64,000 nucleotides of DNA from Candidatus Heimdallarchaeota archaeon (lineage in GTDB: Archaea; Asgardarchaeota; Heimdallarchaeia; JABLTI01), in contig JAHLVW010000050.1 of the NCBI GenBank assembly GCA_019058275.1, forward strand, positions 1 through 64,000, read 5' to 3'. Under the pieces are notes generated by a model that worked only from the letters and a program-made list of their open reading frames with translations, searched no databases and was not told where the DNA came from. The translations under genes and the position numbers were made by a program. Of this stretch, positions 1 to 64,000 are shown piece by piece. Position 1 is the first letter of the stretch; every line of letters starts with the position of its first letter.

Positions 1-111
1 AAAATCAGCAGCACTTGCAAGAAGATTATACGTTCCTGCAGTAAAGAGTTCAGTTCTTTTGCATCGTATATGAACATTCAATGAACCATAGTCTGTTGCG
101 CTGCTTAACAT
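1..111 (-). CDS. Partial unknown protein, N-terminus only
   Basis: An open frame on the minus strand begins at ATG 111-109 and runs off the left edge after 37 residues, starting MLSSATDYGSLNVHIRCKRT. A GAGG motif lies about eight bases upstream of the ATG, which favours this start. The frame stays open upstream only to a TAA near 139, with TTG alternatives at 138 and 126. I do not recognise a family from so short a piece. It could be the 5' end of a real gene continuing outside the window or a chance frame. Confidence 0.4.
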   Translation of the reverse strand, partial: MLSSATDYGSLNVHIRCKRTELFTAGTYNLLASAADF

Positions 112-560
112 CGTCTTATTCCTCAACGGATTTTTCAATTAAAAAGGATAAAATCTTTTCGAAAAGTTCCATCTTCTTTAATTCGAGTTGATATGAAGGT
201 TTTGAGAGATATATAATTGTTTTTGCATATCTTCTAACTGGTTATAGCTTTTGGATTTCTTTGCTCCTCAAAAGTTGGAATAATAATAGCTCTCTCTTTA
301 GCTCGTACAAATGTTTTGGCTAAGATGGATTTATGAATTGTAAGGTCAATCACTTTGCACACCAAAAATACATGAGCATTTATAAAAACAATAAAACAAC
401 TCACACTTAAATATGCTTTTTCTACAAGACTAGATAAAAGTGGGTGAATGTGTTTATTGGATTTGTATAGTAGTTTATTCAATAGGATTAAACAATAATG
501 AGGAAAAATAATAAATTAGCTTCCTATTACATAATTCTGAAATTTATTGACTAAAGGTTA
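112..560. other. Intergenic stretch without a supported gene
   Basis: About 450 bases lie between the partial minus-strand gene and tldD. An 82-residue minus-strand frame (482-234, TTG start) exists, but its composition is unremarkable, it has no ribosome binding site and it matches no family I know, so I do not call it. The A/T-rich bases just before 561 probably hold the tldD promoter, but no clear TATA box stands out. Confidence 0.4.
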
Positions 561-2009
561 ATGATGATGACAGAAGGCATGGATATTGCTGATTTTGTTG
601 TAGAATATGGAACCAAGAAGGGAGCAGATTACATAGAAGCAAGATATGTAGATTCTAGAGAGGAAGGCTATACAACTAGAAATGGAGCCTTATTTGGTGG
701 AGGAACAATCTACAGCAAGGGAATTGGAATCAGAACTCTTACAAATGGGGGAATAGGGTTTTGTTCTACAGCAAAATTGGATAAAGATAACGTAAAGAAA
801 GCTACTGAGCTAGCAATAAAAATGGCAAAAGCTAGCAAGAGAAAAGAACCAATAATTTTTTCGGAAGAAGACATTGTTCAAACCAAGTGGTCAAATCCAG
901 TTAAACAGCATTTTGAGGATATCTCAGAAGAAGAGAAAATGGAATTTATCATAAATCTGGATAAAACGCTTAAAAATCAAGACTTCGGGGAAAATTTGGT
1001 TACTAGAACACTAATGTTAAGTATGGATTTACACAAGAAATACATCCGCAATAGTGAAGGATCAATTGTTGAATCTGAAAAATCTTTGATTCATTTTTAT
1101 ACATTTAATACTGCAAAAGGTGACCATGGAACAGAACAAAGATTTTATGGGCAAGCAAGAGCAAAAGGTTGGGAATGGTTTAAAGAAAATAAGATTGAGG
1201 AAAAAATCATTCAAGATAATCATGCACTAGTAAAGACTGCTATAAATGCTAAAGAAATGAAGCTAGGAGAAATAGATGTAATAGTAAGTGGTGAAGTAGC
1301 AGGAATAATTGCACATGAAAATACTGGTCATCCTTCAGAAGGAGATAGAATACTTGGTCGTGAAGGAGCTCAAGCTGGAGAATCTTTTTACATAGATCTT
1401 CTTAATAAAGGAAAACTAGGCGAAATAAAATTAGGAACAGAATGTGTAAACCTTATTGATGACCCAACACTACCAGGTAGTGCAGGATTCTATCTATATG
1501 ACGATGAATGTGTGAAAGCTCGTCCTAGATACTTGATAAAAAACGGAATGATGAATGACGTTTTGCTGAATAGAGAATTCGCATATAAATTCGATACTAA
1601 ATCAAATGCAGCTTCAAGGGCTATGGGTTACAACAGAGAACCTTTGATTCGAATGGCAAATACTTACTTTGCACCAGGAGAACATCAAATAGAAGAACTG
1701 TTTGAGGATGTGAAGAAAGGCATATACATGAAAAGCTTCACAGAGTGGAACATTGATGATCGTAGATTCCAGAGCAAATACGTTGGATTAGAAGTTTATT
1801 TGGTAGAAAATGGTGAATTGACAGATAAGATGGTGAAGAGACCAATTTTAGAATTAACAACCTTTGGTCTTTTTGGAAGTGTAGATGCAGTAACTAAAGA
1901 TACAGAATTTCCCTTCGGTCATTGTGGTAAGTCAGATCCTGGTCAAGGTGCACCTTGTTGGATGGGTGGAGCGCAGGTACGTATGAGAAATATACGACTT
2001 GGAGGATAA
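561..2009 (+). CDS. tldD: TldD-type metalloprotease
   Basis: TldD/PmbA family proteins form a heterodimeric metalloprotease that degrades unfolded peptides; TldD carries the catalytic zinc site. Here the HExxxH motif is present as H252-E-N-T-G-H257, followed by PSEGDR, as expected for the active subunit. Length 482 aa is normal. Three consecutive ATG codons start the frame; any of them could be used, and AAAGGTTA lies just upstream. The stop codon lies four bases before the ATG of the PmbA-like gene and overlaps its ribosome binding site, so the two are co-transcribed and probably translated in step. I am confident of family; the natural substrate is unknown. Confidence 0.95.
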   Translation: MMMTEGMDIADFVVEYGTKKGADYIEARYVDSREEGYTTRNGALFGGGTIYSKGIGIRTLTNGGIGFCSTAKLDKDNVKKATELAIKMAKASKRKEPIIFSEEDIVQTKWSNPVKQHFEDISEEEKMEFIINLDKTLKNQDFGENLVTRTLMLSMDLHKKYIRNSEGSIVESEKSLIHFYTFNTAKGDHGTEQRFYGQARAKGWEWFKENKIEEKIIQDNHALVKTAINAKEMKLGEIDVIVSGEVAGIIAHENTGHPSEGDRILGREGAQAGESFYIDLLNKGKLGEIKLGTECVNLIDDPTLPGSAGFYLYDDECVKARPRYLIKNGMMNDVLLNREFAYKFDTKSNAASRAMGYNREPLIRMANTYFAPGEHQIEELFEDVKKGIYMKSFTEWNIDDRRFQSKYVGLEVYLVENGELTDKMVKRPILELTTFGLFGSVDAVTKDTEFPFGHCGKSDPGQGAPCWMGGAQVRMRNIRLGG

Positions 2010-2013
2010 TAAG

Positions 2014-3381
2014 ATGAGCAACAATTTAACTGAGAAAGCCATTGAAGTTGCCCAAAAAAGCGGTGCAACTGAAGTTATTGCTAGACTTACGGAAGGACCA
2101 AATTATCAAATTCGGTTCTCTAATTCAAATATTGATATCTTTAAAAAATGGGATCATAGCATGTTAGAAGTTTTCGTTGCTGTTGGTAAGAAAATAACTC
2201 AAGTCGACATTCAAGATCCCACTCAAACCAAAATTAATGAAATGGTTCAGCAAGCTACCTCTTTTGCTAAGAAAATGCCTGATAGTGAGCTTTATGATAA
2301 ACTGGAATCCACTAAGCATACTTACAAACCAATTGATGGTCTGTATGACAAGTCAATTGAGAATTTTTATGATAAAGCCCCCGAGCTAGTGAATGTTGCC
2401 ATTCAGAAATCATTAGATGTCGGAGCTAAAAGGGTTGCTGGAGTACTTTATTTTGGTAAAACAAACACCGAAGTAAAAACAAGCTATGGCAATTCTGGTT
2501 CTTATGATTCCTCCTTCTACAGACTGACCATACGTTCCTTTGTTGACTTTGAAAGTAGCGGTCAAGATGTTGTTGTCGGTAGAAATATGGCTAATGTTGA
2601 AAAAGAGTTCTCAAAAGCTGGTGAAGAAGCAGGAAAACTTGCTAAAATGGCTGTTGGTGGTAAACAAGGAAAAGCTGGTAAATACGATCTAATCATGAGT
2701 CCAACAGTAGCTGCCAACATTCTCGGACAAATTACTGATGGTGCTAATCCCTTAATGATACTTGTTGGCATGAGCCCATTAGGTGATCACATGGGAGAGC
2801 AGATAGCTCCAGAGAATTTCAATGTAGTAGATAACCCTCATATTAGTGAAGGTTTAGGTAGTCGAGCATTTGATATTGAAGGAACGCCTACTAGTAAAAC
2901 ACTAATTATCAAAAATGGTATTCTCGTAGGATTAATTCATAATACTACTTCTGGGGTAATGATGCAAACTGAGAGTACTGGAAATTCTGATTTAGTTAGT
3001 TTTGGTTCAGGATCAAAGTTTCTAGCTCCTACACCGACAAACATGGTTTACAATGCTGGAGATTACTCTTTAGATGAAATCATTGAAGATTCAAAGAAAC
3101 CAACTATCTATATTACTTCAAATTGGTATACTCGTTACACCAATATGCTTGAAGGAGAATTCTCATCTATACCTCGAGATGGTATGTTCCTTATTGAAGA
3201 TGGTGAGATTAAGAAACCAGTCAGAAAATTAAGGGTAACTGATAATCTTCTTCGTATGAGCAGAAACATTTCCGCTGTAGGAAAAGATCAGAAACAAATT
3301 TTCTGGTGGGAAGTTTACACACCTACATTTATCTCAACAATAAAAGTAGCTGATTGCAACATTACTGCTGCTACAAAATAA
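2014..3381 (+). CDS. pmbA: PmbA/TldE-type partner of TldD
   Basis: Second subunit of the TldD/PmbA pair, 455 aa from ATG 2014. It has the family fold signatures (an SRAFDIEGTPT-like segment and the C-terminal LVRxxxISAVGKD-like block) but lacks the HExxxH metal site, as expected for the PmbA/TldE partner. I chose ATG 2014 because GGAGGA at 2001-2006 is well spaced from it; a TTG at 1999 would overlap the tldD stop. A terminator-like hairpin follows the stop. The arrangement tldD-pmbA is the common archaeal operon. Confidence 0.93.
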   Translation: MSNNLTEKAIEVAQKSGATEVIARLTEGPNYQIRFSNSNIDIFKKWDHSMLEVFVAVGKKITQVDIQDPTQTKINEMVQQATSFAKKMPDSELYDKLESTKHTYKPIDGLYDKSIENFYDKAPELVNVAIQKSLDVGAKRVAGVLYFGKTNTEVKTSYGNSGSYDSSFYRLTIRSFVDFESSGQDVVVGRNMANVEKEFSKAGEEAGKLAKMAVGGKQGKAGKYDLIMSPTVAANILGQITDGANPLMILVGMSPLGDHMGEQIAPENFNVVDNPHISEGLGSRAFDIEGTPTSKTLIIKNGILVGLIHNTTSGVMMQTESTGNSDLVSFGSGSKFLAPTPTNMVYNAGDYSLDEIIEDSKKPTIYITSNWYTRYTNMLEGEFSSIPRDGMFLIEDGEIKKPVRKLRVTDNLLRMSRNISAVGKDQKQIFWWEVYTPTFISTIKVADCNITAATK

Positions 3382-3390
3382 GTCTAGACT

Positions 3391-3440
3391 CTTGAACTTC
3401 CTTGGTGAAGTTTGAGAGCTCAATCCCTTTTTTTCTTCTT
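3391..3440 (+). terminator. Hairpin plus T-run after pmbA
   Basis: A ten-pair stem (3391-3400 with 3407-3416, two wobble pairs, six-base loop) is followed within about a dozen bases by a T-run at 3428-3434 and further T-rich sequence. Position right after the pmbA stop fits transcription termination of the tldD-pmbA operon. In archaea the T-run alone may suffice. Confidence 0.5.
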
Positions 3441-3535
3441 TTTATGTACTCTTCATTTAAATAAAATGAACAGCATAAAATTATTATATTGGAAAGAAAT
3501 GTAATGATTTTTTATGATAAAAAGAAGATGAGCGT

Positions 3536-5173
3536 ATGACAAAAAAGACAAAATTCGTATTTATTGTAGGAGGAGTAATGTCGGGAATTGGGAAAGGAAT
3601 CGTTACATCAAGCATTGGGAAGAATATACAAGTTCGAAATGGTACTATAGACTTAATCAAAATTGACCCTTACTTGAATATTGATGCTGGAACAATGAAT
3701 CCTATTCAACATGGAGAAGTTTTTGTTACAGATGATGGTGGAGAGATAGATGTTGATTTTGGTCATTATGCTCGTATTCTTGGTCTTAATATGAAGAAGA
3801 CTCAAAACATCACTACTGGGCAGGTTTATAGAGAAGTTATCAGAAAAGAGAGAGCTGGTGATTATCTCGGTCAGACAGTTCAAGTAATTCCACATATCAC
3901 TGATGAAATTAAAAGAAGAATTCGTGCTGTTAGTGAATTTAACAAACCTGACGTATTATTAATCGAAATTGGTGGAACTGTAGGTGACATTGAATCATTA
4001 CCATTCTTAGAAGCAATTCGTCAAATGATTATGGAAGAAAAAGAAGAAGATACACTTCTAGTTCATACAACTTATGTTCCTGTTCCGGCACATCTTGGTG
4101 AGCCAAAAACCAAACCAACACAGCATTCTGTAAAAGAATTAAGGAGCATTGGTCTAAATCCACATATAATTGTTTGTAGAAGCCATGATGTTCTTGATGA
4201 AAAAACACAAGAAAAAGTTGCTTTATTCTGCAATGTTCCTAAAAAAGCTGTTTTCACCTTGCCGGATTTAAACACTGTTTACTCAGCACCCTATTTATTA
4301 GATCAGCAGGGATTTGGCGAGTTAATTATTGAAAAACTTGGATTGAAAACAACAAAAGCTGATTGGAAGGTTTGGAATGAGTTAACAGATAAATATGAAC
4401 ATCCTGTTGGCAAGGTAAAAATTGCTATGGGTGGTAAATATACTCAGATAATTGATTCTTATATTTCAGTTAATGAAGCATTAAGACATGCAGGCGCTTA
4501 TTTCAAATATGATGTTGATATTGAATGGATTGATACAGAGGAAATTGAAGCCGATAAATCAAAACTTAAAATTATGAAAAAATTCGATGGTTTACTTGTT
4601 CCCGGAGGATTTGGTCATCGAGGAACTGAAGGTAAAATCGCAATGATATGTTATGCACGTGAAAATAATATACCATTCATCGGATTATGTTTTGGTTTTC
4701 AGTTAGCAATTGTTGAGTTTTCGAGAAATGTTTTGGGATTAAAAGATGCTTCAAGCCTTGAATTTACAAAGAATGGAGATGTTAAATCAAAGAATCTTGT
4801 AATTGATTTGCTACCTGAACAGAAAGAAGTAACTGATTTAGGGGGCACAATGCGGTTAGGGGGCTTAAAGGTCATTGTTAAAAAAGGAACAAGAACTCAT
4901 GAGCTATTTGGAAAAGATGAGATTATAGAAAGACATAGACATCGATTTGAGGTAAATCCTGATTATATTAAAAGAATTGAGAAACACGGTTTGGTTTTTG
5001 CCGGCACTTCTGAAGATGGTCGTAGAATGGAAATTCTAGAACTTCCAAGTCATCTTTACTTCCATGCATCACAATTTCATCCAGAATTTACTTCTTTACC
5101 ATGGAAACCAAACCCACTATTTAGAGGATTTATTGAGAGTGCAATTAAGCGGCATAAGGAAAGAACAAAATAA
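3536..5173 (+). CDS. pyrG: CTP synthase
   Basis: Converts UTP to CTP using ATP and glutamine-derived ammonia. The 545-aa protein has the N-terminal amidoligase domain (about 1-270) with the P-loop MSGIGKGIVTSSIG, the HGEVFVTDDGGEIDVDFGHY block and NPHIIVCRS, and the C-terminal class I glutaminase (about 290-545) with nucleophile C385 in GLCFGFQ and the His/Glu pair in QFHPEF. The P-loop reads SGIGKG where many homologues have SSLGKG, a conservative change. Start ATG 3536 keeps the canonical N-terminus. It is monocistronic, convergent with the ArsR-like gene 67 bases downstream. Confidence 0.97.
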   Translation: MTKKTKFVFIVGGVMSGIGKGIVTSSIGKNIQVRNGTIDLIKIDPYLNIDAGTMNPIQHGEVFVTDDGGEIDVDFGHYARILGLNMKKTQNITTGQVYREVIRKERAGDYLGQTVQVIPHITDEIKRRIRAVSEFNKPDVLLIEIGGTVGDIESLPFLEAIRQMIMEEKEEDTLLVHTTYVPVPAHLGEPKTKPTQHSVKELRSIGLNPHIIVCRSHDVLDEKTQEKVALFCNVPKKAVFTLPDLNTVYSAPYLLDQQGFGELIIEKLGLKTTKADWKVWNELTDKYEHPVGKVKIAMGGKYTQIIDSYISVNEALRHAGAYFKYDVDIEWIDTEEIEADKSKLKIMKKFDGLLVPGGFGHRGTEGKIAMICYARENNIPFIGLCFGFQLAIVEFSRNVLGLKDASSLEFTKNGDVKSKNLVIDLLPEQKEVTDLGGTMRLGGLKVIVKKGTRTHELFGKDEIIERHRHRFEVNPDYIKRIEKHGLVFAGTSEDGRRMEILELPSHLYFHASQFHPEFTSLPWKPNPLFRGFIESAIKRHKERTK

Positions 5174-5240
5174 TTCATTGATTCATTTTCAAAGTACAAA
5201 GATAAAGAAATAAAAATGAGAAAATGAAAGAAAGAATCAG

Positions 5241-5522
5241 TTATTTTAACTTGAAAATCACAGTATCTATTTTAGTACTACAAATTTTACGTACACCATG
5301 CATTCCAGGTTCATAACGTGATAGAAGTAATTTAGCGGTTTCAAGAATTTTAATTTGGGCACTAATATTGGCTTCAGTTTGACCTAGCATACCAGCAATG
5401 CGACTGACATCAATATCTTTTTCAGAAGTCAACTTAAGTATCTTTACTCTTGTTTTTGAGGACAATGCTTTAGCTACTAAGTTAATACGATCTCCTTCTA
5501 CATCTAAGGTTTCTTCGGACAT
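5241..5522 (-). CDS. ArsR-like winged-helix regulator
   Basis: A 93-aa protein whose central part, ALSSKTRVKILKLTSEKDI followed by VSRIAGMLGQTEANISAQI, is a typical ArsR-family winged helix: the SxxxRxxIL opening, a recognition helix with an N-I-S core, then a C-terminal wing. No metal-binding cysteine pair typical of ArsR/SmtB sensors is seen, so a metal sensing role is not supported. It is probably a small dimeric DNA-binding repressor of unknown target. It is divergent from the RIO2 gene with a 230-base intergenic region and could regulate it or itself. Confidence 0.8.
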   Translation of the reverse strand: MSEETLDVEGDRINLVAKALSSKTRVKILKLTSEKDIDVSRIAGMLGQTEANISAQIKILETAKLLLSRYEPGMHGVRKICSTKIDTVIFKLK

Positions 5523-5754
5523 TTTACTACCTCAACTCTGAGCGGTTCGAAGTACAAATGAAGTATTACAATAAATAAAAGTTTCTGTGAATTTTTTAAT
5601 AATCATTTTAAGAAAAAAACACTGAATGATATAAGCTTATTCTTTATAAAAAGAATAACACAGACAGATTTACAAACCTAATAAGTTAATTTATTATTAG
5701 TAAAAGCATTTGATGAAGCAAGTCAAGAGCAAAATAGAGAAAATGAGGATATCA

Positions 5755-6654
5755 ATGTCTAAAGCAGCTGATTACTTAATTGAATTAGATAAAGATGATT
5801 TCAGAACTTTGCAAGCTATAGAAGTAGGCATGCGTACTTTTGAGCATGTTCCTGTTGAATCCATTGTAGAATTTAGTAAACTTAGACATGATAGAGTGTT
5901 ACATAATCTTGACAATTTGCATCGTAGAGATCTCATTTCCAGATGGAAAAGGCAATTTACTGGATATCAATTAACGCATCACGGATATGATGTTCTTGCT
6001 TTTAGAGCACTTTCTGAGAGAGATACTATAGTTGCAATAGGAAGAGAGCTTGGAAAGGGAAAGGAATCTGATGTGTTTTTGGCATATGATGAGAAGCAAA
6101 AAACATTAGTCGCAAAAATCCATCGCGTAGGTAGACCAAGCTTTAAACGTAGCAAAAGATTGAGAGGGTACGTGGGGCAACGAGGACACATAAATTGGTT
6201 ATACAAATCGAGATTGTCAGCTGAAAGAGAATTGACTGGATTAAAAATTGCGAATAAAATAAAGCTAAAAGCTCCCAAAGTCATTGATGGTAACAGGCAT
6301 ATTGTTATTATGGAATTTTTCGAAGGAACAGAACTTGTAAATTATATTGATCTAAAAAAACCATTAAAGATTTTTAATGGAATAATTTCAGAAGTTCGCA
6401 AGCTCTTTGTAAAAGGAGGAATCATTCATGCGGATTTATCAGAATACAATGTTATTCTCACTCCAAAACAAGAATTTCTTCTAATCGATTTCCCACAATT
6501 TGAAATGGCAGATCATGTAAATGGCAAAGAACTGCTGTTTCGAGATATCAATAATATATGCAAATATTTCAAACGGAAATTTAAGATTCAATCAGATCCA
6601 GACCTAATTCTTGAAACAATTCTAGACGAATATGAAAAATTAAACAAGAAATGA
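5755..6654 (+). CDS. rio2: RIO2-type serine kinase/ATPase
   Basis: RIO2 acts in maturation of the small ribosomal subunit. The protein has the RIO2-specific N-terminal winged helix (about residues 1-85) followed by the RIO kinase domain: P-loop GKGKESDVF, lysine in LVAKIH, catalytic HADLSEYN and metal-binding IDFPQ. The kinase ends without a C-terminal tail. I set the start at ATG 5755 because a GAGG sits six bases upstream and the resulting N-terminus matches the usual start of archaeal RIO2; in-frame starts at 5713 (ATG) and 5710 (TTG) would add 14-15 basic residues. All catalytic residues appear present. Confidence 0.95.
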   Translation: MSKAADYLIELDKDDFRTLQAIEVGMRTFEHVPVESIVEFSKLRHDRVLHNLDNLHRRDLISRWKRQFTGYQLTHHGYDVLAFRALSERDTIVAIGRELGKGKESDVFLAYDEKQKTLVAKIHRVGRPSFKRSKRLRGYVGQRGHINWLYKSRLSAERELTGLKIANKIKLKAPKVIDGNRHIVIMEFFEGTELVNYIDLKKPLKIFNGIISEVRKLFVKGGIIHADLSEYNVILTPKQEFLLIDFPQFEMADHVNGKELLFRDINNICKYFKRKFKIQSDPDLILETILDEYEKLNKK

Positions 6655-6740
6655 AATTTCAAGAAAAGATTAATTCACAAAAAACTTTTGAAAGAATAGA
6701 CCATAAACCATTAGCGAAATTAAATCTAAAGGTGTAAATC

Positions 6741-7718
6741 TTGGGCTGGTTCTTTGATCAATCTATTAATGAAGTGTTACAGGATTTTTTTCCTGAATGG
6801 TTTGAAATCATCTTTAAAATAATAACCTATTTTGGCGAAGCAATAATCTACATTGGCTTATTAGCTTTAGCATATTGGATTTTAAATAAGAAGGATGCAA
6901 TAGTTGGATTCTACATTCTTTTTACTTCATCTTTTCTTAACACATTTTTAAAACTTTTAATAAAAAATCCAAGACCAAGTCAATCTATCCGATTGGTTGA
7001 TGAAGAAAATTTCAGTACACCATCAGGGCATGCACAGACATCCTTAATTGTCTATGGTTGGATGACATTTTATTTCAAGAAGATATGGATGTATATTGTT
7101 ATACCAATTTTAGTACTGCTTATCTGTCTTTCAAGAGTTTATTTAGGAGTACATTATATTGGTGATGTAATTATTGGATTATTAATTGGTATCACTGTAT
7201 TAGCAGCACTCTATTTTGGAGTGCCACCTTTGTTAAAGTGGATTGATACTTGGTCAAACAAGACAAAAATAATCGTTGGTGAAAGCTTATGCAGCAATAA
7301 TTTTCCTAACAACATTTCTACTTGGATTATTCACTGAATGGCCAGAAGGAGATATCTCAAATACAGGTGATATTGTTGCTGCTTTGTTTCTGTTCCCAAT
7401 AATGATATGGATTGAAACTAAATGGATTAAAATGAAAACATTGATTGGCGTTCTAAGCTTCTTAGAGCAGTTGTTGGATTAATTATATTAGTTGGAGCAT
7501 ATTTGGGATTATCAGCATTGTTTGATCTTATTGACACTTCAGGATTAGCTTTCACAGCACAATACTCTGTCGATTATCTATTGAGATTTATTAGATATTC
7601 CTTTCTAGCATTGATTTTAGGCTTGCTTATGCCATGGATCTTTGTTAAAGTAAAAATATTTTCGAAGGAAAAAACCGAGTTAGAAGAGGAACCCGCAGTT
7701 ATTTCTAGTCAAGCATAA
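6741..7718 (+). pseudogene. PAP2-family membrane phosphatase, two frameshifts
   Basis: PAP2 enzymes hydrolyse lipid phosphates or undecaprenyl/dolichyl pyrophosphates. The first part (TTG start 6741, AAGGTG upstream) has the full catalytic set: K75...R78-P79 in KNPRPS, P94-S-G-H97, and S131-R with H138 and D142, between hydrophobic helices. Reading then leaves the frame between about 7273 and 7300 (the original frame stops at 7337), continues in the +1 frame as YAAIIFLTTFLLGLFTEWPE to about 7430-7445, and returns to the first frame as LLRAVVGLIILVGAYLGL to the stop at 7718. The three pieces join into one plausible multi-helix protein of about 325 aa. The shifts lie near A-runs, so errors or real mutations are both possible. 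The catalytic part is before the first shift. Confidence 0.8.
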
Positions 7719-7728
7719 GAAGAGGTAG

Positions 7729-8196
7729 TCATTCCCTTTCATTTTTATTTTTTAATAATACATCTATTTTATCATAGGATGTTCCTAATGCATAATCAAG
7801 AATTTCGGAGAAAAATAATGTTGCCAGATTGATTTCTGTATATTCACTTTGATGCACTGTAAAGTTCATACTACAATTTCCGCAACCCATAGTAATTGCA
7901 TCGACTTTATGCTTAATTAATGAGTTAATTCTTTTCTTGGCAATATCATAAGCTATTCTTTCATCATACTGTAACATAGATGAACCACAACAAAACGTTT
8001 CAAATGGATAATGAACAATATTAATTGATGTGAGTTTTAATAGGTCAAGCAACAATGAAGCACCTATCGATGCAGATGGAGAATATTTTTCAGGATGGAT
8101 AGCTTGACATGGAACTTGTGTGGCAACAGTTAGTTTACTAAGATTAATTGAATTCTGTTTAGAAACAAGTTTCTTGTATTTACCTTGTAACTCTTC
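7729..8196 (-). pseudogene. HdrB/D-like CCG domain, 3' fragment after in-frame stop
   Basis: This is the continuation, in the same reading frame, of the iron-sulfur protein ending at 8197. Directly after the TAA the frame reads EELQGKYKKLV and carries a second cysteine-rich CCG domain: VPCQAIHP, FCCGSS and GCGNCSMNF, which in HdrB/HdrD, GlpC and LutA-type proteins binds a [4Fe-4S] cluster. The only start codon before the conserved region is lacking; the first is TTG at 8055, beyond the first conserved cysteine. That makes an independent gene unlikely and a nonsense-split gene likely. Confidence 0.75.
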
Positions 8197-9003
8197 TTAT
8201 CGTAGAAATTCTGATAGGTGTTTAATTTCCACTTTTCCAGAAAAAGTAAGAGAAATTTTAGCTAAATGATGATTAGTATTTTTCATTTTCTCAGGATTCT
8301 CGAGTAAAATTAAGTTTGCTCTTCTTAAGTTTCCTGAACATCCACCATAAAGAGAGACTATTTTCTGAACACCATATTTTTCAGCTAATGCCAAATTGTA
8401 AGCAACAATTATGAGCCAAAGCTCTTCAGACTGTGATTCAGTCATAATAGAACCGCAGCAAGCAAAAGGCAAGTCTTTAAATTCTACAGATAATTTTGTA
8501 AGCAACCTCCGAGCTGATAATTCATAATCTGGTACTCTATAAGTTATGAGACATCCTAAAAAAAGAGCAATCTTTTTTGATTGATTTTCATCCACAATAT
8601 CCCGAGTTAAAGGTTTTTCACTAGTTTCTAAAGCCATGATCTCATCAATTAAAAACGCAACTTCGTCGGTATTTGTAGGTGGAAGAATGGGCAACTCATT
8701 ATCAGTCCTGATATCATTTATTGACTTATTAATATCAAATAACTGCCCTTGTTTTTTCAATTTATCAATAGGCTCAAGCATTCTACTGGTTTGTTGATCT
8801 TTATTTCTTCTACGATCAATTGCATACTGTCTAGGTGAATAATCAGGACAGATATCTTCACAATAAAAACAAGAGGTGCAAAACCAAATATCACCTTTAT
8901 CTTTAGTGATTGGTAAAGCTCCTTCACTTTTATCAGCAACAGTTACTTGAGAAGCCTTACACTTGTATAGAGATTCGCAATTATCGTAGGGCATAATAAT
9001 CAT
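8197..9003 (-). pseudogene. HdrD/GlpC-like iron-sulfur oxidoreductase, 5' fragment
   Basis: The N-terminal part has one clear [4Fe-4S] motif, CTSCFYCEDICP, but the other expected ferredoxin motif is reduced to NCESLYKCKAS, too few cysteines for a cluster. It is followed by the first CCG domain: FLGCLITYRVPDYE, FACCGSIM and GGCSGNL. Proteins of this type move electrons to or from disulfides or quinones. The frame stops at TAA 8199-8197 and resumes without any shift into the second CCG domain. A single base change (for example CAA to TAA) would explain it. ATG 9003 is used as start, with TTG 9015 and ATG 8994 as alternatives. Confidence 0.75.
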
Positions 9004-9067
9004 TAAAAAATCCAAGAGTGTGATGACGTATAATTATTTCTATGATTAACAAATATCAATGGATTCT

Positions 9068-9361
9068 CTAATCGAGTATGCCTTCAATACCTATTTCATT
9101 TGAAAGAATCTTATTAAGTTCATCACACAGTTCAATGTTAATTGCATGATCTGCATCTGATAAGTAAAGAGTCAAACAGTCTTTGACAGTATCAATTTCA
9201 GGCAAATATGTTCTTCCAAAAGTTATCGCTGCTGTCAATTGTTCGCCTCGCACATGAATGTAAGCATTTTCTCCAATTTTTATGTATCCAGTATCTCGTA
9301 AAAGTTTTTCAAAGAGAGAGTAAATTCTTTTTGGCTTTGTAACAAAGCAAGTAATTATCAT
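9068..9361 (-). CDS. Unknown small protein
   Basis: A 97-aa protein from ATG 9361 (MIITCFVTKPKRIYSLFEKL). It is soluble, mixed alpha/beta in pattern, and ends LSNEIGIEGILD. The frame extends upstream to ATG 9457, but the added 32 residues are hydrophobic and A/T-rich and look like promoter sequence read as protein, so I prefer the shorter form. It lies 64 bases downstream of the HdrD-like gene's 5' end on the same strand. I do not recognise the family. Confidence 0.55.
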   Translation of the reverse strand: MIITCFVTKPKRIYSLFEKLLRDTGYIKIGENAYIHVRGEQLTAAITFGRTYLPEIDTVKDCLTLYLSDADHAINIELCDELNKILSNEIGIEGILD

Positions 9362-9548
9362 TGGAAATCTAATTTTGCTCAAAGTTTCCACTCTTTTCCT
9401 TATCCACTTATTACATAGATAAAAATAGAATAAAATTATTTCGAGAATAAGTAACATAAAAAATTGAAATTACGAATTAAAAGCACCCAAAAAGTAAAAA
9501 GATAGGAAACCGTCTTCAAATAATGGATTTAACTTTTTGGTGCTAACA

Positions 9549-10883
9549 ATGAAACAGATCCAAGTAACAGTTCCTGCAGCAGAAGGAAATGATATTGTTA
9601 AAAGCTTAAATGAAGTAGTTTCACCTTCTCAAATCACACATGTCAAAGGAAGTGATTTCAGCTTAATTTTGATAACGGTTACTCCGAATAGAACTGGTTA
9701 TGTTATGGATCATCTAATTGATTTGGGAATTGGTAGGGTTAAAGGAAGAATTTCGATTTCAGATGTTGATGCAACAATCCCTCATATTAGACCTCGAAAA
9801 CAAGATAGATTTTTGAGAAGGATATCAATTGAGGAACTTGAGCAAAATGTCTCTTCATTAACTAAATTTAATTTTAATTTCATATCACTGACTATTCTCT
9901 CATCAATACTTGCAGGAATGGGTTTGATAGGAGATGATAATGTTACTTTAATAGCTTCTATGATCATCGCTCCATTAATGGGTCCGATTGTTGCTTTTGC
10001 TTTTGGTGCAGTAACTTCAAATCAAAAAATTCTGAAGGAAGGTAGTATTGCTGAAGGTTCCGGTATACTGATTTCAATGTTTATTGGTTTTATTATAGGA
10101 TTAATCTATCGTTTTTCATTAAATGAACCTAGCGCATCTATTATTGCAAGAGGGGAACCAAATATCATTAATCTAATTATTGCGATAGTGTCTGGCTTAA
10201 CAGCAGGGATTTGTTTTGTGAGTGGTACTTCTTTGGCTCTTGTGGGTGTAGCTGCTGCAGCAGCATTATTGCCAGTAACTGTTAATGTGGGTATTGCATT
10301 AGGGATGTTTGAATGGAGAATAGCTTTAGGTAGTTTGGTACTATTCGTAACAAATGTAGTTTGTGTGCATTTAGGATGTATGATAGTCTTTTGGATTCGT
10401 AAAGTAGAACCTCCTCAAGAAGTTAAGAAAGTAAAAGCAAAACGAGCTATAAGAACGCAAATCATTGCTTTTGTGCTTGTGTTGCTTGTCGTTGCTTTTC
10501 CAATTATACAAACGACAATTCAAATAGGGCGGAAGTGGCGGTACCAGAAAATAACGAATGATGTTGCAAATGATCTGTTACAACCTTTAGATAGTGTTCT
10601 TTATCCTCCAGAGGAATTAGATGTGATAATTAGTGGAGGGATATTTGAGTTTACTGTAGATATTAGAATTAGGATTTTATCGACTGAAGCATTACCAGAT
10701 ACAATTGAATCTGATCTTAAAGATGAAATAGAGTTTAGATCAGGAACTACGATAGACTCGTTTAGCCTAGAAGTTATACTCTATCAAGACTTTAACACAA
10801 CGTCTAATCAAGAGAGCTACAAATTACCATTATTAGCTTATCCACTAGTAAAAACTAAAATGACAAGAATGCTTGGAATTTAA
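9549..10883 (+). CDS. DUF389 (TIGR00341-type) membrane protein
   Basis: A 444-aa protein with an N-terminal soluble ferredoxin-like domain (about 1-90), a hydrophobic core of about six membrane helices carrying the family hallmark SMIIAPLMGPIVAFAFGA and SGTSLALVGVAAAAALLPV, and a second soluble domain at the C-terminus (about 320-444). DUF389 proteins are widespread with no settled function. ATG 9549 gives the conventional N-terminus; TTG 9537 is also in frame. The stop TAA overlaps the stop of the convergent downstream gene in the palindrome TTAA. Confidence 0.9.
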   Translation: MKQIQVTVPAAEGNDIVKSLNEVVSPSQITHVKGSDFSLILITVTPNRTGYVMDHLIDLGIGRVKGRISISDVDATIPHIRPRKQDRFLRRISIEELEQNVSSLTKFNFNFISLTILSSILAGMGLIGDDNVTLIASMIIAPLMGPIVAFAFGAVTSNQKILKEGSIAEGSGILISMFIGFIIGLIYRFSLNEPSASIIARGEPNIINLIIAIVSGLTAGICFVSGTSLALVGVAAAAALLPVTVNVGIALGMFEWRIALGSLVLFVTNVVCVHLGCMIVFWIRKVEPPQEVKKVKAKRAIRTQIIAFVLVLLVVAFPIIQTTIQIGRKWRYQKITNDVANDLLQPLDSVLYPPEELDVIISGGIFEFTVDIRIRILSTEALPDTIESDLKDEIEFRSGTTIDSFSLEVILYQDFNTTSNQESYKLPLLAYPLVKTKMTRMLGI

Positions 10884-11680
10884 GCTTGTGAAATGCCTTC
10901 CACAGAGAGATTGTAACGTTTAAGCAGATTAGAAATTTCTTCTAATTCAGTGACTGTTTCTGCAACTAGTTTCTTTCTGTAGAGATGCGAATTAAGTTTT
11001 GAAGCTGCACGATTAATCTCATGTTTTCTCCAGACAGTCATTTCAGGATCAGCTAACATAATATGAAGTTTTTTCTTCTTCTTGTCAGCTATGAGAAAAA
11101 CATCTCTATGCATGATTTCTTTTCCAATTAATTCCTTAACAACACCTTTATCTGTTATAGTGAAAACTCTTGGAAGCACTCCTTGAAAGAGCATGTTCAT
11201 TTTCTTAAATACATTATTTAGACTCGAAGATTTGAGATCTTTATCATAATTAATATCTCGAGATATAATATTGAAGTATGGTTCAATTAAGCCATATGAA
11301 TCTAAAATTAATCTTGTGTGTTCAATATTATATATGAGAAATAGAACACAAAAACGACCAAATGTCCTAATACGATGGTCACTTGATTCCTCAGCTTTTA
11401 CTACAAAGGAAATTGCTAAGGCTCTTAAGGTCTCTCTATCTTTTACTGGAAAAGGACCAAATTGCTGGATTATTGATCTTCTTTCCTCATCATCGTCAAT
11501 ATTCTCAATAAGATCCAAAGGATTATCCAAACCAATAACAGTCATTCCCTTTATAGCTAGAATCATTGCTTCATCGTCAGCTAACTCTGTATTATTGAAA
11601 ACGATATCTGGTCCACTATCACTAAATGATGAAACTATCATACCGACTAGTTTTGGGTCATACTGATCTATAAAATCCAT
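10880..11680 (-). CDS. Unknown protein, possible longin-like N-terminal domain
   Basis: A 266-aa soluble protein. The start reads DPKLVGMIVSSFSDSGPDIV, then a pattern of small strands and a helix (VFNNTELADDEAMILAIKGM) that resembles longin/roadblock-like sensor domains seen in archaea: Gly-Pro turn, Asn after the strand, then an alpha helix. This is inference from pattern only. The C-terminal half is Lys-rich and helical, with no catalytic motif I can name. Its stop codon overlaps that of the DUF389 gene by four bases; nothing indicates a functional link. Confidence 0.7.
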   Translation of the reverse strand: MDFIDQYDPKLVGMIVSSFSDSGPDIVFNNTELADDEAMILAIKGMTVIGLDNPLDLIENIDDDEERRSIIQQFGPFPVKDRETLRALAISFVVKAEESSDHRIRTFGRFCVLFLIYNIEHTRLILDSYGLIEPYFNIISRDINYDKDLKSSSLNNVFKKMNMLFQGVLPRVFTITDKGVVKELIGKEIMHRDVFLIADKKKKKLHIMLADPEMTVWRKHEINRAASKLNSHLYRKKLVAETVTELEEISNLLKRYNLSVEGISQA

Positions 11681-12052
11681 CTTTAATTTACTCCGATGTT
11701 AGTAAAAGTATAATGAATCGACATTAATAACTTTCACGTACTACTTATTCTGCATATGGAGTATTTATTACTTTTTAATGGAACATAAATAAATGAATTA
11801 CAATCAGTTACTAATTTGTTGTAGTTATGAGATGATTACGAAAATAATAAATAAATTTGAGTTTTTTATCCAAAAAAATAGCTTTTAAGCTAATTGCCCA
11901 AACAAAATTCTTTAAATTAGGTTTGTAGCTTTGTTAAAAAGGTAAAAAAGTGTTTAGGCTGAGATTCATCTAGAACACTTAGAGCTTAAAATTATAATGA
12001 TCAAATTTTAAGAATAAAGGAAATTTATGAAAAAACGGATGGTTGATAAATA
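11681..12052. other. Divergent intergenic region upstream of the pilin gene
   Basis: 372 bases, very A/T-rich, between the start of the minus-strand unknown gene and the pilin. It should hold promoters for both. A T/A-rich box around 11986-12000 is a candidate TATA for the pilin. At 12027-12053 a nine-codon frame (MKKRMVDK, stop TAA) ends in the overlap TAATG with the pilin ATG; it may be a leader peptide coupling translation. I see no RNA gene here. Confidence 0.45.
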
Positions 12053-12505
12053 ATGTCACTCGGAAAAATGATCCTAAAAAGAAAGAAAGCAGTTTCACCT
12101 GTTATTGCAACTATTCTATTAATTGCTTTAACCGTAACTGCAGCAGCAATTGTTTATTTCGTCGTGGTTCCATTACTTACTGGAAATCCTGAATTAGTTA
12201 CTACAGATTATGGAAAAGTTTCAGGCACAACAAATCAATATGAAATTGAATTAGAGAATATTGGTCAAGATGTAGCAAATATCGCAAACTTAGAAGCTTT
12301 TGAACTAACAAATACAACTGATACATACAATCCTTCAGCAGCTTACATTGGCACTGATGCTGTAACATTTCCTTATATAATTAATCAAGGAGATACAGTT
12401 ATCTTTGTTTTAACATTCGCTATTAATTTCACACCAGGTGGTCAATATACATTAACTGTTATCTACGACAAAGGTGCAACATTAGATATTCCTTTCACTT
12501 ATTAG
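12053..12505 (+). CDS. Archaeal type IV pilin
   Basis: A 150-aa protein with a class III signal peptide: basic start (KRKK), then AVSPVIATILLIALTVTAAA, the archaeal pilin N-terminal signature. The prepilin peptidase should cut after K12, leaving the hydrophobic helix (about 14-38) as the filament core. The rest is a beta-rich, Thr/Asn-rich exposed domain. No other pilus assembly gene is nearby, so the assembly machinery must be elsewhere. A strong hairpin plus T-run follows the stop, marking it as a single-gene unit, usual for an abundant structural protein. Confidence 0.9.
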   Translation: MSLGKMILKRKKAVSPVIATILLIALTVTAAAIVYFVVVPLLTGNPELVTTDYGKVSGTTNQYEIELENIGQDVANIANLEAFELTNTTDTYNPSAAYIGTDAVTFPYIINQGDTVIFVLTFAINFTPGGQYTLTVIYDKGATLDIPFTY

Positions 12506-12531
12506 AGAATGAAAGTATCATTCTCTTTTTT
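12504..12531 (+). terminator. Perfect hairpin and T-run after pilin
   Basis: A perfect nine-pair stem (AGAGAATGA 12504-12512 with TCATTCTCT 12518-12526), five-base loop, then a T-run to 12531. It begins inside the pilin stop codon. This is the cleanest intrinsic-type terminator in the window. Confidence 0.75.
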
Positions 12532-12654
12532 CTTCTATTTTTTTAATTCGGAGCTAGAGAGGATAATAGATTTCTTCATAAGAAAAAAAGCAAATTAAGA
12601 ACAAGAACTGTTATTATGTTAGATGTTTTTTTGATTAATGAAATAATTGTTTTA

Positions 12655-12675
12655 TTTACCTTTATATACTTATAC
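12655..12675 (+). promoter_or_regulatory. TATA-like box upstream of flotillin gene
   Basis: TTTATATACTTATA at 12661-12674 is the best TATA-like element in the 296-base gap between pilin and flotillin-like genes. It would put the transcript start near 12690, giving a leader of about 110 bases. Assignment is by pattern only. Confidence 0.4.
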
Positions 12676-12801
12676 GTTTCTATTTAATACAAGTAAAAGC
12701 TCTAAATGAAAATTCGTCTTTTCCTATCGAGGACTTGAAAAACAAAGACTTTTACAGTTTATTCAATCCTTAGTAAAATATGAGGGGATAAAAGAAATAA
12801 G

Positions 12802-14025
12802 ATGGCACTAACAGCAACAACAATTGGATTAGTAATTGCAGGAGTTTGTGCATTGGGGTTATTGTTTCTGATTTTCTTAATTAGTAGATACAGGAAATTT
12901 AAGACCAATGAGTATGTAATCAGATTTAGAAATGGTAAAATAAAATCAGCTGGAAAAGGTGGCAGATGTTTTCTTATGCCCATAATAGATGAAATAGTGG
13001 TTATACCTACAACAACCCAACAAACATTTCTTGAGGCAAAAGAAAAAGTTCTTTCAAGAGAATTTCAAGACGTATCTGTAAATGCGTTTGTATTCTGGAA
13101 AGTCATTAAACCTGACGTAGCCTTTACTGCTGTCTCATGGAATGTAAGAGAAACTGATTACATTGAGACGATCATTAAAAACGCAGCAGAAAGTATTATT
13201 CGTACAACATGTGCAAATATGCCTTTAGAAGCAATTATTAGAGAAAGAAATGAAATCATTACTGCTGTATCAAAAGAGCTGCACGATTTGTTAGCTGATA
13301 TGGGCATCGTTGTCATTTCCGTTGAAATTAGAGATGTTGAAGTATTGAATCCAACACTCAAATCAAATATGGAAGCTACAAAACAGATAAACGAAGAAGA
13401 AACTGCAAAACTAAGAAGAGCTAAAATGGAAGAAGTTACCAGACTAAGAGATCTAGAAGTTACAAGAAAAACAGGAGTTCAAGAACAATCAGTTCAATTA
13501 GTAATACAAAAGGAAGCTAAAAACAGAGAAATTCAGATTCAAAAACTTGAAATGAATAGAACTGAAATTGAAGCTGATACATTGCGAAAGAAAGTTACAA
13601 TTGAAGCAGATGCAGAATATGAAAGAATGAAAAGAATAGCTGACGGTGAACGAGCACAGCTAATTGCTAAAGCTCAAGGTGAAGCTGCAGCTGTAAAAGA
13701 GAGACTTATAGCTGAAGCTGATGGTATTCTTGAACAAGTTCAATCATTATCTCAAGCAGATCCCAAATTCTTCCAACTTAAAATAGTTGAAATGCTTCCT
13801 GAGATCTACAGACAATTAAATGTAGACAAAATGTTTGTTATGGGCGATGGGCAGCAAGCATTTTCAAGTATAGCTGAATCAATCATACCATTCCTAACTG
13901 TTCTTCCAGAGATCACTGGCAGAAGTCTTGCTTTCTCAAAAGAAGTATCTGAAACAGTAACAACGAAAGCAAATACAAAAGATAAGAAACAACTACCTGC
14001 TGCAAAGAAAGTTGAGAAAAAATAG
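12802..14025 (+). CDS. Flotillin-like SPFH (band 7) protein
   Basis: A 407-aa membrane-anchored scaffold protein. Residues 8-28 form one membrane helix, followed by an SPFH/band 7 domain (about 35-190) and a long Glu/Ala/Lys-rich coiled coil (about 195-320) with the EADAEYERMKRIADGE type repeats seen in flotillins. The tail after 340 is globular then Lys-rich. Flotillins organise membrane microdomains and are usually encoded beside an NfeD-like protein; that is the case here (gene at 14182). Between the two genes lie three hairpins, so expression of the partner may be tuned separately. Confidence 0.9.
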   Translation: MALTATTIGLVIAGVCALGLLFLIFLISRYRKFKTNEYVIRFRNGKIKSAGKGGRCFLMPIIDEIVVIPTTTQQTFLEAKEKVLSREFQDVSVNAFVFWKVIKPDVAFTAVSWNVRETDYIETIIKNAAESIIRTTCANMPLEAIIRERNEIITAVSKELHDLLADMGIVVISVEIRDVEVLNPTLKSNMEATKQINEEETAKLRRAKMEEVTRLRDLEVTRKTGVQEQSVQLVIQKEAKNREIQIQKLEMNRTEIEADTLRKKVTIEADAEYERMKRIADGERAQLIAKAQGEAAAVKERLIAEADGILEQVQSLSQADPKFFQLKIVEMLPEIYRQLNVDKMFVMGDGQQAFSSIAESIIPFLTVLPEITGRSLAFSKEVSETVTTKANTKDKKQLPAAKKVEKK

Positions 14026-14028
14026 CTG

Positions 14029-14094
14029 CATGAATTTTCTAGTTAAAATTCATGACTCTCATTTGAGAGAATCATGGGAGAATAGCTCTCCCAT
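14029..14094 (+). promoter_or_regulatory. Three consecutive hairpins between flotillin and NfeD-like genes
   Basis: Directly after the flotillin stop come three stems: 14029-14038 with 14045-14054 (ten pairs, six-base loop), 14056-14060 with 14065-14069 (five pairs), and 14074-14081 with 14087-14094 (eight pairs, perfect). GAGAG at 14065-14069 could pair instead with CTCTC at 14086-14090, so the second and third stems are mutually exclusive options. No strong T-run follows. Possible roles are transcript processing, attenuation or 3'-end protection; this is inference. Confidence 0.5.
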
Positions 14095-14181
14095 CTTCAA
14101 TTATTTAATTTAGTAAAAAATTACAACAAATAATGATAGAAAGAACAAAATGAAGATTAACTCAGGAGGTAAAAATAAAAG

Positions 14182-15033
14182 TTGACATTTTTTGGCTCAA
14201 TACTTGAGATAATCACAGTAAATGCTGATTTATTAGCATGGGAAATATGGCTGAAAGGTTTCTGTATTGGGTTCTTTATTTTTGGGTTAATCGTTTTTGC
14301 TGTTGTATTTGTAACCATGGGTTTGAGTGCTGGTCATAGTCTATCTCAAGATGTTGATCATGATGCTGATTTATCTATAGATAAGGATGTATCAATAGAC
14401 AAAGACATTTCTATCGACAAAGATATCTCCATTGATAAGGACATCTCTGTGGATAAAGACATATCAATAGACAAGGATGTGAGTCTAGACAAGGATATAC
14501 CAGCTGGTTATGAGCTAGGCATTCAAACACCTGATCATATTGCTGGTCCTTTACACGTTGAAGAAGGGACAGCAGCACCATTGATGTTATCATTAGCAGT
14601 ATTCTCGATAAGTTTTGGAGGATTAGGTTTACTATTGTTTTGGCAACAACCAGATATGAATTCTTATAGTCGTTTATCAGTGGTATTACTGGTACCAATT
14701 GTCTTAGCAGTTTTAGTAGATCTTATATGGCGAAGGATTGCGGTTTCTGAGACCTATCGTTTACCAACAAACCAAGATTTTATCGGAACAGAAGCAGTTG
14801 TTTTTGTAAATGTAGATTCAGAAGGTGGAACAATTAGAGTGGAACTTCCAGATCAATTAGAACCACTAAAAGTTCCTGCGAAAGCAGTTCATAAACATCA
14901 AGAATTTTTACGAGATCAACTTGTGTTTATAGTTGGAGTAGATAAAAACTTCTACTTAGTTGATGATACACGTGATTTACTAACAGGTAAACAGTCTAAG
15001 ACTATTAATTCAGAAATAGATAAAGAGGAGTAA
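14182..15033 (+). CDS. NfeD-like membrane protein with hexapeptide repeat
   Basis: A 283-aa protein starting at TTG 14182 (AGGAGGT at 14164-14170, somewhat distant). It has an N-terminal membrane helix (about 20-50), a seven-fold repeat of S-I-D-K-D-I (residues 65-106), two further membrane helices (about 132-180), and a C-terminal domain (about 195-265) with the beta-barrel pattern of the NfeD OB fold (IGTEAVVFVNVDSEGGTIRV). NfeD-like proteins partner SPFH scaffolds, matching the flotillin gene just upstream. The charged repeat between membrane helices is not part of the usual family architecture. Confidence 0.8.
   Translation: MTFFGSILEIITVNADLLAWEIWLKGFCIGFFIFGLIVFAVVFVTMGLSAGHSLSQDVDHDADLSIDKDVSIDKDISIDKDISIDKDISVDKDISIDKDVSLDKDIPAGYELGIQTPDHIAGPLHVEEGTAAPLMLSLAVFSISFGGLGLLLFWQQPDMNSYSRLSVVLLVPIVLAVLVDLIWRRIAVSETYRLPTNQDFIGTEAVVFVNVDSEGGTIRVELPDQLEPLKVPAKAVHKHQEFLRDQLVFIVGVDKNFYLVDDTRDLLTGKQSKTINSEIDKEE
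14374..14499 (+). repeat. Seven tandem 18-bp units encoding SIDKD(I/V)
   Basis: Seven in-frame copies, 14374-14391 through 14482-14499, translate to SIDKDV, SIDKDI (three times), SVDKDI, SIDKDV and SLDKDI. The DNA units differ mostly at synonymous third positions, so the peptide repeat is under selection or is old. Copy number may vary between strains. Confidence 0.9.
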
Positions 15034-15036
15034 ATA

Positions 15037-15925
15037 CTAGAGCAGTATTTTTTTAAGATGGGCTTTTAGCTCTGGACCAATCTCCTCATCTTTCAAACAA
15101 AATTCTACAAATGCTTTTGCGTATAGAGGGAAGGTTCCTGTATCAAAACGAATTTCATTGTTCTGCAGTTCTAAAGCAACGATTTTGTTATTTTCTCGAG
15201 ATAACCTTATTGCATCAGTAAGTTGTTTTTCACCGCCTTTTCCAAAACCAATTTTTTCTATGTAATCAAAAATTCTGGTTTTGAAAACATATCTGCCACA
15301 AATGGCTAGATTACTTGGAGCTTCTTCGATAGAAGGTTTTTCAACTAAATCTTCTACAATGTACTTACCTGTGTGATTTTTGGAACTTATTAATCCATTA
15401 TATTCTTTGATTGACATAATTCCGTAACGATTACAATGTTCAATTGGTATTCGCTCTGCTGAGAGTGTACAGAGAGCTTGTGTTTCCTTATGAAAATTAA
15501 TTAACCTCAACAAGTGATTGGGATTTTGCTGAGAATCAATAATGGTATCACCTAATGTTACAACAAAATCCTCTCCATTAACAAATTTCTTTGCCAAATA
15601 GACAGCATCAGCTAGACCAGTAGTTACTGCTTGTCTTACATAAAAAATCTGTACGCTCAGGTTTTCAAGAGCTTCCAGATCACAGATTTGGGCAACCTTA
15701 TTCCTCTTCTTTAAGTCCTCCAAAAGAATAGGATCTTTATCAAAATGATCATCTATAGCTCGTTTATTTTTACCAGTAATAATCAGAATTTCCTTAATAC
15801 TTGCATCTACAAGATCTTCTACAATATATTGTATTACTGGTTTTTTTGCTACGGGCAACATTTCGTTTGGTTGCAGGAAGCAACCTTGTTCCTAATCCCG
15901 CTGCTCGGATTATACCTTTCAACAT
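15037..15925 (-). pseudogene. galU: UTP-glucose-1-phosphate uridylyltransferase, frame broken by short deletion
   Basis: GalU makes UDP-glucose from UTP and glucose-1-phosphate. The N-terminus starts at ATG 15925 and reads MLKGIIRAAGLGTRLLPATK, the nucleotide-binding signature, but the frame is then lost: the next codons give RNVARS. The rest (MLPVAKKPVIQYIVEDLV onward, 274 aa to 15037) is in another frame and includes GDTII, an EKP block and the sugar-binding FGKGGEKQLTDAI. The invariant PKE before MLP is missing. The junction near 15862 reads CGAAATGTTG, fitting loss of about 11 bp between two GAAAT repeats. The stop lies three bases from the convergent NfeD-like gene's stop. Confidence 0.8.
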
Positions 15926-16050
15926 TATTCACATCCAAATTTTATCGAGTTGCAATCTTTGTGTCTTCAAAGATTACTATCAAGTAAATTCTCGACAAAA
16001 ATTCCTTATAAATAGCTAAAAAATGAAATACAAAATATGCATTGAAAAAT

Positions 16051-16081
16051 AAGAAAAAAGGAACATCTAAAAATTAGATGT
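16051..16081 (-). terminator. Hairpin terminator after atpB
   Basis: A perfect eight-pair stem (16063-16070 with 16074-16081) starts within the atpB stop region on the minus strand and is followed by a T-rich stretch reading toward 16051. It should end the atpA-atpB transcript. Confidence 0.65.
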
Positions 16082-17534
16082 CTCTTGAATCATAATTTTT
16101 ATTTGAATCACGATTATTTGGATGGAAGAAATCAATAATCTTTTCGGAAATACGCTTTAATTCTCTTCTTGGATTTGGGAAGTTTTTCAAAAGATCCCAA
16201 CCAATATCTAATGATTCAAAGATATTTCGATTCTCATCCCTACCTTGGTTGATGAATTTTCCTTCAAACTCATCAGCAAATTGAAGGAATCGATGGTCTT
16301 CCTCAGTCAAAGATTCTTCACCAACGACTGCAACAAGGTTACGAAGGTCAATACCTCTAGCGTATGCATAGTATAATTGATCTGCAAGTTCTTTATGGTC
16401 TCTACGAGTTAATCCCTTGCCAATACCTTCTTTCATAAGACGACTTAGTGATGGACCTACATTTATTGGAGGATAAATTCCACGTCTATGTAATCCTCTA
16501 TCTAACAAAACTTGACCCTCTGTAATGTATCCAGATAAATCTGGTACTGGATGAGTCATATCATCGTTTGGCATGGAAAGGATAGGCATCTGTGTAATTG
16601 TTCCTTTTCTACCCTTAATACGACCAGCTCTTTCATAAATGGATGCTAAATCAGAATAGAGATAACCAGGATAACCTCTTCTACCAGGTACTTCTTCTCT
16701 TGCAGCGCCAATTTCTCGGAGTGATTCTGCATAGTTTGTCATATCTGTTAGAATTACTAGCAAGTGCATATCGCATTCAAAAGCGAGATATTCTGCAGCA
16801 GTTAAAGCTAATCTTGGAGTAATAATTCGTTCAATTGCTGGATCATCAGCTAGATTAAGGAAAAGAACTACTCGATCAAGAGCTCCGCTCTTTTCGAATT
16901 CATTTCTAAAGAATTGTGCTTCTTCTGCAGTAATGCCCATTGCTGCAAATACTACTGCGAAATCCTCTTCTCGACCTAATACTGCAGCTTGTCGTGCGAT
17001 TTGTGCAGCAACTTCGTTATGTGGAAGTCCGCTTGCAGAAAAGATAGGTAGTTTTTGACCACGAATAAGAGTAAATAATCCATCCAATGTTGATATTCCT
17101 GTTTGAATAAACTCTCGAGGATATTGTCTTGCATATGGATTTATTGGCGAACCTGAAATAGGCAACTCATCGTCTGGTATAATAGGAGGTTGTCCATCAA
17201 TAGGCTCACCTCTACCAGAGAAAATTCTACCGAGCAAGTCATTTGACACAGGAAGTTTCATTGTTTCTCCTATGAATTGAATTGTTGTTTGATCAACATC
17301 CATTCCAGAAGTTCCTTCAAAAAGCTGGACAACAGCTAAATCCCTTGAAACTTCTAGTATCTGCCCAGAGCGTTCTTCACCTGATGGAAGTTTTATTCGA
17401 GCTATTTCACCGTAGGAAACTCCTGCTTTGCCTTTCAAGTCAACAAATAACAAAGGACCAGATACTTCAGTTGCTGTTTTAAAAATTCTTTTTGATAATG
17501 ATTCTGGATTTATTTTTGATGGTGTTTGAGTCAT
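16074..17534 (-). CDS. atpB: A-type ATP synthase subunit B
   Basis: Non-catalytic nucleotide-binding subunit of the A3B3 head of the archaeal ATP synthase, 486 aa. It shows the N-terminal beta barrel, the degenerate P-loop region [17 protein letters not shown] typical of subunit [17 protein letters not shown], and the ARG-type C-terminal helical domain with [14 protein letters not shown]. Start ATG 17534 is 11 bases downstream of the atpA stop. Only A and B are encoded here; other subunits must lie elsewhere. A hairpin terminator follows. Confidence 0.97.
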
Positions 17535-17545
17535 TTCTATTGCTC

Positions 17546-19357
17546 CTAATCTTTCTTCAAATCAGTCATCATTCGACCGCTGATACGATCAACAATGTCA
17601 TCAGCATGGAGAGCATCAATTTCTGCTAGAATTCCTGCGAGCTCACCTTCTGCTTTTTCGTTGGGTATGTATTTCATACGTGTTATTTTATCAATGATTG
17701 GCAAATTCATCATTTCAGGAAGTTTTACTCCTTGATTATACAACTCTCGCATTTTATTATAAAAGTCAATAATAACTTTGAGCATTGACCATTGTTTCTG
17801 AATTGTTGAATAACTGTCAACTTCATTGAAAGCATTTTGTTGTAGAAAGTCTTCTTTGATCATCCTAGCTGCTTCCAGAATAATCTTTTCGGATTCAGGA
17901 AGAGCTTCAGGACCTACAAGCTGCACAATATCCTCCAACTCCTTGTCCTTTTGGAGTAGAGCCATTGCTTCAGATCTATATCTTAAGAAGTTTGGATCAA
18001 CCTCTTTTGAAAACCAAGGACTTAATTCATTAGTATAAAGTGTATAAGATACTAAGTAATCAATCGCTGGAAAGTGCCTTCTTGCTGCTAAATCCTTACT
18101 AAGAGCCCAGAAGACTTTAGTAATTCTTAAAGTGTTTTGAGTAACTGGTTCAGAAAAATCTCCACCAGGAGGACTTACTGCACCTGTAATTGTGATTGAT
18201 CCTTGTCTATCCTCAGTGCTAAGAGTTCTTACTCTACCAGCTCTTTCGTAAAATTGTGCGATTTTACTGGCAAGATAAGCTGGGTAACCAGATTCACCAG
18301 GCATTTCTTCTAACCTACCTGATATTTCCCTCATAGCTTCTGCCCAACGAGAAGTACTATCAGCCATTAATGCGACATCGTATCCCATATCTCTATAGTA
18401 TTCTGCCAAGGTCATCCCTGTATAGACACTTGCTTCTCTAGCAGCTACAGGCATATTACTTGTGTTTGCTATCAGAATAGTTCTATTCATTAATGGTTCA
18501 CCTGTATTTGGATCTATCAATTGAGGGAAATCTTCAAGAACGTTGGTCATTTCATTTCCTCTTTCTCCACAACCAATGTAGACTACAATCTGGGCATCAG
18601 ACCATTTAGCTAATTGGTGCTGAGAAACAGTTTTTCCTGTTCCAAATCCTCCGGGAATTGCACTTGTACCTCCCTTAGCAATTGGGAAGAAAGTGTCAAA
18701 AACCCTCTGTCCGGTAAGTAGTGGAATAGTTGGTTCTAAACGTTCTTTAATTGGACGACCAAAACGAACTGGCCATTTTTGAAGCATTGGAACATCTATT
18801 TCACTTCCATTATTTTTTATTTTGAAAATTGGGTCATTAATTGTATAATCGCCAGCTTTAACGATACTTGAGATTGTTCCTTGAACACCAGGTGGAACCA
18901 TAACTCTATGGGATACAACTGGTCCTTCTTGAACAGTTCCTATAATATCTCCTGTGACTACTTTTGCTCCTTTCGCAACTGTTGGAACAAAAAGCCATTT
19001 CTTATCATATTCTAAAGGAAGAGTAACTACTCCTCTTCGTATGAAATCATCTTTAGTTTGTTCTAAAATTAATGGTAAGGGACGTTGAATTCCATCGTAG
19101 ATTTGACCTATTAATCCAGGAGCTAATTCAGCACTTAAACCTACTCCAGTTCCTACGACTTTTTCATTTGGTAAGAGACCAACCGTTTCCTCATATACCT
19201 GAATTGTGCAAACTTCCCCTTGTATTCTGATAATCTCGCCAATAAGCCCTTCATCGCCAACTTTACAGACTTCATACATTGAACTTCCTAGCATCCCATC
19301 GGCTTCAACTACGGGACCAGAAATTCTTAGAATCTTTCCAATTCTTTCTGTTGACAC
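17546..19357 (-). CDS. atpA: A-type ATP synthase catalytic subunit A
   Basis: Catalytic subunit, 603 aa, typical length including the roughly 90-residue non-homologous insert of A/V-type subunits. The P-loop reads GGFGTGKT (commonly GPFGSGKT), followed by [33 protein letters not shown] and the GSIT motif. The two P-loop substitutions (Pro to Gly, Ser to Thr) are conservative but worth noting. Start is GTG 19357 with GAGG nine bases upstream; no better start exists. It is the first gene of an atpA-atpB operon. Confidence 0.97.
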
Positions 19358-19582
19358 TATGCATAGCCTCTTGGTATTTTGATATTAGGTCTTTTTATTA
19401 GTTAGGAAAGTTTTTGGAATTATTATTTTGTTAATCCAAACAATACTCTAACACAGATTCTTGAAAAATAAGTTACATAAAAAAGCTTTGTCAATTAAAT
19501 GAAATAAAAAATGATGAAAATGATAAAATTTTATCAAATTCAACTGTAAAATTGATTTCCCAACCAATTGTAAATAAGGAAA

Positions 19583-20134
19583 TTAAGAGATTTTGAAGAA
19601 TTCAGAGAAAATGTCTTCTTCCTCTATTGGTTTATCACCTGCAGGAGCTCGTTCTTCCATTGTTAGCTCGTCTTCATCGGGTTCACCAGCAGCGCTTTCA
19701 ATTACCTTACAGAAATCAGAATGCAATTTAATTGGAATGGGTATTTGAGAGTCTAGTAATTCTACTGTGACTTCTTCTCGACCAACATCGATACGATTGA
19801 TCTTTGCACGACTACCTTTGAAAGGACCACTGATAATTTCAATAATATCGTTTACATGCAATCCTTCTATAGTTGGTTTTGGTACTAGAAATCCTTCTAA
19901 CTCAGTTATTTCTACTTCGCCAACAACTCTACTTCTTACATGGGGTATTCCAATAATTGCTTGATCTACAAATTCAATATTATCTGATTCAATGAAAATA
20001 TAGCCACGTAAAGCTTCAGGAACAAGTAAAGAAAATATACCAATCTTTTTATTTTCAATTTTCTTCCTAATGTGTTTTGCAATAGCTTTTTCTTGACCAA
20101 TAGTTGCTCGTAAAGTCCAAATAGTCATGTTCAT
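19583..20134 (-). CDS. spt5: Transcription elongation factor Spt5
   Basis: Archaeal Spt5/NusG, 183 aa. Residues 1-90 form the NGN domain (WTLRATIGQEKAIA, then GYIFIESDN), which binds the RNA polymerase clamp; residues about 95-145 form the KOW domain (GPFKGSRAKINRID). The C-terminal tail of about 35 residues is unusually acidic (EPDEDELTMEER and EEEDIF) compared with most archaeal Spt5. The secE gene precedes it by 189 bases, the classic secE-spt5 neighbourhood. Confidence 0.95.
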   Translation of the reverse strand: MNMTIWTLRATIGQEKAIAKHIRKKIENKKIGIFSLLVPEALRGYIFIESDNIEFVDQAIIGIPHVRSRVVGEVEITELEGFLVPKPTIEGLHVNDIIEIISGPFKGSRAKINRIDVGREEVTVELLDSQIPIPIKLHSDFCKVIESAAGEPDEDELTMEERAPAGDKPIEEEDIFSEFFKIS

Positions 20135-20323
20135 ACCATTCCTATAATTTCAACCGCACTTGTTAGATATATTAATCTTTTTTTAGAATCTTATAAAATC
20201 TATCCATAAATAAAGTCGGAGAAGATAAAGTCTTTTTGTTGTAAATAAGTGAATATTTGAATAGAAAATGAATCCATCATATCTCAATGAATTCATAAAA
20301 TAGATTAATCTATCTCTGAGGTT

Positions 20324-20491
20324 TTATGGTAGGATAACTGTGAACAAGATGTGAATTATGTAACCTACTAAACCAACAAGTAAGATACCTATGGCAGTAA
20401 TTCTGACAGTTAGCCAAATTTCCTTTCGGTCTGGTTTTTTACTGTGAATTAGCAGACGTCTGCTTCTTGTAAAGAATTCTCCGATGTTCAT
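20324..20491 (-). CDS. secE: Preprotein translocase subunit SecE (Sec61-gamma)
   Basis: A 55-aa protein, ATG 20491 to TAA 20324, with GGAGTG upstream. It begins MNIGEFFTRSRRLLIHSKKP, an amphipathic cytosolic helix with the RR-L-...-KP pattern, then DRKEIW and one membrane helix (ITAIGILLVGLVGYIIHILF). This is the standard Sec61-gamma/SecE architecture and length. It clamps SecY in the membrane. Its position upstream of spt5 on the same strand is the conserved arrangement and supports the call. Confidence 0.92.
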   Translation of the reverse strand: MNIGEFFTRSRRLLIHSKKPDRKEIWLTVRITAIGILLVGLVGYIIHILFTVILP

Positions 20492-20665
20492 TCAATTTCA
20501 CTCCATGTTCTGTTCACAGAAGTGTTTCTGTAAATCTAACAATTAGTCTGAAAAAAGGACTATTACTTTAAAATCTTTTGTCATAATTCGAGTTTATGAA
20601 AATCTAACTAATGGTCAATAAAGACCAGTTGCTTAATAGTTTCTGACCAGTCTAATAACAATTAA

Positions 20666-20677
20666 TGTGTATACACA
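20666..20677. promoter_or_regulatory. Palindrome upstream of the MFS gene
   Basis: A perfect 12-base palindrome TGTGTATACACA lies 38 bases before the MFS start codon, in the divergent region shared with secE. Nearby, GGTC...GACC repeats occur at about 20611-20655. It could be an operator; this is pattern only. Confidence 0.3.
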
Positions 20678-20714
20678 CATCTTTAACAATTATTAAATAT
20701 TCAATTAATATTGA

Positions 20715-22234
20715 ATGCATGGAGCAAAAAGCAATATGTCTGCTACAACAGAAAATGAAACATCGAGCATTACAAGTAATCAGAGTCTCATTGACAACAA
20801 ACCTTCGATAAAAGAGGTTCTTAAGAACAAACCATTTATGGTTCTGTTTGGTGCTCAATTTATAGAAAATGTTGGTAGAGCAATATCCGGATTAGCATTA
20901 GAGTTTTTCATATGGGAATTGACTAGAAGTCCTCTAAAAATGGGCATCCTTGCTATTCTATGGTTATTACCATTTGTAATTATTGCTCCATTTGCAGGTG
21001 TTTACACTGATAGATTAGATCAAAGAAAGATTATGTTTTGGTCTAACGTTTTAAGTATGATCGCTTCCTTAGGATATGTGATTATTTATTTGCTTAGAAA
21101 CGTGTTAACATTTACAAGAACATATTGGCTGGTTGTAAGTGAGGGACGAGCTATACATGTTACAGAAATAAATTATGGCTGGGTAATATGGCCACTCTTT
21201 ATTTTTGCCTTCCTTAATTCTGCTTCACCTGCTTTCTTCTTCCCTGCAAGAAGTGCTTATACAAGATTAATAGTAAAGAAAAAGAATTTGCTAATTCAAT
21301 TGGTTCAACAATTTTTCAAATTGCTACAATTGTAGGATTTGTTATTGCAGGTATTTTAGCAGCTATTAGCTATCTTACAAGTTTTATCTTTGATGCTTCA
21401 ACATTTTTAGTCTCAGGATTACTGATTTTAGTGATAATAAGAATTGGTAAGAAACCGCCAAAAGTGGAACGAGAGAAATCAACATCTCTAAAAGCAGAAA
21501 TGAAAGGTATAGTTAAAGACATGAGAATTGGTTATAGAACAATTAGAGATTATCCAAAGATATCATACATGCTTGTAATCTTCTCAGCAATTACCTTCAC
21601 TTTCGGAGCAATCAATGTATTATTTATTGTGATACTACAAGGAGAAATGGGATTAAATCAAATGTGGTATGGAGCCCTTCAAGGTGTAATGGGAGCTTCA
21701 GGGATCATTACTGCAATAATATTAATGAGTATGGGGAAAATAAAACGCAAAATACTACTCTTGAATGGTGCTTTTCTCTTAGCAACTATTGCTATGTATT
21801 TATTTGCAGTAATTAGAAATCCATGGGGTATGGCAGCTATATTATTCTCGTTTGGAGTTATTACAGTATGTATTAACATTCCAGCTTCTACATTAATACA
21901 AGAGACAGTGCCATATGAAAAGCAAGGCAGAGTTTTTGGTACACAGCAATTAGTACAAGGTATTGCCCAATTAATTGGGATGGGTATTGTTGCGATAATT
22001 GCTGAATATGTCTTACCAATGATTACTTTATTAGTTAGTTCTGGAATATTGACAATCATAATAGTAATAGGGTTCATTTATTCAGGAAGAAGGGGATTAC
22101 TAGAAAAAGACTATGATGAAAATGGTGACGTAAAAAAGGCGAGAATAAATAATATAAACAAACAACTAGAAGATTCAGAATTTTCCATTGAGAAACCAAG
22201 CTCTTTTACAGCTGGAGATTCATCAATAGAATAA
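20715..22234 (+). pseudogene. MFS exporter (enterobactin-exporter type) with a frameshift
   Basis: A major facilitator of the MFS_3 type, about 505 aa if repaired. The first piece (20715-21335) covers helices 1-5 with GVYTDRLDQRKIMFWSN, the usual loop 2-3 motif. After FFPARSAYTRLIVKK the frame is lost; the other frame reads EFANSIGSTIFQIATIVG and continues to 22234. The expected residues are restored by adding one A in the five-A run at 21279-21283, so this is a one-base homopolymer indel, real or artefactual. The start may be ATG 20715 or ATG 20736. The gene is convergent with ftsZ, separated by a long hairpin. Confidence 0.8.
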
Positions 22235-22249
22235 AAATAAAATGGAAGT

Positions 22250-22286
22250 AATATGAGAATTGAGAAAAAATCTCAAAGCTCATATT
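22250..22286. terminator. Bidirectional hairpin between MFS gene and ftsZ
   Basis: Outer stem 22250-22257 with 22279-22286 (eight pairs) and inner stem 22260-22265 with 22271-22276 (six pairs) separated by two-base bulges on each side. It ends at the base before the ftsZ stop codon. On the minus strand it is followed by T-rich sequence. Likely terminates ftsZ and possibly both genes. Confidence 0.6.
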
Positions 22287-23426
22287 TTACTGGAATGTTT
22301 CTAAACCTAAATCAAGGTCTTCTTCAAAATCAATATCTAATCCAAGAGCATTAGAATCTTGTATGTTTGATAGAATATATGGACTTCTCACACCACTTAC
22401 AACGATGGTAGCACGAATTATTCCTTGTAGGTCAGGATCAATCAATACACCGAATTTGACAATAATGTCAGTGCTTAATTGATCTGTAACTGCACGAATA
22501 ACTTCCTCAGTTTGTTTGAGATTCAAATCTTTGCCACCAGTAATGTTTAGTAGAACACTTTTTGCAGTTCTAATATCAATATCCAACAGTGGGTTACTCA
22601 AAGCATCCTCTACAGCTTCTTTCGCTCTATTATCAGGACTATCAGATTCACCTAAGCCAATAATTGCTGCTCCACCTTCTCCGAGAACTCTTCGGACATC
22701 TGCAAAGTCAACATTAACATCACCAGGTCTATTAATGAGCTCAGTAAGACCAGTGACAGCTCTAATTAGTATTTCATCAGCAACTAGGAAGGCTTCTTTA
22801 AGTGACAAGTCTGGGACAATTTCAATTAGCTTCTCATTAGGAACAACAATGGTTGTGTCGCTACTTTCATATAGACGTCTCAAACCTTCTCGAGCGTTTT
22901 GAGCTTTTATTCGTCCTTCTACATCAAATGGCAAAGTACAAATTGAAACAGTTAGAACACCTAAGTTTTTGGCTAATCTGGAAATTACTGGAGCTGCGCC
23001 TGTTCCAGTACCACCACCAAGACCACAAACAATGAAACACATATCTACTTGTGAAAGTATGCCCTTAATTGTCTCACTTGATTCTTCTGCTGCTTCAGCA
23101 CCTATTTGTGGATCGTTACCTGCACCAAGACCTCTGCAAAGGGCTCGTCCAAGAAGCATCTTCTTGTGACTGCGAGAATAGAGCAATTGTTGAGCATCTG
23201 TGTTAGCAGAAAGTGTAATAGCACCTATAATACCTGTTTGATTCAATCTAGTAATAGCGTTATTACCTGCACCACCCACACCGATAACCAAGATTTTAGC
23301 TTGAATATCCTCAATTATTTTACGTAAATCATTGTCTACATCCACGGAATCGTGTTTAGCTTCTCCTTTAGAAAATAAAGAAGGTACCTGCTCTTTTTCA
23401 GTTATATTTTTGATAAATGATTCCAA
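22287..23426 (-). CDS. ftsZ: Cell division protein FtsZ
   Basis: Tubulin-like GTPase that forms the cytokinetic ring. The 379-aa protein has GVGGAGNNA, the tubulin signature GGGTGTG at residues 137-143, a TLPFDVEG loop, and the synergy-loop NVDFADVR. The N-terminal extension of about 40 residues is charged; the C-terminal tail is short and acidic (DIDFEEDLDLGLE). Start is TTG 23426 with GGTGAGG just upstream. No division partner is adjacent; it is single, with the phosphoglycosyltransferase gene behind it on the same strand. Confidence 0.96.
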   Translation of the reverse strand: MESFIKNITEKEQVPSLFSKGEAKHDSVDVDNDLRKIIEDIQAKILVIGVGGAGNNAITRLNQTGIIGAITLSANTDAQQLLYSRSHKKMLLGRALCRGLGAGNDPQIGAEAAEESSETIKGILSQVDMCFIVCGLGGGTGTGAAPVISRLAKNLGVLTVSICTLPFDVEGRIKAQNAREGLRRLYESSDTTIVVPNEKLIEIVPDLSLKEAFLVADEILIRAVTGLTELINRPGDVNVDFADVRRVLGEGGAAIIGLGESDSPDNRAKEAVEDALSNPLLDIDIRTAKSVLLNITGGKDLNLKQTEEVIRAVTDQLSTDIIVKFGVLIDPDLQGIIRATIVVSGVRSPYILSNIQDSNALGLDIDFEEDLDLGLETFQ

Positions 23427-23589
23427 AGTTCCTCACCTATAATTTCCTTATATCAAGAGGTAATTAAAAACCCGTGTGAGACCAAGAACATGTTCTAATA
23501 TTTATAGAGATATTATCTGTGGAATACCTTGAGGAAAAACCATTAATTTTTGATAAAAATGATGAAAAATGGTTTGAAATTTCCAACAT

Positions 23590-24705
23590 TTAGATTGAAA
23601 CGACTATAAGAATCATTGTTACTAAAGCAAGAAATGAAGATACTAATGAAACCAATCCCATTGAAAGAACAATTTCCTTTTCACTTAAAGGTTGTTTGCT
23701 AACTAACCAACGAGTCAAGGTTAAAGGTGCTTTTTCATTGGGGTTTGCAGCAACTTTAGTTTCTTTCTCCTTCTCACTTAGTTCAAGAACTTTAGTTGGT
23801 CTTTCCTTTATTTCCCTTCGCTCTCTAAAACCTCTGATGCTATGAATAATCTGGAAGGAATTCATAATTTGAGGCATCATTGCTACAATAATGATGATCT
23901 CAATTCGACCAAAGATTGCTACCAGAGCAATAACTGCTCCTACTGTTAGACTACCAGTATCTCCACAAAAGATCTTGGCGGGGTATTTGTTGAACCAGAA
24001 GAAGGCAAAGAGACAACTGAAAAGCAAGATTGACAAGACCATTCCTGGGAAGGTAACAATACCTTTGAAATAAAAGACCAGAGTAGCGATAATGCCAGTT
24101 CCTGAAACAGCTAACATAGTAACAGGAGTTGAGCCATTCATGACATCAATCATATTTGTTGCATTTGATAAAACGGTAATAGCAAAGGGAACTAGTATCC
24201 AATAAATAATCGTAATTCTAACTTGACCTATCAAAGGTAGATAGGGAGTAGGATCAAATAAAAGCAAACCATCATTAGCAAAAGAGGGATTTTCAACAAG
24301 CTGCCAAATGATAATGGGAATACTTGGAATTAGTAGCAAGAAAGGTTTGACTATCGCACCTAATGCTTTAAGATCATCCCAAACACCAATTGCACCAACA
24401 ATCAGAATTACAAGAGTAGCGACAGTGAAGTGTTGCCAGTAGTCTTCCCTGAAGATAAAGATACAAGAAAAGGTAACTATCAGCATAACTATTACGAAAC
24501 CAACACCACCCATCTCTGCAACTTTTGGTTTGTCAGCTTTATGGACATCATGACCATAAATACCCTTTTTCAAGAAATACTTGCTGAGAAACCAAGTTAT
24601 AAAGAACGTAGTAGCAAAAGAGAAAACAAAGATGATTATTAACCAAATCCATTCCATTAAATCCATTTCTACCACGTTCAGACTAATATCGGTGTTGAAC
24701 AGCAT
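23590..24705 (-). CDS. GPT family phosphoglycosyltransferase (DPAGT1/MraY/WecA superfamily)
   Basis: A polytopic enzyme that transfers a sugar-1-phosphate to a polyprenyl phosphate, the first step of lipid-linked glycan assembly. About ten membrane helices. Hallmarks: HKADKPKVAEMGG (donor site), GVWDD at 107-111 (metal-binding aspartates), NATNMID at 181-187, and KIFCGDTGSL with D249. In archaea this usually initiates N-glycosylation and resembles eukaryotic Alg7/DPAGT1, but substrate cannot be fixed from sequence. The start may be ATG 24705 or ATG 24666 (MDLMEW). Confidence 0.88.
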   Translation of the reverse strand: MLFNTDISLNVVEMDLMEWIWLIIIFVFSFATTFFITWFLSKYFLKKGIYGHDVHKADKPKVAEMGGVGFVIVMLIVTFSCIFIFREDYWQHFTVATLVILIVGAIGVWDDLKALGAIVKPFLLLIPSIPIIIWQLVENPSFANDGLLLFDPTPYLPLIGQVRITIIYWILVPFAITVLSNATNMIDVMNGSTPVTMLAVSGTGIIATLVFYFKGIVTFPGMVLSILLFSCLFAFFWFNKYPAKIFCGDTGSLTVGAVIALVAIFGRIEIIIIVAMMPQIMNSFQIIHSIRGFRERREIKERPTKVLELSEKEKETKVAANPNEKAPLTLTRWLVSKQPLSEKEIVLSMGLVSLVSSFLALVTMILIVVSI

Positions 24706-24908
24706 TTAGTCAATTAAAAAATTTTTGATGATTGACGACTTTCAAACAACACTTACAAAGAAATTATAAATGAGAATTAGAGCTAGAAGCGTTAATTAAA
24801 GCTAAAACAGACTTGAAAAACTATTTATTTATACGATTGCAAGTTAACCAATTACTCGAATTAATGAAATTGTAATTTTTGTAAAAAAACAAAGAAGGTA
24901 AATGAAAA

Positions 24909-26774
24909 TTGTCAAAACAAAAAACCAAAATGCTACTTAGTGGTAATGAAGCCATAGCAAGGGGCATTTTGGAAGCAGGAGTAGACATAGCAGCAGCGTA
25001 TCCAGGAACACCTTCAACCGAAATCATGGGAACAATAGCCATATTCGGGAAAGAAACTGGAATGCATGCTGAATGGTCAATAAATGAAAAAGTAGCATTT
25101 GAGGTAGCATTAGGTGCCTCATGGAGTGGGTTAAGGTCATTTACTGCTGCAAAACATGTAGGGTTAAATGTAGCAGCAGATTCGTTCTTTACAGCAGCGC
25201 TATTTGGTGGTATGAAAGGAGGATTCGTCATGACTATTGCTGATGATCCAAGTTTTCATTCAAGCCAAAATGAGCAAGATACAAGAATGTACGCATTAGC
25301 AGCTCATGCAATTTGTATGGAACCATCAACACCACAAGAAGCATTGGATATGATAAAATATGCTTATGAATTCTCTGAGAAATGGGAATCATTGGTAATT
25401 CTTCGTTCTACAACAAGATTAAGTCACTCGAGAGGACCAGTTGAACTAGGAGAGATACCACCCAATAAGGATAACCACAAAGGAGAATTTGTGAAAGATC
25501 CAGCGAAATTTGTTTGCTTGCCAGGAAATGCTAGAAGAACAAAACCACTACTATTAGCGAAAATGGAAGAGCTAAAGGACTATGCTTGCAATTCTAAATG
25601 GAATGTAGTAGAAGAAGGGAAAGATCCATTACTAATCATAACTTCAGGAGTATCTTATACATACGTAAAAGATGCAATACAAGAAATGGGCATTAATCCA
25701 ACAATCTACAAAATTGGATTCAGTAATCCATTACCTGAAGCAAAAATAATTGAATTTCTAAAGAAACATCCTAAATGCTTGATTGCTGAAGAAGTAGAAC
25801 CTTATTTAGAATTAAATGTAAAAGCTCTAGCAGCTGAAAACAGGATACAAGTCAAAATATATGGCAGAAAGGAAAAGGTAATTCCAATATCCAACGAATT
25901 AAATCCACTTATTCTAATAGAAGCAATTTCAAAAGTAATGGATAAAAAAGTTGAAGGTATTGATGAAAAACTCCCTACTCTAGGTGAAATTAACGAACAA
26001 TTACCAAATAGACCACCTGAACTATGCGCAGGATGTCCCCACAGAGCAACATATTATGCGATAAAAAGAGCTTCAAGAAAAAGAAGTCTAAAACCAATAA
26101 TGCCAGGGGATATAGGATGCTATACTCTAGGATTTATGCCACCATTGAATTCTGTGGATACAACAGTAGCAATGGGAGCATCAATAGGAATTGCTAATGG
26201 AATCGCTCAAGCAACAAATCAGGTAGTGATACCAGTAATTGGTGACAGTACATTCTTTCATACAGGCATACCACCATTAATCAATGCAATTGTTAACAAT
26301 GCAAAATTCACTTTAGTAATAATGGACAACAGAACTACAGCAATGACCGGTTTTCAACCGACGCCTGAAACTGGTAAAGGCGCTTTTGGTGATCCTACAG
26401 GTATTGTTACTATAGAACAAGTTGTTAAAGGACTTGGTATTAAAAATCTACATATTATAGATCCCTATGATCTTGATAACGCTATTGATGTCATTGGTAA
26501 AACCCTTGATTCTGGTGAACTGTCAGTTATCATTTCTCGTCGTGACTGTGCTTTAGAATATATTCGTAAGATGCGCAAAGCTAAGAAAGAGCTTGACAAA
26601 TACTACACTGACGAAGAAATTTGTATTGGCTGTCGCACTTGTGTCCGTAGTTTTGCTTGTCCGGCTATCACTTTTGACGATGAGAAGAAGAAATCTCATG
26701 TTGATGAATCCATGTGTATGGGTTGTGGCGTTTGTCGCATCCTCTGCCCTGTTGATGCTTTTACTAAGAGGTGA
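24909..26774 (+). CDS. iorA: Indolepyruvate:ferredoxin oxidoreductase, alpha subunit
   Basis: Oxidises aryl pyruvates from aromatic amino acids to aryl-acetyl-CoA, reducing ferredoxin. The 621-aa protein has the pyrimidine-binding domain (AAYPGTPSTEI), a middle domain, the TPP-binding domain (ELCAGCPHRATYYAI, then GDIGCYTLGFMPP and GDSTFFHTG), and two C-terminal [4Fe-4S] motifs (CIGCRTC...CP, CMGCGVC...CP). Start is TTG 24909 with GAAGGT upstream. Codon choice changes near 26340: A-ending codons before, T-ending after. iorB follows six bases later. Confidence 0.95.
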   Translation: MSKQKTKMLLSGNEAIARGILEAGVDIAAAYPGTPSTEIMGTIAIFGKETGMHAEWSINEKVAFEVALGASWSGLRSFTAAKHVGLNVAADSFFTAALFGGMKGGFVMTIADDPSFHSSQNEQDTRMYALAAHAICMEPSTPQEALDMIKYAYEFSEKWESLVILRSTTRLSHSRGPVELGEIPPNKDNHKGEFVKDPAKFVCLPGNARRTKPLLLAKMEELKDYACNSKWNVVEEGKDPLLIITSGVSYTYVKDAIQEMGINPTIYKIGFSNPLPEAKIIEFLKKHPKCLIAEEVEPYLELNVKALAAENRIQVKIYGRKEKVIPISNELNPLILIEAISKVMDKKVEGIDEKLPTLGEINEQLPNRPPELCAGCPHRATYYAIKRASRKRSLKPIMPGDIGCYTLGFMPPLNSVDTTVAMGASIGIANGIAQATNQVVIPVIGDSTFFHTGIPPLINAIVNNAKFTLVIMDNRTTAMTGFQPTPETGKGAFGDPTGIVTIEQVVKGLGIKNLHIIDPYDLDNAIDVIGKTLDSGELSVIISRRDCALEYIRKMRKAKKELDKYYTDEEICIGCRTCVRSFACPAITFDDEKKKSHVDESMCMGCGVCRILCPVDAFTKR

Positions 26775-26780
26775 AAAAAG

Positions 26781-27404
26781 ATGACCAAATTAGATAAATC
26801 CTATCAGATTGAAATTGCTGGTGTTGGCGGTACTGGAGTCTTAACAGCTGCTAATCTTATTGGTAATGCTGCTTTAATTTCAGATGTTTACATTGCTCAA
26901 AGCGAGATTCATGGTATGGCCCAACGAGGTGGTGTTGTCAACACTGAAATCCGTTTAGGACCTATCAGTGGACCTTTGATCCCCGATGGTGGAGCAGATG
27001 TTCTATTAAGCTTTGAACTTGGTGAAACTGCTCGAGCTATACGCAAACTCAATCCTAAAACTGGCTTTGTTATTATGAACAGTCATAAAATTATCCCACC
27101 AAGTCTAAGTGCTAAGAAAGGAACCAAATATCCTGAAGTAGAAGATATTCTTTCCATTATCACAAAATTCACTGACAAAGTTTACACTATTGACGCTTAT
27201 GAGCTTGCCACTCAAGCTGGTGATACTCGAACACAAAATGTTGTTCTTGTTGGTGCCCTTTTCGCAACCCCTGGTTTTCCATTAACTAAAGAATCTCTTG
27301 AGAAATCACTAAACATTAGATTCAAAGGAAATGAGAAAATCGTAGCAACTAACATGAAAGCTTTTGAGTTAGGTTATAACAAAATGAAAGAATTAATGAA
27401 GTAG
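26781..27404 (+). CDS. iorB: Indolepyruvate:ferredoxin oxidoreductase, beta subunit
   Basis: The 207-aa gamma-like subunit of the 2-oxoacid oxidoreductase family that pairs with IorA. It has GVGGTGVLTAANLIG, the SEIHGMAQRGGVV block and SFELGETARA. ATG 26781 is preceded by AGAGGTG, nine bases upstream. A hairpin terminator overlaps its stop. Together iorA and iorB are enough for the enzyme, so the operon looks complete. Confidence 0.95.
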   Translation: MTKLDKSYQIEIAGVGGTGVLTAANLIGNAALISDVYIAQSEIHGMAQRGGVVNTEIRLGPISGPLIPDGGADVLLSFELGETARAIRKLNPKTGFVIMNSHKIIPPSLSAKKGTKYPEVEDILSIITKFTDKVYTIDAYELATQAGDTRTQNVVLVGALFATPGFPLTKESLEKSLNIRFKGNEKIVATNMKAFELGYNKMKELMK

Positions 27405-27430
27405 TTTTTTTACTTCAACCTTTTTTTCTT
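27397..27430 (+). terminator. Hairpin terminator after iorB
   Basis: A seven-pair stem (27397-27403 with 27411-27417) with a T-rich loop overlaps the iorB stop and is followed by a T-run from 27421. Confidence 0.65.
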
Positions 27431-27550
27431 ATTGTTATTACTCAGTCGAAACTCAAAAATTCTTCCTATTTTTTAATTGAATATACATTCAAATAAAAAT
27501 AATTTTGTAAATTTTCATTGATTTAAAAAAAATCATTATTTTTGGCGTTA

Positions 27551-27562
27551 AGTATATAAATT
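27551..27562 (+). promoter_or_regulatory. TATA box of the acyltransferase-like gene
   Basis: AGTATATAAATT, with the core TATATAAA at 27553-27560, lies about 65 bases before the ATG at 27620. It is a strong match to an archaeal TATA box; the transcript would start near 27582. Confidence 0.55.
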
Positions 27563-27619
27563 ACAAAAACAAACAAAGTAAAATTTAATGCTTAAATTAA
27601 AAACAGGAGATTAACATTA

Positions 27620-29449
27620 ATGGCAGTTAGTGTATCACTCGAGACAACTAGCGAACCTATTAAAAGATCTAGAAGATTTGCTACTTTGGATTTCGCACGA
27701 GGATTAGCTATTTTCTTAATGGTTGGACTTCATACATTAAGTTTGGTTCTTAATATACCTGATTTACTCGCGGATATAAATAATATACCTCTCGTTAATC
27801 TTATAGCTTTGATCATTATACCTTTTTATGGCGGAATTGCAGGATTTTTCCTCATTGTTTCTTCGACTAGTAATATGGTTAGTATGTATAGGAATCTTGA
27901 GAAAGGTCATTCTGTTAAAAGTATTGTAATAAAGCAAATTATTGGAGGAATTCTTTTACTGATATTTGCTATGTTATGTGAGGGGCTAATTGGTTATCAT
28001 GGTGCTTTTGGTAATTTCTTCTTACATCTTGATAATCCTGCAGAATACTTTCAATATGATCAAATTCTAAATTATGAGCATTGGACTGAAGATCTTGTTT
28101 ATAATTGGCAAACGTTGTTATTTCGATGGAATCATTTTGAGACAATTCATACAATTGCCTGGTGTTTGATTCTTAATGGAATAACTCAAGGATTACTCTC
28201 TCTTAAGAAAAATTGGCAGAATAGAAAACGAATGATAATTTCCTATGCTATATTAGCTGTTGTTGTTGTAATTTTAACACAACCAATTTGGGAATTAGTA
28301 AAAGTAATCTTACCAGGATATCCTTTTGGTTTCATATCTGAAACTGGTAATGTCCAATTTACTCCTGTGATCGGCGAAGATAGTTGGTGGCGGATTATTA
28401 CTGCACCATTTTTCAGTGCACTTGCTGCTCCTATGGAACCAATTTTCCCATATCTGGCTATATCATATATTGGTAGCATTATTGGAGTAGTGATAACTAA
28501 ACCTCGAGAAGAAACGAATAAAAATTTCCCGAGAATAATGTTTTCTGTTGGTTCAATAATGTTTATTGCTGGAACAATTGGTGTAATTGTCATTATTGTT
28601 GGTATTATTGGAACAACAGATTTTGATACCGCAATTACAGTGTATCAGTTAATACCTTATCATCGGCATTGGTCGCCAGATTACGCGAGCTATATACCAT
28701 TATTTTCTTGGTTTGCACAATTCCTTGCAGTTAATGGTTTTAGTCTAATGCTTGTAATGCTGCTCTTCAGATTAATTGAATATCGAGGTAAAAGTAAAAA
28801 ATTTTCAGATAAAACAAGGTTTATACGAAGATTTGGCACTGTAGCATTTTCAAATTACAATAACCAATATATCTACTATATTATGTTTTATTTAATGTCG
28901 TTAGCATTATACGGGAATCCGTATAACAAACTATTTTGGCCTGGAACATTTCTTACGATCTTTCTGACGTTAATTGTTTACTTACTGTTATTATTTGGTT
29001 GGGAAAAAATCAAGTACATCGGTTCTTTGGAATGGTTTATCCGAACTTTTACCAATAATGTAGTTCCAGCACGTAAACAGAAATTCGATTCTTCCGTCAA
29101 ATGGTGGCAAAAAGGACTAGTTGATGTTGAAGGTACCTTCTACAACCCCGAATGGATTGATTTAGTTAATCCTGAAGAAGATAAGGTAAAAAATGAGGAG
29201 CTATTTCTTTCAGAGAAAAGAGATTCAAAGCTTGCACTGATATTATCTATTGTTGGATTAGTTACAATTGTCCTCAATGCTGCAAGCATCTTTGGTTTGT
29301 TTGTTTCCTTAAATGCTAGAAAGATCGAAGGCAGAAGTAAACTTAACAATGCAGCTTTGATAATTTCCATTATTGGATGTGTTTTCTTTGTTACATTTTA
29401 TACCATAAGTTTCATTATTAAAATAGGAGCATTGGGTTTACCACTTTAA
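27620..29449 (+). CDS. Polytopic membrane protein, DUF1624/acyltransferase-like
   Basis: A 609-aa membrane protein. The opening, RRFATLDFARGLAIFLMVGL followed by HTLSLV, is the signature of the DUF1624/HGSNAT-like and acyltransferase-3-like superfamily, in which the Arg-Gly and His lie in the first helix. About ten to twelve membrane helices follow. The extracytoplasmic loop around residues 130-190 is Trp/His-rich. A last part after about 520 holds two more helices with a charged linker. It may acylate a surface glycan or lipid, but no substrate can be named. It appears monocistronic with its own TATA box. Confidence 0.7.
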   Translation: MAVSVSLETTSEPIKRSRRFATLDFARGLAIFLMVGLHTLSLVLNIPDLLADINNIPLVNLIALIIIPFYGGIAGFFLIVSSTSNMVSMYRNLEKGHSVKSIVIKQIIGGILLLIFAMLCEGLIGYHGAFGNFFLHLDNPAEYFQYDQILNYEHWTEDLVYNWQTLLFRWNHFETIHTIAWCLILNGITQGLLSLKKNWQNRKRMIISYAILAVVVVILTQPIWELVKVILPGYPFGFISETGNVQFTPVIGEDSWWRIITAPFFSALAAPMEPIFPYLAISYIGSIIGVVITKPREETNKNFPRIMFSVGSIMFIAGTIGVIVIIVGIIGTTDFDTAITVYQLIPYHRHWSPDYASYIPLFSWFAQFLAVNGFSLMLVMLLFRLIEYRGKSKKFSDKTRFIRRFGTVAFSNYNNQYIYYIMFYLMSLALYGNPYNKLFWPGTFLTIFLTLIVYLLLLFGWEKIKYIGSLEWFIRTFTNNVVPARKQKFDSSVKWWQKGLVDVEGTFYNPEWIDLVNPEEDKVKNEELFLSEKRDSKLALILSIVGLVTIVLNAASIFGLFVSLNARKIEGRSKLNNAALIISIIGCVFFVTFYTISFIIKIGALGLPL

Positions 29450-29535
29450 TCCTATTTTTGTTTTTTTATAGCATTTCTCATTTCCGATTGTTTAAATAAT
29501 CTAGGGAGCAGTACTAATATAAGAGAAATTATAAA

Positions 29536-29841
29536 TTGGCTTTTTGGGAAATAGATGTCAGAAAGACCCACAGACAGGGAAGAAAATGTTCTAAATGTGG
29601 AACTGAATTAGGACAAAACAGTAATATTTGTCCTAAATGCTCACACGATGTTACTAAACGTGTTGATGTCAAAATTGACAAAAATGAGACACAAGTAGAA
29701 TGTCCAGGTTGTAAAGCTTTGAACAAACCTGGTAGCGTTACTTGTACTTCATGTGGATCTAATATAACAGAGCTCAAAATGTCTAAATCTATTGATTTAG
29801 ATATTTTACACATTACAGACAAAAGAAAGAAGAAAAAATAA
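29536..29841 (+). CDS. Double zinc-ribbon protein
   Basis: A 101-aa protein with two four-cysteine zinc ribbons: CSKCGTELGQNSNICPKC and CPGCKALNKPGSVTCTSC, then a Lys-rich tail (KRKKKK). No other domain. Such proteins usually bind nucleic acid or act as adaptors. The start is uncertain: TTG 29536 is the only in-frame start that keeps the N-terminal 17 residues, and no ribosome binding site is evident. Confidence 0.65.
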   Translation: MAFWEIDVRKTHRQGRKCSKCGTELGQNSNICPKCSHDVTKRVDVKIDKNETQVECPGCKALNKPGSVTCTSCGSNITELKMSKSIDLDILHITDKRKKKK

Positions 29842-29913
29842 TCTCTTTTACCTGGTTAATATTCTTATTTTTAAAAGGTTTATTAGTCATAGTTGTTCTA
29901 AAACTAGCTGGAG

Positions 29914-30600
29914 TTGACTACCTTTCTCATCCTTGACAAATACTTAGATGATTCAAAAGTGGAAGTGACTTTCAGGAATAGTATAACAAATATTCACATT
30001 GATGAGTTATTATTCTTCAAGGATATGCAAATACCTGACTACTTGAAACTTTTTTATCAACAAACCAACGGTCTTCTTATTAAAAGTGAGTATTTTCTAG
30101 ATGATTTAGAGGACCCTTCACATCTATTAATTAACGCTTGCGATGAGCTTTTCTTTACTGCAAAAAGGGTTAACCTTCTCCCAGACAAGCGTTTTATTAG
30201 GTTTGCTGAAAACGAAGAAGATGCTTTCTATCTACTTGATATTGATAATTTAGATCCTAATGATAACCCCCTCATTGTACTTAGTATGCCCGTGTATAAA
30301 TTCACAATTCCATTAACAAATTCATTTGATGTTTTGCTTGAATCGGGTTGCTCAGGTCTTTTAGGTCTAATTGAAGGATTTGGTGCAAGTGAAGGAAAAG
30401 CTATTCCAGACATTCCACAGAAGATGCTAAAGAAGAAAAGCATAATACTTCCTATTTTGAAGGATTTCTTTGTTACTGCAAAAAGAGAGTATGAGCTTCT
30501 GGATATTTGGCATATTTCATCTAAAGCTAAAAGTCTGATTAATCACAGCACTGCATTGTGGTTTAAGGGATTAAAAAGTCTACTTAATGCTTTCAAGTGA
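29914..30600 (+). CDS. Possible SUKH (SMI1/KNR4-like) domain protein
   Basis: A 228-aa soluble protein from TTG 29914. The pattern IPDYLKLFYQQTNGLLI, then RFIRFAENEEDAFYLLDI and NPLIVLS resembles the SUKH fold: helix with Pro-x-x-(L/F), an Asn-Gly turn, an Asp/Glu-rich strand pair. SUKH proteins bind partner proteins, some as immunity factors; I see no toxin next door, so an immunity role is not supported. Confidence in the fold is moderate. GGAG lies directly before the TTG, too close for ideal use. Confidence 0.55.
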   Translation: MTTFLILDKYLDDSKVEVTFRNSITNIHIDELLFFKDMQIPDYLKLFYQQTNGLLIKSEYFLDDLEDPSHLLINACDELFFTAKRVNLLPDKRFIRFAENEEDAFYLLDIDNLDPNDNPLIVLSMPVYKFTIPLTNSFDVLLESGCSGLLGLIEGFGASEGKAIPDIPQKMLKKKSIILPILKDFFVTAKREYELLDIWHISSKAKSLINHSTALWFKGLKSLLNAFK

Positions 30601-30632
30601 TTAGAAAATAAAAAGAAAGAAAAGGGATTAGC

Positions 30633-32921
30633 TCAGAGTTCTTTAGAACGAGCCATGAATGAAGCATTAATAATTTGTTGAATAGCTCTAACGAGAGCAT
30701 CTTGTTCTGTTACAAAGCTTGTTAGCTCGCTGTCTCTAGTCGTTGGAGCTAATAGTACTTCTGCACCATCTCTTGTAACTGCGAAGAAGTCTCTCATTGT
30801 GTACTGCCAAATAGTAATATTTCCTTGTTCTTTGAGAGCAGCAAGGAGTGCTTCATCTCTAAATGGATCAACATCAGCGAGAACACGAATTCTCACTCTT
30901 TTTGAGATTTGTTTTGTTAACAGGTCAACCAAGTTCTGATCAATTGTTGGAATAACAATTGTGCATGTTGATTTCGTTCGTAATAGCATGTCAGATATTG
31001 CTGTCATAGAATTTTGATTTCCATAAATAATGATCGAATGGGGTTTTGGCACAGGGATTATTTGATCGACTGAATTAGTTATTTCTTGCAGGTAGGTTTT
31101 TGTCTCATTTACCTTGTAGATGATTCCTGCCAACCTGCTAGATATTTCATTACTGGAATTTGTGAATGAATCCTTTAGTGTTTCCAGGAATTTCTCTCCT
31201 GCATCTCCGATAATATTCAATGAAGCAGTTTGATCTCTATTCAATGTTGTTAGATATCCATCTAAGGTTCTTGTATATTCAGAAATCATTTCAGAAGCAA
31301 TTGATTTTGGTTTGCTTAGCTCTTCTAGCACTTGAGTCTTAAATGCGAACTTCATATCATCTGTTAGATAGCGTATAGTTTCCAATGCTTTGTTATTACT
31401 CTCATTGTGCATTCTCAATCTCTTTGATGAATTTAGGAATAGATTCTCCAATGCATCTTCTAGATCTGTAAATATAACATCTCTTAGTGGAGCTAAGATC
31501 ATTGATATGCTGTCCTTTAAACCTTCTACATGTTTTAAAGTGTTATTAAATGCCTCTTTTGAGGTGCTGGTGATCTTCGGATTTGTTTCCTTTAGCACAT
31601 CTTTTACTGCATTGTTAAGATCAGCTTCATATTTCTTAGCTACTACATCCCAATCTTTGCTTAATTTCTCTTTTAATGACTTTAATTGTGTAGATCCATC
31701 TTTCAGTTGTTTTGCGAGAACTGCATCATTGTTCTTCATTAACTGACCGATTCCATCAATGATGTTCTTTTGATAAATCTTAAGAGCTTCATCATATGCA
31801 CCCTTAATTTGTTGGGATAATTTATCGATTTTCTCAGATCGTTCTTTGGCTTCTTGCACTAATCTTGGATTAGGCTTCTTTAACAAACCAGTTTTTGCTA
31901 TTTCATCAATGTTCTCTTTTAGGTTTGAAGCTTCCACAGAGAGTTGGTCAATGTTCTTACCTATGTGTTCTATTACTTTTACAATTGCAGTATCAAGTTT
32001 ACTCTTCTCTTGGTTTATTATACCATGTGTAGTAGTCTTGTAATTAGATACTACGTCAGAGTAATTTTTAGCAGCTTTATTAGTTACTTCTACAATACCT
32101 TTATCAAATTCCTTTAAAGTAGTGCTTAACTCATTAATGCTGTACTTTGTAATTGATTTAACATTTTTCTGTAAAGTACTTATCTCATTTTTGTTCTCAT
32201 CTAGAATTGTCTTCAATCTTTCCGGAACAGTTGCTTTGTATTCAATAAGTGCATTATCTAATGGTTCAAGCATATCTTGTATTGTTTTATTCATCAACTG
32301 CTCAAATTTTTGCATTCTTTCAGTTGCTTTGTCTGATTCATCTCGAAGAAGTACACTTACCTCATTACTAAGATTTGATAATTCATTGCTGATGGATAAA
32401 AAGGTCTTTGAGAATCCTTCTGTAAGCATTAAATCAAAATCCTCAGCTAAATTGGAGACTTTATCAGAATGACGATAAATGGAATTTGTTAAATCCATTT
32501 TAAGCTGTTCATTAGAAGTTCGTAATTCTTCTGCAACTTTATCAAAGATAGGAGTGATAGAAGATTTGAATTCAGACATATGCTGAGTTAAAGTATCATA
32601 GCTTTGATCAAATACATTGATTAGTGAGTTTTCAATCCCAATAATGTCATTTTGGAATTCCTTTTCGACAAATAGAAATCCTTTGAGGAAAGGTTCTACA
32701 GCAATGTATCTGTTGATTTTCCCCTCAATCTTTTTTAAATAACCTCTATTAGACAGATCTTGAACAATCTCTTGTAATTCATCTAGTTGTATTCCTGTTT
32801 GCAGATACATTTCACCAAGGGAAGCATTACCAATTCCCAAAATTGTCAAATATACTTGTTGTTCTAGCTCTGAAAAACCTATTTGACTTAATAGTGAACT
32901 TTGGACATTCTTTAATGACAT
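30633..32921 (-). CDS. TrmB-like winged helix fused to long coiled coil
   Basis: A 762-aa protein with three parts. Residues 1-75 form a TrmB-like winged helix (SELEQQVYLTILGIGNASLG, then LDELQEIVQDLSNRGYLKKI). Residues about 80-640 are almost entirely helical with heptad-like spacing, low in Pro and Gly, resembling chemoreceptor or apolipoprotein coiled coils. Residues about 650-762 form an alpha/beta domain (SIIIYGNQNSMTAISDMLLR, VRIRVLADVDPF, FFAVTRDGAEVLLAP) like the C-terminal domain of TrmB-family regulators. No membrane helix is seen. TrmB regulators are normally about 250-350 aa, so the coiled coil is an insertion of roughly 550 residues. Confidence 0.75.
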   Translation of the reverse strand: MSLKNVQSSLLSQIGFSELEQQVYLTILGIGNASLGEMYLQTGIQLDELQEIVQDLSNRGYLKKIEGKINRYIAVEPFLKGFLFVEKEFQNDIIGIENSLINVFDQSYDTLTQHMSEFKSSITPIFDKVAEELRTSNEQLKMDLTNSIYRHSDKVSNLAEDFDLMLTEGFSKTFLSISNELSNLSNEVSVLLRDESDKATERMQKFEQLMNKTIQDMLEPLDNALIEYKATVPERLKTILDENKNEISTLQKNVKSITKYSINELSTTLKEFDKGIVEVTNKAAKNYSDVVSNYKTTTHGIINQEKSKLDTAIVKVIEHIGKNIDQLSVEASNLKENIDEIAKTGLLKKPNPRLVQEAKERSEKIDKLSQQIKGAYDEALKIYQKNIIDGIGQLMKNNDAVLAKQLKDGSTQLKSLKEKLSKDWDVVAKKYEADLNNAVKDVLKETNPKITSTSKEAFNNTLKHVEGLKDSISMILAPLRDVIFTDLEDALENLFLNSSKRLRMHNESNNKALETIRYLTDDMKFAFKTQVLEELSKPKSIASEMISEYTRTLDGYLTTLNRDQTASLNIIGDAGEKFLETLKDSFTNSSNEISSRLAGIIYKVNETKTYLQEITNSVDQIIPVPKPHSIIIYGNQNSMTAISDMLLRTKSTCTIVIPTIDQNLVDLLTKQISKRVRIRVLADVDPFRDEALLAALKEQGNITIWQYTMRDFFAVTRDGAEVLLAPTTRDSELTSFVTEQDALVRAIQQIINASFMARSKEL

Positions 32922-33031
32922 TCTTATACACCCAGTATTAGCTTAATTTAGAATAATTCCAATAAATAAAATATTCTTTCCCTAGTAAATTAAAAAGTTA
33001 TTTGTTTTTATAACTATTTAATTATTGTTCT

Positions 33032-33556
33032 TCAAGCATTTTTGATTATCTGACCTTCTGTTACAGTTATAAAATTGAGTGTAACCATTAAATCCAGAAT
33101 ATCTTTTGTTGTTATTCTAATAACATAGAGAGTAAGATTTGTTTTTTTTAGCAATGTTGATGTTAATCTCTCCATAGTAATAAATTGATTATCCATTAAC
33201 ATTGATAGAATCAGATCAATTATACCAATACTCATTAGATAGTTTTGTAGTATTTCATCTACTTTAGAATCTGTAATTTCTTCTGAGGATAATTCTTCAA
33301 GTAATCGCAATCCATCTTTTGTAAACTTAAATTTACTTTTCTTCTTCTCAAATATTGGTATCCATTCACAATCATTATATCTTTGACAATGGTCACCACA
33401 AATAGGAATTTTTGTCCGAATAACTTTGACTAATCCTAGCACTTCTAAAGAGTTCAAGCCTACGTTAAATCGTTCTTTAAAGTCATAAGTACACCCGATT
33501 TCATTTAATGATAATAATTCAAGCATTATGTCTTTTAGATTGTTAGCAATTAGCAT
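33032..33556 (-). CDS. Unknown protein with four-cysteine cluster, probably winged helix
   Basis: A 174-aa protein, last gene of the Dna2-like operon, starting 13 bases after the helicase stop. Cysteines C22, C53, C57 and C63 (GCTY and PICGDHCQRYNDCEW) could bind zinc or an Fe-S cluster. The surrounding segments (KFTKDGLRLLEELSS and NVGLNSLEVLGLVKVIRT) fit winged-helix units. I do not recognise the family. Position suggests a DNA-binding or regulatory accessory of the nuclease-helicase. Confidence 0.65.
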   Translation of the reverse strand: MLIANNLKDIMLELLSLNEIGCTYDFKERFNVGLNSLEVLGLVKVIRTKIPICGDHCQRYNDCEWIPIFEKKKSKFKFTKDGLRLLEELSSEEITDSKVDEILQNYLMSIGIIDLILSMLMDNQFITMERLTSTLLKKTNLTLYVIRITTKDILDLMVTLNFITVTEGQIIKNA

Positions 33557-33569
33557 GTTCTCTTTCTCC

Positions 33570-35249
33570 TTAAACTTTGATTTTTTCCGATTGTATTTCT
33601 TCAGCTAGATTTTCTTTTTTCAACTCATCAAATGTTCTAAATGCTTCGCTGAAAATTGCTTTCGCTTCATCTTCCTTACTATCAGCACTTTTTTCAGTGA
33701 ATGTTCGTCGATTTCCAACAATAATCAATTTCGCTTTTGCCCTACTTATTGAAACATTCATCTGTCTCCAATCTCTGTGCAGTTGACCTATAATGTTCAG
33801 ATCATTACTGTTAGTTAAACTTAGAATTATGATTTCCCGTTCATCACCCTGGAATCTATCAACAGTATCTACACGGATCTGTTCAATTACTTCTTCAGGC
33901 AAATTCCTTGCCCTAAGTTCCCCATAGATAAGATTGTTCTGGTGACGATATGGTGAAATTACTCCAATTTCCTTTGCTATTTCTATTTGACTTTTCTTGT
34001 TATAAGCTCCTAGAAACTCAGCCAGAACTTTGGCAATTATTTTTGATTCACGTATGTTAAATCGAGATTCAGTTTGTATATCTACTTCTTGTATACCCTC
34101 AATAGCTTCTTTATCCTTTTCAGTATTGACTAAGATTACTGGTTTATTTGGTTCAAATAATGTATTTATGAGCTCGGATCGAGACTTATCATCTTGAATT
34201 GATGTATCATATGGTTTCAAAAATTTTTCAATTGTATGTGTTCCAATCTTATCATTTGCTGGAACATAATTAATAGTTGGATAGAAACCATTCTTTACTA
34301 TTCTCGAGATTGCTTCATTCATACGATATTGTTCTGATAGTATGATAACATTTTCAGTTTTCTTGGACCAGATTCGGAATAGTCGTTCAAAAAGTGAAGT
34401 TTTCAATGTATCATTTTCTCTTAGACCTGCCTTTAGTAGTACTTTAGGAACTTTAGGTGTATGTTCAATCGTTTCTTCAGTAACAACAGGTGGAAGCTGT
34501 TTGTGGTCTCCTACTAAAACCACCCTTGGATATCTTTCTTGTGATTCAGTAGCTGGACACATGTGTCTAAGCGCTCCTAAACTTGCAGGTTCAGTTGCTT
34601 ACCCAGCTTCATCTACAATTACCCAATGAAACTTTACTCCTTTCAAAAGATTATTTCCTACGCTTCCAAGTGTTCCAACCATAATTCCTGATTTTTTGTA
34701 AAGCTCAATACCTTTCTTTAAGACAGTCACTAGAACATCAGCGTCAGCTTTTTCTTCCATTTTCTCTTCAAATTTAACTTGATTTGATAAGATGAATTCC
34801 TTAACTTCGTCAGAGTGATCCTTTGAATATGACTCGAGACGAACAATGTAAGGTTTAAATTCTTCAAAAGAAGATAATTTAGCTATCACTTCATCTGCAG
34901 CTCGATGAGTATTTGCTAATATTAGCACTGGTTTTGATAAATCAAATTCAGCATCATCAACTTGACTTGAATTTAGTAAATAGTACTCAGAAAAAATTTC
35001 CTTGGCTAATTGAGATATCATTCTTGTTTTTCCAGAACCAGGAGGTCCTTGTATAAGTAATATATCTCCAGGATTCAAACCAAGTGCTTTTTCAATAGCT
35101 TCTACCTTGAACTTGTCTAAAGTCTTAAGGAGTTTTTTTCTCTTTATTGGTTTGATTTTATTAGGTTTGGTTATCCCTAGAATTAGTTTAGTCATATGAG
35201 GTAATTCTTCATCATCAATTCTCCTACCAAGAATTCCTGAGCGATTCAT
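33570..35249 (-). pseudogene. SF1B helicase part of Dna2-like protein, interrupted at motif II
   Basis: A UPF1/Dna2-type superfamily 1B helicase. Motifs in order: GPPGSGKT (Walker A), IVDEAG-stop-ATEP (motif II), VGDHKQLPPV (III), LSEQYRM (IV), VDRFQGDEREIIILSLTNS (V) and NVSISRAKAKLIIVGNRR (VI). The TAA at 34601-34599 sits exactly where this family has Gln (DEAGQATEP), so CAA to TAA is the simplest explanation; no frame change occurs. The same frame is open upstream to a TGA at 35288-35286, through sequence that looks coding (QSRSLTDFLFESMNRSGIL), joining the nuclease gene. One protein of about 1160 aa would result without the two stops. Gln in motif Q/II contacts matter for activity, so the fragments are probably non-functional as helicase. 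Confidence 0.85.
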
Positions 35250-35285
35250 TGATTCAAAAAGAAAATCGGTTAATGAACGGGATTG

Positions 35286-37049
35286 TCATTTTGAAAAGAT
35301 AACATTTTCAACTTGATCGATTCTGAAGTTTTCAGCGATTTTTCCTCTTCTTTTCAAAGTTGAGCGAGTTTTAATGGTTATTTCATTCGAACTTGAAGAT
35401 GAAATCTTTCCTTCAACGCTAAATATCTCTCCTGGTAATAAATGGGATGGAGTAACAAAAACATCATCACCTTCTCTTATTCTAGTAAAGATTTTCTTAT
35501 CTGATGTTAAAGTTAAGATATATCGATAAGGATCGAATTTCTTCAGTTTTAAGCTTGGTATCGTAATTCCTTGATCCTCTAACTTTTCGATTTCAGTTGT
35601 TGCTAATCGATGGAGATATTTCTTTACATTATTCAATTCAAATCTTAGTTGTCTGAAATACCAAGACCAATACTCATACAACTCTTGTGGGAAATGTAAC
35701 CAGATATCAGAATCAAGTAAACGTCGTCCATCAGAGCATATGCCTTGTTGATTAGATGGACAGTAATTACAAATTCTGTGCCAATTACTGCTTAGGAAAT
35801 TAAAATCAGTTCCAAGTGCAGGCATAAATCTCTTCGAAAGGAATTTGTTTATTTTATATCGATCATAACCTGATAGTAACCCAGATTCTATTGCAAATGC
35901 AATGTTCCTTGTTTGTAGTAAAAGGTCAAGATACTCATTACTTTGGTCATCTAATAATTCGATTTTTCTTCTCTTAATAACTGCATGATCTTGTAATGGG
36001 ATAATTTCAGGATTATCTTCAGCTAGTTCTGCATCTGCATCAAAAAATTCAATGTATGCTCTTGGAGCTTTTCCGGTCACCTTTTTGATTATTTCATGAT
36101 AAGCAAATGCTTGAATTCCACCAGGATGTGTAACTCCAGTAAGAGGATCATAATCAGATTCTATAAAGTAGCGACTGCCAGTTTTAATCTCCCAAAGTTC
36201 ATCATAATCTTTCTTAAGAATAATCTGATCGGCTCTGCCTGAAATTCCTCTTTCCAATGAAAAAAGTAAAGTTTCATTTAACAATTGATTTTCATCTATC
36301 TTTTCAAATTGCTCAGCTATTTTATCAACGATTATAGAATCGACTTGTAATGATAATTTTAAATCCTTACTTGGATCTCTATAGTAATTTTTCCTTAGCA
36401 ATACTTCAAAATTGTCTCTCCATTCATCAAGCACAGCCCTATTGTAATCTTGCATTGCTTTGACTGGATCTGCGCTTCTAACCCACTCATTAGAAGCATA
36501 TTGAATCCCTTTATGGATTGCATTTCCTCTAACAAAACCTATTGAAGTTGGCGAATTTCTAATGCTTCTTTGAAGTCCTAAAAATGATTCATAAAAGTAT
36601 TTTGCTGGACAATTAAAAGCAAGCTCTAGTTCTCCTCCGGTAATATTGTAATCTGGTGAAATGATAAACTTCAAAATAACTAATTGTCCACTTTCTTCTG
36701 TATCCTTTCCATTTTCTGTTCTCTTACTAGGTTTCCAAATGGCTTTCATTATTTGTAATAGTAGTTCTGGTTGACGTCTTTCAGAAGCTAAACCAGCATA
36801 GCAGTACCTGAGAACATTATGATAATGCGAAAATGTAGAATCTTTTGGTTTTCCAGGATACCATTCCATTGGGTAGATAATAGCATTACAAATATGTGCT
36901 CTTGTCTTTGGATCAAGAATTTTCAAAGAAAGCTGATAAGCATTTCCTTCTAATTCCCTAGTTCTAATAGCTAGAATTTGGAAATCAACAAATTTCGGGA
37001 TACCAAGTGATGATTTCAGAACTTCTAAATGTGTGGATATTTCATCCAT
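35286..37049 (-). CDS. Fe-S RecB-type nuclease with barrel domain (Dna2-like N-terminal half)
   Basis: Residues numbered from ATG 37049 (GGTGG upstream; GTG 37064 is also in frame and overlaps the previous stop). PD-(D/E)xK nuclease motifs: H179 in GNAIHKGI, D274 in GRADQ, E287-I-K289 and Q313. C147 (FNCPAKYF) plus C427, C430 and C438 (CNYCPSNQQGIC) make the [4Fe-4S] site shared by Dna2, AddB and Cas4. Residues about 490-587 resemble the Dna2/UPF1 barrel (GDDVFVTPSHLLPGEIFSVEG). It ends at TGA 35288-35286, and the same frame continues into the helicase, so this is probably the front half of a Dna2-like nuclease-helicase truncated by a nonsense codon. Confidence 0.85.
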   Translation of the reverse strand: MDEISTHLEVLKSSLGIPKFVDFQILAIRTRELEGNAYQLSLKILDPKTRAHICNAIIYPMEWYPGKPKDSTFSHYHNVLRYCYAGLASERRQPELLLQIMKAIWKPSKRTENGKDTEESGQLVILKFIISPDYNITGGELELAFNCPAKYFYESFLGLQRSIRNSPTSIGFVRGNAIHKGIQYASNEWVRSADPVKAMQDYNRAVLDEWRDNFEVLLRKNYYRDPSKDLKLSLQVDSIIVDKIAEQFEKIDENQLLNETLLFSLERGISGRADQIILKKDYDELWEIKTGSRYFIESDYDPLTGVTHPGGIQAFAYHEIIKKVTGKAPRAYIEFFDADAELAEDNPEIIPLQDHAVIKRRKIELLDDQSNEYLDLLLQTRNIAFAIESGLLSGYDRYKINKFLSKRFMPALGTDFNFLSSNWHRICNYCPSNQQGICSDGRRLLDSDIWLHFPQELYEYWSWYFRQLRFELNNVKKYLHRLATTEIEKLEDQGITIPSLKLKKFDPYRYILTLTSDKKIFTRIREGDDVFVTPSHLLPGEIFSVEGKISSSSSNEITIKTRSTLKRRGKIAENFRIDQVENVIFSK

Positions 37050-37063
37050 TAAGCATCCACCCA

Positions 37064-37909
37064 CTATTTATTCTCCCTAAATATTGAGAAGCTAAAATTC
37101 TTCTTAGTTTCTTCAAGAAATTCTACATCATAAATTGCACTTAAATGATCTATGAAAATGGTTTTTAAGGCAAAAGCACTAGCCATGGTTGGAATTTTCT
37201 CCATTTGCTCCTTCAAACCTGTTCCATGTTCCAAGTATAATCTTAGTAGTTTTAATGCCTTATCCAACACTTCATCAGTTTCTGCTATATTATCAAATAT
37301 TTCTTTATTGAGCAAATAAATTTTGAATAACCAAATATACGCTGCTAAGTATTCTCTATTGAGTAGAGAGATTGAACATCTTGCTAATTGTTGTTGAGTT
37401 CTGATCTCAGCATTTTCATCTTGGAGTTGCTCAGCAATTTTGTAAAGATTATCAATTGATTTTCGATAATAATTTTGTTCAGAAAGCGATAATTTATCAT
37501 ATTTTGGAATGGAATTAACTATATCTTCGAAAAACTTTCCTTTACTTTTTACTATTCTTTCAGGTGATGTTTGAACTACTGATACCATTAATTTTCGAAG
37601 TTGTTTATAGAGATTAATTCTTTGTTGAAGGATTTGATCATGGACTGTATCAGCTGCTTGAGTTAAATGATTCTCACTCTTTTTGAATTGCCAAGAATTA
37701 ATTGTACTAACTCCTTTTCTAAAATTACTTAGTGCTAAATCTGCAGCTGGATCCAGAAACTCCTTCTTGTACTTCAGGGGAGCACCTGTTCTTTCTGAAG
37801 CCAGAAGCTTAATTATTATCTCTTCATGAGAATCATTTTCCTCTAAGGTAATTATCGGATCTTTCGAATTGTATCTTTCAGATTCGATAATTTCTATATT
37901 ATTTTTCAC
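37064..37909 (-). CDS. Unknown helical protein, first gene of Dna2-like operon
   Basis: A 281-aa all-helical soluble protein with no Cys-rich or catalytic motif. Helical pairs around 75-230 (NLYKIAEQLQDENAEIRTQQ and ISLLNREYLAAYIWLFKIYL) resemble TPR-like packing. Its TAG stop shares its last base with a GTG that is an alternative start for the nuclease, so the genes are translationally coupled. Probably a structural partner; family not recognised. Confidence 0.65.
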   Translation of the reverse strand: MKNNIEIIESERYNSKDPIITLEENDSHEEIIIKLLASERTGAPLKYKKEFLDPAADLALSNFRKGVSTINSWQFKKSENHLTQAADTVHDQILQQRINLYKQLRKLMVSVVQTSPERIVKSKGKFFEDIVNSIPKYDKLSLSEQNYYRKSIDNLYKIAEQLQDENAEIRTQQQLARCSISLLNREYLAAYIWLFKIYLLNKEIFDNIAETDEVLDKALKLLRLYLEHGTGLKEQMEKIPTMASAFALKTIFIDHLSAIYDVEFLEETKKNFSFSIFRENK

Positions 37910-38245
37910 TGTATCTTGAATGGTTTTCTGTATTATTCTTTAATTTCCAACCCTTAGCAATTGAATTCTAACACTATAAAATTGAGAAACAATCATCTAA
38001 TAAAAATTCATTGTCTCGAGTTTAAATGATTCATTTTAGTTTTAAAAATCTAAGATAAAGAGGTCAACGAAAGTAAAATCAGATTGAAATAACATCCTTA
38101 ATTGCAAATACAACGAATTTGTCTATATATTTACAATTAGTGGTGTTATACTTCTAGTAACAATAGGCACTACAGCTATTGGTGTTATAAAATTCAAAAG
38201 ACGAAAAGAGTAGAAAAAACTATTTTCTATTCATGATTTCTTTTT
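37910..38245. other. Intergenic region with possible gene remnant
   Basis: About 336 bases between two minus-strand genes. At 38088-38213 on the plus strand an open frame after a TGA, without a start codon, ends in FTISGVILLVTIGTTAIGVI followed by KFKRRKE and a stop. That is the look of a C-terminal membrane anchor with a basic tail from a surface protein, so it may be a gene remnant. The minus-strand part near 37920-38000 should hold the promoter of the Dna2-like operon. Confidence 0.4.
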
Positions 38246-39019
38246 CTAAACATTTTTACTTTCAGCCAAAGATGAAAGAATTGTACCTCTAGTTAGTAAT
38301 AGCTGTATTTTTTCATTTTTTGGAAAGCGACCAGCAACACATCTTAATTCATCAAGTACTTGATTTAACTCATCAATTCTATTTTCTCGAGCAAATGTAC
38401 CTATAATACTTGTTAGTGCTTGAGCAAATTCAGACAGTATATTAGGATCATCTCTATTCTTATTCGCTAACATTCTAATTTCAAATAGTAATTTATCACA
38501 AGTAAAATTATGACGATCTGAACAGAAACGACTGATAGCATTTGAATAGCTCTTAGCGAAATGTGTTAAAACCACTTTGTTATCTTTGTATTCCTTAACT
38601 AATTTCCTCAATTGATTCAAGATCTTTGAAGTTCCTTCGACATCCCAGGAACCACGCAGATAGGAAATAACATTTGAGAATGTTTCAGCTAAGTATTCAG
38701 TTAAAATTTCATTCTGAGGATTGCTTTTTTGAAGCTTTTGTAATTCATCTAAAATATAAAACATATCAGCAAATGATTTTCTTGCACCAAACATTCTAAT
38801 GGAACTTTTAAGTGACTTAGCAAAATTTTTTTGAATCGCTTTGTTAAAAGGGTAATTTTCGTTAAATGTTAGGAGTTCTTTAAACCAATTATAGAACTCT
38901 GAAATTGGTTGTTGTGAAGCAAAGTGAGTTATAAGATCAACTAATTCCTTTGATCGATTCACAGCCATTGCTTCTGCATCCGAATGGGATTTTCCTTTTA
39001 ATCCAGATGGTGTTTTCAT
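38246..39019 (-). CDS. Helical-repeat protein, paralogue of the 62.4-kb gene
   Basis: A 257-aa all-helical protein with units of about 40 residues, each of the form L-x2-L...NP-x-N-x3-L-x4-A-x-A-(L/F)-x3-I (for example LQKSNPQNEILTEYLAETFS, LANKNRDDPNILSEFAQALT). The 417-aa protein at 62461 shares the same repeat. ATG 39019 is chosen because the upstream extension (ATG 39088) would read through a good TATA box (39076-39086). Similar to TPR/Sel1 solenoids; likely protein-protein interaction. Confidence 0.65.
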   Translation of the reverse strand: MKTPSGLKGKSHSDAEAMAVNRSKELVDLITHFASQQPISEFYNWFKELLTFNENYPFNKAIQKNFAKSLKSSIRMFGARKSFADMFYILDELQKLQKSNPQNEILTEYLAETFSNVISYLRGSWDVEGTSKILNQLRKLVKEYKDNKVVLTHFAKSYSNAISRFCSDRHNFTCDKLLFEIRMLANKNRDDPNILSEFAQALTSIIGTFARENRIDELNQVLDELRCVAGRFPKNEKIQLLLTRGTILSSLAESKNV

Positions 39020-39156
39020 TTTAGCTTTACCCTTTAAAACTGAATCAAAAATGTAAGTAATGAAAATTAACCTTTGGTTATATACCATATTTTTGAAAAA
39101 ATGAGAAAAATTGGATGGAAATCATCCAAAGTTAAATTCCAGTAAGGTATAATTAG

Positions 39157-40686
39157 TTAAGACTCTTTCAATCCATAAATCTTGGAAAATGTTCTATGAA
39201 GATAATCCAAGTAATATTTTGTTGAAAGCTCTTCACCAGTAATCTCTTTTATCAGATCTAATGGATCGTAAAGATTACCTTTTTGATGAACGTTTTTAAT
39301 TAACCAATCAACAACATCAGAAAGATTACCTTTTCTGACTTGGTCTCGCCATTTAGGAATATCTTGTTCAATTTTCCACAATAATTGTCCATCAATTATA
39401 TTGCCAATAGCATAACCTGGGAAAGTACCAAATCCTCCTCCAGACCAATGAACGTCTTGGAGCAATCCTTCTGCATCATTCTCGATAGTTACACCAAGAT
39501 ATTCTTTCATCTTTTCATTCCAAATTTTAGGTAAATCATCAAAAGAGATATTTCCAGCAAACAAATCCTTCTCTATTTCGTGACGAACAATTATGTGCAT
39601 TGAGTAAGTGACAGGATCTGCTTCCACTCTTATTTTTGATGGGATAACTCTGTTGATAGCAAGAACAAATGGTTCCAAGTCAACATCAGCAAAGATATCA
39701 CCAGTTATCTCTTTCAATTTTGGCAGATAATATTCCCAGAATTCTTTACTACGACCAATTACATTTTCAATGAATCGTGATTGAGACTCATGAAAACCAT
39801 CTGAGCAATAAAATCCAACTGGTTGGTATTTGTATTCTTTTAGCATGTTTTGTTCATAGAGTGCATGTCCTGCTTCATGGAGCACTGCAAAAAATGAGCT
39901 TGAGAAATCATCTAATGTATAATTAGTAGTTATTCTAACATCATCATAGAACCCAGTAGTAAAAGGGTGAACTGTTTCATCAATACGACCAGAAGTTAAA
40001 TCATATTTTGCAGCTAATGCAGCGTCTTGTGAGATTTTTTCTTGGATATCTTTTGGACAATCTCTTTGAATCAATGAATAATCAGGTTTATTTGGTGAAT
40101 CTCTTATTGCTTTAATTAAAGGAATAAGTCCATCACGAAGTTCAGAAAACAGCTCATCAAGTTTCTCTCGAGTAATTCCAGGTTCACCCAAATCTAGTAA
40201 TACATCATAAGGATCTAAATCAGGATTTATGTACTGAGCCCTTTTCTTGATAAGATCAAAAATCTTGATTAATTCAGGTTTAAACAACTCATAATTAGAT
40301 TCCTTTTTCGCTTTTTTCCAAATTTCATTACCAATAGCTGATTGTTTGGCAATTGCTTTTACTAATTCCTTTGGTACCTTTGTTTCTCGGTCATATTCTT
40401 TCTTTATTAAATGGATATTTCTTTTTTCAGCAGCAGGTAGTTTCTGATACTTTTCATGTTCTTTGATTTGATCCAGTAAAGAACCCACTTCAGAATCTGT
40501 AATCCTTTCATGAAGCAATCCACTCATCATTGCAAATTCTTCAGACCGTTGTTCCGTTCCTTTTTCAGGCATATAAGTATCCAAATCCCAGTAAATATGG
40601 CTATAGATATTATTTAAGATAACAATATCTTTGTATTTATCCAACAGCTTTTGATATAAATCAAATTCATGAGTGTTTTTTGTCAT
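39157..40686 (-). CDS. M32 carboxypeptidase (Taq family)
   Basis: Zinc carboxypeptidase of family M32, 509 aa. The metal site HEAGH is at residues 270-274, with the third ligand expected in the following ESQSRFIEN segment; the HPF(T/S)xG and (I/V)R(V/A)xxDPVTYSxHI blocks are present. It removes C-terminal residues from peptides. ATG 40686 follows GGAGTATA; other starts at 40689 and 40716. The next gene upstream is a paralogue in the same direction, so the pair arose by tandem duplication. Confidence 0.93.
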   Translation of the reverse strand: MTKNTHEFDLYQKLLDKYKDIVILNNIYSHIYWDLDTYMPEKGTEQRSEEFAMMSGLLHERITDSEVGSLLDQIKEHEKYQKLPAAEKRNIHLIKKEYDRETKVPKELVKAIAKQSAIGNEIWKKAKKESNYELFKPELIKIFDLIKKRAQYINPDLDPYDVLLDLGEPGITREKLDELFSELRDGLIPLIKAIRDSPNKPDYSLIQRDCPKDIQEKISQDAALAAKYDLTSGRIDETVHPFTTGFYDDVRITTNYTLDDFSSSFFAVLHEAGHALYEQNMLKEYKYQPVGFYCSDGFHESQSRFIENVIGRSKEFWEYYLPKLKEITGDIFADVDLEPFVLAINRVIPSKIRVEADPVTYSMHIIVRHEIEKDLFAGNISFDDLPKIWNEKMKEYLGVTIENDAEGLLQDVHWSGGGFGTFPGYAIGNIIDGQLLWKIEQDIPKWRDQVRKGNLSDVVDWLIKNVHQKGNLYDPLDLIKEITGEELSTKYYLDYLHRTFSKIYGLKES

Positions 40687-40775
40687 CATTATACTCCAGA
40701 TACGGAAAAGTCTCACACAAATTTAAAGTATTATGCTGAACTGAATAAGAAAAAAAAAGGATGAGTATGGATCTT

Positions 40776-42296
40776 TTAGAATCCATAAATTTTAGAATAT
40801 TTTTCACTGGCTCTTTCAATGAAGTATCTAGCTGAGAATTCTTTTCCGGTTACATTCTTAACTAAATCTAATGGATCAAATAAATTGCCTTTGTTTCTTA
40901 TGTTAGTATTAAGCCAGTTAAGAATATTAGAAAGGTCAAATTCTCTCATTTGATTTCGCCATTCAGGAATTTCTTTACCTAGCTGTGTCAAGAATTGAGC
41001 ATTGTAATAACTTCCTAGTGCATAGGTTGGGAAGTAACCAAACAAACCCCATGCATAATGGGTATCTTGTAATATACCTTCTGCATCATTTTCAATGTCC
41101 ATTGACAAATATTCTTTCATCTTTTCATTCCAGTAAATTGGTAATTCGTCAACTGTTAGTTTGTCTGTGAAGAGTTCCTTCTCTAATTCATATCTTAGGA
41201 TAATATGAAGAGAATAGGTTACTGGGTCTGCATGTATTCTAATCTTTGACTGAGTTACTTTATTTATTGCATGAACAAAAGGTTCCAATTCAACATCTTC
41301 AAAAATACTACCAGTTTGTTTCTTGAACTGTGGAAGGTAATATTCCCAAAATTCTGGACTTCTTCCAATGATATTTTCGATAAATCGTGCTTGACCTTCG
41401 TGCATTGCTGAAGAACAAGCTGAACCAATTGGTTGATACTTGTAGTTTCGGGGATAATTCTTACTGTAAAGAGCATGACCTGCTTCATGCAAACCTGCAA
41501 AGAATGCATTTGTGAAATCTTCTGGATAATATTTGACTGTTATTCTTGCATCATCATAACTGCCAGAGGAGAATGGATGAACTGCTTCATCAAGTCTACC
41601 TCCCTCGAGATCATACTGAACAGTTTTTGCTAAGTCAAGAATAACGTTTCTTTGAATTTCAACTGGGCATTCACGATAAATGAGAGAATCATCTGGTTGA
41701 TTAGGAGAACCAATACAAGCTTGAATGATTGGAATTAGACCTGTTTTTACTTCTTGAAAGATCCTATCATAGACTTCCTTAGTAAAACCTTTCTCATAAT
41801 CATCTAACAAAACATTAAAAGGATCCATATTGGGATTCAAATAGTAGGCTTGCTTTTTCTTTAATTCAATCATCTGTTCTAATTCTTTTTTAAAGATGGA
41901 ATAATCAGCTTTTGATTTTGCTTCTTTCCATTTTTGTGTAGCAATTGCTCCAAGTTTTGAAAGCTTTATAGCAAATTCTTGTGGAATCTTGGTTGCCTTG
42001 TCATAATCTCTTTGCATTAACTCTATGTTTCTTTTTTCAGCATCCACTAATTTATCATAATCTTTATGAGATTTGATTTCTTTCAAAAACGATCCGATTT
42101 TTGGACTAGTATTACGTTCGTGAATAATCCCGCTAAGAAAAGCTAATTCTTCAGTTCGTTGTTGAATGCCTTTTTTAGGCATAAAAACTTCATAATCATA
42201 ATGAACAATACCACTAACACTCCCAAGAAGAGTGTTTTCCTTATGTATAGTCATTAATTTTTCATAAAGGTCAACTTTTCGAATAATCTTTGTCAT
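40776..42296 (-). CDS. M32 carboxypeptidase (Taq family), second copy
   Basis: Family M32 zinc carboxypeptidase, 506 aa, active site HEAGH at residues 270-274 and the conserved GQARFIEN, HPFSSGSYDDARIT and DPVTYSLHI blocks. About 89 bases upstream of the first copy; both copies keep all metal ligands I can identify. Substrate differences may exist, as loop residues differ (CSSAMHEGQ versus CSDGFHESQ). It is divergent from the tail-anchored protein gene across 126 bases. Confidence 0.93.
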   Translation of the reverse strand: MTKIIRKVDLYEKLMTIHKENTLLGSVSGIVHYDYEVFMPKKGIQQRTEELAFLSGIIHERNTSPKIGSFLKEIKSHKDYDKLVDAEKRNIELMQRDYDKATKIPQEFAIKLSKLGAIATQKWKEAKSKADYSIFKKELEQMIELKKKQAYYLNPNMDPFNVLLDDYEKGFTKEVYDRIFQEVKTGLIPIIQACIGSPNQPDDSLIYRECPVEIQRNVILDLAKTVQYDLEGGRLDEAVHPFSSGSYDDARITVKYYPEDFTNAFFAGLHEAGHALYSKNYPRNYKYQPIGSACSSAMHEGQARFIENIIGRSPEFWEYYLPQFKKQTGSIFEDVELEPFVHAINKVTQSKIRIHADPVTYSLHIILRYELEKELFTDKLTVDELPIYWNEKMKEYLSMDIENDAEGILQDTHYAWGLFGYFPTYALGSYYNAQFLTQLGKEIPEWRNQMREFDLSNILNWLNTNIRNKGNLFDPLDLVKNVTGKEFSARYFIERASEKYSKIYGF

Positions 42297-42422
42297 AATA
42301 AAAACTCACTAAACGATTAAAACGAATTACTGTTTTAAGTATTTTATTGAAACTGAAAGAAACCAAAAGGAATTTAATTAATAGAAAGAAAGTCAATCTA
42401 CTAATGAGTGTGAGAAATAACC

Positions 42423-42791
42423 TTGAGTCCAGAAGCAGAAGAAGCACCAACAGATCACATGAAAGTAAGTAGAGCTGTGAAAAAGGGTATTCTTGAAGTC
42501 TTTGTCGAGAGAAATGCATACGATGAAGAAACAGCTATTAGTGAAGATGATCTTGATTTATTTGGACAAAAGAGATTTGCATTAGATGATCTTATCAAAG
42601 ACGCAAAAATTATCGAAATACTGAGTGGAAGCAAGAAGTTTTACCACATAAATGAAGCATTCAAACCTGTGAAGGATTATAGAAAAGCGGTAGTTAGGGG
42701 ATTGAGTATTCCTATGCTTATTTTCTTTTTAGCACTCCTTTTAGCTGGATTTATTATGATTGTTTGGCAAATAGTCATTCGTTTAACGTGA
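42423..42791 (+). CDS. Small tail-anchored protein
   Basis: A 122-aa protein starting at TTG 42423. The first 90 residues are soluble and charged, with the look of a short winged-helix or adaptor domain (KKGILEVFVERNAYDEETAI, LDDLIKDAKIIEILSGSKKF). Residues about 94-118 form a single membrane helix, ending two residues before the C-terminus. Tail anchoring is inferred. Family not recognised. Confidence 0.6.
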   Translation: MSPEAEEAPTDHMKVSRAVKKGILEVFVERNAYDEETAISEDDLDLFGQKRFALDDLIKDAKIIEILSGSKKFYHINEAFKPVKDYRKAVVRGLSIPMLIFFLALLLAGFIMIVWQIVIRLT

Positions 42792-42877
42792 AGCTGATTT
42801 TAAAATATTGAGTAAGATAAACTACTAATCAAACGAAAGATTCAAAAAGAAAAATGAAACGAAGAAATAACAGAGCT

Positions 42878-42954
42878 GGGCGGGTGATCTAGCTCGGTAT
42901 GATGCCTGCCTTACTAGCAGGATGTCGCCGGTTCAAATCCGGCCTCGCCCACCA
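42878..42954 (+). tRNA. tRNA-Val (anticodon UAC), CCA encoded
   Basis: Acceptor GGGCGGG (42878-42884) pairs with CTCGCCC (one wobble). The anticodon stem CCTGC/GCAGG encloses the loop CTTACTA, giving anticodon TAC for GUA valine codons. The T arm GCCGG-TTCAAAT-CCGGC is perfect. The discriminator is A, followed by an encoded CCA at 42952-42954. No intron. Confidence 0.95.
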
Positions 42955-42960
42955 TCTTTT

Positions 42961-43434
42961 CTACCAAGCTATAAAAAATCGGTATTTTATTCTGATGTCT
43001 CCTCCAAACTTATTATACCTCAAGTTGTCTGACCAAATAAATGATGATCCATTGCTTTTTACTTGTATTATTTCAATTTCTGATTTTACTCCTTTTGCCA
43101 TTTTAAGATAAATGTTAAAACCATCTTGTAATATTTCAAATGAATCTTGTATTTCTTTAGTTATAGTAATATTTCTTGTATAATTATAATACAATCTTTC
43201 CTCTATTTTTATAGGATAATTTGTAAAAGATCTCCTATTCATTATCGATATTTTTAATGTATAACTACCTTCCTGTAATTGATCAATACATTCTATATCG
43301 TCAATCTGCAATATTATTATTTCATTTAAGATGCTTTTTCTTCTAAATTTCAATGGAAAGAAAATAATTGAAAAAACAACTAAAAGTATGAACATACTTG
43401 AGAATATTATATTCACTTTCTGTGTTTGTTTCAT
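42961..43434 (-). CDS. Unknown protein with N-terminal membrane helix
   Basis: A 157-aa protein from ATG 43434: a short basic start, a membrane helix at about 8-28 (VNIIFSSMFILLVVFSIIFF), then a beta-rich, Asn-rich domain outside the membrane (TLKISIMNRRSFTNYP, YYNYTRNITITKE with a potential N-glycosylation sequon NYT/NIT). No family recognised. It converges on the tRNA gene, six bases apart. Confidence 0.6.
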   Translation of the reverse strand: MKQTQKVNIIFSSMFILLVVFSIIFFPLKFRRKSILNEIIILQIDDIECIDQLQEGSYTLKISIMNRRSFTNYPIKIEERLYYNYTRNITITKEIQDSFEILQDGFNIYLKMAKGVKSEIEIIQVKSNGSSFIWSDNLRYNKFGGDIRIKYRFFIAW

Positions 43435-43561
43435 TTCCCTGATACCCCCATTTGTATTAAATGATATTCTCTTAATTAAATATTCTCAATAACTATTCAA
43501 TCAATTTTTAATCATTAATTTTCATTGAATTCTTTGCTATATCCAAATCCTTTTTTATAAC

Positions 43562-44957
43562 ATGGTTTCCAATAACGAGTATAATTCTTGGAGATAGTCT
43601 TACGAACAAAGAAGATTTACAACCAGTTAGTGATGAGTCTTCCACTCAAAATGAGACTTCAGAATCTGGCTTAAATGGAAACAAAAAAGGACTTCTTTGG
43701 TTCATCTCAATTTTCAGTCTATCAGCTCAGAGCTTCTTTATGCAGTTCTTCTCAGTTTTTGCTCGAGAAGTTGGTGTCACTGCTAAGGTTTTAGGATTTA
43801 TTATGTCTATCAGAAATTTACTTTCTGGTCTTTTTCAAGGAACCATTGGTCGTTTATCTGACAGAATAGGTAGAAAATATATCCTTATTGTTGGATTTAT
43901 CCTAAGTTTCGTAATTCCTATACCCCTAATGTTCTACCATAATCCATACTTCTTGATTTTTGTTGCTGTTATTCAAGCTTTCTCTGTAAGTATAATTATA
44001 CCTACTTGGAATGCTGTTTTGGGAGATGTTACTGAACCAAGTTCTAGGGCTACCTTTATAGGAAAAATAACATCAGTAGGTAGAATTTTCTCGGTTGCTA
44101 TCTCTCTTACTGTCGCAGGTGTTTTTGCCTTAATTGAAAATAGGTTTAATGATTCTATTACAATAGGTGGTAATATTATAGAAATTACTTGGGAGATTGA
44201 ATATGGTTTTGCTTTCGGAGTAGCAGCTTTTAACGCACTTCTTTGTTTGATTAGTATGTTTTTCTTAAAAGAAACTCGAGTTGTTTCAGAAGAAAAAAGA
44301 AATCACATTCCAAAAATGTGGGTTGCTCTAAAAGACAAGAGCTTTGTTAAATTCTTAATTGTTAACTCCTTTTTCGGAATTACCATGTCATTAATTTGGC
44401 CTGTTAATCCAATTATTCTCTCAGATTTCTTTGGCCTTGATTTTCCTCAAGTAGCTGTTATGACTTCAGCATTTGCTATTTTTATTGGCATAACAACCAT
44501 CTTTGGAGGAAAGATTTGTGATAGGATCGGAAGAAAACCATTAATTGTAATAGCTAATTTCATACTTGTTTTCTTCCCTGTAAGCATGATTCCAGCAATT
44601 ATAACTGGGAATTGGTTGGTACTTCTTCTTTCCCGATTTGTGGGTGGCGTTGGAACTGGTCTAAGTTTAGTAGCCATTAATGCTTATACTTTAGATATAG
44701 CTCCTAGTGACCTGATGGGTGCTTATTCCGGTATTAGAGAGATGTTTTATGGAGTTACTACATTTATTGGTTCTTTTGCTTCTGGTTTCATAATTGATGC
44801 ATTGGATCTTGTATATGACATCAGAATTGTTGTCATAGCTATGTCTATTGGAGTAACCTCTTTACGAATAATTGCTGCTACTGGTTTCATTTTCATTGAT
44901 AAAATAATTCCTAATAGCAATGGTTTGACCAAAGACATGCATGCGAAATCACGATAA
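43562..44957 (+). pseudogene. MFS transporter, apparent N-terminal frameshift
   Basis: A major facilitator with twelve helices; 43740-44957 alone would be 405 aa but would lack part of helix 1. Sequence upstream in the same frame is open and coding-like (LQPVSDESSTQNETSESGLN, then KKGLLWFISIFSLSAQSFF, matching paralogues), yet has no ATG, GTG or TTG. ATG 43562 in another frame gives MVSNNEYNS, and removing one T near 43587-43589 joins the two into a normal hydrophilic N-terminus. Motif GRLSDRIGRKYI follows. Paralogues at 45027, 46375 and 47815. If the shift is real, translation would have to start internally. Confidence 0.65.
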
Positions 44958-45026
44958 GCATAATTCTTTTTTAGGGCAGTAGTAATAGAAAGTTAGGTTA
45001 AATACTGGGAGCGTTCCTCTACTAAA

Positions 45027-46334
45027 TTGACTATAGAAAACAACGAACATGAAAAGAAGATGACATTTACTGATGATGATGCATCACTTTCATCTGAGGA
45101 TGAAGAAAAAATCAAACAATCTCAGATGAAACTTTTCTGGTTAATTTCAATCGGTAACAATAGTTCTCAATTGATCATACTTAATTTCTTTCAATATTTT
45201 GCTGCTAGTATTGTTACACAAGGAATACTTGGGTATGTTACTGCAATTCGTAATTTACTTATTGCTCTATTTCAAGAAACATTTGGTCGGTTAAGTGATA
45301 AAAAAGGCAGGAAGTTATTACTTATCATTGGTTTCTTTCTTAATTTTGTTGCAACAACTCTATTAGCTTTTTCTTATAGTCAAACTATGCTCATCATTGT
45401 TGCCACTATTCACGCATTCTCTTTTAGTATCAGTATCCCTGTTTGGAATGGAGCTTTAGGAGATGTTACTGATATTAAAGGTCGGACAACATTCATTGGC
45501 AAACTAGCTGCTGTTGGTCAAGGAGTTGGTGTTGGCTTAATGATAATTTTAGCTGGAACCTTCTATATTCTCGAGCGCTTTTACGATAAAACATTCGATT
45601 GGAAAGTGGAATATGGAATCATTTTCGCTGTAAGTGCAGCTTTACTATTAATAAGTGCTATTAGTGTACTTTTCTTTAATGAAACTAGAAAGGTAGACGA
45701 AGACAGTGAGTATCCAAAATTACTTAATGCATTCAAAAATAAACCTTTTAGAAATTTCATACTAGTAAACAGTGTCTTTGGTATAAGTATGGCAGTACTT
45801 TGGCCAATATACCCAGTAATTCAAGTAATTACACTTGATATGACTATTAATGAATTGATAATAGTGTCAGTAATATATGCTGGTTTCTTCAGCATTTCAA
45901 GCTACTTTGGAGGAAAAATTGGGGATAGGTTCGGACGTAAACCAATATTATTTACAACTAGATTCATTTTGTTAACAGTATCTCTTTTTTATATTCCAGC
46001 AGTAATTTTTGATTCTTGGTATTTTGTAATACTAACAAATATTATTAGTGGCATCTGTAATGGTGCATTTTTCGTTACTATGAATGCTTATGCATTAGAT
46101 CTTGCTTCAGATGATACAAAAGGTAGCTATTCAGGATTGGTTCAGGTTTCATGGGGTATCTCTACGTTTATTGGTTCACTTGCTGCAGGATTTATTGCAG
46201 AAGCAATTACTAAAACATATAATGAGTACACAATGATTTTAGCAACTACAATAGCTATTGCAATAATGAGAGCTATTGCAGCTTTGGGTTATTTGTTTGT
46301 AAAAGAAAGCTTGCCAAAAGAAAATCGCTCTTAA
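45027..46334 (+). CDS. MFS transporter
   Basis: A 435-aa twelve-helix major facilitator. Loop 2-3 motif GRLSDKKGRKLL and its repeat GGKIGDRFGRKPIL in loop 8-9 are intact, as in drug and sugar exporters of the MFS_1 group. The charged N-terminus (about 45 residues) starts at TTG 45027. It is the second of a row of four paralogues; substrate cannot be inferred. Confidence 0.88.
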   Translation: MTIENNEHEKKMTFTDDDASLSSEDEEKIKQSQMKLFWLISIGNNSSQLIILNFFQYFAASIVTQGILGYVTAIRNLLIALFQETFGRLSDKKGRKLLLIIGFFLNFVATTLLAFSYSQTMLIIVATIHAFSFSISIPVWNGALGDVTDIKGRTTFIGKLAAVGQGVGVGLMIILAGTFYILERFYDKTFDWKVEYGIIFAVSAALLLISAISVLFFNETRKVDEDSEYPKLLNAFKNKPFRNFILVNSVFGISMAVLWPIYPVIQVITLDMTINELIIVSVIYAGFFSISSYFGGKIGDRFGRKPILFTTRFILLTVSLFYIPAVIFDSWYFVILTNIISGICNGAFFVTMNAYALDLASDDTKGSYSGLVQVSWGISTFIGSLAAGFIAEAITKTYNEYTMILATTIAIAIMRAIAALGYLFVKESLPKENRS

Positions 46335-46342
46335 AATGGTCC

Positions 46343-46358
46343 GTACCAATATCGGTAC
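46343..46358. promoter_or_regulatory. Inverted repeat between two MFS genes
   Basis: GTACC (46343-46347) and GGTAC (46354-46358) flank AATATC, giving a near-palindrome of about 20 bases just before the third MFS gene. It is a candidate operator or small hairpin. Confidence 0.3.
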
Positions 46359-46374
46359 AATTGTTTAAATTCTA

Positions 46375-47808
46375 TTGAATTTGCTAACAAACATCACATT
46401 TCAAATATATCTACTTGGATTTGAAAATAGTTTGGATAATGATAAAACAATTGATGCAACTGATCTTTACGATAAAGTTATAGTTGAAACTAAAGAAGAG
46501 CAAATATATGATGATATAGAGGAAATCGATACAAAAGGAAACAAGAAATCTACTTTCTGGTTAATTTCGGTTTTTAGTGCAACAGGGCAATTTTTCTTTG
46601 GTAATTTCTTCTCAGCTTTTGCAGCAGAAGCAGGAGTTTCTGGTGGATTAATGGGTTTTATGACCTCAATTCGCAATCTTCTAAGCTCAATTTTACAAGG
46701 AAATATCGGATTTCTCAGTGATAAAATTGGTCGTAAACTCATAATGTTAATTGGTATGATACTTAATTTTGCTATTACTATTCCTTTGCTTTTTTTTGAA
46801 AACATAGGTCTCCTTATAGCTGTAGCTATAATTCAAGCTTTTTCGTTAAGCATATTTATCCCTGCTTGGAATGCTGTATTAGGAGATGTAACAAAACCTG
46901 CGTTTCGAGCAACGTTTATTGGTAGAATTGCTTCTATTGGCAGGTTAGTTTCTGTTTCATTTTCAATAATAATTGCAATTATTTTCTATTTAGCTGATGT
47001 GGTATATTATGGTCAAGAGATTCTTGGATGGACAGTAAACATTCCTTGGAGAATACAATATAGTATTGCATTTGGTATTGCAGCTTTTAACTCGATAATT
47101 TGTACTATTCTGATTTTTACAATGAAGGAAACAAGGATAGAAGACAAAGAAGTGAAAAAACCAGAAATGCGAGTGGCTTTTAAAGATAGAAGCTTCATGA
47201 AATTTGTTATTTTTTACTCATTATTCGGTTTGAGTATGTCTTTCATGTGGCCATTAAATCCAATTATCCAAGTTAACGTTTTAAATATGGAATTCTATCA
47301 AATTGCGGTAATTACATCTGTGTTCACTATGGTTATGAGTATTACACAGTTATTTGCTGGTCGTTTAGGAGATAGAATTGGTAGAAGACCAGTATTTATT
47401 GTTGGAGGATTTATTCTAGTTCTCTATCCCATTAGTCAACTACCTGCTATCATTACTGGTAATTGGTTGTGGCAAATACTTGGCAACACAATAGCAGGTT
47501 TAGGAACAGGAACATTTTTTGTTGCATTAGGAGCCCTAACTCTCGATTTAGCGCCTGAAGATCTTATGGGTGCTTATTCAGGCATTAGAGAAATGTTCTT
47601 TGGGATTGCTACTTTCATTGGTTCATTATCCGCAGGATTTCTCGTAGATTTCTTGGCTAAGCATTTTGGACTTGATAATACTACAATTTACATGTGTATT
47701 GGAATCTCAATTTTGAGAGTTCTTGCAGCTATAGGCTTCTTCTTTGTTGCAGAAAGTTTGCCAAAGGAAAAACGAGTTAACAATCATAGAACGAAAATAG
47801 GCAAATAA
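46375..47808 (+). CDS. MFS transporter
   Basis: A 477-aa twelve-helix major facilitator with GFLSDKIGRKLI and GRLGDRIGRRPVF loop motifs. TTG 46375 opens the frame, but TTG 46432 (MDNDKTIDATDLY) is a credible start because AAATATATC at 46404-46412 looks like a TATA box that would otherwise be inside the gene. Closest in sequence to the 43.6-kb copy (DLMGAYSGIREMF(F/Y)G block shared), so these two are probably the most recent duplicates. Confidence 0.85.
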   Translation: MNLLTNITFQIYLLGFENSLDNDKTIDATDLYDKVIVETKEEQIYDDIEEIDTKGNKKSTFWLISVFSATGQFFFGNFFSAFAAEAGVSGGLMGFMTSIRNLLSSILQGNIGFLSDKIGRKLIMLIGMILNFAITIPLLFFENIGLLIAVAIIQAFSLSIFIPAWNAVLGDVTKPAFRATFIGRIASIGRLVSVSFSIIIAIIFYLADVVYYGQEILGWTVNIPWRIQYSIAFGIAAFNSIICTILIFTMKETRIEDKEVKKPEMRVAFKDRSFMKFVIFYSLFGLSMSFMWPLNPIIQVNVLNMEFYQIAVITSVFTMVMSITQLFAGRLGDRIGRRPVFIVGGFILVLYPISQLPAIITGNWLWQILGNTIAGLGTGTFFVALGALTLDLAPEDLMGAYSGIREMFFGIATFIGSLSAGFLVDFLAKHFGLDNTTIYMCIGISILRVLAAIGFFFVAESLPKEKRVNNHRTKIGK

Positions 47809-47814
47809 TTTCAG

Positions 47815-49242
47815 TTACTTTGTTTGTGATTGGTCATCTGTGCAAGAATAAACTACAGTAGATTCGTCTTTCGTTTCTTGAAGAATTTCTAACCTACGTT
47901 CCTTAGTTAAACTTTCATCCATAAAGAAAAATCCCATTGATGCAAGGAATCTAATCACAGCAATAATACTAAATAAAATTATTACCATTTTTATGGTGCC
48001 TACATTTGTTTCCACTTTAGCAGCTATGAATCCAAAACTTAGTGATCCAATGAAAGTCATTACTCCCCAACCTAGCTGATTTAATCCTGAATATGCGCCC
48101 ATTTGATCACTAGGGGCAATATCCAAAAGGTATGCATTATGTGCAACAGTTACTGCTCCCATTGCTGTTCCCCCAATAATATTTGAAAGTAGGAGCATTC
48201 TCCAGTCTCCCATAAATACTGAACTAATCATTACAATTGGAATAGTGAACATTGATACTCTGCCAAAGATGATTAGTGGTTTTCTACCTATCCTATCACC
48301 AAGTCTACCACCTAAGAATTGAGCTAAACTTGAACAAATAGTAAAAGTAGCATTTATTATTGCGATTTCAAAGAAGTCCATTTCAAGAATTTTAATTTGA
48401 GCAATTGGAAATATTGGCCACATTGTAGACATAATGAGTCCAAAAATTGAATTTATAATGAAATATTTTGTAAAGGTTTTATCTTTAAGAGCTACCCACA
48501 TTTTTGGTTGAACTTTTTTTCCTTGATTTGCTCTTGTTTCTTTTAGAAAGAAAACACCTACAATGCACAATAGAAAATTAAAGCCTGCTACCAAGAAAGC
48601 AACTCCATACTGCATTTCCCATTCAGTAAAAACCAAATTGCCTATGCTAAAACCCCAATCAACTTTATCTTTAGTAACTTCGAAGATTGTTGCTAATATT
48701 AACATAGAACTAACTGAAACAGCTGTTCCTAAAGCAGATAATTTACCCATATAGCCAGCTCTTTCTCGTATTTTTGTAACATCACCTAAAGTAGCATTCC
48801 AAACTGGTATTATTAAACTTAAAGAGAACGCTTGAATGACAGATACAATGATAAGCATGTATGGTTGATGAAGAAATACAAGAACAATCATAGTCGAAAA
48901 TCCTAGGAAAAATCCCACTAACAGGATATATCTTCGACCGATTTTGTCTGATAATCGACCTATAGTCCCTTGAAATATAGAGCTCATTAAATTCCTGATA
49001 GAAGTCATAAAACCTAATGCTTCAGTTTGAATTCCAGCTTGAACTGCGAAAGCTGAAAAGAAATTAAATAGAAAAGATTGTCCCGTAGCATTGCCAATAG
49101 AAATTAATCGAAATAGATTTGTTCTTACTTTAGCATCCTGAGCTTCCTTTTCTGTTTCATCACAAAGAATTTCTTCTTTACAACTTAAAGAACCTTGTGA
49201 ATCTTCATCAAAATCCTCTTCAAAGGGTAACTCTTCTTTCAT
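47815..49242 (-). CDS. MFS transporter
   Basis: A 475-aa twelve-helix major facilitator, fourth paralogue, on the opposite strand and converging on the third (six bases between stops). Motifs GRLSDKIGRRYIL and GRLGDRIGRKPLI are intact. The acidic N-terminal region (EEDFDEDSQGSL) and basic C-terminal tail are cytosolic. ATG 49242. Confidence 0.88.
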   Translation of the reverse strand: MKEELPFEEDFDEDSQGSLSCKEEILCDETEKEAQDAKVRTNLFRLISIGNATGQSFLFNFFSAFAVQAGIQTEALGFMTSIRNLMSSIFQGTIGRLSDKIGRRYILLVGFFLGFSTMIVLVFLHQPYMLIIVSVIQAFSLSLIIPVWNATLGDVTKIRERAGYMGKLSALGTAVSVSSMLILATIFEVTKDKVDWGFSIGNLVFTEWEMQYGVAFLVAGFNFLLCIVGVFFLKETRANQGKKVQPKMWVALKDKTFTKYFIINSIFGLIMSTMWPIFPIAQIKILEMDFFEIAIINATFTICSSLAQFLGGRLGDRIGRKPLIIFGRVSMFTIPIVMISSVFMGDWRMLLLSNIIGGTAMGAVTVAHNAYLLDIAPSDQMGAYSGLNQLGWGVMTFIGSLSFGFIAAKVETNVGTIKMVIILFSIIAVIRFLASMGFFFMDESLTKERRLEILQETKDESTVVYSCTDDQSQTK

Positions 49243-49375
49243 TTAAAACAGCTCTAAAGTTAAAACAATTTTTTAAACGTTCAATTGAATTTAAACATTT
49301 GTAAAGTTGTTAGAATTTCGAGAAAATAGAAAAGCAAAGGTTCAATTCTATAGACGAATTTTCCCCGACAAATAT

Positions 49376-49392
49376 GTTTATAGTTATAAATG
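49376..49392 (+). promoter_or_regulatory. TATA-like box of the membrane/V4R operon
   Basis: GTTTATAGTTATAAATG lies about 70 bases before the first start codon (GTG 49457) of the three-gene operon. It is a fair TATA match; the transcript would start near 49415-49425. Confidence 0.4.
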
Positions 49393-49456
49393 ATTTGAGT
49401 TCTTGCAAAAACATCTGTGATGATTGGAATGATAGGTATATTAGCCTGATGGTTGG

Positions 49457-49768
49457 GTGCTTAAACCCGATGATACTTTAACCTTTTCAATGGAAGCAGT
49501 AATTTTTCTTGGTTTTATAATCAAAAGCATTTTTCTCTTTTTACTTCACAATAAATTTCCACAACTTACAAGAAATGGTTGGATTGAATTGGTAATTGGG
49601 GCACCATGTATTGCTCTTAAAGGTCTCTTTGATGGACTAGATACTATTGCACCTGATGGATTATCACATGATATATTTGATAGTAGGGAAGCAACATTCA
49701 TGTTTATTGGTTTAATACTACTTGGTGTAGGTTTACTCCGCATAGCGTTATATAGCGCAAAAGTTTGA
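49457..49768 (+). CDS. Small membrane protein, paralogue of the next gene
   Basis: A 103-aa protein with about three membrane helices. Its core, GWIELVIGAPCIALKGLFDG, then FIGLILLGVGLLRIALYSAK, aligns with the 131-aa neighbour (GSIEMFIFVILDLAHAGMNL, then GFFRFFLFSARLF). A conserved Phe-Asp between helices (LFDG versus LFDE) and a Ser-Ala near the end are shared. Start GTG 49457; ATG 49490 is an alternative. The stop overlaps a possible start of the next gene. Function unknown. Confidence 0.65.
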   Translation: MLKPDDTLTFSMEAVIFLGFIIKSIFLFLLHNKFPQLTRNGWIELVIGAPCIALKGLFDGLDTIAPDGLSHDIFDSREATFMFIGLILLGVGLLRIALYSAKV

Positions 49769-49782
49769 GAGGTACACTAGAA

Positions 49783-50178
49783 ATGCCAACAATAGCAGCA
49801 TTTATTGATCATTGGATTACAGAATTTAATCTTTCAGATGTTAGAGATATAATACTCGAATCTTTAGCAATTGTTGCGTTTCTATTCTTGCTAGTTGTTA
49901 TTATTATTGCTATGACAAAAGCTCCAATGCTTATAGGCCATGGTTCAATAGAGATGTTTATCTTTGTGATTCTTGATTTAGCACATGCAGGAATGAATCT
50001 ATTTGATGAATTTGCTTGGATTACAAATTATGATCTCTGGAAGTCATTGAAAGATATTTTCTTATTAGCTGGTGCAGTAGTCTTAGTTATAGGATTCTTC
50101 AGATTCTTTTTGTTTTCCGCAAGATTATTTGGAGAAGATATTAAGAAACCAATCTCTGAAGAAGTCGTTGAATATTAA
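49783..50178 (+). CDS. Small membrane protein, second copy
   Basis: A 131-aa protein with about three to four membrane helices; ATG 49783 is preceded by GAGAGGT at good distance, while TTG 49765 overlaps the previous gene's stop. Related to the 103-aa protein just upstream but with a longer N-terminus (amphipathic helix, DHWITEFNLSDVRDI) and a charged tail. Together with the V4R gene 14 bases downstream it forms one transcription unit. The pair could form a heteromeric membrane sensor or anchor; inference. Confidence 0.65.
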   Translation: MPTIAAFIDHWITEFNLSDVRDIILESLAIVAFLFLLVVIIIAMTKAPMLIGHGSIEMFIFVILDLAHAGMNLFDEFAWITNYDLWKSLKDIFLLAGAVVLVIGFFRFFLFSARLFGEDIKKPISEEVVEY

Positions 50179-50192
50179 GTGTTAAAAGGCAG

Positions 50193-51122
50193 ATGGAAAA
50201 TCCTTTTAACAACTTCTTATATTTTAAACTTAAAGTTGATATGATAAGAATGATTGATGAATTCTTTATCCTGAGAAGAGATGGATTACCTTTATTCCAT
50301 ATTACACTGGAAGAGAATTCATATATTATTCAAATGCCAACAGATCTTTTTGCAGGTTTTTCCAGTGCAATAGTTGCTTTTGCTTCTGAGCTAGGATCTG
50401 GTCATTTATCCAAAATTGAAATAGAAGATCAGATTTACGTTTATAAGGTTATGAAAGATTTCATTACAGTAGCAAGAATATCGTCTGATGATGACGAAAC
50501 AACAGCTGAACATGTAGTGGCAATTCTTTACAGAGAATTTGTAAGTGAATATAGAGATGAGCTTAAAGACTATGAGGGGACTGTTAGAAGAGATGTGTTC
50601 TTCCCCTTTTCTGAAAAGGTAAAAGAGATAATTGCTAAGTGTGAGAGAATAGCTAAGAAAAACCCTCATCTGCTAGCAAACATACCCCCCAGTATTGAAT
50701 TAGATGCTATAGAGAAATTAAGTGACTTTTCTGAAGAACTCGTTGATTTTTTCCCAGAAGCAACTATCAAGCTAACCAAAGAATTTCAAAGGAAGTTACC
50801 TGATGATTTAATGAATTATACCATGTTCAAATTAGGGAAAGAAGTTGGTAAGGATGTTGCTCAAAAGAAAATCAAAAAGAAAGTGAATGATAAATCACTC
50901 ATGAAGTTACTTAAGAAAATCAGTGTTTGTTCTTTAGATGAAAATATTGTTACTCTTCGAATCTGTCCTTTCTGTAGAGGAAGAGAAACAGAAGAACATG
51001 ATTGTGATTTCGTTGCAGGATTTATTGAAGGAGCATATAACGATTCAAGTATTTCAGCAAGAGAGATCAATTGCCATGCTGTTGGTGATAAGCATTGTAA
51101 ATTTAGAATTTACAAAAATTAA
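50193..51122 (+). CDS. Longin-like sensor with C-terminal V4R domain
   Basis: A 309-aa soluble protein. Residues about 20-98 (MIDEFFILRRDGLPLFHITL, then FAGFSSAIVAFASELGSG) match the longin/roadblock-like domains found in archaeal sensors. A helical linker (100-230) follows. Residues about 240-309 are a V4R domain with its cysteine pattern C258-x2-C261, C271 and C294...C302 (CPFCRG, DCDFVAGF, NCHAVGDKHCKFRI). V4R domains bind small hydrocarbon or tetrapyrrole ligands and often a metal. It is the last gene of an operon with two small membrane proteins, suggesting membrane-linked ligand sensing. Confidence 0.8.
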   Translation: MENPFNNFLYFKLKVDMIRMIDEFFILRRDGLPLFHITLEENSYIIQMPTDLFAGFSSAIVAFASELGSGHLSKIEIEDQIYVYKVMKDFITVARISSDDDETTAEHVVAILYREFVSEYRDELKDYEGTVRRDVFFPFSEKVKEIIAKCERIAKKNPHLLANIPPSIELDAIEKLSDFSEELVDFFPEATIKLTKEFQRKLPDDLMNYTMFKLGKEVGKDVAQKKIKKKVNDKSLMKLLKKISVCSLDENIVTLRICPFCRGRETEEHDCDFVAGFIEGAYNDSSISAREINCHAVGDKHCKFRIYKN

Positions 51123-51140
51123 TGATTTTATGATTCAATT

Positions 51141-52610
51141 CTAGATTTTTACTTCTTTATAGAAATCAGGATGATACCTTACAGTTCTACTTTTTCCTTG
51201 TCCATAGATTTCTAATTTTAGCTTATTTACTAATTTAATCTCATCTAATATAAACAAATCATTATCAAGACCTCGTTGGAAGAGATCAAAACTATAAAGT
51301 GAATCATAAAGATCTTTCTTGAAATCTTCTTCATTCTTAACAAATTCAGGTTCAACAGATAAAATGATTTTTGGTCTGAAATTTTCTCTAGTAACAAGTA
51401 CTTCCCAAAGATTTACTTTTCCTGAATTGAATTCTTTACGTAGTAATTGATCGAAAATAATCGCTGAAAGCCTGATAATTCCTAGATTTATTATGCTATC
51501 AGTTCTTCCAATGATCTTTACTTTTGGACCATCTTCTCCACAACTACATTCATCTGATGAAACAATCTTTATTGAATCTCTAACACGATAACGAATCATT
51601 GGTAAAGCTTCTTTGAAATCGGTTATTACCATTTCTCCGGTCATTCCCTTCTCAGCTTCTGAAAAAAGAACCGCTTCTGGGACATATTCGGGATCATTAG
51701 CTTCTTTTTCCAATTCTTTTTCTGGAATTATTTCCATTATCGCATTCTCACTTGGAAAGTGCATACCATTATGTTCTTGACATTCATATCCTCCACTAAA
51801 TCCTTCTGTGAATGCAAAAAGATCAAATGCTTCAAGACCCCATTTATCTTCAATTGCTTTTCTGAAAGGATCCAATGATTCTCCTCCAAAGAATCCATGA
51901 GTCATGTCTTTGAAAATATTTTTAGGATAAATCTTCTTTATTTTTGTAGCAATTGAAGCTATTCTAAGCTTGATACTTTTTTGTATTTCAGCTTGTCTTT
52001 TCAATATTTTAGGAGTATTTTCAGCTACTTCTTCTGCCATTCTTAGTGCAAGAGATGGTGTTCCTAATATAACAGTAGGTTTTCGTTTCATCAACAAACC
52101 AAAACCATCTTGTACATATTCAGGCGTAAATGCTAAAACTTCAATAGGATATCCTAAATCACCAGTATTTTGTAGCAATTTAAATGGAGCAATTCCTGAG
52201 ATAAAAGGAGGAGGTAGAACTATAGATAGAACTCTTGCTTTAGCTGAAACGAATTTTAGGAGTGTTTTAGCTAGTCCAATTCCAGCTATCTTATAATCAT
52301 TAAATGTCCAAGGTATCCACTTCTTATTACCCATTGACCCAGATGTCGTATACCAAAAACCAACTGTTTCTGTTAAGATTATGTCTTCAACAGTATTGTT
52401 TTCCCAAGTAATTCTTAAATCATCAGCACTTATGAAAGGTAGTGATTTTAATCCTTTGTAGCCTTTTAATTTAGAAATATCAACTTTTGTTTCCTTCCAC
52501 TTGTTATGATAGAGTGCTGATTTGTAGGCTTTTTGTAATAACTCAGTATCATCTATCCGTTTCTCATGAGCATTATAGAGTTCTTGGTATTGGGACAAAC
52601 ATTTCAACAT
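51141..52610 (-). CDS. PaaK-like adenylate-forming enzyme
   Basis: A 489-aa member of the phenylacetate-CoA ligase (PaaK) group of adenylating enzymes. AMP-binding motif TTSGSMGNKKWIPWT, then GTPSLALRMAEE, FGGESL, AFTEGFSGGYECQEHNGMHF, PMIRYRVRDS and IGRTDSI. Cysteines in CQEH and CSCGED match the metal-binding pairs of this group. Function could be aryl-CoA formation or capsule-related adenylation. Divergent from a second PaaK-like gene at 52696. Confidence 0.85.
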   Translation of the reverse strand: MLKCLSQYQELYNAHEKRIDDTELLQKAYKSALYHNKWKETKVDISKLKGYKGLKSLPFISADDLRITWENNTVEDIILTETVGFWYTTSGSMGNKKWIPWTFNDYKIAGIGLAKTLLKFVSAKARVLSIVLPPPFISGIAPFKLLQNTGDLGYPIEVLAFTPEYVQDGFGLLMKRKPTVILGTPSLALRMAEEVAENTPKILKRQAEIQKSIKLRIASIATKIKKIYPKNIFKDMTHGFFGGESLDPFRKAIEDKWGLEAFDLFAFTEGFSGGYECQEHNGMHFPSENAIMEIIPEKELEKEANDPEYVPEAVLFSEAEKGMTGEMVITDFKEALPMIRYRVRDSIKIVSSDECSCGEDGPKVKIIGRTDSIINLGIIRLSAIIFDQLLRKEFNSGKVNLWEVLVTRENFRPKIILSVEPEFVKNEEDFKKDLYDSLYSFDLFQRGLDNDLFILDEIKLVNKLKLEIYGQGKSRTVRYHPDFYKEVKI

Positions 52611-52695
52611 CCTTAAATTACATTACCGTTATATGAGCTATAGTTGGATATATAAAAATAGCTTAAACCGTAAAAATGTGTAAACTTCGTTATAT
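52611..52695. promoter_or_regulatory. Shared divergent promoter of two PaaK-like genes
   Basis: Only 85 bases separate the two start codons. GGATATATAAAAATA at 52647-52661 could serve as a TATA box for either direction, about 35-50 bases from each start. CGTTATATATG at 52688 overlaps the plus-strand start codon. The genes are likely co-regulated. Confidence 0.45.
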
Positions 52696-54087
52696 ATGTT
52701 GGTGTTAAAGAAAGTGGTACTTGACAGCATTAAATCCTTTGTAATAAAACAAAGAATGAGACAAATAAGAAAAGAGCTTTCAGATATCAATCTAGAGAAA
52801 GTAGAAAAACAAATAGCTAATGTTAATTGGCGTACAATTAATGCTTTTAAGAAATTTAATATTATAAAAGAACTCAAACATAGTGCTGAAAATTCTCCCT
52901 ATTATCGAGATAAAATCCCAGAACTCATTAAAGGGATTAACTACAAGAATGCATTATCAATTATTCCTAAATTACCTTTTACAACTTCAGCAGAAGTCTC
53001 AGTTAATTCAAAACAATTCCTTGCGGTGCCTAAATCTGAAGTTGCAGGATTGCATTTCACCTATGGCACAACTGGTGGTAAAAAAACTATCTATAATACA
53101 AAAAGAGATCTTAATTTAATCAATTATAGTTACACTTTGGGTTTCATCAATTGTGGTATAGAGAAGAAGGACATTGCTCAAATTGTTTATTCATTTGGTG
53201 TATGGCAATTAGCTGAATACATACTAAGTGCTCTTAGATCAGTAGGGATAATTACTATTCCAACAGGTAACTATGTTAGTTTTCAAGATCAAGAAGAGTA
53301 TATTGAAAAATTTGGTACTAATGTTATTTTTGGCACTCCTTCTTATGTTTATAATCTATCAAGAGAGATAGATCTTTCAACTAAGGTAAAGGCAAATATG
53401 AAAGCTATACTTGTAGGTGGTGAAGGACTGCCTGAGCACCGAAGAAAGGTCATTGAAGAAAAGCTTGGGGGTGAAGTTTTCATAAACTATGGGTTAAATG
53501 AATTTGGTGGGGGTATTGGTTCTGAATGTAAATGCCATAATGGTTATCACATCTTCCCAAATGTTATTTATGAAATAATAGATCCAAAAACTACTGAACC
53601 TGTTGAAAGGGAGGAATATGGTGAGCTAGTTTTGACTTCTCTACGAAGAGAAGCTATGCCTTTGATTAGATATCGTACTGGTGATATTACAAGAATAATT
53701 GATGGTGAATGTGATTGTGGTTTAAAGCTTCCTCGCATTGATCAGCTTAAAGGAAGAACAGATGACAGAGTAGTAATCGGAGCAGCAGAGAAATACTACC
53801 CTATAGTTTTTGATAAGCTATTTGATTCAGTTGATGAAATTAAAGACTATTGGATTGAAGTTGTTAGTGAAAATGATAGAGATTCATTAAAAACATATAT
53901 TTCTGCGAGAAAACCATCAGAGAAGCTTAAAGCTAAAATTCTTGAAAAATTCTACTCACTTGATTCACTTAAAATAGATATTGAAACTACGAAGACTGTT
54001 AATAAGCCAGAAATCATTTTCATTGACAAATTGCCCAATAGTGCTAAAAGAAGAAGATTAGTTGATAAACGAAAGTTCAAAACGTGA
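52696..54087 (+). CDS. PaaK-like adenylate-forming enzyme, second copy
   Basis: A 463-aa PaaK-group protein. AMP-binding motif TYGTTGGKKTIYNT, GTPSYVYNLS, VGGEGLPEHRRK, NYGLNEFGGGIGSECKCHNG, PLIRYRTGDITR and LKGRTDDRV. The metal-binding cysteine pairs (CKCHNGYH, CDCG) are kept. ATG 52696. An M23-like gene follows after seven bases and may share the transcript, hinting at a cell-surface role; that link is inference. Confidence 0.85.
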   Translation: MLVLKKVVLDSIKSFVIKQRMRQIRKELSDINLEKVEKQIANVNWRTINAFKKFNIIKELKHSAENSPYYRDKIPELIKGINYKNALSIIPKLPFTTSAEVSVNSKQFLAVPKSEVAGLHFTYGTTGGKKTIYNTKRDLNLINYSYTLGFINCGIEKKDIAQIVYSFGVWQLAEYILSALRSVGIITIPTGNYVSFQDQEEYIEKFGTNVIFGTPSYVYNLSREIDLSTKVKANMKAILVGGEGLPEHRRKVIEEKLGGEVFINYGLNEFGGGIGSECKCHNGYHIFPNVIYEIIDPKTTEPVEREEYGELVLTSLRREAMPLIRYRTGDITRIIDGECDCGLKLPRIDQLKGRTDDRVVIGAAEKYYPIVFDKLFDSVDEIKDYWIEVVSENDRDSLKTYISARKPSEKLKAKILEKFYSLDSLKIDIETTKTVNKPEIIFIDKLPNSAKRRRLVDKRKFKT

Positions 54088-54094
54088 GAACTGA

Positions 54095-54727
54095 ATGAAT
54101 AGGTCAGTCAAGATGAAAAAAGGTGTTAAAATTACCCTAATAGTACTTAGTTCAATTTTAATAGTAACAGGAATTATAATTCCAACACTACCTTTTATGA
54201 TGAAATGGGATCCAGCTTATGGCACTCCTGTTCTTGAGTTTCCTTTTGAAAATCCTGATGATATTATTTGGCTAAGAGGTTATAATCTCATAGAGGAAGA
54301 ATCTGATGGAGGGCATCATATAGGCATCGATCTTGAGATTGAAAATGCTTCAACAGTGATTTCCCCTTGTACTGGAACAGTCGGATTGATTAGCTCATCA
54401 ATAAACACAAACAAAGGACATATCATGATTAGTATAAATATTAGAATAAATCTTGTATGGTCAATTATGCTTGTTTTCGAACCATATTCAAATTCCACTG
54501 AATTTCACGAAACTCAATTATCCAATATCTATGTCAAATCTGGACAAAGAGTTGAAGTGGGGGATGAAATTGGCATTCTTCTCAACGGTGGCGAATTTCC
54601 ACACATACATTTCACTGTAAGAAAATATTTCAAAGATGTTTGTCCATTTGACTATTCTTCAGATGAATCGAAGGCAGCGTTTCTTGAGATAGCAGAACGG
54701 ACCAATAGTACAATTTGCTATCCTTAA
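54095..54727 (+). CDS. Membrane-anchored M23-like peptidase
   Basis: A 210-aa protein with an N-terminal membrane helix (about 11-32) and an external M23 (LytM-type) domain. Zinc ligands: H75-x3-D79 in GGHHIGIDLE and H170-x-H172 in FPHIHF. The middle catalytic histidine region (usually Y-x-H-L) reads VFEPYS, so the enzyme may be inactive or act on an unusual substrate. Archaea lack murein, so it may cut pseudomurein or proteins, or be a binding module. ATG 54095 or ATG 54113. Confidence 0.75.
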   Translation: MNRSVKMKKGVKITLIVLSSILIVTGIIIPTLPFMMKWDPAYGTPVLEFPFENPDDIIWLRGYNLIEEESDGGHHIGIDLEIENASTVISPCTGTVGLISSSINTNKGHIMISINIRINLVWSIMLVFEPYSNSTEFHETQLSNIYVKSGQRVEVGDEIGILLNGGEFPHIHFTVRKYFKDVCPFDYSSDESKAAFLEIAERTNSTICYP

Positions 54728-54813
54728 ATTCGTAACTTTATAAATTACAATGATAAAGTTATGAATTAGAATAGCTATAATTTTACTATAAGTATTTCAT
54801 GAGTTGATGTCCT

Positions 54814-55542
54814 TTGTGTGGAAGATTTGCTAGGTTTTCACCAGCCCATGTTTTTAGAATGCTCTTTCAATTAGATGAATTTGCTGATCTACCTCCACAG
54901 TATAACATTGCTCCCGGTCAAGATATTTACGCTGTGAGAGGAATTATCATGAGAGATGAACAAGCAAGAAGCGCTTCTACAGGAAGTTTCCAAAAGGAGG
55001 TTGCCCCTTTAAGATGGGGATTGATTCCCTTCTGGTCAAAAGAACCTAAGAGTGGTCCAATTAACGCTAGATCTGAAACGGTTACTGAAAAACCGACCTT
55101 TAAGGCATCATTTAAACAACGTCGTTGCTTAATTCCAGCTGATGGTTTCTATGAATGGCAGAAAAAGAGCGAAGGACCCAAGCAACCCTTTTTCATTCAT
55201 ATGAAAGACAAAAAACCCTTTGCTTTAGCAGGCATCTGGGATATTTGGAAAAATCTCGATGGAGACAAAATTGAATCTTGTTCTATTTTAACAACTGAGC
55301 CAAATGAAGTTGTTAAACCAATTCATAAACGCATGCCCGTTATTATCGAACCCAAGAAATTTGATACTTGGTTAGATACCTCTAAACAGAACTTAGACGA
55401 AGCATTAGCTATGCTTAAACCATATGATGCAAAGGCAATGGAAGCACATACAGTCAATCTTTATGTTAATAGCCCAAGTAACAAAGGAGAGAAATGCATC
55501 GAAGAGTTCCATGAGAAATACAAACAGCAGAAATTATTCTGA
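54814..55542 (+). CDS. SRAP protein (YedK/HMCES-like)
   Basis: Forms a covalent thiazolidine link with abasic sites in single-stranded DNA, shielding them. Start TTG 54814 leaves the catalytic C2 right after the initiator (MCGRFARF), as required. Other active-site residues: N84 (NARSET), E114 (GFYEW) and H171 (HKRMP), matching YedK C2/N75/E105/H160. Length 242 aa is typical. The next gene is a family B polymerase on the same strand, 206 bases on; both point to handling of damaged templates. Confidence 0.93.
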   Translation: MCGRFARFSPAHVFRMLFQLDEFADLPPQYNIAPGQDIYAVRGIIMRDEQARSASTGSFQKEVAPLRWGLIPFWSKEPKSGPINARSETVTEKPTFKASFKQRRCLIPADGFYEWQKKSEGPKQPFFIHMKDKKPFALAGIWDIWKNLDGDKIESCSILTTEPNEVVKPIHKRMPVIIEPKKFDTWLDTSKQNLDEALAMLKPYDAKAMEAHTVNLYVNSPSNKGEKCIEEFHEKYKQQKLF

Positions 55543-55690
55543 ACAGCTGATTTTTCGAAAAATTTTTCCACGGAATTAAAGCATTCCATGCATTTCTGTC
55601 GACAAAAATACTTGCAGTTACCCCTCTCACTTTGAGTCTTTTATTTATTAGAAAATGGACTGTATATTCTTCGAAATTGAACTGAGGATT

Positions 55691-55700
55691 GTGTTAACAC
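55691..55700. promoter_or_regulatory. Palindrome upstream of polB
   Basis: GTGTTAACAC, a perfect ten-base palindrome, lies about 50 bases before the polB start. A second palindrome TTTTTCGAAAAA (about 55552-55563) follows the SRAP stop. Two copies of CGGAGAC sit just before the start codon. Candidate operators; no known consensus is recognised. Confidence 0.3.
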
Positions 55701-55748
55701 CACTTGAATCTGGAGAAAGGAGCAATTTAACCGGAGACCACGGAGACT

Positions 55749-58673
55749 GTGAACCAAAAACAAGAGGTTAGGTTCTTACTGACTGACCTTGATTACAAGA
55801 TACCAGAAGAAGAGGGTCAGCTGCCTGTGATTATACTATATGGGAAAACAAAAGATGCTCAAGTTCTTGTAAAGGTTCGAGGTTTTATACCCTATCTCTA
55901 TATGAAGAAGAATAAAGATATTGAGTTTGTCATACAAAATGACCCACTAATCAGCCGTTGGCAGAAAGGAATGGAAGAAGTCACTCTAAGACGATACTTC
56001 TGGGCTGGTGAAAGATTGAAACTCATCAAGTTGTATGGAGTAAACCCTCGAGAGATTAATTCCATTGGAAGAGAATTAGAGAAGCTGGGTCTCGAAACGT
56101 TTGAAACTGATATTCCTTATCTTAAACGATTTTTAATTGATAATAATATCAAATGCTTGAATGTGATAGCAGTAAAGGCCTCTAAAGTTGAACGAAGGGA
56201 GAAAGAACTTTATCTCGAAGCAAATTTCGAAGATATCTACACGGTATCAGACTCAGAAATTACTACTCCTGTATTGTTCTACCCACTAAAGGTTATGGCT
56301 ATCAATGTAAAGATTGCTCGAGATAATGAAACTGTTCAAGAATTATTACGGAAGAAGAATAGGCCAATCATTGCTATTAGTGCTATTTGGGGCACAAGCG
56401 CTAAACCAGAAAACGGTAAATTGTTTTTACTACAAGAAAATTCAGAAGAGGGCGAAAAAAGGGTCATAATGGAGTTCATTAGCTTTCTTCAAGAGGTTCA
56501 ACCAGATATCTTATGTACCTTTCAGGGAGACAGCTTTGATTTACCATATCTTTACCATCAGATGAATGTCTTGGGAATTCCTTCTTTCTTGTTATCATTA
56601 TTTAGGGACGAACCAAGCTACTTCTCCAGACAGTTATTATCTTATCGAATGAAAGGAAGAATGTCTTTCGACCTTGCTTTGAGAACATGGGGTATTCATC
56701 CAGCTTCTGGCAAAAAAGGGTTGTACGATGTTTCAGAAGAGGTTCTCGGTAGAGGGAAATTTGGGATCAAGCAAGACAACAAATATGATTTCATCTCACA
56801 TTCAACTGGACTTGGAGAAGCAAATGCAGACATAGCAGTTTGGAGCCTCTGGAAGAGAGGGATATTTCACGGGGAAAAAGAAAGCTTAAGTTTACTAGCA
56901 AAACAATGTTTTTACGACTGCAAACTCATTTTTGATCTTTATTGGAAACTTGGGATGACTGGTTGGATTGAAACATTGCGAGTAACAGGTTTTCCAACTG
57001 CAGAAAGCAATAGCTGCACAGAACGTTTGAACGGAGAATTTGAACTGATGCGCTACATGCGCAGAAAGGGGATTTTGATACCAAATCGTCCAGATCCTAA
57101 ACAAGTCGAAAAGAATAGAATAATTCGTGAAATGCATCCCCATGAAGGAGGAACAGTTCTATATCCAAAAGGATCTCTTCACACAGGAGTTCTGATTGCT
57201 GATTTCAGATCAATGTATCCGAGTGTTATGATTGCTGAAAATATCGGAGGGGAAACCCTTAAGCAGTGGATAGAAGCGAGTGACTATGGCGATCCAAAGA
57301 AGCTGTTTGATAAGCAATCACGATCGTGTCTATCAATTATGGAAGAAACATTGATTAGTAAAAGAATCCACAAGAAGGATGAAATAAAACGACTAACGAA
57401 GCTGCTAGAAGAAACAAGCAATCATGATGAAAAAAGAAAAATCCAAGATACAATTGGAATTCTCGAGAGAGAGCAAAACTCAATGAAAATAGTAGCGAAT
57501 TCCATGTACGGAGCTCATTTTTACATTCGCAGTCGCTTCTATACTCAGACATTGGCGTCGGCTATTAGTGATAGCGCTAGAACATACCTTTTGGGCATCG
57601 AAGAGAGCCTTGAAGGTGTTTCCAAGAGAATCACCCCTTGTGAGTTGATTTATGGAGATACTGACTCTACTTTTATCAAAATCCTAGATGAATCTATTTT
57701 CAATGAGATTTACGCTGAAACCAGTCTTGAGAAAAAAGAACGGCTCATAGGCAAGCTAATGCGCACTGTTAATTCGATTATTAAAGAGCTCAATAGCAAA
57801 CTTCCAAATCCTCTCGAGTTAAAGTTTGAAGACATCGTTTATCGAGTTATCTTTAAACCAGATAGAAAGAAAGCCTACAGCTATGTCAGCCTTCTTACTG
57901 ATGATTTCAAAGTCAAGGGGTTTGAAGCTGTTCGTTCTGATTGGTCCCCTCTTGCAAGAATCGCTCAAAGAAAAGTGTTGGACATTTTACTTCGGCATCC
58001 AAAAAACTCTCGAGATGGTGAGAGTGAGTTTCAAACTGCACGACAATTTTTGAGGGCACTTGGTGTAAAAGTGCTTCAAATGTCCACAGAAGAATTGCTT
58101 CCTAAAGTGGTAATTCTCTCACCTATTCGTCGCCCACCTAAAGATTACAAAGCAAAAGCACCTGCAGTCCAAGCTTTTGTCGATTTCGCCCGACGGGAGC
58201 AGCTACAAGCAGAGAAGGAATGGATGGACTACGACAAGTTCCCATGGGTAATCATTGCTGGAGAAGGACTTGTTTATGATCGAACTAGGCATCCAAAATA
58301 CGTAGAGGACATCGACCGAGAACACTATGTTACCGAAATGCTTCGCTGTTGTGAAGATCTGAGGGTAAAAGTTTCTTTGAAAGAGGTCAAAGGAGCGCTT
58401 CCGGTTGGCAGATTAGATCACTTCTTTGAAAATGCTCAAGATTTAAGAGCTGAAGAAGATGACAAACTGACAATTATTGTAGATGAGGATCAGCTCATGT
58501 TAGAAAAAGAAGAGTCAGTTATCATTGAGATCATTAAACCAGTTCAAAAAGGTGAATTGGAATGGAAAAACAAAAGTAAAGGTATACGAAGGAACGTCAA
58601 AAGACAGCGAGCTGCTGGTCAAGCAGCTTTAACGTTATATGCTAACTCTCCTGATGATCAGGTTGAAGAATAA
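55749..58673 (+). CDS. Family B DNA polymerase, exonuclease motifs degraded
   Basis: A 974-aa B-family polymerase from GTG 55749. Polymerase motifs are intact: motif A DFRSMYPSVM with D485, motif B KIVANSMYG, motif C YGDTDST with D637 and D639. The N-terminal part keeps the fold but Exo I, normally D-x-E, reads I185-N186-V187-K188, so both acidic residues are gone; Exo II keeps FD (GDSFDLPYL) and Exo III keeps one Asp (FYDCKL) but loses the Tyr at minus four. It is likely exonuclease-deficient. A PIP-like QAALTLY occurs near the C-terminus. It resembles accessory archaeal PolB rather than a replicative one. The stop overlaps the convergent hydrolase gene by 32 bases. Confidence 0.9.
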   Translation: MNQKQEVRFLLTDLDYKIPEEEGQLPVIILYGKTKDAQVLVKVRGFIPYLYMKKNKDIEFVIQNDPLISRWQKGMEEVTLRRYFWAGERLKLIKLYGVNPREINSIGRELEKLGLETFETDIPYLKRFLIDNNIKCLNVIAVKASKVERREKELYLEANFEDIYTVSDSEITTPVLFYPLKVMAINVKIARDNETVQELLRKKNRPIIAISAIWGTSAKPENGKLFLLQENSEEGEKRVIMEFISFLQEVQPDILCTFQGDSFDLPYLYHQMNVLGIPSFLLSLFRDEPSYFSRQLLSYRMKGRMSFDLALRTWGIHPASGKKGLYDVSEEVLGRGKFGIKQDNKYDFISHSTGLGEANADIAVWSLWKRGIFHGEKESLSLLAKQCFYDCKLIFDLYWKLGMTGWIETLRVTGFPTAESNSCTERLNGEFELMRYMRRKGILIPNRPDPKQVEKNRIIREMHPHEGGTVLYPKGSLHTGVLIADFRSMYPSVMIAENIGGETLKQWIEASDYGDPKKLFDKQSRSCLSIMEETLISKRIHKKDEIKRLTKLLEETSNHDEKRKIQDTIGILEREQNSMKIVANSMYGAHFYIRSRFYTQTLASAISDSARTYLLGIEESLEGVSKRITPCELIYGDTDSTFIKILDESIFNEIYAETSLEKKERLIGKLMRTVNSIIKELNSKLPNPLELKFEDIVYRVIFKPDRKKAYSYVSLLTDDFKVKGFEAVRSDWSPLARIAQRKVLDILLRHPKNSRDGESEFQTARQFLRALGVKVLQMSTEELLPKVVILSPIRRPPKDYKAKAPAVQAFVDFARREQLQAEKEWMDYDKFPWVIIAGEGLVYDRTRHPKYVEDIDREHYVTEMLRCCEDLRVKVSLKEVKGALPVGRLDHFFENAQDLRAEEDDKLTIIVDEDQLMLEKEESVIIEIIKPVQKGELEWKNKSKGIRRNVKRQRAAGQAALTLYANSPDDQVEE

Positions 58674-59553
58674 CTTCTTTTATCTTTGGTCCTTCGCCTG
58701 TTAACTCTTTTATGAATTCCCTAGTTAATTCTACTACGGGAGTATCATGTGCTGCTTTACTGCTTCCTAAATCAACAAATGTACAATTTAGCAAAGTATT
58801 TGCTACTCTTAAAGCAAAATCAGCTTCATGGACTTTATCTAAGGATGCTCCAACTAGAATGAGACGTTGATTAATCTTTGGTAAAAGATCCCAACTATTA
58901 TATTTGGCCATATCAAATATGACTTCTCGCAATTTTCTTGGGTTGGCTTCTCCAATGGATCGCATATATGCTTCTGATTGTTCTGGCTCTCTCTTTCTAT
59001 CTACCCAAATATATCCAAGTAAAAATAGCAATAAAGGTTTCACCATTCGGATAAAGAATATTGGTGTTATCTTAAACATAAAAATTAGCCATCTTGGATA
59101 ATGAAATTCTACTCCTGGGCCAACAAGTACAGATCCCAATGGAGTAATTGTTTGTGTAGCTAAATTTTCTAAAATTTGGGTTCCGCCTAAAGAGCTTGCA
59201 ACACAAACATATTTTGTTTTGTCTAACCCAAGAGCTTTTTCTACATCGGAGAGATCTTCACTAATACGTTTTATTGTTACCTCAGCTTTTTTTACTAATT
59301 TACTTGATGTTTTTTCTCGGCTTTCAATATAGTATACTTTGTAATTTTCGTTTAGTTCTTCTACAACCTTCTCCCATCGTGGAAACACTGTAACCATTCC
59401 AGGTATGAAGTAAATAGCAATATCTTCTTTGGGTTGTTTAACTTTATCAAAAATAAGCACATATAGTTCACTACCATCAGAAACTTTCACAAATTGCTCC
59501 TTTGCACTTCGTTCATATTCAGATTTTGTTTCCTTTGCTTTCTTTCGACCCAT
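58642..59553 (-). CDS. Alpha/beta hydrolase
   Basis: A 303-aa alpha/beta hydrolase fold protein. Nucleophile S121 in A-S-S-L-G (the usual G-x-S-x-G, first Gly replaced by Ala), acid in VGASLDKVH, and base His in KAAHDTPVV. A hydrophobic stretch (IFFIRMVKPLLLFLLGYIWV) in the cap suggests membrane association or lipid substrate. Its 3' end overlaps the polB 3' end by 32 bases. ATG 59553. Confidence 0.8.
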   Translation of the reverse strand: MGRKKAKETKSEYERSAKEQFVKVSDGSELYVLIFDKVKQPKEDIAIYFIPGMVTVFPRWEKVVEELNENYKVYYIESREKTSSKLVKKAEVTIKRISEDLSDVEKALGLDKTKYVCVASSLGGTQILENLATQTITPLGSVLVGPGVEFHYPRWLIFMFKITPIFFIRMVKPLLLFLLGYIWVDRKREPEQSEAYMRSIGEANPRKLREVIFDMAKYNSWDLLPKINQRLILVGASLDKVHEADFALRVANTLLNCTFVDLGSSKAAHDTPVVELTREFIKELTGEGPKIKEVILQPDHQES

Positions 59554-59662
59554 CTTGATTACACCATCGTTATATTTTATTGGCTTTATCTGCTTTTACC
59601 TTTAAGAAATAAATATGTTATTCTAATTTGCATAAGTTTTAGTTAGTTGGATGAATCGTTTC

Positions 59663-60694
59663 TTACCTAGACCTTTTCTTCTTTGTTTTTTCTTTCGCTG
59701 CTTCTAGAGCTTTTTGTCGTTTTTCTTTTTGATGTTCCTCTGCTTCCTTTTCGTGTTTTGCTAGCCACATTAATGTAATATCTTCTATTGAGATTCCAGA
59801 AGTTTTAATGTCGATAAAGTTACCACTTTCAATAACTCTATCATGAATATCACCTGCTTCTTTTTTACTGCCAGCAAAGAAACGACACATACTACCTATC
59901 ATTTCATATCGAGGCCAAATATCTTCAGCTTCTTTCTTAGACATTTCACCTTTAGGGATAACCATGATATCAAACATATAATTGAATTCAGATTGGAGTT
60001 CAGACACGTCGATCATTCCTCGCACAGTGCCACCTAATGCTATTAGAAGAATTTTATCACAGAGAACATCTACAACTTCGGGATCATGGTCAACAAGAAC
60101 AAGTGTTCGCTCCCTCCCTTGTTTCTCTAGAAAGTCTAATACAACTTGTTTCCTACGAAAATCAATACCATTTGTAGGTTCATCTGCAAATAGTATTTCG
60201 GGATTCTTTTGCAAACCAACACATAATCTAGTTATTGCTTTCTGTCCTTCGCTAAAAGTCTCAAGTTTTGTATTCCATAAATGATCTAATTGTAATTCCT
60301 CGATGAAATCTTTTGCTAAAGCCATATCTCCATTTGTTACTTTTACGAAGAAATTGAGAGTTTGTTTTAATGTTAGTTTCTTTTGGAAATCCATAGCAGG
60401 TGATACAAAACTAATTCTCTTCCTAACTTCTTTTATTTCTTTAACTATGTCATATCCACAAACTTGTGCATCTCCACCATCTGGTGAATAGATAGTAGAA
60501 AGGGTTTTCAGCAAAGTAGTTTTTCCAGAACCATTGGGACCAAGTAATGCGAGAGATAATCCCTTTGGTAAATCAAACGTTATGCCGTCAAGGATTCTCT
60601 TTTTACCAATAGTTACTCCATCCTTTTTTCGTGTGAACAGACTAGTAGGAAATTCTTTGATTAATCCGTCAGATTGAATAATTTGGTTTACCAT
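59663..60694 (-). CDS. ABC exporter ATP-binding subunit
   Basis: A 343-aa ABC ATPase of the ABC-2 exporter type. Walker A GPNGSGKT (52-59), Q-loop region FVSPAMDFQ, signature FSEGQ (147-151, for LSGGQ) and Walker B EILFADEP (166-173), then H-loop VDHDPEV. A C-terminal extension of about 110 residues ends in a Lys/Glu coiled coil (EKRQKALEAAKEKTKKKRSR). Start ATG is 12 bases after the permease stop; the two form an exporter. Confidence 0.92.
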   Translation of the reverse strand: MVNQIIQSDGLIKEFPTSLFTRKKDGVTIGKKRILDGITFDLPKGLSLALLGPNGSGKTTLLKTLSTIYSPDGGDAQVCGYDIVKEIKEVRKRISFVSPAMDFQKKLTLKQTLNFFVKVTNGDMALAKDFIEELQLDHLWNTKLETFSEGQKAITRLCVGLQKNPEILFADEPTNGIDFRRKQVVLDFLEKQGRERTLVLVDHDPEVVDVLCDKILLIALGGTVRGMIDVSELQSEFNYMFDIMVIPKGEMSKKEAEDIWPRYEMIGSMCRFFAGSKKEAGDIHDRVIESGNFIDIKTSGISIEDITLMWLAKHEKEAEEHQKEKRQKALEAAKEKTKKKRSR

Positions 60695-60706
60695 TTTTTG
60701 TCCTCC

Positions 60707-61639
60707 TTAATAAAACTCAATGGTTCCTCTCCTTCGAGCAATTTGAGTCATCCATTTCACAAAGAAGTAAGTGCCAACAGCAAATACAGCACAAACTGCT
60801 ATGTTAATTAAAATCATATGACCATATGTCAGACCTGCAAAGTCTGTTTTATCACTGAAAAATGAGACATCCGGGAATAGAGCTGATGTATCATGTTCGA
60901 TAAGATATTTTCTGAATGCATATTGACCTGTTACAATAGGTATACATACAGCAATTACAGGCCACCACCAACCAAATTGTGAGAAAAATTCAATCATGAA
61001 GAAATACCCTCCAATAATTCGAATAATGTATAGCATAATTCGAACAATTGTTGTAGTTTGTTTTACTAGTAAAGTTATAGACCCCATTAACAGACTAATG
61101 CACATCATGAATAAATAAGAAAAGAAGATTAATGGTATTAGCATAAAGAACTCTTGAGCAGAATGTGGAAGAAGATTCATACCTAATTCTTCATTTTTTA
61201 ATAATGCAAATGTTGGTAGAGTTGTTATAAGGAATATTACAAAAAACTTCAAGCTTGATGATATGTATCTCCCAACCATTACTCCCAATGTATCAACATT
61301 ATTTGTTATAAGATAACCCATTGTTCCACGAGCTGATTCCTCTCTTAAACAAAATGCTGTTTCCTCATAATTACCAGTAAACATTGTCCAATAGGCTGAT
61401 GAAGTCAACAGAAACAATGAAAACGAATAATCAGGTGCAAAAGCACTATCACCTGAACCAACTGATAGACCAAGAAATCCATAAGCAACGAGATTAGTGA
61501 TTGTCCATAAGAGTTGGATAACAATATCTGATTTGTATTGCCAATCAGTAATTAGATTTCTTTTAACAGTTGCTAATGTTACAACAAAAGTAGATGATAG
61601 AGCCCGTTCATGATTCGTATCTGATTTGAAAACACTCAC
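60707..61639 (-). CDS. ABC-2 type permease
   Basis: A 310-aa membrane protein with six predicted helices and an N-terminal cytosolic segment (about 1-40), the layout of ABC-2 transporters. It precedes its ATPase in the operon. The substrate is unknown; such systems export lipids, glycans or drugs. Confidence 0.85.
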   Translation of the reverse strand: MSVFKSDTNHERALSSTFVVTLATVKRNLITDWQYKSDIVIQLLWTITNLVAYGFLGLSVGSGDSAFAPDYSFSLFLLTSSAYWTMFTGNYEETAFCLREESARGTMGYLITNNVDTLGVMVGRYISSSLKFFVIFLITTLPTFALLKNEELGMNLLPHSAQEFFMLIPLIFFSYLFMMCISLLMGSITLLVKQTTTIVRIMLYIIRIIGGYFFMIEFFSQFGWWWPVIAVCIPIVTGQYAFRKYLIEHDTSALFPDVSFFSDKTDFAGLTYGHMILINIAVCAVFAVGTYFFVKWMTQIARRRGTIEFY

Positions 61640-61832
61640 TATTTATCACTTCATTCACAATAATATTTCTCACTTCTCTCAGGTGAGGAGTTCTAACATG
61701 AACTACAGTATTATTGGGGGAAAAAAAGTTTGTGTATTTTTGCTAGGAGAATTGAGATATTAGACTAGCAATTGCACTCAATTTGATTTGTGTAATAAAA
61801 ATAGAGTATAAATGAGTTGGTAAACTAGTTCC

Positions 61833-62273
61833 TTACCACTCATCATCATAATCTTCAGAGTCCCATTCGCCAGCATCAGATGGTAGTTCCCATTTTTCCT
61901 CATCCTCTAACCATAGCTCTGCATCAGATACCATTTCAATTGGTTTAGTTTTCTTTGGTTTTGCTTTTGATTTCTTACTTTTAGTCTTTGATGCTCCTTT
62001 CTCAAGTCTTTCTTTAGTTTTAGCTGCCGCTTCTTTTGCTTTCTGTTTCTTAGCTGCAGGGGTTATCCAGCTAACTTTTACAGCAAATTCACCGCCTTTT
62101 TTAGTAGATACATACTCAATTACACAATTTAATTTATTTTGTTTGAGATCTACTTCAAATTCGGATCCTTGCCAAATTATGTCTGGAATACTTTCATCTA
62201 AGGAATCTGAGAGCATCATGAATAGCTCAACAAGTGCTTCTTTGTTTACTTGCTTAGTCAGCGAATATTTCAC
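61833..62273 (-). CDS. Amphi-Trp-like protein with basic and acidic tails
   Basis: A 146-aa protein. Residues 1-72 (MKYSLTKQVNKEALVELFMM, then EYVSTKKGGEFAVKVSW) resemble the amphi-Trp domain: N-terminal helix, beta pair, closing Trp. Residues about 73-112 are Lys/Ala-rich, and 113-146 are very acidic with four Trp (WLEDEEKWELPSDAGEW). The charge reversal may drive self-association or nucleic acid binding. The link to amphi-Trp is by pattern, moderate. Confidence 0.6.
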   Translation of the reverse strand: MKYSLTKQVNKEALVELFMMLSDSLDESIPDIIWQGSEFEVDLKQNKLNCVIEYVSTKKGGEFAVKVSWITPAAKKQKAKEAAAKTKERLEKGASKTKSKKSKAKPKKTKPIEMVSDAELWLEDEEKWELPSDAGEWDSEDYDDEW

Positions 62274-62400
62274 TTTTTACCCACGTCCTTTTGAATAGCA
62301 GATTATTACAGAGCTTGTTTTTGTTTTCTGTAATTTATACTTTACCATTGACTTCTTAAAATGTAAAAATTCTAGAGTATTTGCTTAAATATAACAGTTA

Positions 62401-62421
62401 AAATATAGAAAGTCTATATTT
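62401..62421. promoter_or_regulatory. Perfect inverted repeat in promoter of helical-repeat gene
   Basis: AAATATAGA (62401-62409) and TCTATATTT (62413-62421) are exact inverted copies around a three-base spacer. The right arm overlaps the likely TATA box (TATATTTAAA), 40 bases before the start codon, so a bound dimer would block initiation. A candidate operator. Confidence 0.45.
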
Positions 62422-62460
62422 AAACATGTTAGTAGTAAATAAGTAATTGAACTCGAGGTT

Positions 62461-63714
62461 TTGAAGTTGAAAGAAGCAGAGAAAATCTATAGCTCATTAG
62501 AAGAAGCATGTTCAGAAGGGAATTTCACTAGTGTAGAAGAATTTATCCAAGAACTTGAAAATCTTACGAAAGAACATGATAGTGCCAATGAGATTTATTC
62601 TAAAGCGATAATTAGGGCTCTTGAGACATTTAAGGGAAGATTTTCTTCGACGAAAGTCAAGAAATTCATAACCAATGTTGAGGACTTAATACGAAAGAAT
62701 CCGAATGATGAAAATCTTAGAAGTAATTATGCTAAAGCCCTACGTTCTTCGTTAATAGTTATGAGTACTAAAGGTCAACCAAACGCCATGAAAGAAATCA
62801 TGACTTATCTCGAGGATTTAGCTACTAGTAATCCTGAGAATATAATTATTCATGAAGAGCTTTCCATAGCATCGCATGAAATAGCTAATTATTGGAAGAG
62901 TAGAGGAGATTTTAAAGCTCTAAGAGATCGAACCCAGAAATTTAGGGAGTTAGCTGGTAAATTCCCAGACAATGAGAAAATCAAGTTAAACCTTTCAAAA
63001 TCGCTTGTTTTGGAAATTGATAGTTCAAATAAAAGAGATATCGCTAAAATTGATACTATTTTATTAGAAATTCAAGAAATATCAGAATCTATGCCAAGAA
63101 ATGTTGGACTACAATTAGAGTGGGTACATGCTTATAGGACTGCTATGGATAGAAGTTATGAAAAACCAGAAGATGCTAAACGATGGTTAGATTCCATGAA
63201 GAAAATTACATCAGATAAAAAAAATGAATCTTTCACAGTGGAGTTAGCTAGAGGATACTTGAATACTATAGCAAACCTTGGACAGCAAAATCGTGAGGAA
63301 TTATCTAAACACCTGGATGAACTTGAAATGCTTACAGATATAACAAAGGATAACCTTGAATTACAAACAATTTATGCACAAAGCTTGATCACTTCCTTGC
63401 AAATCATTGGTATTAGTAATATGAAAGAAACAAATGAAATAATGGATGAGATTAAAGAATTAGCTACTAATTTCTCAACTAATAATGTGATTTTAAAAAT
63501 TTATGTTGAATCTTTAATTGGTGTTATTGGTTTACTAGTACAAGAGCAAAAAGCTGAAGAGATTATACCATTACTAAAGCAGTTTGAAGCTCTAGATGAA
63601 AGATATCCAAAAGATCAATTTATACAACAAACCTATGATCAATTAATGGATACTTTGAAAATGATTGGTTTTAAGAAAGCTAAAAAGAAGCCAAGAAAAA
63701 TGGAGTACATGTAG
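62461..63714 (+). CDS. Helical-repeat protein, paralogue of the 38-kb gene
   Basis: A 417-aa all-helical protein of about nine to ten units of roughly 40 residues with the pattern of the 38.2-kb paralogue (IRKNPNDENLRSNYAKALRS, then LATSNPENIIIHEELSIASH, and LATNFSTNNVILKIYVESLI). No catalytic motif. Start TTG 62461 or TTG 62467; GAGGT lies directly before. It probably forms a solenoid for protein binding, like TPR proteins. Confidence 0.7.
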   Translation: MKLKEAEKIYSSLEEACSEGNFTSVEEFIQELENLTKEHDSANEIYSKAIIRALETFKGRFSSTKVKKFITNVEDLIRKNPNDENLRSNYAKALRSSLIVMSTKGQPNAMKEIMTYLEDLATSNPENIIIHEELSIASHEIANYWKSRGDFKALRDRTQKFRELAGKFPDNEKIKLNLSKSLVLEIDSSNKRDIAKIDTILLEIQEISESMPRNVGLQLEWVHAYRTAMDRSYEKPEDAKRWLDSMKKITSDKKNESFTVELARGYLNTIANLGQQNREELSKHLDELEMLTDITKDNLELQTIYAQSLITSLQIIGISNMKETNEIMDEIKELATNFSTNNVILKIYVESLIGVIGLLVQEQKAEEIIPLLKQFEALDERYPKDQFIQQTYDQLMDTLKMIGFKKAKKKPRKMEYM

Positions 63715-63824
63715 TATATGAGATAGACATTACTTGCTATATTCTCGATAAGAATCATTTTTCAAGTTTTGAAATCAAAAATTCTAATTATCTACATAAG
63801 TATGTTTACTGGGATTAACTTCTA

Positions 63825-63968
63825 ATGAAAAGGTTAAAACTAAAACCGTTTTTCTTAGTTTTTATACAAGTATTGTTCTTTGTTTTACTGGGGTTTGCTA
63901 TCTTTTGTAGTGCCCCACCTGAAGGATTTCCTGATGAACCAATAGATGGAATCGGAAAAGGTCCATAA
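63825..63968 (+). CDS. Tiny membrane or lipoprotein-like peptide
   Basis: A 47-aa frame from ATG 63825 to TAA 63968: basic start (MKRLKLK), one hydrophobic stretch (PFFLVFIQVLFFVLLGFAIF), a cysteine at a lipobox-like place (FAIFC), then a Pro/Gly-rich acidic tail (PPEGFPDEPIDGIGKGP). It could be a small lipoprotein or single-pass peptide. Codon use fits the neighbours, but the length is at the limit of confidence. Confidence 0.5.
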   Translation: MKRLKLKPFFLVFIQVLFFVLLGFAIFCSAPPEGFPDEPIDGIGKGP

Positions 63969-64000
63969 ACAAGAACTCCCCTTTCTCTCTTTTTCTTTAA

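Follow-up and report, generated by a model that had tools for sequence, protein, structure and literature searches.

Organization of the locus

The reverse strand of the window (the whole 64,000 bp stretch of Asgard archaeal DNA analyzed here) carries at 37064-33570 a reading frame of 1165 codons that corresponds to a Dna2-like nuclease-helicase gene and, according to ORF analysis, contains exactly two internal stops. The locus is single-copy in the source genome (G000; 4.12 Mb, 118 contigs, 92.8% complete), which is a draft with 6.8% contamination. Translation may start at GTG 37064 or at ATG 37046, the latter being more likely, and the frame ends with TAA at 33572-33570. The first premature stop is a TGA (35286-35288, - strand) in place of a TGG codon (Trp587, counted from ATG 37046), while the second is a TAA (34599-34601, - strand) in helicase motif II (DEAGQ) in place of a CAA codon (Gln816). 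Both ancestral codons are found in all five relatives compared at these sites (G004, G005, G006, G007 and G008). A C:G>T:A transition underlies each stop: G>A (TGG to TGA) and C>T (CAA to TAA) on the coding strand. A preliminary description, made from the sequence alone, had proposed a single Dna2-like frame at 37064-33570 cut by a TGA and a TAA, and both stops lie where it placed them. It was also right that the TAA replaces the conserved motif II glutamine and that the codon lost there was CAA; the CGA that it suggested as the ancestor of the TGA is incorrect, as the relatives encode tryptophan.

The stops divide the frame into three fragments. The first (35286-37064, - strand) comprises an N-terminal domain, an Fe-S PD-(D/E)XK nuclease and a barrel, based on a match to Pfam PDDEXK_1 (E-value: 1.7e-9), invariant alignment columns and a structural model. 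The second (34599-35285, - strand) encodes helicase domain 1A up to motif II (Pfam AAA_11, E-value: 2.9e-20), with the Walker A sequence GPPGSGKT at 35048-35025 (- strand). The third (33570-34598, - strand) encodes the remainder of motif II and helicase domain 2A with motif VI (Pfam AAA_12, E-value: 1e-43), in which R1095 is changed to Q. The stretch from the TGA to the next ATG (35285-35250) reads QSRSLTDFLFES; its conservation across all relatives shows that it descends from coding sequence, in keeping with the earlier proposal that it reads as protein.

Orthologues were sought in 57 genomes using the read-through protein. Four genomes of the same genus (G004, G005, G007 and G008) were found to encode it as an uninterrupted single ORF of 1157-1203 codons with 66-80% identity, so that the open frame in the source genome is not due to chance. 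The preliminary description had anticipated either an intact gene of approximately 1160 aa in relatives or, if it was mistaken, two halves that are always encoded separately; the first was observed in these four genomes and the second was not seen. The orthologue of G006 is intact for 934 codons, at which point its contig ends, and G001 has a short dna2-like fragment at a contig edge. In L057 (G006:C239), the dna2-like frame was judged by eye to continue into unrelated D-3-phosphoglycerate dehydrogenase-like sequence, and this contig is probably chimeric.

The genes on either side belong to no known family. A 281-aa gene (37064-37909, - strand) lies directly upstream and is adjacent in relatives too, and a conserved 174-aa gene (33032-33556, - strand) lies directly downstream; along with a 280-aa gene and a TrmB-like gene, they are retained around the dna2-like gene in relatives. 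Elsewhere in the window, a tandem pair of M32 carboxypeptidase genes (39157-42296, - strand) and a cluster of four MFS transporter genes (43740-49242) are also largely kept. An actin gene (G000:C41:65271-66383; Pfam match of 448 bits) is located just beyond the window on the same contig and indicates that the source is an Asgard archaeon.

Relatedness to DNA2 and other nuclease-helicases

The nuclease residues H178, D273, E286 and K288 are invariant within the genus, as are four cysteines (C146, C426, C429 and C437, in a C...CxxC...C arrangement) that are predicted to bind an Fe-S cluster. An SF1B helicase with motifs I, II and VI makes up the C-terminus in both the frame and its relatives, motif II being the one interrupted in G000. 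Nuclease and helicase are thus joined in one polypeptide in the relatives, but not in G000 because of the two stops. When a profile of 17 sequences was compared with the PDB, the best match was DNA2 (E-value: 2.6e-128, chain residues 52-1045), followed by UPF1, whose match was confined to the helicase half. An AlphaFold2 model of the read-through protein was of medium confidence (pLDDT 65, pTM 0.67), and a fold search with this model placed three DNA2 structures at ranks 1-3 (TM-scores 0.61/0.66, E-value: 4.7e-36). The predicted fold therefore resembles DNA2, and the earlier claim of a eukaryotic Dna2 domain order agrees with the best full-length match of both profile and model.

Despite these matches, the Pfam Dna2 domain (PF08696) was detected in none of the nine genomes of this genus, while 36 of the 57 genomes searched have it (35 over the cut-off); the intact orthologue L053 is likewise unmatched. 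The Pfam model misses the divergent type found in this genus, for which "Dna2-like, divergent type" is a fitting label. A scan of genome contigs with the helicase half yielded mainly Bacteroidota helicases with near 30% identity. A literature search for Dna2 in Asgard archaea found nothing specific.

Several known systems can be compared with this protein. Mouse DNA2 (5eaw, 5eax and 5ean) has the same domain order, Fe-S cysteines and nuclease residues, but identity over the fold alignment is only 18-19%, and the window protein lacks PF08696 and is interrupted twice in G000. Bad is a bacterial DNA2-like helicase-nuclease alongside which archaeal Dna2-like proteins are mentioned (PMC7430649), and prokaryotic proteins of this architecture are therefore already known. 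Both Bad and the window protein fuse an iron-staple nuclease to an SF1B helicase, a likeness at the level of architecture; unlike the interrupted G000 copy, Bad and the archaeal Dna2-like proteins are encoded by intact, working genes.

Families f2, f4 and f5 of the same class contain another group of nuclease-helicases (L061-L081), which are approximately 26% identical to the window protein and which, in contrast to the proteins of its genus, have both PF08696 and a C-terminal RING finger. The RING finger occupies the last ~50 residues (zf-RING_2), and its PDB matches are E3 ligases such as RNF165 and Arkadia. Such a fusion would tie a resection enzyme to ubiquitin. The MkoA helicases of Mokosh anti-phage systems, identified with PADLOC, are related in the SF1 helicase half (E-value: 2.9e-77, residues 625-1152). 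In contrast to MkoA, the window protein has an Fe-S nuclease preceding the helicase, its gene adjoins no recognized defence gene, and the gene order is conserved among relatives. A role in a defence system was rejected, as the PADLOC matches reflect helicase homology only.

Origin of the two internal stops

Changes on the branch leading to G000 were polarized using G007, G008 and G005 as outgroups. In the dna2-like gene, replacement and synonymous changes numbered 53 and 63 on the G000 branch and 47 and 65 on the G004 branch, with a control ratio near 0.95. For almost its entire history the gene has been subject to normal selection, and this unraised ratio both rules out long-standing decay and indicates that, if the gene has died, it did so recently. 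The replacements on this branch are nonetheless unusual in kind: 23 of 55 are C:G>T:A, compared to 72 of 358 in the genes nearby (p = 0.0009), and the difference persists when the two stops are excluded (21/53 vs 72/358, p = 0.0026), while synonymous changes of this class show no increase (4/63). Strand-specific hypermutation was considered and rejected, as the proportion of C>T to G>A replacements (6:17) is the same as in controls (19:53). Radical replacements at conserved sites are more frequent on the G000 branch (11/31) than on the G004 branch (1/20, p = 0.017), although their share does not differ significantly from that of control genes (35% vs 25%). Among 17 sequences, only the G000 copy departs from two nearly invariant residues, P264, which adjoins the nuclease core, and R1095 in motif VI. 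Such a pattern of replacements would be expected after a brief period of decay, but not from two isolated consensus errors.

Two other genes of the window are broken in G000. An MFS transporter gene (20715-22234, + strand) is disrupted near 21288, where 7 nt are deleted at a short repeat, and is open in G003, G004, G005, G007 and G008, and an HdrB-like gene (7729-9015, - strand) has one in-frame nonsense change as well as lost cysteines and is open in G003, G007 and G008. G003 is a sister genome with ~95% identity (92-96% DNA identity at these two genes), and the fact that both genes are open in it suggests that gene loss is recent and ongoing in this lineage. When 834 kb of G000 was compared to 797 kb of G008, five of the 102 covered genes were flagged as broken (three of 108 in the reverse comparison); one of the five, FtsZ, is an upstream-extension artefact, leaving ~4/102 (~4%). 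Genuine recent gene loss at a modest rate accounts for the broken genes; an error-riddled assembly does not.

Based on these results, we consider it likely that this Dna2-like nuclease-helicase gene became a pseudogene very recently in the Asgard archaeon: it carries disabling mutations but is intact in the relatives, as expected of a recent pseudogene. We infer that the stops are real and that function has been lost. In the relatives, the intact chain begins with an N-terminal domain, which is followed by an Fe-S RecB-type nuclease, a barrel and an SF1B helicase. Judging from DNA2 and Bad, such an enzyme would load on ssDNA, travel 5'-3', unwind the DNA and cut it with the Fe-S nuclease, possibly in the processing of flaps or resected ends. 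In G000, two C:G>T:A transitions would have converted Trp587 and Gln816 to stops; translation would end ahead of the helicase, and no more than a truncated Fe-S nuclease could be produced. As the second stop divides the helicase core within motif II, helicase function would be lost.

The principal alternative, which we regard as improbable, is that the true gene is intact and that one or both stops are artefacts of assembly or consensus calling or derive from a minority strain. The preliminary description had weighed assembly error and recent gene death equally. An artefact is consistent with a contaminated draft of 118 contigs and with a gene that has no indels and a normal ratio of replacement to synonymous changes. 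In addition, a gap of ~4.6 kb in the G003 assembly (between contigs C237 and C280) coincides exactly with the dna2-like gene; this means that the G003 copy cannot confirm the stops, and may indicate that the region is difficult to assemble. Three observations argue against an artefact. First, with ~4 of 102 genes broken in 834 kb (and 3/108 flagged for G008), errors are rare and two in a single gene would be unusual. Second, neither the excess of C:G>T:A replacements that remains without the stops nor the changes at P264 and R1095 would be expected from two isolated errors. Third, the lesions in the broken neighbouring genes are not homopolymer slips: one gene has a 7-nt deletion and the other has lost multiple cysteines. 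Recent gene death is therefore favoured by the replacement excess, the two neighbouring genes broken relative to G003 and the ~4% of broken genes in the sample, and assembly error is the weaker of the two proposals.

It is very unlikely that the gene works in an altered form, with the first fragment serving as a free-standing Fe-S nuclease or with suppression or re-initiation at the stops. The first stop does lie after the barrel and ahead of the helicase, so that the nuclease domain is complete and retains every catalytic residue and cysteine, and the normal replacement ratio would fit a working gene. However, the second stop cuts helicase motif II, no Shine-Dalgarno-like sequence precedes the second fragment, the nearly invariant P264 beside the nuclease core is changed, and the split form occurs in no relative. 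Bypass is further opposed by the use of TGA, TAA and TAG to end normal genes in the window, where none of 27 intact genes has an inner stop; the same observations exclude a changed genetic code, while selenocysteine at the TGA is excluded by the tryptophan of the relatives. That the lineage has turned the enzyme into a nuclease without a helicase, either as a fragment released by the stop or with the stops bypassed, is marginally less probable still. Finally, ORF calling on G000 alone yields three ORFs, but the idea that G000 has always had two adjacent genes, one for each half, has almost no likelihood and is refuted by the uninterrupted single ORF of the relatives and by the conserved protein encoded between the fragments.

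Possible dispensability of the Dna2-like enzyme

Dna2 is essential in eukaryotes. The copy described here would be a Dna2-like enzyme that has lost its function naturally, in the archaea most closely related to eukaryotes. A search of the 92.8% complete G000 assembly revealed no further Dna2-like gene. Similarly, a Dna2-like gene was not detectable in six family f2 genomes of the same class, including the one-contig genome G027. In Haloferax volcanii, dna2 can be deleted and the deletion strain is viable (PMC12873603). The f2 genomes and this viable deletion make loss of the gene plausible, and the present case, taken with the absence of the gene from several genomes of the same class, suggests that the enzyme is dispensable there. 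The locus is a well-supported yet fairly ordinary instance of gene death, and it calls for caution in that automatic annotation would report three separate ORFs.

As a separate observation, another Dna2-like gene, L059 of G031 (family f7), has one in-frame TAA soon after helicase motif III.
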